A stretch of 33,779 nt of DNA, from assembly GCA_902568425.1 (NCBI GenBank), contig CACFQM010000010.1:1-33779 (forward strand). The letters run 5' to 3'. The DNA comes from an uncultured Pelagibacteraceae bacterium (GTDB lineage: Bacteria; Pseudomonadota; Alphaproteobacteria; Pelagibacterales; Pelagibacteraceae). Each line of letters begins with the position of its first letter. The stretch's first letter is position 1. The notes under the pieces are model-generated. The model was given only the letters and a program-made list of their open reading frames with translations, had not been told where the DNA came from and made no database searches. The position numbers were made by a program, and so were the translations under genes. Shown in pieces: positions 1-33,779 of the stretch.

Positions 1-283
1 TGTCTGTAAGAACTGGAATTCCAAATTCTTTTTTAATTTTGTCAAAAACAGGTAAAGATTTTTCTAATCCTGCTCCCCTCTTACCATTTAAACTTGTTCT
101 GTTAGCTTTATCAAAAGATGTTTTATAGATAAGTCCAATGCCTAACTTTTCAGTAATTTTTTTTAAATCATTTGCAATCGTTAAGGCGTGTTTTTCGTTT
201 TCAAGCTGGCAGGGACCGGCAATAAGAGTGAAAGGACCTTTGTTTGAAATGTTTAATTTTCCACACTTTACAGTTTTATCCAT
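1..283 (-). CDS. kdsA: 3-deoxy-D-manno-octulosonate 8-phosphate synthase, N-terminal part (cut by window edge)
   Basis: KDO-8-phosphate synthase condenses phosphoenolpyruvate with arabinose 5-phosphate in the cytoplasm, the committed step toward Kdo of the LPS inner core. About 94 N-terminal codons are visible, beginning [12 protein letters not shown]. The family motif AGPCQLENEKHAL (usual form GPCvLES) and the segments IYKTSFDKANRTSLNGKRG and GIPVLTD are diagnostic of the DAHP/KDO8P synthase barrel. The rest lies beyond the left edge. Its ATG shares one base with the TAA of pyrG (TAATG, 281-285 read on the minus strand), so translation is probably coupled. The order tpiA-secG-pyrG-kdsA is typical of alphaproteobacteria. 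Identity is firm; total length cannot be judged. Confidence 0.95.
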   Translation of the reverse strand, partial: MDKTVKCGKLNISNKGPFTLIAGPCQLENEKHALTIANDLKKITEKLGIGLIYKTSFDKANRTSLNGKRGAGLEKSLPVFDKIKKEFGIPVLTD

Positions 284-1908
284 TAATTTATTCTCCTTCT
301 TAGATTGGCTGCCTTAATAAATGATGAGAACAACGGGTGTGGAGTGAAAGGTCTTGATTTGAATTCAGGATGGAACTGTACCCCTACAAACCATGGATGA
401 TTATTTAATTCAATTATTTCGGGTAAAGTACCATCTGGTGATAAAGCAGAAAAAATAAGTCCTTTTTTCTCAAAATCTTTTTTGTATTTTATATTTACTT
501 CATATCTATGTCTGTGTCTTTCTTTAATTCTTTTTTCTGAGTAAATTTTTGAAATTAAAGAATTATTTTTAATTATTGCATCGTATAAACCTAATCTCAT
601 AGTTCCACCTAAATCTTTTTCACTACCTTTGAAAATTTTTTTTCCTTTTTGCCATTCTTCGATCAGACCAACAACTGGCGTACAATTATTTCCAAATTCG
701 CTACTAGATGCATTCTTAATATTCAACATGTTTCTAGCAGCCTCGATAACAGCCATTTGCATTCCAAAACAAATTCCAAAGAAAGGTATATTATTCAATC
801 TTGCGTATTTTATGGCAGCAATTTTACCTTCCGTGCCTCTTTTTCCAAAACCGCCTGGTATTAAAACTCCAGATATATTCTTAAGTAAAGGCTTAATTTT
901 TTTCGGGTCTAGATGTTCAGAGTCAATTCTTTCCAGTTTTACTCTAACATTATTAGAAATACCTCCGTGGATTAGGGCTTCGTCTAAAGATTTATAAGCA
1001 TCTTTAAGGTTTATATACTTTCCTATAATTCCAATATTTACATCAGTTTTTGGGTTCAAAACTTTTGAGGTTATATTTTTCCATCTTGATAAATTAGGTT
1101 TCTTTTTATTTTTAATATTAAAATATGAAAGAACTCTTTCATCTAATTTTTCTTTATGAAAGCTAATTGGAGCCTCATAAATAGTTTTTACGTCAACTGT
1201 TTCAATAACATTTGCTATCGGAACATTACAAAACAATGATATTTTTTTTCTTTCTATTTTCGGAATCTCTCTTTCGGATCTACAAATAATTATATCGGGT
1301 TGAATACCTAAGCTTCTTAGTTCTTTAACCGAATGTTGTGTTGGTTTTGTTTTTAATTCTCCAGAAGCTTTTAAATACGGTACCAAAGTAAGGTGTATAA
1401 ACAGACTATTTTTTTTTCCTGTATCATTTGAAAATTGTCTAATAGCTTCTAAGAACGGTAAACTCTCTATGTCCCCTACTGTTCCGCCAATTTCACAAAT
1501 TATAAAGTCTTCATTTTTTACGTTATGAGAAATAAATTTTTTGATACGGTCAGTTACATGAGGTACGACCTGAACTGTTCCACCCAAATAATCTCCTCTT
1601 CTTTCTTTTTTGATTATATCGCTATAAATTCCACCTGTAGTAATATTGTCAGATTTTGTTGCTGGTATTCCAGTGAATCTTTCGTAATGTCCTATATCTA
1701 AATCTGTTTCTGCTCCATCATCTGTTACAAAAACCTCTCCGTGTTGAAAAGGATTCATGGTTCCAGGGTCTACGTTTAAATAAGGATCTAATTTTCTTAC
1801 TCTTACTTTAAAACCTCTTAATTGAAGTAGCGACGCTAAAGAAGCGGAAGAGAGACCTTTGCCTAGTGAGGAGACCACGCCGCCGGTGACAAATACATAT
1901 CGCGCCAT
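283..1908 (-). CDS. pyrG: CTP synthase
   Basis: CTP synthase makes CTP from UTP, ATP and glutamine-derived ammonia, the last step of de novo pyrimidine nucleotide synthesis. The 541 residues match the usual family length. The N-terminal synthetase domain (about 1-270) opens with [15 protein letters not shown], the P-loop-like motif, followed by [13 protein letters not shown] and the [15 protein letters not shown] region. The C-terminal class I glutamine amidotransferase domain (about 290-535) has the nucleophile Cys380 in GICFGMQ, with His513 and Glu515 in VQFHPEF. All catalytic positions are intact. The gene follows secG after a 39-base gap and is followed by kdsA with a one-base overlap. 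The ATG at 1908 directly precedes the conserved ARYVFVTGG start, so the start is secure. Confidence 0.98.
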
Positions 1909-1947
1909 GGAAGATTACTATATGGGATTTTTTTAAAAAAATAAAGT

Positions 1948-2253
1948 TTATTTTTGGCTGTCTGGGATTTTGGGTAAATCAGAATCTTTTTCTTGCTCTA
2001 ATCTCTCAATTACTGACTTTTTTTCCTCTATGTCACCCCTTGATAATACCACTAGGGATATACTGGAAATAATAAATAAAGTAGCGATTATCGCTGTAGA
2101 TTTAGTTAGAAAATTTCCAACTGTTCTTGTTGAAGCAAAATTGTCTTGCGATAAGCCAAGACCGAGAGCTCCACCTTCAGATCTTTGTAGTAACACTAGT
2201 ATAATAAGAATAACTGCTAGAATTACATTGACTGAAATAATGATAGTTTCCAT
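1948..2253 (-). CDS. secG: Preprotein translocase subunit SecG
   Basis: SecG is the small auxiliary subunit of the SecYEG inner-membrane protein-export channel. The 101-residue protein begins METIIISVNVILAVILIILV, the first membrane helix, and continues with VLLQRSEGGALGLG, the cytoplasmic loop that is the best-conserved part of the family. A second helix follows at about 50-70 (STAIIATLFIISSISLVVLS), then a charged tail rich in Glu, Lys and Asp that is variable among SecG proteins. It lies five bases downstream of tpiA, the standard alphaproteobacterial tpiA-secG-pyrG arrangement, and is presumably co-transcribed with tpiA. Motif and context together make the call safe despite the short length. 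Confidence 0.94.
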   Translation of the reverse strand: METIIISVNVILAVILIILVLLQRSEGGALGLGLSQDNFASTRTVGNFLTKSTAIIATLFIISSISLVVLSRGDIEEKKSVIERLEQEKDSDLPKIPDSQK

Positions 2254-2258
2254 AGAGC

Positions 2259-3008
2259 TTATTTATAGAAATTTTTTATTATATCAATAAATTTTTTCGA
2301 TGATTTTGATGCTCCACCAATTAAAAAGCCATCTAAATGTTTAATTTTTTTAAATTTATGTATACTTTTGCTGTCAACAGATCCTCCATAAAGTATTCTA
2401 AAATTATGTTTTTTGTTATAATTCATTTTTAAAAAATTTTTCAAGTTTATAATAATGTTACTTAATTCATTTTCTGATGGTAATTTACCCGACCCTATTG
2501 ACCAAATAGGTTCGTATGCTATCAGTATTTTTTTAAAATCATATTTTTTGTTTAAAGATTTTTTAATTTGATTTTTAAGAACATTTAGAGTTAATTTTTT
2601 TCTTTTCTCATATTTGTTTTCACCTATACAGAAGATAATATTTAAATTATTTTTTACAGAGGCTAAAACCTTTTCTTTGAGAATATGATTATTTTCACCA
2701 GCTTCTCGATTTTCTGAGTGACCAATTATGACGTGCTTAACTCCTAGTTTTTTAATCATGTAAGGACTTACGAAACCAGTGTGAGAACCGTAGTTATTTT
2801 TATGAAAACAATTCTGAGCACTTATTGAAATTTTTTTATTTTTGAAGGACTTGGCAAAGTTTTCTAGCAAAGTGTAAGGTGGTGATATAATGACTTTATA
2901 ATTTTTAGATCTTGCTTTATCTTTTTTAACATAGTTGTTAATTCTATCTAAAATTTTGATAGAACCAGGAATTCCAAACATTTTCCAATTTCCAATAAAA
3001 TATTTCAT
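2259..3008 (-). CDS. tpiA: Triosephosphate isomerase
   Basis: Triosephosphate isomerase interconverts dihydroxyacetone phosphate and glyceraldehyde 3-phosphate in glycolysis and gluconeogenesis. All active-site elements of the TIM barrel are present: Lys9 in GNWKM, His97 in IIGHSENRE, Glu166 in AYEPIWSIGSGK (the segment before the flexible loop), and the phosphate-binding YGGSV near the C-terminus. The open frame also has a GTG one codon upstream at 3011. I chose the ATG at 3008 because an AAGG lies seven bases before it and the product then begins MKYFIGNWKM, matching the family. It would be 249 residues. It is first in the tpiA-secG-pyrG-kdsA run and is divergent from the PpiD-like gene. 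Confidence 0.96.
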   Translation of the reverse strand: MKYFIGNWKMFGIPGSIKILDRINNYVKKDKARSKNYKVIISPPYTLLENFAKSFKNKKISISAQNCFHKNNYGSHTGFVSPYMIKKLGVKHVIIGHSENREAGENNHILKEKVLASVKNNLNIIFCIGENKYEKRKKLTLNVLKNQIKKSLNKKYDFKKILIAYEPIWSIGSGKLPSENELSNIIINLKNFLKMNYNKKHNFRILYGGSVDSKSIHKFKKIKHLDGFLIGGASKSSKKFIDIIKNFYK

Positions 3009-3011
3009 CAC

Positions 3012-3081
3012 ATTGCCTTATTTAAACACTTTATATATAGATTTTTTAAACTAATTAATTTAAATTTCATAAATTAAAATT
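3012..3081. promoter_or_regulatory. Divergent intergenic region between tpiA and the PpiD-like gene
   Basis: This 70-base, almost purely A/T spacer separates two divergent transcription units and must hold both promoters. A TATATATA-like run near 3033-3040 could serve as a -10 element in either direction. I see no convincing -35 hexamer, operator or hairpin. There is no Shine-Dalgarno sequence before the ATG at 3082, whereas tpiA has AAGG. Confidence 0.35.
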
Positions 3082-4530
3082 ATGCTGTCATCAATAAGAA
3101 AGTTTTCAACGTCATTCATGGGAAAAATCGTCATAGCTCTCATAGCTATTGCTTTTATTGTTGGATTTGGGATGAGCGGTAGTTTTTCTGGTAAACAAAA
3201 TATAGTAGCAGAAATAAATGATGAAAAAATCTCAACACAAGAATTCGTTAATTATCTTCGTACAGTAAACATAACTTATGAAGAGATGGAAAAAGTAGGT
3301 AAATTGAATTTATTAGAGAGAGTTTTGACAAACTATATAAGCGAGAAAATTGTTGCTATTGAAAGCAACAAAATGGGATTTCAACTTAGTGACAGATCAT
3401 TATTCAGAAAACTTGCGAATGATAAAAAATTTCAAAAAGATGGGGAATTTTCTGAAACTAGATATGAAAAGTTTATTTTAACAAATGGATTAACAAAACC
3501 GTTTTATGAAAGTCTGCTTAAAGAAAACGAAATTAAAAGTCAGCTTTTAAACTTCTATTCCGGAGGATTAAATTTACCGAGATTTATTATTGACGATCTT
3601 TACAAAGAAGAAAATAGATCCCTTGAGATAGAATTTGTGAGTCTTACAAAAATTTATGAAAAAAAAATAGTCAAAGAGAAGGAAATAGCAAGTTTCTTTG
3701 AGAAAAATAAAGACTCCTTCGAGGAAACTCGTAAAAAGTTTAGGTATTTAACTTTATCACCGGAGGTTTTGGTGGGAGATAAACTTATAAATGAAAATTA
3801 TTTTAAAAAAATCGATATTATTGAAAATGCAATATTAGATGGTGAAGGTTTTGATCAACTTACTTCGGAATATAAATCGAATATAAAAAATACTCCTTTT
3901 ATTAATCAAGATGGTTTGAAAAGTGACGGAAATCTTTTTAAAGATTTAAATAAGGAGGCCTTAAATGAAATATTCAAAATTTCTGATTTGGATACGCCAG
4001 TTTTTATAAACCAAAATAATATTTTTTATATTGCTGAATTAAAAGAAAGTAAAAAAGAAATTTTAAATTTGGAAAGCGTAGGATTAAAAGAAAAAATTAT
4101 TAATCAGATAAAATTAATTGATCAAATTGAAAAAATCAGCAAGCTTATTAATGATATAGAGGAAAATACATTTAAAAAAGACGATTTTACCGATTTTGCA
4201 AATAAAAATAATGCACAAATTAAAAATTTAACTTTAAAGAATATTGATGATACATCAAAATTTAATAGTAAATCTTTAAAAAGAATTTTTGAATTGAAGT
4301 CAGGATCGATTTTTGTTTTGCCAGATGAAAATGAAAATTACTTAATGACAATTATAAATGAAAAAATTCCTAAAATTGATCTAAACTCTAAAAGTTATAA
4401 AAATTACCAAAATAAAGCAAAAGAACTATATGTAGCTAAAATATACAAATCTTATGATAGTTATATTAATCAAAAGTATAAGATAGATATAAAAAAAAAT
4501 GTCCTAAAAAGAATTGAGAACTCATTTTAA
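3082..4530 (+). CDS. PpiD/SurA-like periplasmic folding factor (SurA_N-type domain, divergent rotamase region)
   Basis: Membrane-anchored periplasmic chaperone related to PpiD and SurA, thought to assist folding of exported proteins. The N-terminus has a short cytoplasmic stretch (MLSSIRKFSTSFMGK) and one membrane helix at about 14-32 (IVIALIAIAFIVGFGMSG), followed by a SurA_N-type helical domain starting VAEINDEKISTQEFVNYLR and running to about 190. From about 210 to 330 the segments KKFRYLTLSPEVLV and DTPVFINQNNIFYIAELKE fit the edges of a divergent parvulin-type domain. The parvulin signature itself is not recognisable, so isomerase activity is doubtful. At 482 residues it is shorter than the roughly 620-residue PpiD of other alphaproteobacteria. 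Its stop overlaps the trpE start by one base, a linkage common in alphaproteobacteria. Confidence 0.82.
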   Translation: MLSSIRKFSTSFMGKIVIALIAIAFIVGFGMSGSFSGKQNIVAEINDEKISTQEFVNYLRTVNITYEEMEKVGKLNLLERVLTNYISEKIVAIESNKMGFQLSDRSLFRKLANDKKFQKDGEFSETRYEKFILTNGLTKPFYESLLKENEIKSQLLNFYSGGLNLPRFIIDDLYKEENRSLEIEFVSLTKIYEKKIVKEKEIASFFEKNKDSFEETRKKFRYLTLSPEVLVGDKLINENYFKKIDIIENAILDGEGFDQLTSEYKSNIKNTPFINQDGLKSDGNLFKDLNKEALNEIFKISDLDTPVFINQNNIFYIAELKESKKEILNLESVGLKEKIINQIKLIDQIEKISKLINDIEENTFKKDDFTDFANKNNAQIKNLTLKNIDDTSKFNSKSLKRIFELKSGSIFVLPDENENYLMTIINEKIPKIDLNSKSYKNYQNKAKELYVAKIYKSYDSYINQKYKIDIKKNVLKRIENSF

Positions 4531-5987
4531 TGAAACTCAGTACGGATTTAGAAAGATTTAAAAGATTACACAAAAAAAAATTTAACCAAACTATTCATTT
4601 TTCTTTAAGGTGTAATAATTACAAATTTATTGAAAACTTATATAAATTTATTCTAGTAAAAAAAAATAGTTTCATATTTGAGTCTGTTGAAAAAGGTAAA
4701 GTTAGAGGAAGGTATACAATAATTGGGTTTAACCCTGATAAGATCATAAATATAAAGAATAATAAGATTATTGAGGACAATTTTAATAAAAAGAAAATAA
4801 TAAAACAAAACATTTTAGACTATCTAAACAAACTTTTTAAAAATTTTAAGGTAAAATCTCCGAAAGAACTTCCTAGAATGTCATCGATGTTGGTTGGATA
4901 TTTTTCATATGATATTATTCGTTTAATTGAAAAAATTCCTAACAGTTGTAGTGACGATATAAACATTCCCGATATAAGATTAATGAGACCAAAAAATTTA
5001 ATTATTTACGATAATTTTAAGAGTAAAATTTTTTTCATAGAAAATATATTTGAAGATCAAAAAATTGAGGATTATCAAACAGAATATAATAAAATTGGAA
5101 ATAATCTAAAAGAATTAAGTCATTACGGAAACATTCCCCTGCCTACAAATTTTTACAGACCAGCAAAAAAAATTAATATTAAATCGAACATAACAAAATC
5201 AAGATTCAAAAAAATTGTTAGAAAAGCGAAAACTTACATTAGTAAGGGTGATATTTTCCAAGTTGTTTTAAGTCAGAGATTTAAGGCAAATATAAATAAA
5301 CCACCGCTTGAAATTTATAATAGTTTAAGAAAGTTAAATCCATCTCCATTTATGTTTTATTTTAATTATGATGATTTTCAAATTTTAGGTAGTAGCCCAG
5401 AAATTTTAGTGAGATTAGTAGATGGTGAGGTCACAATAAGGCCAATTGCAGGTACTAGACCTAGGGGTAAAAATAGTAAAGATGATAAAAGATTAACAAA
5501 TGAGTTGTTAAATGACCCAAAAGAATTATCTGAACATTTAATGCTTCTTGATCTTGGTAGAAATGATGTTGGAAAAGTCTCCAAAGCAAATTCTGTAAAA
5601 GTTACAGAAAAATTTAAAGTGGAAAAATATTCTCATGTTATGCATATTGTTTCAAATGTTATTGGTAAACAAAAAAATAAATTGTCCCTTTTTGAAACAT
5701 TTTTATCTGGATTTCCTGCTGGAACTGTAAGTGGGGCTCCAAAAATAAGAGCAATGGAAATTATTGACGAATTAGAAATGTCTAAAAGAAAACTTTATGC
5801 TGGTGGTATTGGGTATTTTACGGCAAATCAAGAATTTGATACTTGTATTGCTTTAAGAACAGCTTTAATCAAGAATAAAAAAATATATGTTCAAGCAGGC
5901 GCAGGGGTTGTTGCAGATAGTAAGCCAGAAAATGAATACAAGGAAACTGTTAACAAAGCAAAAGCCCTGCTGCAATCAATACGTTAG
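4530..5987 (+). CDS. trpE: Anthranilate synthase component I
   Basis: TrpE converts chorismate to anthranilate, using ammonia supplied by TrpG, in the first committed step of tryptophan synthesis. The 485 residues have the normal length. An N-terminal regulatory segment (FIFESVEKGKVRGRYTIIG) carries the ES motif involved in tryptophan feedback binding in the family. The catalytic chorismate-binding domain shows GSSPEILVRL, TIRPIAGTRPRG, LLDLGRNDVGKV, FPAGTVSGAPKIRAMEIIDE, YAGGIGYF and the C-terminal AGAGVVADSKPENEY. The start codon overlaps the stop of the upstream chaperone gene (TAATG), so the gene is probably co-translated with it. No attenuator or leader peptide can fit upstream, so any control must act at a distant promoter or on the enzyme. 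Confidence 0.97.
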   Translation: MKLSTDLERFKRLHKKKFNQTIHFSLRCNNYKFIENLYKFILVKKNSFIFESVEKGKVRGRYTIIGFNPDKIINIKNNKIIEDNFNKKKIIKQNILDYLNKLFKNFKVKSPKELPRMSSMLVGYFSYDIIRLIEKIPNSCSDDINIPDIRLMRPKNLIIYDNFKSKIFFIENIFEDQKIEDYQTEYNKIGNNLKELSHYGNIPLPTNFYRPAKKINIKSNITKSRFKKIVRKAKTYISKGDIFQVVLSQRFKANINKPPLEIYNSLRKLNPSPFMFYFNYDDFQILGSSPEILVRLVDGEVTIRPIAGTRPRGKNSKDDKRLTNELLNDPKELSEHLMLLDLGRNDVGKVSKANSVKVTEKFKVEKYSHVMHIVSNVIGKQKNKLSLFETFLSGFPAGTVSGAPKIRAMEIIDELEMSKRKLYAGGIGYFTANQEFDTCIALRTALIKNKKIYVQAGAGVVADSKPENEYKETVNKAKALLQSIR

Positions 5988-6554
5988 ATGAAAATATTAT
6001 TAATAGATAACTACGATAGTTTTACCTATAACCTTTATCATTATTTGGAGGCTCTAAGATGTAAGGTAGATGTAGTAAGAAATGATAAAATCACATCAAA
6101 GGAAATAATTAAAAAAAAATATAAAAAAATTGTGATATCTCCAGGTCCAGGAAATCCAAATCAGGCTGGGAACTGTTTAAAAATTGTAAAAGATTTATTT
6201 AAAAAAATACCTATTCTAGGAGTTTGTCTTGGTCATCAGATCATTGGACAAGTCTCTGGTGCTAAAATTATAAGAGCTAAAAAACTTATGCACGGTAAAA
6301 CTAGCAAAATTTCACATAATAAAATGGGGATTTTTAAAGGTGTAAAGAATAATATTGTTGGAACAAGGTATCATAGTCTCATAATTGATAAAAAAACATT
6401 GGGCAAAGATTTTATAGTTACTGCAAAAACAAAAGATAATGTGATTATGGGAATTATGCACAAAAATTACAATGTTCACGGCGTACAATTTCATCCTGAA
6501 AGTATAAGTACAAAAGAAGGAATGAAATTAATAAAAAACTTTTTAAAATATTAA
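5988..6554 (+). CDS. trpG: Anthranilate synthase component II (glutamine amidotransferase)
   Basis: TrpG hydrolyses glutamine and passes ammonia to TrpE. The 188-residue protein is a stand-alone class I glutamine amidotransferase. It has the N-terminal ILLIDNYDSFTYNL, the oxyanion-loop motif ISPGPGNP, nucleophile Cys80 in GVCLGHQ, and His169 and Glu171 in GVQFHPESI. The ATG follows the trpE TAG with no spacer, so it depends on translational coupling; no Shine-Dalgarno sequence is evident. Many bacteria use the same protein as PabA for 4-aminobenzoate synthesis. Whether this one serves both pathways cannot be told from the window, but its position between trpE and trpD fixes at least the tryptophan role. 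Confidence 0.96.
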   Translation: MKILLIDNYDSFTYNLYHYLEALRCKVDVVRNDKITSKEIIKKKYKKIVISPGPGNPNQAGNCLKIVKDLFKKIPILGVCLGHQIIGQVSGAKIIRAKKLMHGKTSKISHNKMGIFKGVKNNIVGTRYHSLIIDKKTLGKDFIVTAKTKDNVIMGIMHKNYNVHGVQFHPESISTKEGMKLIKNFLKY

Positions 6555-6558
6555 TATA

Positions 6559-7551
6559 ATGGATGAAATTTTAAAAAAACTTGAAAATAAACAGAATCTT
6601 TCTTTTGAGGAGAGTAAACGGGCTTTTGAAAATATGATGTCTGGAAGATTAAAAGATAATCAAATTCATGACTTTTTAACTTTTTCATCTGCAAAAGGTG
6701 AAACATCTAGCGAAATTGCCGGTGGTGTTTATGTTTTACGCGATAAGGCTACTAAAGTTAATGTTCCAGATGATACGGTCGATACTTGCGGTACTGGAGG
6801 TGACGGAAAAAATACTTTAAATATATCCACTGCAGCAGCACTTTTACTATCGAGTTTTGGTGTGAAAGTAGCAAAGCACGGAAATAAATCTGTTTCATCA
6901 AAGTGTGGATCTGCTGATGTTCTTGAAAAATTAGGGATAAGTATATCTCTTAGTGCTAAAGAAGTAGAAGAAAGTATAAAGAATTATAATTTTGGATTTA
7001 TGTTTGCTCCCGGTTATCACTCTGCAATGAAATTTGTAGGCCAAGTAAGAAAAAAAATTGGAAAAAGAACTATATTTAATTTAATTGGACCTTTAAGTAG
7101 CCCTGCTAAAGTAAAAAGACAAGTAGTAGGTGTTTTTGATAAAAAGTTACTTAAAATTTTTGCTGAAGCTTTAAAAAACCTTAAATTAAAGAAAGCCCTA
7201 ATAGTTAATAGCGAAGATGGTCTAGATGAAATTTCTCCATACTCTAAGACAAATGTAGTTGAATTAGAGGGTGAAAGCATAAAAGAATTTATTTTGGATC
7301 CAAAAGAAATGGGAATAAATGCAAATAATTTTAATAATATTATTGGTAAAGAACCTGATTATAATGCTGAAAAAATAAAAGAAGTTTTTCAAGGAAAAGA
7401 TAATGATTTTTCAATTGCTATATGTTTAAATGCTGCGGCAGGTTTAATTGTATCTGATAAAATTAAATCTTTTAAGGAAGGGTACGAGCAATTAAGAAAG
7501 CATGTACTTTCAGGAAAAGTAGAAAATCATCTATCAAAATTGATTAAATGA
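6559..7551 (+). CDS. trpD: Anthranilate phosphoribosyltransferase
   Basis: TrpD transfers the phosphoribosyl group of PRPP to anthranilate, the second step of tryptophan synthesis. The 330 residues match the family. The PRPP/Mg-binding signature DTCGTGGDGKNTLNIST (about 76-92) is intact, as are VAKHGNKSVSSKCGSADVLE and GFMFAPGYHSAMKFV. The later segment RTIFNLIGPLSSPA, with the usual Asn-Leu-(I/L)-GP-L pattern, is also conserved. It starts four bases after trpG and overlaps trpC by four (ATGA). It is a monofunctional enzyme: neither a TrpG nor a TrpC fusion is present. Confidence 0.97.
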   Translation: MDEILKKLENKQNLSFEESKRAFENMMSGRLKDNQIHDFLTFSSAKGETSSEIAGGVYVLRDKATKVNVPDDTVDTCGTGGDGKNTLNISTAAALLLSSFGVKVAKHGNKSVSSKCGSADVLEKLGISISLSAKEVEESIKNYNFGFMFAPGYHSAMKFVGQVRKKIGKRTIFNLIGPLSSPAKVKRQVVGVFDKKLLKIFAEALKNLKLKKALIVNSEDGLDEISPYSKTNVVELEGESIKEFILDPKEMGINANNFNNIIGKEPDYNAEKIKEVFQGKDNDFSIAICLNAAAGLIVSDKIKSFKEGYEQLRKHVLSGKVENHLSKLIK

Positions 7552-8342
7552 GCAACATATTGGATAAAATAATTACAGATAAGAAAAATAGTGTTGAGAG
7601 TTATAAAAAATCTTATCCTTTAGAGAAAATAAAAAAAAATATATCTGAATTTAATAATTATATTTCTTTCAAAGATAAATTAACAAAAAATAAAATTAAC
7701 GTAATTGCGGAGATAAAGAAAGCTAGCCCGTCTGCTGGTATTATAGTAGAAAATTATAATCCTAAAGAAATAGCAAGAAAATATTTAAAATCTGGTGCTT
7801 CATGCCTTTCTATATTAACAGAGGAAAATTATTTTAAGGGCAAATTAGAACATGTTGAAGAAGTAAAAAAAGAGGTAAAGTTACCTATTTTATGTAAAGA
7901 TTTTTTTGTTGACCCCTATCAAGTTTATCTTGCTAAAAGTTTTGGTGCAGATGCTATATTAATAATTTTAGCTGCTATTGATGAAAAAACCTCAAAAGAT
8001 ATTTTCAGTGTTGCTGAAGAATTAAATATTAGTACAATTGTTGAGGTTCATACTCAGGAAGAGGCAAAAAAAGCTCTTTACTTTAAGAATTCAATAATTG
8101 GCATAAACAACAGAAATCTTAAAACACTAGAAACAGATTTAAAAACTACTTATGACCTGCATAAGGATTTAGCTGAACATGAAGGGCCTATAATTTGTGA
8201 AAGTGGTATTAAGTCGGAGAAAGAAGTTGAAGAAATAGTAAAAAAAACGAAAATAAATAATTTTTTAATTGGTGAATCACTTTTAAAAAATATAAACGAA
8301 AACACCTCACTATTAGAAAAAATCGTTCAAATAAGCCCATAA
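7548..8342 (+). CDS. trpC: Indole-3-glycerol phosphate synthase
   Basis: TrpC closes the indole ring, turning carboxyphenylamino-deoxyribulose phosphate into indole-3-glycerol phosphate. The 264-residue single-domain barrel has VIAEIKKASPSAGII (catalytic Lys region), LCKDFFVDPYQVYLAKSFGAD, IGINNRNLKTLETDL, ICESGIKSEKEV and FLIGESLL, all standard. It lacks a fused TrpF domain. trpF, trpB and trpA are not in the window and must be elsewhere if the pathway is complete. It overlaps trpD by four bases and ends 69 bases before the lexA start. In many alphaproteobacteria moaC and moeA sit between trpC and lexA; here they are absent. Confidence 0.97.
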   Translation: MSNILDKIITDKKNSVESYKKSYPLEKIKKNISEFNNYISFKDKLTKNKINVIAEIKKASPSAGIIVENYNPKEIARKYLKSGASCLSILTEENYFKGKLEHVEEVKKEVKLPILCKDFFVDPYQVYLAKSFGADAILIILAAIDEKTSKDIFSVAEELNISTIVEVHTQEEAKKALYFKNSIIGINNRNLKTLETDLKTTYDLHKDLAEHEGPIICESGIKSEKEVEEIVKKTKINNFLIGESLLKNINENTSLLEKIVQISP

Positions 8343-8374
8343 TATAGGGTTAATTTGGCATTGATATTAAAGTA

Positions 8375-8389
8375 GAACTTTTGTAGAAC
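8375..8389 (+). promoter_or_regulatory. LexA operator (SOS box) upstream of lexA
   Basis: GAAC at 8375-8378 and GAAC at 8386-8389 are separated by exactly seven bases, giving the alphaproteobacterial LexA operator GAAC-N7-GAAC (equivalently GTTC-N7-GTTC on the other strand). It lies 22 bases before the lexA start. A possible -35 (TTGATA, 8361-8366) would place the -10 on the second half-site, so LexA binding would block its own promoter. The spacing match is seen directly; autoregulation is inferred from the family. Confidence 0.88.
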
Positions 8390-8399
8390 ATAAATGTAC

Positions 8400-8403
8400 A
8401 GGA
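8400..8403 (+). promoter_or_regulatory. Ribosome-binding site that decides the lexA start
   Basis: AGGA lies eight bases before the ATG at 8412, good Shine-Dalgarno spacing. It argues against the in-frame ATG at 8394, which has no such signal and would add six residues (MYRICS) not found at the start of LexA proteins. Confidence 0.7.
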
Positions 8404-8411
8404 TTTGTTCT

Positions 8412-9086
8412 ATGCTTACAAAAAAACAAAAAAACTTATTACTTTTTATTAATAAGAAAATCAGGTCGACTGGAGTTTCTCCTTCATATGAGGAGATGAA
8501 AAACTCACTCAACCTTAAGTCGAAATCAGGAATTCATCGACTTATATCAGCCCTAGAGGAAAGAGGATTTATAAAAAGATTAGCACATAAAGCTCGTGCT
8601 CTTGAGGTTGTTAAGCTTCCCGAAAACGCTAGCGCCCACGATTTATTCAACAGCTTTACTCCAAGCGTAATTAAAGGTGGCTTAGATAAAAACTCAGCAA
8701 AATCTAGTAAGATCTCAGTGTTAGGTTCAATTGCTGCAGGTACACCGATTGAAGCCATACAACAAGAAGTTGATAAAGTAAATTTACCAGCTGACTTCAA
8801 TAAAAATGATGATCACTTTGGATTGAAAGTTAAAGGTGACTCTATGATTGAAGCAGGTATTAACGATGGAGATACAGTCATTATTAAAAAAAGCTCAAAC
8901 GCAGATAACGGACAAATTGCGGTTGTTTTGATTGATAATGAAGAAGCTACATTAAAAAGAATTAGAAAAAAAGGTAATACAATTGCATTGGAAAGTGCCA
9001 ACAAAAAATATGGTACAAAGATATACGCAGCAAAAAGAATTAAGATTCAAGGAAAATTGGTTTCTTTGTATAGAAACTTCAATTAA
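8412..9086 (+). CDS. lexA: LexA repressor, self-cleaving SOS regulator
   Basis: LexA represses DNA-damage genes and is inactivated by RecA-stimulated self-cleavage. From the ATG at 8412 the product is 224 residues. An N-terminal winged-helix domain begins [13 protein letters not shown], typical of alphaproteobacterial LexA, with [23 protein letters not shown] as the helix-turn-helix. The cleavage site is Ala109-Gly110 (SIAAGTP), the nucleophile Ser144 (GDSM) and the general base Lys182 (ATLKR), so the peptidase is complete. Its own SOS box is at 8375-8389 and a second LexA target, umuDC, lies just beyond gltX. Co-transcription with trpC is possible, but the separate operator implies its own promoter. 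Confidence 0.97.
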
Positions 9087-9105
9087 AATAGTTTAATTTC
9101 AATTA

Positions 9106-10497
9106 ATGGCTTTTATTTGTAGGTTTGCACCCTCACCCACAGGACCTTTACACATTGGTGGTGTTAGAACAGCTTTATTTAATTGGTTGTTGGCAAAGAA
9201 AAATAAAGGGAAATTTTATCTAAGAATAGAAGATACAGATAAAGAAAGATCTAAAGATGAGTTTAAAAAACAAATAATTGAATCTTTGTCATGGGTTGGA
9301 ATAAAACATGACGATAAAGAATTTATTCAATCAAAAAATATTAATAAACATAAAGAAATTGCTGAGGAACTATTAAAAAAAGGTTTTGCTTATAAATGTT
9401 ATTGTTCTGAGGAAGAAATTAAAGAACAAAAAGCAAAATGTAAAAAGCAGGGCATCCCATATGTTTATAATAGGAAATGGAGGGACCATAAAGATCTTAA
9501 AATACCCAAAGATATAAAACCAGTTATTAGGTTTAAAAGTAAAACTTCAGGAAACACTATAATTAAAGATTTGGTTCAAGGTGATATTAATGTTTCAAAT
9601 TCGATTATTGAGGATTTTGTTATATTAAGACAAGACGGATCTCCGACATATCAGTTATCCGCAACAGTTGATGATCATTCAATGAAAATTTCTCATGTTA
9701 TTAGAGGAGATGATCATAAGATTAATACGTTTAAACAAAAACAGATTTATGAAGCGATGAAATGGGATATTCCTCAATTTGCACACATACCTTTAATTCA
9801 CAGTGAAAAAGGATCTAAGCTTTCAAAAAGGGATAAATCCTCAACTATTGATGATTACGTCAAAATTGGAGTTTTACCTGATGCACTTAGAAATTACTTA
9901 CTACGATTAGGTTGGGCATATAAAGATAAAGAAATTTTTTCTTTAGATGAAAGCATAAAGCTTTTTGACTTGAATGGAGTGGGAAAATCCCCTTCAAAAC
10001 TTGATATGTCTAGAATACTATCTTTAAACGAGCATTATATTAAAAACATGGATGAAAAAATCCTTTTTGGTTTTTTAAAAAAATATGCACAAAATTATAA
10101 AAAATCCATTAGTTCATCTAAAGAGGAAACAATTATAAAATCTTTAAACTTTTTAAAAAATAAGGCAAAAACCCTTGATGATATCTACCAGAATTCACAA
10201 TATATATTAAATGAGGATATTAAGATCGCAGCAGAAGATATTAAGCTTATAGATGCAAATTCAAAAAAAATTATAGATGAGTTTCTCGGTGAGTTCAAAA
10301 ATATGAGTTCTCCCAATAAAGAAGATCTTGAAAAATTAGTTAATAGCTTAATTAACAAACACAAAACCAATTTCAAAGGAATTGGTCAGCCACTTAGAAT
10401 TGCTCTTGTAGGTTCTAGATTTGGTCCTGGTATTTATAATGTCATCCTTTCTCTTACAAAAGATGAAGTAGTAAAAAGAATTTCAAAAATTAATTAA
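9106..10497 (+). CDS. gltX: Glutamyl-tRNA synthetase
   Basis: Class I aminoacyl-tRNA synthetase that charges tRNA-Glu, and in many alphaproteobacteria also tRNA-Gln for later amidation by GatCAB. The 463 residues contain the HIGH-type motif FAPSPTGPLHIGG at the N-terminus and the KMSKS-type motif GSKLSKRDKS near 238-245. Between them are YLRIEDTDKERS and the YKCYCSEEEI segment. Alphaproteobacteria often carry two paralogues; whether this one charges tRNA-Glu, tRNA-Gln or both cannot be told here. It lies 19 bases after lexA without a visible promoter, so it may be co-transcribed and hence mildly SOS-responsive (inference). The comEC gene often found near lexA and gltX in this class is absent. 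Confidence 0.95.
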   Translation: MAFICRFAPSPTGPLHIGGVRTALFNWLLAKKNKGKFYLRIEDTDKERSKDEFKKQIIESLSWVGIKHDDKEFIQSKNINKHKEIAEELLKKGFAYKCYCSEEEIKEQKAKCKKQGIPYVYNRKWRDHKDLKIPKDIKPVIRFKSKTSGNTIIKDLVQGDINVSNSIIEDFVILRQDGSPTYQLSATVDDHSMKISHVIRGDDHKINTFKQKQIYEAMKWDIPQFAHIPLIHSEKGSKLSKRDKSSTIDDYVKIGVLPDALRNYLLRLGWAYKDKEIFSLDESIKLFDLNGVGKSPSKLDMSRILSLNEHYIKNMDEKILFGFLKKYAQNYKKSISSSKEETIIKSLNFLKNKAKTLDDIYQNSQYILNEDIKIAAEDIKLIDANSKKIIDEFLGEFKNMSSPNKEDLEKLVNSLINKHKTNFKGIGQPLRIALVGSRFGPGIYNVILSLTKDEVVKRISKIN

Positions 10498-10517
10498 ATT
10501 CTTTTCATTAATTAAAC

Positions 10518-10546
10518 TTGACGATCCTTAATCTTACCTTTATAAA
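10518..10546 (+). promoter_or_regulatory. Near-consensus sigma-70-type promoter of umuDC
   Basis: TTGACG at 10518-10523 and TATAAA at 10541-10546 are separated by 17 bases, the ideal spacing. The transcript would start near 10553, inside the SOS box, leaving a leader of about 15 bases before the umuD ATG. This is the clearest promoter in the window. Confidence 0.8.
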
Positions 10547-10548
10547 AA

Positions 10549-10563
10549 GAACAAATCAAGAAC
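10549..10563 (+). promoter_or_regulatory. LexA operator (SOS box) of umuDC
   Basis: GAAC at 10549-10552 and GAAC at 10560-10563 are seven bases apart, the same operator geometry as upstream of lexA. It begins two bases after the -10 hexamer and spans the expected transcription start, so bound LexA would block initiation. It ends four bases before the umuD start codon. Confidence 0.88.
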
Positions 10564-10567
10564 ATTT

Positions 10568-10951
10568 ATGAAGCTTAAATTACCTTTTTATATTCACAAA
10601 GTTGGCGCTGGTTTCCCCTCGCCTGCAACAGATTATATCGAAGACGATGTAGATTTAAACACACATCTAATAAAAAATGCGCCAGCAACATTCATAATAA
10701 GAGTGCAAGGTAAGTCTATGACTAATGTCGGTATCTATGATGGAGATTTGTTAATTGTTGATAGAAGTATTAATCCAAAAAATTCGTCAACAGTGATAGC
10801 AAATGTAAATGAAGAGCTAGTGGTAAAAACTTTCATAAAAGGAAAAAATAATAATTATTTAGCTTCTGGTCCTAATAAAATCGAATTAAGTGAAAATCCT
10901 AACGTAATAATTTGGGGAGTAGTTACTTATGTCATCCATAAATTACAATAA
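10568..10951 (+). CDS. umuD: UmuD, self-cleaving subunit of DNA polymerase V
   Basis: UmuD is cleaved with RecA's help to UmuD', which joins UmuC to form the translesion polymerase Pol V. The 127 residues keep the LexA-like peptidase fold: cleavage site Ala14-Gly15 in VGAGFPSPA (E. coli has Cys-Gly here), nucleophile Ser50 in VQGKSM and base Lys87 in VVKTF. The N-terminal arm is about ten residues shorter than in E. coli. There is no DNA-binding domain, which separates it from LexA. It sits directly behind a promoter and SOS box, and overlaps umuC by 23 bases. Base composition is like its neighbours, giving no sign of recent transfer. Confidence 0.94.
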
Positions 10952-12209
10952 AAAGAAAATTGCTCTTGTAGACTGTAATTCCTTTTACGTCTCTTGCGAA
11001 AGATTATTTAATCCAAAAATACAAAATAAACCTGTTGTAGTTTTATCAAATAATGATGGATGTGTAATTTCAAGATCTAATGAAGCAAAAGCTTTAGGGA
11101 TAAGAATGGGAGAACCATATTTTAAAGTAAAAGAATTAATCAAAAGAAATAATGTTCATATTTTTTCTTCGAATTATGCATTATATGGTGATCTATCAAG
11201 GCGAGTAATGAAAGTTTTAAAAACCTTTTCAACTAATGTTGAAATTTATTCTATTGATGAAGCATTTATAGATCTATCTTTTTTAAAAGAAGAAGATGTC
11301 GAGAATTACGGAAAAGAGATAAGAAAAAAAGTTTTAAAATGGACTGGAATACCAACGAGCGTTGGGATTTCAACAACAAAGACGCTTAGTAAAGTAGCAA
11401 ACCATATTGCTAAAAAGGAAAGAACTGGTGTTATGTACTTAAACAAAAATATTGATGAAAGATTAAAAAAATTTCCTATTCAAGATGTTTGGGGTGTGGG
11501 CAGACAATTGTCGAAGCTATATATAAAAAATGGTATAGAAAATGCTTATCAATTAAAATCTGTTTCAAATACCTGGGTAAAAAAAAGCACAAATGTGCTT
11601 GGGTCAAGAACAGCAATGGAATTACGAGGTGTAACTTGTATTGGATTAGAACTTCATGAAGAGAAAAGAAAAAATTGTTGTGTATCAAGATCTTTTGGGG
11701 AAAGAATAACGGACTTACAAAAATTAGAAGAAGCTGTATCAACTTACTGCTTAAACGCTGCTGAAAAAATAAGAGGTGATAATCAAATATGTAGAGGGTT
11801 AACGGTATTTATTAGGACTAGTCCTTTTAATAAAAATAGAAAATATTACTCAAATTCACAAACTATTGAACTGCCTATTGCTACAAACAATAGTATTGAA
11901 CTTGTTAAATACGCAAGAAAGATTTTAAAAGGCATGTATAAGCCTGGATATCATTATCAAAAAGCTGGGATTATTTTATCAAAACTAAAAGATGCAGATA
12001 AAAATGAAGTAAATCTATTAACACCACTTATAGATGATAGATCAAAAACATTAATGAAGGCTATTGATCATACAAATAATAAATATGGTAGACATGCAAT
12101 AACAATAGCTAGTGCAGGAATACACAAAGGCTGGAAAATGAGAAGAGAACATTCATCAAAAATAGATACAGCATCCTTTAATTTTTTACCTAAAGTAAGT
12201 GCGTCATAA
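10929..12209 (+). CDS. umuC: UmuC, Y-family catalytic subunit of DNA polymerase V
   Basis: UmuC is the error-prone translesion polymerase acting with UmuD'. The 426 residues show Asp15 in [13 protein letters not shown] and the catalytic Asp110-Glu111 in YSIDEAFID, the metal ligands of Y-family polymerases. They also show the fingers motif [20 protein letters not shown] and a helix-hairpin-helix around [12 protein letters not shown]. The C-terminal DUF4113-like tail (WKMRREHSS near the end) distinguishes UmuC from DinB. VNLLTPL near residue 363 may correspond to the clamp-binding motif but is weak. The only upstream methionine that includes the first Asp is the ATG at 10929, inside umuD, so the 23-base overlap is probably real and implies coupled translation. 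Confidence 0.95.
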
Positions 12210-12225
12210 ATATAATAAATCTTGG

Positions 12226-12255
12226 TTGAAAAAAGGGTAAGAGATTGATTATAAA
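12226..12255 (+). promoter_or_regulatory. Probable promoter of the ATP-grasp gene, possibly giving a leaderless mRNA
   Basis: TTGAAA (12226-12231) and TATAAA (12250-12255) are spaced by 18 bases. The expected start, six to eight bases past the -10, coincides with the ATG at 12261. No Shine-Dalgarno sequence lies in the last 15 bases, so translation may be leaderless. The promoter hexamers are visible; the start site is inferred. Confidence 0.6.
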
Positions 12256-12260
12256 AACCC

Positions 12261-13181
12261 ATGGATAAAAACATCTATGTGATACATGAAAACGATGAAT
12301 GGCTTGTTCCATTAAGGGAAAGTTTTAAAAAGATTAAAGCTCCATTTAAAGAGTGGCACATGGACAAAGAAAGCTTCGACTTTAAAAAATCTCCACCTAA
12401 TGGAATTTTTTATAACAGAATGAGTGCAAGTGCACATTCACGAGGCCACAGATATGCGCCGGAAAATACAAAAGACGTACTTAGTTGGTTAGAAAAAGAT
12501 AAAAAAAGAATTGTGAACAATTCAAGAGCTTTAGAACTAGAAATAAGTAAACAAAAACAATATGAGGAATTAAAAAAATTTAATATAAATTTTCCGGAAA
12601 CTTATTATGCTAAAAACAAAAATGAGATCTTAGAAAAATCAAAAAATTTTAAAAAACCATTTATTACAAAACACAATAGAGGTGGGAGAGGTCTAGGAGT
12701 AAAATATTTTAAAAATACAGGTGAACTCGAAAAATATATTAATGGAGATTTTGAGGACTCAATTGATGGAATTACTTTATTACAAGAATATATTGAGTCT
12801 GATCCGAAAATAATTACAAGAGTGGAGTTTGTAAATGGAAAGTTTTTATATGCTGTACAAGTTGATGCTAGTGATGGTTTTGAGCTATGCCCTGCTGATG
12901 CCTGTAATGTCGAAGAAAAGTTTTGTCCAACAAATCCAGATGGAAATAAGTTTATGATAGTAAAAGATTATAAAAATCTAGAACTTAAAAAATATGAAGA
13001 TTTGCTTAAATCAAATGGTATTGAGATAGCAGGAATTGAATATATTAAAGGTAAAGATGGAAAACATTATACTTATGATATCAATACAAACACAAATTAT
13101 AATTCAATTGCAGAGAGAAAGAGTAATTTAAAAGGAATGGATTCTATTGCATCATTTCTTTATAATGAATTAAGAAAGTAA
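12261..13181 (+). CDS. ATP-grasp carboxylate-amine ligase-like protein, substrate unknown
   Basis: A 306-residue protein with the layout of ATP-grasp ligases, which activate a carboxylate with ATP and join it to an amine or thiol. The first 110 residues form a small N-terminal domain beginning NIYVIHENDEWLVPLRESF and containing FYNRMSASAHSRGHRYAPE. The ATP-grasp core includes FITKHNRGGRGLGVKYF (Lys plus glycine-rich loop over ATP), LLQEYIES (hinge), and IEYIKG...YDINTNTNYN (acidic and Asn metal ligands) near the C-terminus. It resembles the RimK/glutathione synthetase-like superfamily, but I cannot assign a substrate. It lies between umuC and the riboswitch-controlled transporter and ends exactly where the riboswitch begins. 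A thiamin-related role is possible by position only. Confidence 0.75.
   Translation: MDKNIYVIHENDEWLVPLRESFKKIKAPFKEWHMDKESFDFKKSPPNGIFYNRMSASAHSRGHRYAPENTKDVLSWLEKDKKRIVNNSRALELEISKQKQYEELKKFNINFPETYYAKNKNEILEKSKNFKKPFITKHNRGGRGLGVKYFKNTGELEKYINGDFEDSIDGITLLQEYIESDPKIITRVEFVNGKFLYAVQVDASDGFELCPADACNVEEKFCPTNPDGNKFMIVKDYKNLELKKYEDLLKSNGIEIAGIEYIKGKDGKHYTYDINTNTNYNSIAERKSNLKGMDSIASFLYNELRK
13161..13166 (+). promoter_or_regulatory. Possible -10 element for the riboswitch-thiV transcript
   Basis: A perfect TATAAT lies in the last codons of the ATP-grasp gene. A transcript would begin near 13173, about eight bases before the first riboswitch helix. The -35 position (TGGATT, 13138-13143) is a poor match. 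If real, thiV has its own promoter in addition to read-through from 12226-12255. Confidence 0.4.
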
Positions 13182-13250
13182 TTTAAGGGGTGTCTATCAA
13201 GACTGAGATTATACCCTAGAACCTGACCGGTAATTCAGTGAGGGATAAAT
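13181..13250 (+). promoter_or_regulatory. TPP riboswitch (THI element) controlling thiV
   Basis: The conserved THI-box blocks are present in order: GGGGT (13187-13191), CTGAGA (13203-13208), ACCC then AACCTGA (13213-13226), TAAT (13231-13234) and AGGGA (13241-13245). Pairings I can trace are P2 GGGU/ACCC (13188-13191 with 13213-13216), P3 GUC/GAC (13192-13194 with 13201-13203), P4 CCU/AGG (13222-13224 with 13241-13243) and P1 AUUUA/UAAAU (13181-13185 with 13246-13250). P1 uses the last base of the upstream stop codon and the first two bases of the thiV ATG. GAGGG (13240-13244) is both the riboswitch 3' block and the Shine-Dalgarno. There is no room for a terminator, so control should be translational: bound TPP hides the start. 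Confidence 0.95.
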
Positions 13251-14676
13251 GGAAAAAACATTTTTTTTACAGCAAAGTTCAGCATTAACAATATTAATTT
13301 TATCAAGCTTCCTATTTGCATTTATCGGAATTTTTTACTCAAGAAAATATAGAGGATCATCTAACTATTTAACAGCAGGGCGAAAAATTGGAACTTTGTC
13401 ATTAACAACAAGTCTTGTAGCTTCAGCGTTAGGTGCGTGGATTTTATTCGGGCCTGCATCTGCAGCGACTTGGGGAGGCATAGGAGCTGTAATAGGTTAC
13501 GCATTAGGAACAGCCTTTCCAATGATTGCATTAATTTTTCTTGGAAAAAAAATACGAAAAGCCTTCCCTAAAGGTATTACTTTTACCCAATATATTTTTT
13601 ATAAAATTGGTAAAAAACTATTTAAATTTATAATTGTTCTAAGTATTTTTTATATGTTTATCTTTTTATGTGCTGAGATTACAGCCGTAGCAATATTAAT
13701 AAATTATATTTCTAGCACACCTTTGTGGTTATCAGCCTCTTTAGTAATTATATCAACATTAATTTATACTCTCTACGGAGGTTTAAGAGCTTCTATTATA
13801 ACAGATAATCTTCAGTTTTTTATAGTAGTAGCTTTATTGCTTATTTGTTTATTTAATATTTTAAGTTCAGACTTGATAGCTTCGAAAGAATTATCCAGTA
13901 GTTCTTTGAATTTATTAAGTGGTAATTATATCCCAAATTATACTTCTGGAATAACTTTTTTTATAGCCGTAGCGGCAACTAATCTTTTCCATCAAGGAAA
14001 TTGGCAAAGAGTTTTTGCAGCAAAAGATTATAATGTTTTAAAAAGAAGTCTTAAATTTTCATTTATTATAATTATACCAACAGTTTTTATTATGGGTATA
14101 ACTGGAATATTTGCGATTTCTCTAGATAATAAAATTAATCCAGACCTTGCTTTTTTTTCTTTATTACTAAAAGAAAACTCAGAAATTATTGCAGTAGCAG
14201 TGATTATTTTGGCAATATCGCTCACAATAAGTACACTTGATACATTAATAAATGGTATCTCAAGTTTAATAATTGTTGATGGAAAAAAGATAAGTAAAAA
14301 TATAAATTCATCAAATTTTATAATAATTATTCTTTCAATTATTGCTCTATTTGTTGCTTCAAAGGGATTTAGTATTTTATATTTATTTTTATTAGCAGAT
14401 CTTTTATGTTGTGCTGCTGTCTTTCCAGTATTTTATTGTTTCTTTAAAAAGAAAATTATTGAATCGGATTTAATATTATCAATTGTTATAGGATTAGTTT
14501 TAGGCTTATTATTTTTTCCAAATACTAGTTTTACAAACAGTATGTTAGTAGGCGGGCTTATAAATAATGAGTTTTTTCCTGTAATAATAAAAAATTACTT
14601 GTTATTTTGGTCTTTCTTGATAGCTACAATAGCTCCTGCAGTTACAGTATTGTTTAAATATAATCCTTCAAAATAG
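13249..14676 (+). CDS. thiV: Sodium/solute symporter of the ThiV type, proposed importer of thiamin pyrimidine precursor (HMP)
   Basis: A 475-residue inner-membrane protein of the sodium:solute symporter (SSS) family with about 13 hydrophobic segments. Family features include the first-helix region LTAGRKIGTLSLTTSLVASA, GAWILFGPASAATWGGIGAV, LYGGLRASIITDNLQ and FHQGNWQRVFAAKDY. SSS proteins use the Na+ gradient to import small solutes. The substrate assignment rests on the TPP riboswitch that ends on its start codon. In SAR11 a transporter in this arrangement has been named ThiV and linked to uptake of the thiamin pyrimidine moiety HMP, which these bacteria need from outside. The 3' end overlaps the convergent lpxB by 23 bases. 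Direct substrate specificity cannot be read from sequence. Confidence 0.88.
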   Translation: MEKTFFLQQSSALTILILSSFLFAFIGIFYSRKYRGSSNYLTAGRKIGTLSLTTSLVASALGAWILFGPASAATWGGIGAVIGYALGTAFPMIALIFLGKKIRKAFPKGITFTQYIFYKIGKKLFKFIIVLSIFYMFIFLCAEITAVAILINYISSTPLWLSASLVIISTLIYTLYGGLRASIITDNLQFFIVVALLLICLFNILSSDLIASKELSSSSLNLLSGNYIPNYTSGITFFIAVAATNLFHQGNWQRVFAAKDYNVLKRSLKFSFIIIIPTVFIMGITGIFAISLDNKINPDLAFFSLLLKENSEIIAVAVIILAISLTISTLDTLINGISSLIIVDGKKISKNINSSNFIIIILSIIALFVASKGFSILYLFLLADLLCCAAVFPVFYCFFKKKIIESDLILSIVIGLVLGLLFFPNTSFTNSMLVGGLINNEFFPVIIKNYLLFWSFLIATIAPAVTVLFKYNPSK

Positions 14677-15781
14677 ACGACGCAATTTCAGATGATTTGT
14701 CTGTTTTAAAATTGCTTATAATAGACTGTGTCTTATTTAATTGATTTTCTAAAGCAGTTTTATCATTCATTAATTTATCAACAGAATTATAAATATCTTT
14801 AGCATTACATTTAGATTGTAATAATTCAGGAATTACTTCTTCTCCTGCTGCAATATTAATAATATTAGCAAATTTTACCTTAACTAGCATTTTAACAATA
14901 AAAAAATTAATTGTTCCCATCTTATAAATAATAATTGAAGGAATTTTTGAATTACAAATCTCTAAAGAAATTGTTCCTGATTTAGCTACAGCAAATACTG
15001 ATGATTTTAATATATGTGATTTAATTTTTTCGTCAGCTATAGCACCACAGTTTTTTAATCCTTCGTCTAAAAGTTGTTTTTGAAGTAACTGAACGTGTTC
15101 TTGAGTAGAATGAAATACAAAAAAAAGATCCTTATATTTCATATTCATTTTTTTTATAAATTCAAATAAAATTGGAGTTAAAATATTTATTTCGGATATC
15201 CTGCTGCCAGGAAATATTGAAAATATCTTTTTATTTTCTTTTATAATTTGACTTATATCAACTTTACTTTTTTCTTCATCTTCCAATAACGGATGACCAA
15301 CAAAAGTTGATTTTATTTGCTCTTTATCAAAATATTTTTTTTCAAATGGAAATAATAATAAAACATGATCAAGAAATAACTTAAGTTGTTTAACCCTGTG
15401 TTCTCTCCATACCCAAACTTGTGGGGCAACAAAATGAATTGTTTTTATATTCGGATCTTTTTTTTTAACTTCTTTAGCTACTCGAAGTGTAAAGTCTGGA
15501 CTATCAACGGAGAAAAGAATGTCTGGCTTAAATTTAAGGATTTCATTAACAGTTTCATTTATTTTTCTCTTAATTTTAAAAAGATTGAGAAAAACTTTAG
15601 TAAATCCTAAATAAGTAATTTCTTTTAAGTCATAAAGTGACTTTATACCAAGACCTTTCAAATACTCACCACCAACACTTAAATATTGAATATCTGATCT
15701 TGTGCTTTTAAATTTAGAAATAACTTTTGAAGCTAATTTATCTCCAGATGGTTCACCAGTTAGAATAAATATTTTTTTCAT
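14654..15781 (-). CDS. lpxB: Lipid-A-disaccharide synthase
   Basis: LpxB joins UDP-2,3-diacylglucosamine to lipid X, making the lipid A disaccharide at the inner membrane. Started at the ATG at 15781 the protein is 375 residues and begins MKKIFILTGEPSGDKLASKV, the standard N-terminus. The frame is open a further 12 codons upstream (to 15817), but that extension lies inside msrA and has no family match. The chosen start gives an ATGA overlap with the msrA stop. GT19 features include FSVDSPDFTLRVAK, HFVAPQVWVWREHRVKQL, FPGSRISEI and AKSGTISLE. It is last in the minus-strand envelope cluster, separated from lpxI by two unrelated genes, and its 3' end runs 23 bases into thiV. Confidence 0.94.
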   Translation of the reverse strand: MKKIFILTGEPSGDKLASKVISKFKSTRSDIQYLSVGGEYLKGLGIKSLYDLKEITYLGFTKVFLNLFKIKRKINETVNEILKFKPDILFSVDSPDFTLRVAKEVKKKDPNIKTIHFVAPQVWVWREHRVKQLKLFLDHVLLLFPFEKKYFDKEQIKSTFVGHPLLEDEEKSKVDISQIIKENKKIFSIFPGSRISEINILTPILFEFIKKMNMKYKDLFFVFHSTQEHVQLLQKQLLDEGLKNCGAIADEKIKSHILKSSVFAVAKSGTISLEICNSKIPSIIIYKMGTINFFIVKMLVKVKFANIINIAAGEEVIPELLQSKCNAKDIYNSVDKLMNDKTALENQLNKTQSIISNFKTDKSSEIASSILKDYI

Positions 15782-16350
15782 CCCCAAATTTTGTTTAACA
15801 CTTCTTCTCTTTGACATCCTTTTTTGTACATCAGATACCTTATGAAATTCTTTTCATAATAATCTTGATGGTATGTCTCTGCCATATAAAATTCCTTGAA
15901 ACTTTTAACGTATGTAACAACATTCCTATTAAACCTTTTTTCAATATTTTTAATTGAAGTCTCTATAATTTTCTTTTGATCATTATTTTCATAAAAAACT
16001 ACTGACTTGTAACTTTCGCCTTTATCACAAAATTGACCGTTAGCATCAAAAGGATCAATATTAATCCAAAAAACTTCTAAAAGTTTTTCAAAGTTCGTAA
16101 TAGTAGAATCGTATGAAATCTCTAATGTTTCATAGTGACCAGTATTATTCTTAACAACATCTTTGTATTTAGGGTTTTTTACATGCCCGCCAGAGTATCC
16201 TGAGATAGTTTCGATAACTCCTTTAACTTTATCAAAGGACTCTTCCATACACCAAAAGCACCCTCCAGCAAAATAAACTTTTTTAATATTTGAAGCATAT
16301 AAATTTGTTGAAAAAATTATGAAGAATAATGTTAAGAATATTTTTTTCAT
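15778..16350 (-). CDS. msrA: Periplasmic peptide-methionine (S)-S-oxide reductase
   Basis: MsrA reduces methionine-S-sulfoxide in oxidised proteins. The 190-residue precursor starts with a signal peptide (MKKIFLTLFFIIFSTNLYAS, cleavage near residue 20) and then has VYFAGGCFWCMEESF, with catalytic Cys31. GHYETLEISYD and AETYHQDYYEKN are further family motifs. Cys179, in the C-terminal KKGCQRE, could be the resolving cysteine. The signal peptide points to periplasmic action, needing a reductant delivered across the membrane. It overlaps the upstream dehydrogenase gene and the downstream lpxB by four bases each, so it is embedded in the operon. No fused MsrB domain is present. Confidence 0.94.
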   Translation of the reverse strand: MKKIFLTLFFIIFSTNLYASNIKKVYFAGGCFWCMEESFDKVKGVIETISGYSGGHVKNPKYKDVVKNNTGHYETLEISYDSTITNFEKLLEVFWINIDPFDANGQFCDKGESYKSVVFYENNDQKKIIETSIKNIEKRFNRNVVTYVKSFKEFYMAETYHQDYYEKNFIRYLMYKKGCQREEVLNKIWG

Positions 16351-17408
16351 TTATACATTCTCCATAGCTCTCCGTTATCTGACAACATGTATAGTTCGCC
16401 GGTTTCCTTCTGTATCTTGATATCTCTAATTCTTCCAATATTTCCTTTAAAAATTATTTGTTCACTTATAAATTTATTATCTTTGAATTGTATTTTTCTT
16501 AATGACTGATCTTTGAGCGAAGTAATTAAAGCATCTCCATTCCATTCTTTAAATTCATCACCTTTATATATAGTCATCGCACTAACGGCTATTGAGGGGA
16601 CCCAATATTTTATCGCTTTAGTAAAACCCGGTTTCCATTTAGGTCCAATTTTTGTTCCAGAATAATTTGTTCCACCCCAACCTAATATTTTCCAACCATA
16701 ATTTTCTCCGTGATTAGCAGTACCAAACCAATCACCTCCTTTTGCTCCATGATTTGTCATATAAATTTTATTGTCAAAAGGAGATAGTGCCATTCCTTGA
16801 GGATTTCTTATTCCAATTTGATAAATTTCAGGTAACCAGTTTTCTTTACCTTTGAACTTAGGATTATCTTTGGGTATAGATCCATCCAAATTAATTCTTA
16901 TAATACTTCCAGGATGTTTTGAGGCATCTTGTGCGATCATACCTTTGCCCCTTTCACCAGCAGAAATATATAAATGATTATTTTTTTTAACTATTCTTGA
17001 ACCAAAGTGATATCCAGAATCTATAGGTGGATCAGCTCTAAAAATATTTTTAAATTGAATATTGTTCATATCAAATTTGCCTTTTGCGACAGAAGTACTT
17101 GTTTTCCAACCATCTCTTTTTTCAGAGTATGATAAATATACATTTTTATCATCGTAGAGCACATCAAGTAGACCTCCTTGACCATCCTCAAGAACAGATA
17201 AGTTATGTTTAATTTCAGAAATGGATTTATTTTTAAGGTCTAAATGAAATAATTTTCCTTTTTTTTCCGTAAAAAGAAGACTGTCTTTATTTATGAAAGA
17301 TAAACTCCAAGGTTTATTCATGCCCTCGACAATCTTTTCTAATTTAGCTTCAAATCCAAATAAGTTTGCAATACTTAAAAAATATATTATTAAGATTATT
17401 TTTTTCAT
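16347..17408 (-). CDS. Secreted glucose/sorbosone dehydrogenase-family protein (PQQ-type beta-propeller)
   Basis: A 353-residue protein with a signal peptide (MKKIILIIYFLSIANLFGF) and the six-bladed propeller of the soluble aldose sugar dehydrogenase family (GSDH, YliI/Asd-like). Diagnostic segments are MNKPWSLSFINKDSLLFTEK, EDGQGGLLDVLYDD, GYHFGSRIV, the GERGKGMIAQDASKHPGSI stretch, IGIRNPQGMALSP, NHGAKGGDWF and NHGENYGWK. In characterised members such residues bind PQQ and Ca2+ and the enzyme oxidises sugars in the periplasm. PQQ dependence and substrate here are inferred; no PQQ synthesis genes are in the window. It overlaps lpxI and msrA by four bases each. Its place inside the lipid A operon is unusual. 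Confidence 0.85.
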   Translation of the reverse strand: MKKIILIIYFLSIANLFGFEAKLEKIVEGMNKPWSLSFINKDSLLFTEKKGKLFHLDLKNKSISEIKHNLSVLEDGQGGLLDVLYDDKNVYLSYSEKRDGWKTSTSVAKGKFDMNNIQFKNIFRADPPIDSGYHFGSRIVKKNNHLYISAGERGKGMIAQDASKHPGSIIRINLDGSIPKDNPKFKGKENWLPEIYQIGIRNPQGMALSPFDNKIYMTNHGAKGGDWFGTANHGENYGWKILGWGGTNYSGTKIGPKWKPGFTKAIKYWVPSIAVSAMTIYKGDEFKEWNGDALITSLKDQSLRKIQFKDNKFISEQIIFKGNIGRIRDIKIQKETGELYMLSDNGELWRMYK

Positions 17409-18199
17409 TTCGCTATAAGAAACATTTTGTTTTTATTTGCAAAATTAATACATTTTTTTTTCTCAAGTAAAACATTACTTTTACTTTTAAGAACAATTCC
17501 TTTTAAACCAACGGATTTACATTGAATAAATGTTTTGTATCCAACGGTTGGCAAATCTACTCTTAGATCTTGTTTCTTTTTAGGAAACTTAACAAGAACT
17601 CCTTTATTTTTAATCTTAAATTTTTTACATTTTCTTAACATCGCTTTTGTGCCACCTCTTCCTTCTATTGCCATAACTTTATTGTCTTTAACCACTGTCC
17701 CCTGACTATAGTTATACTGACCTAGTCTATTTAAAGTTATTATAGCTTTATTAATGTCTTTATTATTTTCTTTATTTGGTTTCGTAATTGTGAAAATACC
17801 TTTTTTTAATGAAAGTTCTGGATTAAAAGAGAGTGAACTTATTGTTTTAATATTTTCCTTAGAGAGTATTTTGATTATTTCTTTTAATATTGCTGCATCT
17901 CCAAGTTTAGAGCTTTTAATTATTCTAGGCATATAATAAATACCTTTTAAATCTAATCTAAGCTTTGAAAAATTTGGTTTTTTGACGCTCCCAGCGAAAA
18001 TAACTTTTTTACAGTCATTTTCTTTCAGAATATTGATTATTTTTCCAAATTGACCAATAGATGCTGTAAAACAATTTTTCTCTCTTTTAAAAATTCTATT
18101 TTTAGTAAGATCAATAATTAAATATTTTTTTTTCTTTTTTTTAATTTTCTTTAAAATTTCTTTGGGAAAAGATGTTTCACCAAATATTAATCCAATCAT
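17405..18199 (-). CDS. lpxI: UDP-2,3-diacylglucosamine pyrophosphatase LpxI
   Basis: LpxI hydrolyses UDP-2,3-diacylglucosamine to lipid X, the alphaproteobacterial replacement for LpxH. The 264 residues (former DUF1009) include FTASIGQFGKIINILKENDC, VIFAGSVKKPNFSKLRLD, GDAAILKEIIKIL, QGTVVKDNKVMAIEGRGGT with TKAMLRKC, and LRVDLPTVGYKTFIQC, the stretches conserved in the family. The protein is Lys-rich, as expected for this base composition. It starts on the last base of lpxA (one-base overlap), consistent with the conserved lpxA-lpxI linkage. lpxB, which normally follows immediately, is displaced by about 1.6 kb. Confidence 0.92.
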   Translation of the reverse strand: MIGLIFGETSFPKEILKKIKKKKKKYLIIDLTKNRIFKREKNCFTASIGQFGKIINILKENDCKKVIFAGSVKKPNFSKLRLDLKGIYYMPRIIKSSKLGDAAILKEIIKILSKENIKTISSLSFNPELSLKKGIFTITKPNKENNKDINKAIITLNRLGQYNYSQGTVVKDNKVMAIEGRGGTKAMLRKCKKFKIKNKGVLVKFPKKKQDLRVDLPTVGYKTFIQCKSVGLKGIVLKSKSNVLLEKKKCINFANKNKMFLIAK

Positions 18200-18981
18200 T
18201 ATTCAGATAAAGGTGTACAAATAGGTCTTTTTTTATCTTTTTCTATAAATTTAGTTACCTCTTGTACTAATTCATTAGCTTTAAACTCACCATTAATTTT
18301 ACTCAGGTTCTCCTGTAAATTGTTCGTTGAAAATATTTTTTTATAAGCTTGATCTAATTCTAAAATTTTTTTGTTATCATATTTCTTTCTTCTAAGACCT
18401 ATTAAGTTAATACCTTTCAGGTAATTTCTGTTTCCAAACGATAGGCCAAATGGAATTACATCTTTTAAGACGCCTGTCATTCCTCCTATCATTGCTAATC
18501 TTCCAATTCTTGTAAATTGTTGAACAGCAGAATTTCCTCCTATTACAACAGAATCTTCTATAGTTACATGTCCTCCTAAAGGGACATTGTTTGCAATTAC
18601 TACGTTATTACCAATCACACAGTCGTGAGCTACATGTGAGGAAATCATAAATAAACAATTATTACCTATTATTGTTTTACTACCACCACCAGAAGTGCCA
18701 GGATTTATGGTTACGTGCTCCCTTATTACGTTGTACTCACCTATTTCTAAACTGTTATTTTCACCCTTATACTTTAAATCTTGGGGTTGAGTTCCAATGC
18801 TTGCAAATGGAAATATTTTTGTATTCTTTCCAATTTTAGTATTTCCTTCTATGTGAACATTTGAAACTAGCTCAACCCCATCTTTTAATTCAACATTGGG
18901 ACCAACATATGAAAAAGGTCCAATTTTTACATCTTTACCTATTTTAGCTTTGTTATCTATTACACTTGAATTGTGTATCAT
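18199..18981 (-). CDS. lpxA: UDP-N-acetylglucosamine O-acyltransferase
   Basis: LpxA transfers a 3-hydroxyacyl chain from ACP to UDP-GlcNAc, the first step of lipid A synthesis. The 260 residues carry the left-handed beta-helix hexapeptide repeats (pattern [IV]-G-x-x-x-x) from about 3 to 185, seen as IGKDVKIGPFSYVGP, IEGNTKIGKNTKIFPFASIG and VIGNNVVIANNVPLGGHV. The catalytic His lies in MISSHVAHDC, and FGNRNYLKGINLIGLRR opens the C-terminal helical part. It overlaps fabZ by four bases and lpxI by one. The specificity for acyl length cannot be judged with confidence. Confidence 0.97.
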   Translation of the reverse strand: MIHNSSVIDNKAKIGKDVKIGPFSYVGPNVELKDGVELVSNVHIEGNTKIGKNTKIFPFASIGTQPQDLKYKGENNSLEIGEYNVIREHVTINPGTSGGGSKTIIGNNCLFMISSHVAHDCVIGNNVVIANNVPLGGHVTIEDSVVIGGNSAVQQFTRIGRLAMIGGMTGVLKDVIPFGLSFGNRNYLKGINLIGLRRKKYDNKKILELDQAYKKIFSTNNLQENLSKINGEFKANELVQEVTKFIEKDKKRPICTPLSE

Positions 18982-19430
18982 TTATTTCTTTCAACTATTG
19001 TTGCTGCCCATTCAGCATCAGCAACTTTTTTTCCATCTATTTTTGCAACACCTTTATATTTCCAAACTCTTCCGTGAGATCTAATTGCTTCAATGTCTAA
19101 ATGAAGTTCACAATCAGGCATTACTGGACTTCTAAATCTAGCTTTGTCAACACTCATTAAATAAACTAATTTATTTTCATATTCTTTTTTGTCTATTCCA
19201 TGTGCAGTCAATGCTGCTGCAGCTTGTCCAAAAGCTTCCACAATTAATACTCCTGGCATAACAGGCTGACCAGGAAAATGTCCGTCAAAGAAAAATTTAC
19301 CTTTTTTAATATCTACTATTGCTGTTGCAGATTTAAGTGGAACTACATTAATCAATCTATCAATTAAAAGCATCGGTTCCCTATGAGGGAGAAGGCTTAA
19401 AATTTCTTCTTTTGATATTGTATTGGACAT
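18978..19430 (-). CDS. fabZ: 3-hydroxyacyl-ACP dehydratase FabZ
   Basis: FabZ dehydrates 3-hydroxyacyl-ACP in fatty acid elongation and so competes with LpxA and LpxD for the same acyl-ACP pool, which explains their linkage. The 150-residue hot-dog-fold protein contains LLPHREPMLLIDRL, the active-site His51 in FFDGHFPGQPVMPG and Glu65 in LIVEAFGQAAA. Later segments VYLMSVDKARFRSPVMPDCEL are standard. It starts one base after lpxD and overlaps lpxA by four bases. Confidence 0.97.
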   Translation of the reverse strand: MSNTISKEEILSLLPHREPMLLIDRLINVVPLKSATAIVDIKKGKFFFDGHFPGQPVMPGVLIVEAFGQAAAALTAHGIDKKEYENKLVYLMSVDKARFRSPVMPDCELHLDIEAIRSHGRVWKYKGVAKIDGKKVADAEWAATIVERNK

Positions 19431-19431
19431 T

Positions 19432-20403
19432 TTATTTTTTTTTTATAAAGTCTTTTAAAGGCACAGCTGGATAACCCATAACAATTGCATTGTCTGGTAT
19501 ATCTTTAACTACTCCACTACCACCACCAATCCTAACATTATTTCCAATATTTAGGTGACCGGAGACTCCAGCTTGACCTCCTATTGAAACATTGTTTCCA
19601 ATTGTAGTACTTCCTGCAAAACCTACTTGACCGGCAATCATACAATTTTTTCCAAGTTTAACATTATGTGCCATATGCACTTGATTATCTACAAAAGTAT
19701 TCTCTCCAATAAAAGTATCTCCAATTGATCCTCTATCAATTGTACAGTTTGCACCTAATTCAACGTTATCTCGTAAAATAACTCTGCCTATATGAGGGAA
19801 GCGGAAATTTTTATCTTTCATAGGTATAAAGCCAAACCCCTTTACTCCAATTTTACAACCATCCTGTATCACAACATTATTTCCAATAATTGTATTTCGT
19901 AACGTTACATTTGAACCGATAAGACAATTATTTCCTATACTAACTTTTTTTTCAATAATAGTATTATGTCCAATGGAGGTCTTTGATCCTATTTTGACTT
20001 CTTTTCCAATTAAAATATTTTTACCAAATGTGACAGATTTATATTTAGGTGAGGTTCGAGATATCACGCTAGTTGAACTATCTAGGTAATCTAAATCTGC
20101 AGAGGGATAAAGCTTTTTTGTTGCTTTAGCAGTTGAAAAAAGAACATTTTTAACAAATACTTTAATACATTTTCTAGGTAAATATTCTCCTAAACTTTCT
20201 TTAGTTATGCAAGCAATAGCTCTAGTTTTTGAGGCTTGCTGGTTATATCGAGTAGAGTTAAAAAACGTTAAATCCTTACTGGATGCATTTTCCAATGTCT
20301 TTATATCAAAAATTTTTGTTTTATAATTATCTTTTGGTATATGATCAAATAAATCTTTTAAAAATAAAGGGCCCTTTGGCTCAAAAAAAATAATTTCAGA
20401 CAT
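19432..20403 (-). CDS. lpxD: UDP-3-O-(3-hydroxyacyl)glucosamine N-acyltransferase
   Basis: LpxD adds the N-linked hydroxyacyl chain in the third step of lipid A synthesis. The 323 residues contain an N-terminal uridine-binding domain (to about 100, with DLTFFNSTRYNQQASKTRA), then a long hexapeptide-repeat helix (about 110-300). The catalytic-His region is VHMAHNVKLGKNCMIAGQVG, followed by FAGSTTIGNNVSIGGQAGV and GSGVVKDIPDNAIVMGYPAV. It follows the Skp-like gene by six bases and precedes fabZ by one. The gene order bamA-skp-lpxD-fabZ-lpxA is widely conserved in proteobacteria. Confidence 0.97.
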   Translation of the reverse strand: MSEIIFFEPKGPLFLKDLFDHIPKDNYKTKIFDIKTLENASSKDLTFFNSTRYNQQASKTRAIACITKESLGEYLPRKCIKVFVKNVLFSTAKATKKLYPSADLDYLDSSTSVISRTSPKYKSVTFGKNILIGKEVKIGSKTSIGHNTIIEKKVSIGNNCLIGSNVTLRNTIIGNNVVIQDGCKIGVKGFGFIPMKDKNFRFPHIGRVILRDNVELGANCTIDRGSIGDTFIGENTFVDNQVHMAHNVKLGKNCMIAGQVGFAGSTTIGNNVSIGGQAGVSGHLNIGNNVRIGGGSGVVKDIPDNAIVMGYPAVPLKDFIKKK

Positions 20404-20409
20404 TTAAAC

Positions 20410-20931
20410 TTAATTTAATTTAATTGATTTTAATTCTTTATTTAACAATTCAATTATTTTACTTGTTAGATCAACTTTAGAATTAGCAAGAATTACATTT
20501 TTTTCATTTAAAATTATTGCAATATTATTATCATCCATATATTTTTGTAAGATAGGATTAAGAGCTTTTAAAAGTTCATTTCTTGCATTATTTTTCTTTT
20601 TAACAAAATCTCCCGAGGCTGTTCTTCTTCTCTTTTGAAAATCAGCATTTTTCTTCCTTAGAGCGCTAACCTTTTTTTTATAATCCTCAGAAGAAAGAGT
20701 TTTTTTTTGTGCAATAAGTTCAGTTTCTTGTTTTTTTAAAGCGTTTGACTCTCCTTTAAATTTTTTATCTTTACTTTCAAATTCTTTTAAAAGTTTGTTT
20801 TGTGCATCGCTTCCTGCTTTGCTTTCGTTTAAAACCTTTTTTAAATTAATAAAATATACATCGTTTGATATTGCTAAATTAAAGGGGGTTAATAATAGAA
20901 AAATAAGGAGTAATGCTTTGTATTTTTTCAT
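20410..20931 (-). CDS. Skp/OmpH-family periplasmic chaperone
   Basis: Skp-family proteins hold unfolded outer-membrane proteins in the periplasm on their way to BamA. The 173-residue precursor has a signal peptide (MKKYKALLLIFLLLTPFNLAIS, cleavage near 22). Mature sequence begins NDVYFINLKKVLNESKAGS, typical of the OmpH family, followed by a Lys/Glu-rich coiled-coil segment (about 45-120) that forms the tentacles of the trimer. The end, YMDDNNIAIILNEKNVILAN...DLTSKIIELLN, is the conserved C-terminal body. It is placed between bamA (four-base gap) and lpxD (six-base gap), the expected position for skp. Confidence 0.93.
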   Translation of the reverse strand: MKKYKALLLIFLLLTPFNLAISNDVYFINLKKVLNESKAGSDAQNKLLKEFESKDKKFKGESNALKKQETELIAQKKTLSSEDYKKKVSALRKKNADFQKRRRTASGDFVKKKNNARNELLKALNPILQKYMDDNNIAIILNEKNVILANSKVDLTSKIIELLNKELKSIKLN

Positions 20932-20935
20932 ATTT

Positions 20936-23176
20936 TTAAAAAGATGTTCCTATTTGAAATTTAAATGTCTGTGTTATATCTGAGTCAGCTTTTGAAATTG
21001 GTTGTGCTAAAATAAAATTAACTGGTCCAATCGGTGTATAAAGCTGAGTTGTTACGCCTACAGAAGATCTTATTTTGCTTGAACTTCCAGCGCTACTATC
21101 ATAATCAACTGACCACAAATTACCAAAATCTACAAATGCGGCTACATCAGTTTGTGTTGCTTCTGGAAGTAGATTTGGTAACTGTGCCTCGAAATTTAAG
21201 GCACTTGCATAATTACCACCAACATAGTCACCTTGATCAACTGGACCAACTTTACCAGACTCAAAACCTCTCAATCTTCTTCCAGGTAAATTTAATCGTT
21301 TACTCAATCTAACGTCATCATCTAATGCAGTGATAGTCGCCCCGTAAAATTTCACTGCGCCAATAATATCATCATTAAATCCATAATATTTTGAAAAGGT
21401 AAACCTATTAAAGAGAGAGGGTTGATCAGAAAAAATTGGTAAACTTTGTGAAAAAGATATTATACTTCCGCTTGTTGGCATAAATGATCTGTCTCTTTTG
21501 TCCATTTCTAAACCATAATTAAAAGTAAAATCTGTAAATTCTCCTGCTTGTTTTTTTAATTCTTCTGATGCAGTACTATCAACTTTTAAATCATCAAAGG
21601 ATAAATCAAGTCCTGGAGTTACATATAAATCTTCATATTGTTCAAATTTAGTTCCTATATTTAAATTTGTAATTGTGTTCTCATAACCTGATGATGCTAT
21701 TTTATCATTGTTTGTACTTGTAATTCCGCCGTATACTAAATTTCCACTATAATTAAAATTAGGGTTTGACATAGTTACACCGCCCCTTAAAGACTCCTCT
21801 GATGCAGACAATGTTGCATCTACCATTAAACCTTTACCTAAATAATTGTTCTCTTGAACCGTAAAACTGAAACTTGTTCCCTCTGTCCCCACACCTGCAC
21901 CAGCGGCTATTTCACCAGTGGGTTTCTCCTCAACCAAAATTTCAAGAATTTTTAAATCATTTTTCGAGCCATCTACAATTTTTTCCTCTACTTTTTTAAA
22001 TATATTTCGTGCCTTCAACTCAGATATTGATTTATTCAATTTAAGTTTGCTATAAGGGTCTCCCTCATCCAATAAAAGTTCTGATCTTATAACAGAGTCA
22101 CTAGTGACAGTATTGCCAAAAATGTTTACTCTTTCGATTTGAATTTTAGGTCCCTCAAATATTTTAAATTCAATATCAATATTATTCCCATCAACAGTTT
22201 CAATAACAGTTTGTTGAACAAATTGTAATTCATTTTGGTCAACTATATTATCAATTTTTTTTAAAATTTTTTGTATTTTAAACGGAGAATAGAAGTCACC
22301 AGCAAAAGAGGTAAATTCATCCTTTAATTCAGCAAATACAGATTTATCAAATACAGGATCGATATCGGTTGATAGTTTTTTTACCCTATATCTTTCACCG
22401 GCATTAATGCTGTACGTAAGTTCAATTTCTGTATTTTTATTTTTACTTTCGGCACTACTTGAAACAATCTCAACATTATAATAGCCTTTGCTTAAATAGA
22501 AGTTTTTTAAAAGTCTTTTATCTAGTTCAATTCTTTCAGTGTTTAAATAAATATTTCTTGAAATAAATTTCCAAAACTTTGCTTCTTCTGAAGCAATAAC
22601 ATCTCTTAGTCTTTTAAATTTAATTTTTTTATCTCCTATAAAATTAATTTTAGAAATTTTATATTTTTCCCCCTTATTGACTGTAAAAATTAAATTTAAC
22701 CTTTTTTTATCTTGGCCAATAGATTGGCTTCTGGCTTCTACTTCAGCCGCGAAAAAACCTAAAGATTTATAAAATGACTTAACTAATTCAATATCCTTTT
22801 TAATGTCGCTTTCAACAAATGCGCTTTTTTCTTTTAGTGAAATTATATCTAAAATAGCTTTTTTGTATTTTTTTGCTTTTTCTCCGTCTATTATAATAGT
22901 ATTAATAATAGGATTTTCTTCTACAGTAATTGTAAGTATGTTATTTGAAAAACTAGCAGAAATATTAGAGAAAAATTTTGTGTCATAAAGTTTTTTAATT
23001 ATTTCATTAATATCGTCACTTGAATAATCTTTGTTTAATTCTATCTCTCCATAAACTTTTAAAGTTTCTGTTGAAATACGAGAATTACCTTTTACCTCTA
23101 ATTTATTTAAAACTTCAGCTTGTCCATGGTTTAAAAGGATAAAATAAAAAAAAATAATATATAAAAATTTTTTCAT
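20936..23176 (-). CDS. bamA: Outer-membrane protein assembly factor BamA
   Basis: BamA is the essential outer-membrane insertase for beta-barrel proteins. The 746-residue precursor has a signal peptide (MKKFLYIIFFYFILLNHGQA), then five POTRA domains from about 22 to 420, starting VLNKLEVKGNSRISTETLKVYG. The C-terminal 16-stranded barrel follows, beginning near GEIAAGAGVGTEGTSFSFTV. The loop 6 motif LRGFESGKVGP (around residue 635) and the terminal aromatic residue of FKFQIGTSF, the beta-signal, are intact. It overlaps dxr by four bases. In many alphaproteobacteria the protease gene rseP lies between dxr and bamA; it is absent here. Confidence 0.97.
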   Translation of the reverse strand: MKKFLYIIFFYFILLNHGQAEVLNKLEVKGNSRISTETLKVYGEIELNKDYSSDDINEIIKKLYDTKFFSNISASFSNNILTITVEENPIINTIIIDGEKAKKYKKAILDIISLKEKSAFVESDIKKDIELVKSFYKSLGFFAAEVEARSQSIGQDKKRLNLIFTVNKGEKYKISKINFIGDKKIKFKRLRDVIASEEAKFWKFISRNIYLNTERIELDKRLLKNFYLSKGYYNVEIVSSSAESKNKNTEIELTYSINAGERYRVKKLSTDIDPVFDKSVFAELKDEFTSFAGDFYSPFKIQKILKKIDNIVDQNELQFVQQTVIETVDGNNIDIEFKIFEGPKIQIERVNIFGNTVTSDSVIRSELLLDEGDPYSKLKLNKSISELKARNIFKKVEEKIVDGSKNDLKILEILVEEKPTGEIAAGAGVGTEGTSFSFTVQENNYLGKGLMVDATLSASEESLRGGVTMSNPNFNYSGNLVYGGITSTNNDKIASSGYENTITNLNIGTKFEQYEDLYVTPGLDLSFDDLKVDSTASEELKKQAGEFTDFTFNYGLEMDKRDRSFMPTSGSIISFSQSLPIFSDQPSLFNRFTFSKYYGFNDDIIGAVKFYGATITALDDDVRLSKRLNLPGRRLRGFESGKVGPVDQGDYVGGNYASALNFEAQLPNLLPEATQTDVAAFVDFGNLWSVDYDSSAGSSSKIRSSVGVTTQLYTPIGPVNFILAQPISKADSDITQTFKFQIGTSF

Positions 23177-24351
23177 GTAAATTTTCGTTTTATTAATTCA
23201 AGTGTTTTAGTTCTTGCCCATTTATCAATTTCATAAATTTCATCAATATTTGGTGCTCTTTTTATAGCATATTTTTTAAAATGTTTATGCCCCAAAACAG
23301 ACTTAAGATAAAAAAATATTGCTTTAAAAGATATTTTTCCTTCAATAAATTTAGATACGAGTGTTTCATTACTGGCATTAAGTATAATAGGACCAGAATT
23401 ATTGTTAGAAAACTTTTTCAATAATGTAACAATTGGAAATCTTTTTTTATCAACTTTTATAAATTTTAAATTTTCAAACTTTTTTAGTATATCTTTTTTT
23501 GGATAAATGAAGTTCTTTTTGTCAAAGTTGTTTTCAAAGATGGCATTTAAAATTGGAATTTTCATATCTGTTTCGTGGTAAAGAAATTTTGTTTGTCCGT
23601 TTTTAAAAAGAACAATTGCGTGTATCAATGATTGAGGATGAATAATTATTTGATATTTATCAATTTTAAATGGAAATAATCTGTAAGCTTCAATTGTCTC
23701 CAAAACTTTATTCATTAAATTTGAAGAGTCTATCGATATTTTTTTACCCATCTTCCATCTTGGATGTTTAATAGCATCGGACACCTTTATCGACTTAAAG
23801 GAATTTAATGATTTATTTAAAAAAGGACCGCCTGAAGCTGTTAAATAAATTTTTTCAATATCTTTATCTTTATAATTTTTGGTTAATTGATCAATTGAGA
23901 AATGTTCAGAGTCAACTGGAATTATTTTTGTTTTATGTAATTTTGATAAATTCTTAATTAAATGCCATCCACAAATAATACTTTCTTTGTTTGCCAATAA
24001 AATTTTTTTTGAACATTTAACAAATTTTATAGTGGGAGATAAGCCTGCTATACCAACAATAGAAGAAATTGTAATATCAAACCTTTTTTTTTTTAAATTT
24101 ATATCAGAAAAATTGTTATATATTTTTATTTTTTTATATTTAAATCTCTTTTTAATTTTTTTAAAAACTAATTGATTGCTAATTATATAATATTGAGGTT
24201 TAAAAATTTTTATTTGTTTGCAAATCAATGAATAATTAGAATTAGCTGCTAATAAAACTATATTAAATTTATTTTTATTTTTTTTAAATATATTTAAAGA
24301 AGTAGTTCCAATTGATCCTGTTGAGCCTAAAATTGCTATCTTTTTTTTCAT
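23173..24351 (-). CDS. dxr: 1-deoxy-D-xylulose 5-phosphate reductoisomerase
   Basis: DXR makes 2-C-methyl-D-erythritol 4-phosphate, the first committed step of the non-mevalonate isoprenoid pathway, feeding undecaprenyl phosphate made via UppS. The 392 residues have the NADPH-binding ILGSTGSIGTTSLNIF, LLANKESIICGW, the metal and substrate ligands in PVDSEHFSIDQL, LTASGGPF, and HPRWKMGKKISIDSSNLMNK with LETIEAYRLF. All are standard. It overlaps cdsA and bamA by four bases each. Confidence 0.97.
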   Translation of the reverse strand: MKKKIAILGSTGSIGTTSLNIFKKNKNKFNIVLLAANSNYSLICKQIKIFKPQYYIISNQLVFKKIKKRFKYKKIKIYNNFSDINLKKKRFDITISSIVGIAGLSPTIKFVKCSKKILLANKESIICGWHLIKNLSKLHKTKIIPVDSEHFSIDQLTKNYKDKDIEKIYLTASGGPFLNKSLNSFKSIKVSDAIKHPRWKMGKKISIDSSNLMNKVLETIEAYRLFPFKIDKYQIIIHPQSLIHAIVLFKNGQTKFLYHETDMKIPILNAIFENNFDKKNFIYPKKDILKKFENLKFIKVDKKRFPIVTLLKKFSNNNSGPIILNASNETLVSKFIEGKISFKAIFFYLKSVLGHKHFKKYAIKRAPNIDEIYEIDKWARTKTLELIKRKFT

Positions 24352-25004
24352 GGAAATAGTTTTAGATAATACAAAATATTTGCAACTATAATAGAAAGTA
24401 TCAAACCATCTATTCTATCAAAAATCCCTCCATGACCGGGAAGTATTTTTCCAGTATCTTTAATTTTGTCTAATCTTTTAAAATAAGATACCATGAGATC
24501 CCCAACCTGAGCAGCTAAAGATAATATGATAGCAAAAATAAAATATTTAATTTTAAAAAAAAAATTTAAGTCAATTTGAAATAAAATTTTGCATATTAAT
24601 GCAAGCAATAAAAGTGATAAAATAGAGAAAACAAAAGATCCAATTACTCCTGATAATGTTTTGTTTGGACTTATGTTTGTGAAACGTTTCCACTTGAAAA
24701 TTTTTCCAAATATATAACCCCCAATATCTGAAGAAATAGTTAATATTATTACCCAAAGTAATAATATAAATGATGACGCCGTATCATTTCTTAAATGCAA
24801 AATAGAAAGTAAAGATACTACTAATACACTGTCTAAAAAAATTATAGAGGTTTTTCTTTTAAAGATAGAAAAAGCTTCAAAATTTGCCAAAATTAAAACC
24901 GCGTATAGAAAAGAAACTATGTAATTTCCTCCCTTTATTATAAAAAACATTGATATAGGAAATACTATTAAAGAAGTTAATATTCTTTTATTTAAATTAG
25001 TCAT
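24348..25004 (-). CDS. cdsA: Phosphatidate cytidylyltransferase (CDP-diglyceride synthase)
   Basis: CdsA makes CDP-diacylglycerol from phosphatidate and CTP, the branch point of phospholipid synthesis, in the inner membrane. The signature is clear near the C-terminus: VSYFKRLDKIKDTGKILPGH then GGIFDRIDGLI, with the conserved KD and DR pairs. ISSDIGGYIFGKIFKWKR is the middle conserved loop. At 218 residues it is shorter than typical forms of about 270, apparently having fewer N-terminal membrane helices; roughly six hydrophobic segments remain. It overlaps uppS and dxr by four bases each, placing it in the usual uppS-cdsA-dxr order. Confidence 0.94.
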   Translation of the reverse strand: MTNLNKRILTSLIVFPISMFFIIKGGNYIVSFLYAVLILANFEAFSIFKRKTSIIFLDSVLVVSLLSILHLRNDTASSFILLLWVIILTISSDIGGYIFGKIFKWKRFTNISPNKTLSGVIGSFVFSILSLLLLALICKILFQIDLNFFFKIKYFIFAIILSLAAQVGDLMVSYFKRLDKIKDTGKILPGHGGIFDRIDGLILSIIVANILYYLKLFP

Positions 25005-25678
25005 ACTTTTCCAAAATTTCTTGTTACATTTTTAAAATGATTCAATATCTTAATAAAATCATTTACTTTAAAGTCAGGCCATAATTTATTAATAAAGTAT
25101 ATTTCAGAATAAGACAATTGCCATAGTAAAAAATTACTCAATCTTTTCTTACCACCAGTTCTTATTAAAAGATCTGGATCAGGGATGCCTTTTGTGTATA
25201 AATTTTTTTCAAAATCTTTAATCGTGAATTTAGTTTTGTTTTTTTTTATGTTTTTGAAGGCATTTATAATTTCATTTTTTGATCCATAATTTATTGCCAA
25301 GTTTACTCTTATATTATTACACTTTTTTGTTATTTTTTTACTATTAATTAAACATTTCTTAATTTTTTTTGGAAGTGTATTTATATTACCTAGAATATCA
25401 AGTTTAACACCGTTTTTCTTTAAATTGATAATTTCTTTGTTAAAATAATTTTCAATCAATTTAAAAAGAAATTTTATTTCTTTTTTCGGTCTTTTCCAAT
25501 TTTCTGTAGAAAAAGTATAAAAAGTTAATATGGGTATCTTCTTTTTTATGGAGTATTTTACAATTTTTTGAATTACCTCTACTCCTTTTATATGTCCATA
25601 ATTTCTTGATTTACCCCTTTTTCTCCCCCATCTACCATTTCCATCCATGATAATGGCAATATGGTTTACTCTGTTCAT
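25001..25678 (-). CDS. uppS: Undecaprenyl diphosphate synthase (cis-prenyltransferase)
   Basis: UppS elongates farnesyl diphosphate with isopentenyl units to the C55 lipid carrier used for peptidoglycan and O-antigen. The 225 residues contain HIAIIMDGNGRWGRKRG with the catalytic Asp, GHIKGVEVIQKIV, LTFYTFSTENWKRPKKEI and, near the C-terminus, DLLIRTGGKKRLSNFLLWQ followed by SEIYFINKLWPDF. The usual RTGGE is RTGGK here, a charge change in a conserved motif, while the later metal-binding Glu in SEIYF is kept. It is four bases into frr and overlaps cdsA by four. Confidence 0.95.
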   Translation of the reverse strand: MNRVNHIAIIMDGNGRWGRKRGKSRNYGHIKGVEVIQKIVKYSIKKKIPILTFYTFSTENWKRPKKEIKFLFKLIENYFNKEIINLKKNGVKLDILGNINTLPKKIKKCLINSKKITKKCNNIRVNLAINYGSKNEIINAFKNIKKNKTKFTIKDFEKNLYTKGIPDPDLLIRTGGKKRLSNFLLWQLSYSEIYFINKLWPDFKVNDFIKILNHFKNVTRNFGKV

Positions 25679-26232
25679 AAAGTTAGAATTTCTTTTTCCT
25701 TTTCAGTTGAAATCTTATCAATTTTTTTAATATTTTCGTCTGTATTTTTTTGTATTTGGACTTCATAGTCTTTACTCTCGTCTTCACTTATTTTTTTTTC
25801 TTTAAGAAGTTTTTTTATATTGTCGTTACTTTCTCTTCTAATATTTCTAATAGAAACTTTTCCCTTTTCGACTAGGTTTTTTAAAACCTTTGTGAGCTCT
25901 TTTCTTCTTTCTTCTGTTAGCTGAGGTATGTGAATTCTCAGGGTTTGACCATCAATTTGCGGATTAATTCCTAAATTTGATTTCTGTATTTCAGCATCAA
26001 CCGCTTTAATATTATTTTTATCCCAAACCTGAATTGAAATAGTCCTTGGTTCAGGCACTGTAATAGTTGCAATTTGATTAATCGGCATTTTTTGTCCATA
26101 AACATCAATTCTTATTAAATCTAACATTGAAGGGTTTGCTCGACCCGTTCTCAATGTGCTTAGATCTTTTTGAAATGAAGCTATTGATTTATTCATTTTT
26201 TGTTGTAATTCTTTCAAGTCAAAATTTTCCAT
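25675..26232 (-). CDS. frr: Ribosome recycling factor
   Basis: RRF splits post-termination ribosomes together with EF-G. The 185 residues match the family length. Motifs include LSTLRTGRANPSMLD (tip of the long-helix domain), YGQKMPINQIATITVPEPRT, LGINPQIDGQTLRIHIPQLT with EERRKEL, and RNIRRESNDNIKKLLKEKKI with SEDESKDYE. It lies two bases after tsf and overlaps uppS by four bases. pyrH, usually between tsf and frr, is missing here. Confidence 0.97.
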   Translation of the reverse strand: MENFDLKELQQKMNKSIASFQKDLSTLRTGRANPSMLDLIRIDVYGQKMPINQIATITVPEPRTISIQVWDKNNIKAVDAEIQKSNLGINPQIDGQTLRIHIPQLTEERRKELTKVLKNLVEKGKVSIRNIRRESNDNIKKLLKEKKISEDESKDYEVQIQKNTDENIKKIDKISTEKEKEILTL

Positions 26233-26234
26233 AT

Positions 26235-27101
26235 TTAATCTATGCCCTCTCCTACTTTAAATCTTGCAAAATCTAGTACTTTAATTTCTTCTCCATTAGA
26301 ATATTCTTTTACAACTTGATTAACCTTCTTTTTAGTATCCATTATCCATACTTGATTGAGTAATGTATTATCTGAAATAAATTTTTTAATTTTTCCTGAA
26401 GAAATTTTTTCAATCATCTCTGTTGTTTTTCCACTGTTTTTAAGTTCTTCTTTTATTATTTCTAATTCTTTATCTAAAAGGACTTTGTTGATACCGCTTT
26501 CATCAATAGCTAAGGGAGATTGTGCAGCTATATGCATTGCTAGTTTTGAGCCTAAATCCTTCAAATCTTTTTTTGAATTTTTGCTAAGTTGAACAATAGA
26601 TACGACTTTTCCTACATTTTTTTCTAATGAATTATGAACGTAAGAAAAATTAAGTCCATTATTTTCAAAAAACTTAGCTCTTCGTAATGTAATTTTTTCT
26701 CCCATTTTTGATATAAGTGCAATTAAATTTTCGTCTACGGTCTTCTGATTTTTCATTTTACTAGATTTTAAGTTTTGAATATTTGATTTGTTTATAAAAT
26801 TAAGTTCTGATATTTCTTTACAAAAATTTTTAAAGTCATTATTTTTAGCAACAAAATCAGTTTCACTGTTTATTTCAATAATAGACATGGAATTATCTTT
26901 CTCGTAAATTAAAGCTAAACCATCTGCCGCAACTCTACCCATCTTTTTTGAAGCTTTAGCAATTCCTTTTTTTCTTAAATATTCAATAGATTTTTCAATA
27001 TCACCATTATTTTCGTCTATTGCAATTTTACAATCTTTGAAACCTACACCGGTGATCTCTCTCAACTTTTTAATATTTTCTAAGTTCGGTTTATCAGACA
27101 T
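26235..27101 (-). CDS. tsf: Translation elongation factor Ts
   Basis: EF-Ts exchanges GDP for GTP on EF-Tu. The 288 residues begin with the UBA-like domain (IKKLREITGVGFKDCKIAID), followed by EKSIEYLRKKGIAKASKK and the TDFVAKNNDFKNF motif that contacts the EF-Tu nucleotide pocket. AMHIAAQSPLAI, with the conserved dimerisation-domain pattern, and a C-terminal ARFKVGEG complete it. It follows rpsB by 17 bases; no Shine-Dalgarno sequence is visible in that spacer. rpsB-tsf linkage is nearly universal in bacteria. Confidence 0.97.
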   Translation of the reverse strand: MSDKPNLENIKKLREITGVGFKDCKIAIDENNGDIEKSIEYLRKKGIAKASKKMGRVAADGLALIYEKDNSMSIIEINSETDFVAKNNDFKNFCKEISELNFINKSNIQNLKSSKMKNQKTVDENLIALISKMGEKITLRRAKFFENNGLNFSYVHNSLEKNVGKVVSIVQLSKNSKKDLKDLGSKLAMHIAAQSPLAIDESGINKVLLDKELEIIKEELKNSGKTTEMIEKISSGKIKKFISDNTLLNQVWIMDTKKKVNQVVKEYSNGEEIKVLDFARFKVGEGID

Positions 27102-27118
27102 TATGATTTAATTTGCGA

Positions 27119-27922
27119 TTAGTTCTTTTTTTTTAAATCTTTATTTTCAACTTTTTTTTCTACGATTGTTGGTTTGCCATTTGGGACATCATTTTTATCC
27201 TTCAAAATTTTAGTTTCGGCAGTTTTTTTAGATATATACTTTTTTGCGTCTACAATTGTATCTTTCAGAATTTCACAGTATAAATTTATTGATCTTCTAG
27301 CATCATCGTTACCTGGTATTGGATGATTTATACCAGTAGGATCAGAATTAGAGTCCAAAATTGCCACTATGGGAATATTTAATTTTATAGCTTCTTTAAC
27401 AGCTATCGACTCAATATTTGTATCAATAATAAAAAGCATATTAGGAACTACTTTCATGTCTGCAATTCCACCTAATGATCTTTTTAATTTATCCTTTTCA
27501 GTAGTAAGTTTTAAAATTTCTTTTTTTGTAAATCCAATATCATCGTCTTGGGATAAATCTTTTTCTAATTTTTTTAATCTTCTAATTGAATTCTGTATGG
27601 TTTTCCAATTTGTAAGCATACCCCCAAGCCATCTATGATTTACATAAAATTGTTCTGTTTCGTTAGCCAGTTTTAAAACACTTTCCGATGCTTGTTTTTT
27701 AGTTGAAACAATAAGAATCTTTCCACCGCTTGATATACACTTGTGTACTTCTTGCATGGCCTCTTTTATTAAATTTACAGTTTTTGTGAGATCAATTATG
27801 TGAATTGAATTTTTTTCACCAAAAATAAACTTATTCATTTTTGGATTCCACCTAAGTGTTTTGTGTCCCAAGTGAACACCGGCTTCTAATAATTGTTTAA
27901 TTGTTACTTCTGGTATATTCAT
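27119..27922 (-). CDS. rpsB: 30S ribosomal protein S2
   Basis: S2 is a late-binding small-subunit protein. The 267 residues open IKQLLEAGVHLGHKTLRWNP, then FIFGEKNSIHIIDLTKTV, and contain VNHRWLGGMLTNWKT, PIVAILDSNSDPTGINHPIPGNDDA and RRSINLY, all hallmarks. A Lys-rich, low-complexity tail of about 35 residues (from about 232) extends beyond the core, as in several alphaproteobacteria. Upstream lies a GC-rich structured leader. The GGAGGA that might serve as Shine-Dalgarno is 14 bases from the ATG, farther than normal, which may relate to leader-based autoregulation by S2. Confidence 0.97.
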   Translation of the reverse strand: MNIPEVTIKQLLEAGVHLGHKTLRWNPKMNKFIFGEKNSIHIIDLTKTVNLIKEAMQEVHKCISSGGKILIVSTKKQASESVLKLANETEQFYVNHRWLGGMLTNWKTIQNSIRRLKKLEKDLSQDDDIGFTKKEILKLTTEKDKLKRSLGGIADMKVVPNMLFIIDTNIESIAVKEAIKLNIPIVAILDSNSDPTGINHPIPGNDDARRSINLYCEILKDTIVDAKKYISKKTAETKILKDKNDVPNGKPTIVEKKVENKDLKKKN

Positions 27923-27990
27923 AATTTTCCGGTTAATCCTCCACAGCTTTCCTTTCGGACCGGCGGGCTTTAACCCTTTGCTGTGTGCGT
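27923..27990 (-). promoter_or_regulatory. Structured rpsB leader, candidate S2 autoregulatory element with pseudoknot
   Basis: In RNA sense, CACAGC (27985-27980) can pair with GCUGUG (27947-27942). GGUUAA (27975-27970), inside that loop, can pair with UUAACC (27936-27931) downstream, forming a pseudoknot. A small hairpin UCC-GAAA-GGA (27959-27950) with a GNRA tetraloop lies between. The GGAGGA Shine-Dalgarno candidate (27942-27937) sits exactly at the junction of the two helices. The segment is far richer in G and C than its surroundings. A likely cis-regulatory RNA preceding the S2 gene was reported from intergenic screens of Candidatus Pelagibacter ubique; this is probably that element, though I cannot compare it to a model here. 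Confidence 0.78.
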
Positions 27991-28012
27991 AATTATGAAA
28001 TTTTTAATGTTT

Positions 28013-28020
28013 ATTTTATA
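28013..28020 (-). promoter_or_regulatory. Possible -10 element for rpsB
   Basis: TATAAAAT (minus strand) lies just past the dnaE stop, 28 bases before the first helix of the rpsB leader. No good -35 hexamer is found at 16-18 bases upstream, so this is only a candidate. Confidence 0.25.
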
Positions 28021-28033
28021 GAAAATCAAGAGC

Positions 28034-31000
28034 TTAAAAACTTATTTTTTCAATGTATTCTTTATCTTTAATGTGATTAAAAGTACCAGCATTGAACTTT
28101 CTTAAATTTTTTAGTTCAAATGTGTAAATTTTTGAGGTTTCCTTAATTTTGATCTGAATTTTCGTATCGCCGTCTTCTCTAAGTAATTTCTGAAGTTCAT
28201 CTAATTTGGATTGATTTTTAATTTCAATCGTTACTTTATCATATTTTTTATTTGTAAAATCATTAAGGCTTACTAGTTTTCTTATGTTTATCCGCTTCGA
28301 AAAAGAGTCAGCACCAGCATTATCTTTTTGTAGTGTTAAAATAAATGAATTAGCAGTTTTAAGATTTTCTCTATTAGATACTAAGAGATCAGAAAACAAA
28401 AATAACTCAAACTCACTTTTTAAATCACTGAATTTAACTATTGCAAAAGGTGTTCCTTTAGAGCTTTTTTTCTCTTGAATAGACATTATTGTTCCTGCTA
28501 CAAGTGCTGAGCTTTCTTTTCCACCCACAAATTTGTTGAAACTAATCACATTCATTTTTTCAAAATAATCTCTATAAGCATTCAAGGGATGATCTGACAT
28601 ATAAAATCCAATTGATTGAAACTCATTCATAAGCATTTCATTGTTAGTCCATTTTTTAGTTTTGCTTGCTTTAAAAAACAAATCATTTTCGCTACTACTA
28701 TCTTCGAACAGATTATTTTGTTTACTTTGTTTTTCATCCCACAAGCTTTTATTTAATTGGATTATACTTGGTATTAAATTTAACAAGTTGCCTCTATTAC
28801 TTTCTAAATCATCAAAAGCTCCTGCTTTTGTTAAACCTTCTAATTGAAGTTTATTAATATCTTTTGGGTTTGATCTTTTGATAAAATCATTAAGTGATTT
28901 AAATTTTCCATTTTTTTCCCTCTCTTTTACAAGATTAGAAACAGCTTCTCTACCAACACTTTTAATGCCTGATAAAGCATAATAAATTTTATTTTTTTCA
29001 GATTTAAAATCTGCAAAGCATAAATTTATATTTGGTCTAATAATTTTAATTTTTAGTCTTTTCAATTCCTCTACAAATTCTCTCAACTTGTCGGTATTTG
29101 ATAATTCTGTAGACATCGTTGCAGCAATAAAATCCTCCTTATAATAATACTTTAAGTAAGCAGTTTGGTAAGCGATTAAAGCATAGGCGGCTGCATGACT
29201 TTTATTAAAACCGTATTCAGCAAATGGCATTATTTTTTTGAAAATAAAAGAGGCTATATCTTTACTAATATTATTATTAATTGCACCTTTTATAAACTTT
29301 TCCTCCTGTTTTTCTAATTCTTTTCTCTTCTTCTTTCCCATAGCTTTTCTTAAAATATCAGCCTCAGCTGCCGTAAATCCCGCAAGAGTCTGTGCGATTT
29401 GCATAACTTGTTCTTGATAAATTATTATTCCATAAGTTGGTTTAAGGATATTTTCTAAACTTTTGTGGATGTAATCAGGTTTTTTTATTCCATTCTTACA
29501 ATCATTATAAATTGGAATGTTGTTCATTGGGCCAGGTCTATAAAGAGCTACGAGCGCAACAATATCTTCAAATTGATTTGGTTTCATTTGTTTTAAAGCT
29601 GATCTAACACCTGAGCTTTCAAGTTGAAACAAACCTGTTGTTTCGCCACTTGATAACATTTTATATATTCCTGTGTCATCAAGAGGTATTTTTGAAATAT
29701 CTATTTCATTATTTTTACTTCTTATAATTTCAATAGTTTTATTAATTACTGTAAGTGTATTAAGCCCCAAAATATCAAACTTGACTAATCCGGAATTTTC
29801 CGAAGAGTGCATATCAAATTGAGTTGAAGGTAATAATAAATTTGAGCTACTATCTTTATAAAGCGGAACTTTTTCTGATAATTTTTCATCTGCAATTACT
29901 ACACCAGCCGCATGTGTTGCTAAATTTCTATTTAATCCCTCTAACTTTAATGATAACTCAATTAATTTTTTAACCTTGGGGTTGCTTTTTTCCTCCTCAG
30001 CAATTCTTGGTTCTCTCGCGATTGACTCTTTTAATGTTAAGGGCCTAGAGGGATCAAAAGGTATCATCTTGCATAATTTATCCACGTGTCCATATGGTAA
30101 ACCTAATACTCTTCCAATATCTCTTAATGCCATCCTGGCTTTGAGTTTTCCAAATGTAATTATGTGTGCAACTCCACCTTTATATTTAGATTTTAAATAT
30201 TTAAAAACTAAGTCTCTTTTTTCTTCACAAAAATCTATATCAAAATCTGGCATAGATATTCTATCTGGATTTAAAAATCTTTCAAAAATAAGTCCAAATT
30301 CAATTGGGTCTAAATCAGTAATGTCTAAAGAATACGCTACTAGTGAACCGGCCCCAGATCCTCTACCAGGACCTACAGGAATATTATTTTTTTTGGCCCA
30401 TTTTATGTAATCAGAAACAATTAAGAAATATCCTGAGTAGTTCATTTTATTTATAATTTCAATTTCATGGTTTAATCTTTCATAATAGATTTTTTCAATC
30501 TGCGCTTTGTCATAAGTGTTCTTTTTCTTCAAAATGAAGTTTTCAAGCCTATTTTTTAGTCCAGTTTTTGACAGTGATAGAAGTTCGTCATTTTCGCTTA
30601 AATTACTTGAAATTTTTATAGAGGGTAAATTTGGTTGTAATTTTTTTAACTTATAAGAAAATCTGAATGGAAAATTATAATTATTTTCAATAGCTTCTGG
30701 GATATCCTTATAAAGATTTTCTAATTCATCTGAATTTTTCATGAAATGTTGATCACTAAATTTTTTTCTATTTTTTTCATCTACATAGGTTTTTTGACCT
30801 ATACATAGTAAAGCATCATGAGCCTCAAACATATCTTTACTTATATAAAAAATCTCTTGAGATGCTATTAAAGGAACTTTAAATTTTTTTGAGAGACTGA
30901 GAAGATTATTTTCTAAATTTTTTTCTCCAGGATCATTATGTCTTTGAATTTCAAAATAGAATCTATCGTTAAATGTTTTAATCATTTTTGAAATAAACTC

Positions 31001-31453
31001 TTGTACTTCTTTTGTGTTATTTTTTTTAATTAGATTGTTTAATAAAGAGTCTAATCCACCGCTAGTTACAATTATATCTTCTGAGTGTAAAAAAAGTTCA
31101 TCCAAATTACAATGTGGTGGTAAATTTTCGTTTACATCAAGATAACTTTTTGACGACAATTTTGTTAAATTACTAAAACCTTTTTTAGTTTGAGCAAAAA
31201 TTGGAATTTTGCCCATAACTTTATTAAAAATAAAATTAATTTGAGTACCAATGATTGGTTGGGTACCTGACTTGCTAATTTCTTCTGAAAATTCAAGAGC
31301 ACCACACAAATTCAAACTATCGCTTAAACCAATAGCATGTATTTTTTTCTCCTTACAATATTTTCCTAAATCTGTTATTTTGATTGCGCCTTCGCAAATT
31401 GAATATTGGGTATGTATTTTAAAATGCGTGAATTTTTTTTTTTCATTTTCCAT
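28034..31453 (-). CDS. dnaE: DNA polymerase III alpha subunit
   Basis: Replicative polymerase subunit, full length at 1139 residues. The N-terminal PHP domain opens FTHFKIHTQYSICEGAIKI. The catalytic palm shows GPGRGSGAGSLVAY and PDFDIDFCEEKRD (around 395-405) with two of the catalytic aspartates; THAAGVVIADEKL, YRPGPMNNIP, YGIIIYQEQVMQIA and FNKSHAAAYALIAY are all typical of DnaE1. QNNLF near residue 911 fits the internal clamp-binding motif, and an OB-fold (ALVAGTIMSIQEKKSSKGTP) lies near the C-terminus. It is not DnaE2, since no imuA/imuB neighbours are present. The start overlaps lolD by 11 bases. Confidence 0.97.
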   Translation of the reverse strand: MENEKKKFTHFKIHTQYSICEGAIKITDLGKYCKEKKIHAIGLSDSLNLCGALEFSEEISKSGTQPIIGTQINFIFNKVMGKIPIFAQTKKGFSNLTKLSSKSYLDVNENLPPHCNLDELFLHSEDIIVTSGGLDSLLNNLIKKNNTKEVQEFISKMIKTFNDRFYFEIQRHNDPGEKNLENNLLSLSKKFKVPLIASQEIFYISKDMFEAHDALLCIGQKTYVDEKNRKKFSDQHFMKNSDELENLYKDIPEAIENNYNFPFRFSYKLKKLQPNLPSIKISSNLSENDELLSLSKTGLKNRLENFILKKKNTYDKAQIEKIYYERLNHEIEIINKMNYSGYFLIVSDYIKWAKKNNIPVGPGRGSGAGSLVAYSLDITDLDPIEFGLIFERFLNPDRISMPDFDIDFCEEKRDLVFKYLKSKYKGGVAHIITFGKLKARMALRDIGRVLGLPYGHVDKLCKMIPFDPSRPLTLKESIAREPRIAEEEKSNPKVKKLIELSLKLEGLNRNLATHAAGVVIADEKLSEKVPLYKDSSSNLLLPSTQFDMHSSENSGLVKFDILGLNTLTVINKTIEIIRSKNNEIDISKIPLDDTGIYKMLSSGETTGLFQLESSGVRSALKQMKPNQFEDIVALVALYRPGPMNNIPIYNDCKNGIKKPDYIHKSLENILKPTYGIIIYQEQVMQIAQTLAGFTAAEADILRKAMGKKKRKELEKQEEKFIKGAINNNISKDIASFIFKKIMPFAEYGFNKSHAAAYALIAYQTAYLKYYYKEDFIAATMSTELSNTDKLREFVEELKRLKIKIIRPNINLCFADFKSEKNKIYYALSGIKSVGREAVSNLVKEREKNGKFKSLNDFIKRSNPKDINKLQLEGLTKAGAFDDLESNRGNLLNLIPSIIQLNKSLWDEKQSKQNNLFEDSSSENDLFFKASKTKKWTNNEMLMNEFQSIGFYMSDHPLNAYRDYFEKMNVISFNKFVGGKESSALVAGTIMSIQEKKSSKGTPFAIVKFSDLKSEFELFLFSDLLVSNRENLKTANSFILTLQKDNAGADSFSKRINIRKLVSLNDFTNKKYDKVTIEIKNQSKLDELQKLLREDGDTKIQIKIKETSKIYTFELKNLRKFNAGTFNHIKDKEYIEKISF

Positions 31454-32129
31454 TTGATGTTTCTATAATACCATCCCTTATGCTTAAAGTATAATCAGCT
31501 TTTTTTGCAATTTCTCTATTATGGGTTGCAATTAAAACTATTTTATTTTTTTGTTTTAATTTTAAAAAATAAGATAAAACTTCAGAAGAATTTTTATTAT
31601 CAAGATTACCGGTTGGTTCGTCTGCTAGAATAATTTTTGTATCTGAAATTAGCGACCTTGCTATTGCAACTCTTTGTTGTTCTCCTCCTGACAAATCAGA
31701 TGGAAAATGGTTAAGTCTGTGACCTAGATTAACTTTTTTTAAGTAACTTTCTGCTTCTTTAATTGAACTATTGTAATTTTTATTTCTTATTATCAGAGGC
31801 ATAGCAACATTTTCGACAGCGGTAAAATCCAAAAGTAAATTGTTGTTTTGGAAAATTATAGATATGTGATTTCTTATTAATTGGTTTCTTTTATTTTCTG
31901 TAATTTTTTGTGTTGTTTCACCTAATATAGTAATTTTTCCATCAGTGGGTTTATCTAATAAAGCAAGTAAATGAAGCAAAGTCGATTTTCCCGAACCCGA
32001 TGGGCCTACAAGTGCTATAATCTTTCCTGTTTCAAGATTAAGATTAAGATTGTTTAAAACCTTTACTACTACTTTATTGTTTACAAAATTTTTTGATAAT
32101 TTCTCAACCTTAATACAGTTTTTATTCAT
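31443..32129 (-). CDS. lolD: Lipoprotein-releasing ABC transporter ATPase LolD
   Basis: LolD powers extraction of outer-membrane lipoproteins from the inner membrane for transfer to LolA. The 228-residue ABC protein has Walker A at 42-50 (GPSGSGKST), the Q-loop in IIFQNNNLLLDF, the signature LSGGEQQRVAIARS (146-159), Walker B IILADEPTGNLD and the switch His in IATHNREIA. LDFTAVENVAMPL is the pattern of the LolD/MacB subfamily. It overlaps the permease gene by eight bases upstream and dnaE by 11 downstream, so it belongs to the proS-lolC-lolD-dnaE unit. Confidence 0.95.
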   Translation of the reverse strand: MNKNCIKVEKLSKNFVNNKVVVKVLNNLNLNLETGKIIALVGPSGSGKSTLLHLLALLDKPTDGKITILGETTQKITENKRNQLIRNHISIIFQNNNLLLDFTAVENVAMPLIIRNKNYNSSIKEAESYLKKVNLGHRLNHFPSDLSGGEQQRVAIARSLISDTKIILADEPTGNLDNKNSSEVLSYFLKLKQKNKIVLIATHNREIAKKADYTLSIRDGIIETSNGK

Positions 32130-33354
32130 ACTTTAATGCTTTTATTGGTTCAACTTTAGCCACTGCGAAAGATGGAAATATTGATGCTAAAGATGTAATT
32201 ATGATCGAAAATATTGATATTGACAAAATAGATCTTACGTTTATTTCACTTGGCATCTCGTCTAAAAAATAAACATCTTCGGGAAAAATTTGTAAATTAA
32301 ATACTGAAGATAAAAACTGTCGTATCTCCTCAATATAAATCGAAAATGTTACTCCTAATATGACTCCAGCAATAGTTGCTGTTAAACCAATAATGAATCC
32401 TGTTAAAAAAAATGATTTTATAATGGATTTTTTTGATAAACCTAATGCTTTTAAAATTGCTATCTCTTTAGTTTTATTTTTAATTAAAATTGTTAATCCA
32501 GAAATTATATTAAATGCTGCTACAATTATAATTAAAGTTAATATCAAAAACATTACATTTCTTTCAACTTTTAAAGCTGATAAAAAAGATTTATTTTGAT
32601 CAGACCAAGAATTTACAAATAAACCTGGGTTTATTTCTTGTATTTCATTTTTATATATATCGGCATTTAAGGGATCTTTAAGATATATATCTAAATTTAT
32701 GTCATCATTTGTTTTTTCAAAAAAAGATAAAGAGTCATTTAAATTAAAAAATATAATATTTTTATCATATTCATATAATCCACTACTAAACACTGAAATA
32801 ATTTTGTAACTAGATTGTTTCGGTACTATACCAAATAGTGAAGGTGATGAAGTAGAGGACATTAAGTTTATTTTATCCCCAACAACAACTCCAAGTTCTA
32901 TAGCAAGATGTTTTCCTATTATTATTTTACCGTTATTAAAATTCGAAATTTCTCCGTCAATTATATTTTTTTGAAACAAATCTAGTTCTTTAATTTGGTT
33001 TTTGTTTATTCCTCTAACTAAAACACCTTTGGCTGTGTTACTTGTAATTATTACACCTTCACCATTTACAGATTTAATTATTTTAGCTGTTTTGTACTTA
33101 TTTTTAATATCTAAATAAAAATTTTCAGTGATACTATTGCTATAAGGTTTTATTGTAATATGAGGATTAAAACCCAAAATTTTTTCAGTGAGTTCTGTCC
33201 TAAATCCATTCATAACAGACATAACAATTATTAAAGTTGCAACCCCCAGCATAATGCCAAGAAATGAGAAAATTGAAATTACTTTTAAAAAACCTTCTTT
33301 TTTTTTAGGTTTTAGATTTCTTGTAGTTATTAATTTTTCTGCTGTGGTAAACAA
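32122..33354 (-). CDS. lolC: Lipoprotein-releasing ABC transporter permease LolC/LolE family
   Basis: Inner-membrane permease partner of LolD. The 410 residues begin with a cytoplasmic stretch (LKPKKKEGFLKVISIFSFLG) and the first membrane helix containing GIMLGVATLIIVMSVMNGFR, the most conserved segment of the family. A large periplasmic domain follows (about 48-265), then three further helices near 267-290 (FLILTLIIIVAAFNIISGL), 312-340 and 376-398. ILKALGLSKKSIIKSFFLTG is the coupling loop to LolD. Only one permease gene is present here, so the complex may be a homodimer or a LolF-like arrangement; the C/E distinction is not secure. It ends eight bases inside lolD and follows proS by one base. 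Confidence 0.92.
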   Translation of the reverse strand: MFTTAEKLITTRNLKPKKKEGFLKVISIFSFLGIMLGVATLIIVMSVMNGFRTELTEKILGFNPHITIKPYSNSITENFYLDIKNKYKTAKIIKSVNGEGVIITSNTAKGVLVRGINKNQIKELDLFQKNIIDGEISNFNNGKIIIGKHLAIELGVVVGDKINLMSSTSSPSLFGIVPKQSSYKIISVFSSGLYEYDKNIIFFNLNDSLSFFEKTNDDINLDIYLKDPLNADIYKNEIQEINPGLFVNSWSDQNKSFLSALKVERNVMFLILTLIIIVAAFNIISGLTILIKNKTKEIAILKALGLSKKSIIKSFFLTGFIIGLTATIAGVILGVTFSIYIEEIRQFLSSVFNLQIFPEDVYFLDEMPSEINVRSILSISIFSIIITSLASIFPSFAVAKVEPIKALKYE

Positions 33355-33355
33355 T

Positions 33356-33779
33356 TTATTTTTTTAATATGTTGATGATTTTATTAATTTCTAATACCTG
33401 TGGATCATTACCTACTTCTTTAAATTCAAATTGATCTTTTGTTGATTTTGATCCAACAATAATTTGATAAGGTACACCTAAAAGATCGTGTTTTTTAAAT
33501 TTGTTTGAAATACTCTCCTCAACATCGTCAAGTAATACGTCAATCCCTTTTTCTTTAAGTAAACTATAAATTTTTCTTGATTTTTCTATATTAGAATTAT
33601 CATTTTTATTTATTGCTGGTATAATTACAACATCGAATGGGGCAATGGCTTTTGGCCATTTCATTTTATCATTATTAAATTTTGCTTCTATTATGGCCGC
33701 AACTAATCTGGAGACACCAATACCATATGAACCCATTTTAACAAAAATTTTTTTTCCATCCTTGCCATCTACTGAGCAA
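33356..33779 (-). CDS. proS: Prolyl-tRNA synthetase, C-terminal part (cut by window edge)
   Basis: Class II synthetase that charges tRNA-Pro. The frame is open to the right edge, giving about 140 residues. The first visible residues (CSVDGKDGKKIFVKMGSYGI) carry the class II motif 3 region GSYGIGVSRLVAAIIE. The anticodon-binding domain follows (KAIAPFDVVIIPAI, DVLLDDVEESISNKFKKHDL, GVPYQIIVGSK). The N-terminal catalytic portion lies beyond the window. Gene order proS-lolC-lolD-dnaE is a common alphaproteobacterial arrangement. The next gene starts one base after its stop. Confidence 0.95.
   Translation of the reverse strand, partial: CSVDGKDGKKIFVKMGSYGIGVSRLVAAIIEAKFNNDKMKWPKAIAPFDVVIIPAINKNDNSNIEKSRKIYSLLKEKGIDVLLDDVEESISNKFKKHDLLGVPYQIIVGSKSTKDQFEFKEVGNDPQVLEINKIINILKK

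Follow-up and report, generated by a model that had tools for sequence, protein, structure and literature searches.

The window analysed here is a stretch of 33,779 nt from an uncultured Pelagibacteraceae bacterium (the source assembly comprises 756 kb and is 66% complete), and on its minus strand lies rpsB, encoding ribosomal protein S2 (uS2) of 267 aa (positions 27119–27922; Pfam PF00318, E 4.2e-87), whose start at the ATG 27922–27920 agrees with the conserved N-terminus of relatives. On the same strand, dnaE (28034–31453; DNA polymerase III alpha by Pfam) is located upstream, while tsf (26235–27101; EF-Ts by Pfam) and then frr (25675–26232; named from sequence only) follow rpsB. The leader under study, positions 27923–27990 of the minus strand, sits in the dnaE–rpsB gap immediately upstream of the S2 ORF. 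A search for a sigma-70-like promoter upstream of the leader gave no match, and transcription of the whole leader is an assumption here.

The original prediction described this leader as a pseudoknot of two crossing six-base complementarities, CACAGC/GCUGUG and GGUUAA/UUAACC, with a GGAGGA Shine-Dalgarno at the helix junction, its spacing or exposure being set by the fold. The coordinates confirmed that both complementarities exist in the window: CACAGC (27985–27980) and GCUGUG (27947–27942), as well as GGUUAA (27975–27970) and UUAACC (27936–27931), are present on the minus strand as first described, and GGAGGA (27942–27937) ends 14 nt before the rpsB ATG. Two crossing perfect 6-bp helices are rare: among 5000 dinucleotide shuffles of this 68-nt sequence, 21 contain them, which speaks for the predicted fold. 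The GNRA-capped hairpin claimed to be nested in the first helix was found as well, as a GAAA loop on CC/GG; a third pair, U-A, is possible, but its U is taken by the conserved pseudoknot described below. Folding of a 124-nt stretch by minimum free energy gave a non-significant z of −1.37, as expected of a program that handles no pseudoknots.

An Rfam search of the stretch at gathering thresholds returned no match, whereas at a permissive threshold two families matched exactly at the leader, namely RF01815 (rpsB; 27.9 bits, E 7.6e-4) and RF00127 (t44, a model built on gammaproteobacteria; 25.4 bits, E 0.0023), and no other family was found there below E 1. The comparison with Rfam suggested by the original prediction thus agreed in location and fell short in score, the gathering cut-offs being 40 bits for RF01815 and 44 bits for RF00127. 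RF01815 also matched the same place in 19 of 20 further SAR11 leaders (loci among L142–L181), all of them under 40 bits (24.9–38.5). Since the rpsB motif was described from P. ubique, where it is located in the dnaE–rpsB gap (Meyer 2009, PMC2704228), yet the threshold omits this clade, the sub-40 score was not taken as exclusion. This published motif is the cis-regulatory RNA before the S2 gene that the original prediction mentioned for Pelagibacter. In P. ubique, P1 is joined by a P2 of three pairs and a P3 of two, and five further pairs form a pseudoknot that links J2-3 to the strand following P1 (PMC2704228). The window leader shares with it the dnaE–rpsB gene order and position next to rpsB, a covarying P1, a short P2 and P3, and the five-pair J2-3/post-P1 pseudoknot, and departs from RF01815 in its score below the cut-off. 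It also resembles t44/tff, the E. coli rpsB-tsf leader (RF00127), in the bulged-A P1, the GUGGAGG sequence and a pseudoknot at the same place (GGGGU/ACCCC in E. coli), but differs from it in that t44/tff has a separate downstream Shine-Dalgarno, other pseudoknot bases, and a pseudoknot end 14–25 nt from the AUG across gammaproteobacteria. The expectation of a pseudoknotted S2-gene leader was therefore borne out by homology to both the Pelagibacter motif and the E. coli leader. We conclude, with a probability of roughly 85%, that the leader is in identity and structure the version of the proteobacterial rpsB (uS2) leader found in SAR11, with a CCGGU/ACCGG pseudoknot; the element and its pseudoknot are already published, and the window leader is another member.

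From its 5′-end, the leader begins with the 5′ strand of the outer P1 helix, CGC (27987–27989), as paired in Rfam RF01815, which is followed by the bulged A (27986) and by the inner P1 strand CACAGC (27980–27985). The 3′ strands of P1 are GCUGUG (27942–27947) and, for the outer helix, GAG (27939–27941), which lies inside GGAGGA and reads GAG, GUG, GCG or GAU in relatives. Covariation supported the inner helix, with changes on both sides at all 6 pairs across SAR11, other alphaproteobacteria and gammaproteobacteria, counts that lean towards structure in that the P1 5′ strand outside SAR11 was placed partly by complementarity. In the outer helix, the first pair is C-G in SAR11 family f1, other alphaproteobacteria and gammaproteobacteria, and becomes A-U in family f2 (these family labels, like the genus labels g2 and g4 below, are numbers internal to the analysis, and the window belongs to f1). 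The middle outer pair was unsupported, being paired in 42 of 129 rows and equalled by 297 of 500 shuffles. Within P1 lie the P2 hairpin GGGU-UAAA-GCCC (27965–27976), which contains GGUUAA (27970–27975), and the P3 hairpin CC-GAAA-GG (27951–27958), whose two base pairs under a GNRA loop match the two-pair P3 of P. ubique (PMC2704228). A P2 stem of at least 3 bp beside the pseudoknot 5′ strand was present in 103/103 SAR11 leaders; shuffles gave about 82, making it weak evidence alone. The pseudoknot itself is formed by CCGGU (27959–27963) at the P2–P3 junction and ACCGG (27929–27933), which ends 6 nt before the AUG.

The two candidate pseudoknot helices were compared across 103 distinct SAR11 leaders, 74 of family f1 and 29 of family f2, and a GGUUAA-type partner was counted wherever six consecutive bases of the P2 region could pair with the six at the UUAACC position. 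Under strict Watson-Crick pairing, GGUUAA/UUAACC was found in 1/74 f1 leaders, the window itself only, and in 0/29 f2 leaders (1/103 overall); allowing G-U, in 5/74 and 0/29 (5/103). By contrast, CCGGU/ACCGG was intact in 102/103. Loss of complementarity in close relatives, named beforehand as the outcome that would speak against the fold, was observed for GGUUAA/UUAACC within the same genus (L004, L005, L006, L035, L036 and L038), whereas CCGGU/ACCGG kept its pairing. L006, for instance, reads GGGCAAACGCCC and AAAACCGG, and the complementarity is gone; in L004, GAGCUUAUGCUC, it is likewise lost while P2 is compensated from GGG/CCC to GAG/CUC. Furthermore, GGUUAA/UUAACC is incompatible with the conserved pseudoknot and P2, because it shares the ACC of the former and breaks the hairpin of the latter, and its computed helix energy is −4.0 kcal/mol vs −6.6 kcal/mol for the conserved pseudoknot. 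The loss among relatives refutes GGUUAA/UUAACC as a conserved feature; despite its perfect pairing in the window, this helix as the second one, and with it a fold-positioned GGAGGA, is very improbable.

The conserved pseudoknot was paired in at least 128/129 distinct segment rows at every position across SAR11, other alphaproteobacteria and gammaproteobacteria, and its bases switch from CC..GG in alphaproteobacteria to GG..CC in gammaproteobacteria, that is GGGGU/ACCCC. Among 50 representative rows, 21 cells were changed on both sides vs 4.3 in shuffles, and pairing reached 100% vs at most 64% for slid partners, the 100% leaning towards structure in that the 5′ strand was found by the conserved GGU plus clade-specific preceding letters and 22 unanchored loci were omitted. 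Much of this covariation is one deep alpha-to-gamma change, and outlying lineages add a few more restored pairings that appear independent: UUUCGGU/ACCGAAA in L109, CUCUGGU/ACCAGAG in L198 and, in Zetaproteobacteria, GAUUGU/ACAAUC in L111 and AUUGU/ACAAU in L110.

Several outlying leaders were recorded separately. The Zetaproteobacteria L110 and L111 seem to keep the pseudoknot with other bases, and downstream of it, near the start, lies GGAGG; a perfect 5-bp pseudoknot partner was sought in the Zetaproteobacteria L101 and L106 and none was found. SAR116-like L088, L090, L092 and L097 keep CCGGU/ACCGG, and their GGNGG block after P1 has become AACAUUA. No recognisable rpsB motif was found directly upstream of rpsB in the alphaproteobacterial MAGs L087, L093 and L084; in L093 and L084, a GGCGU/GGAGG..UUAACCG block lies further upstream, perhaps owing to an insertion between leader and gene.

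The role first given to GGAGGA was examined in the same alignments. GGAGGA was expected to lie free between the two helices, but it overlaps inner P1 by one base and contributes more bases to outer P1. Its computed duplex with the anti-Shine-Dalgarno amounts to −9.3 kcal/mol, and the anti-Shine-Dalgarno is intact in the source genome, both of which favour ribosome binding at this site. However, the position reads GGUGG in 64/74 f1 and GGAUG in 25/29 f2 leaders, while GGAGG is retained in 21/21 gammaproteobacterial leaders though they have a separate Shine-Dalgarno downstream (AGAGGU in E. coli). Because the sequence is not kept in SAR11, the gammaproteobacterial site is separate and the block overlaps P1, GGAGGA serves the family as a structural motif and is no conserved Shine-Dalgarno. 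The 14 nt spacing was correct as described; the premise that it is too far for initiation carries less weight given the generally weak Shine-Dalgarno use of the source genome, in which a four-base core at −20 to −4 occurred in 50/204 sampled genes vs 23 in shuffled controls (the window plus L235–L247 of the same genome, with simple ORF calls at the first ATG). The suggested influence of the pseudoknot on ribosome access fails by the GGAGGA route and survives in another form, with the pseudoknot 3′ strand at the ribosome-binding site.

The distance from the pseudoknot to the AUG has a median of 8 nt in f1 and 9 nt in f2 vs 17 nt in other alphaproteobacteria and 18 nt in gammaproteobacteria; it ranges from 3 to 10 nt in SAR11, with 70/74 f1 leaders at 6–9 nt. 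An anti-Shine-Dalgarno match of at least 4 nt in this spacer was found in 5/74 f1 and 0/29 f2 leaders, vs 70/71 in other alphaproteobacteria and 21/21 in gammaproteobacteria. In 29/29 f2 leaders (L112–L141, L082, L086, L094), and likewise in both f1/g4 leaders, a GGAG overlaps the last bases of the pseudoknot 3′ strand, 5–8 nt from the AUG. In most leaders of f1, the family of the window, the pseudoknot strand contains no clear Shine-Dalgarno, which counts against direct occlusion of the start site; one f1/g2 leader, ACCGGAAAGGAUAAA, retains an intermediate arrangement. As judged by sequence comparison, the pseudoknot 3′ strand in SAR11 lies where the Shine-Dalgarno duplex would sit. No discussion of its position relative to the SAR11 start site was found in the accessible papers, the text of PMC2704228 having no mention of the Shine-Dalgarno, and no priority is claimed.

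In E. coli, rpsB-tsf is repressed by S2 through an operator that does not include the ribosome-binding site, by a mechanism described as unclear (PMC10931766); binding and repression by S2 have been shown in vivo for E. coli only, as cited in PMC2704228 and PMC10931766. While the comparison of sequences establishes the presence of the window leader, its structure by covariation and its position, homology with E. coli suggests that it serves as the operator through which S2 in excess represses its own message. Excess S2 would bind the leader and stabilise the CCGGU/ACCGG pseudoknot, the stabilised pseudoknot would directly bar the 30S subunit from the start site, and synthesis of S2 and EF-Ts would fall; to the occlusion step we give slightly less than an even chance. 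We infer that direct competition between the S2-stabilised pseudoknot and the ribosome is likely in SAR11, as the separate site is nearly always gone, the pseudoknot ends 3–10 nt from the AUG and the f2 GGAG overlaps it. With the GGAG in the f2 pseudoknot strand and nearly all f1 leaders lacking a separate site, SAR11 may even have fused S2 operator and ribosome-binding site, which are apart in E. coli, so that repression would switch directly between two states, a reading that we hold tentatively, a little on the doubtful side of even.

Occlusion is not required for repression, since E. coli represses with its ribosome-binding site outside the operator (PMC10931766), and SAR11 might do the same independently of where that site lies, the short spacing being only a by-product of genome streamlining and weak Shine-Dalgarno use. 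The sparse Shine-Dalgarno cores of the source genome fit this explanation, but streamlining alone does not predict that all 29 f2 leaders keep GGAG in the pseudoknot strand, nor does the explanation sit well with an f1 spacing so narrowly held, and we consider it somewhat unlikely. Alternatively, the pseudoknot may replace the Shine-Dalgarno duplex upstream of the AUG, with the 30S subunit continuing to bind and being held in place by S2. By analogy, such entrapment has parallels in E. coli, uS15 on rpsO and uS4 on the alpha operon. Trapping by uS4 on pseudoknots has been described (PMC10931766), and stalling would fit both where the pseudoknot strand lies and the loss of the separate Shine-Dalgarno in SAR11; the f2 GGAG, however, shares pseudoknot bases, which favours exclusion of the ribosome and makes stalling unlikely.

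A comparable layout near a start codon is known from the Pelagibacter SAM-V riboswitch, a compact pseudoknot proposed to occlude the Shine-Dalgarno (PMC6061858). The likeness to the SAR11 rpsB leader is a functional analogy only, as SAM-V binds SAM, is unrelated in sequence and fold, and precedes methionine genes.

Collectively, these results carry the lesson that a perfect complementarity within a single sequence may be the wrong helix, and they indicate that rpsB leaders from the SAR11 genomes tested fall below the Rfam gathering score for RF01815. S2 self-repression has been hard to explain because the E. coli ribosome-binding site lies outside the operator. The SAR11 leaders are a natural compact version in which the pseudoknot overlaps the start site, and because of this overlap, direct occlusion, stalling of the bound 30S subunit and remote repression predict different outcomes in SAR11.
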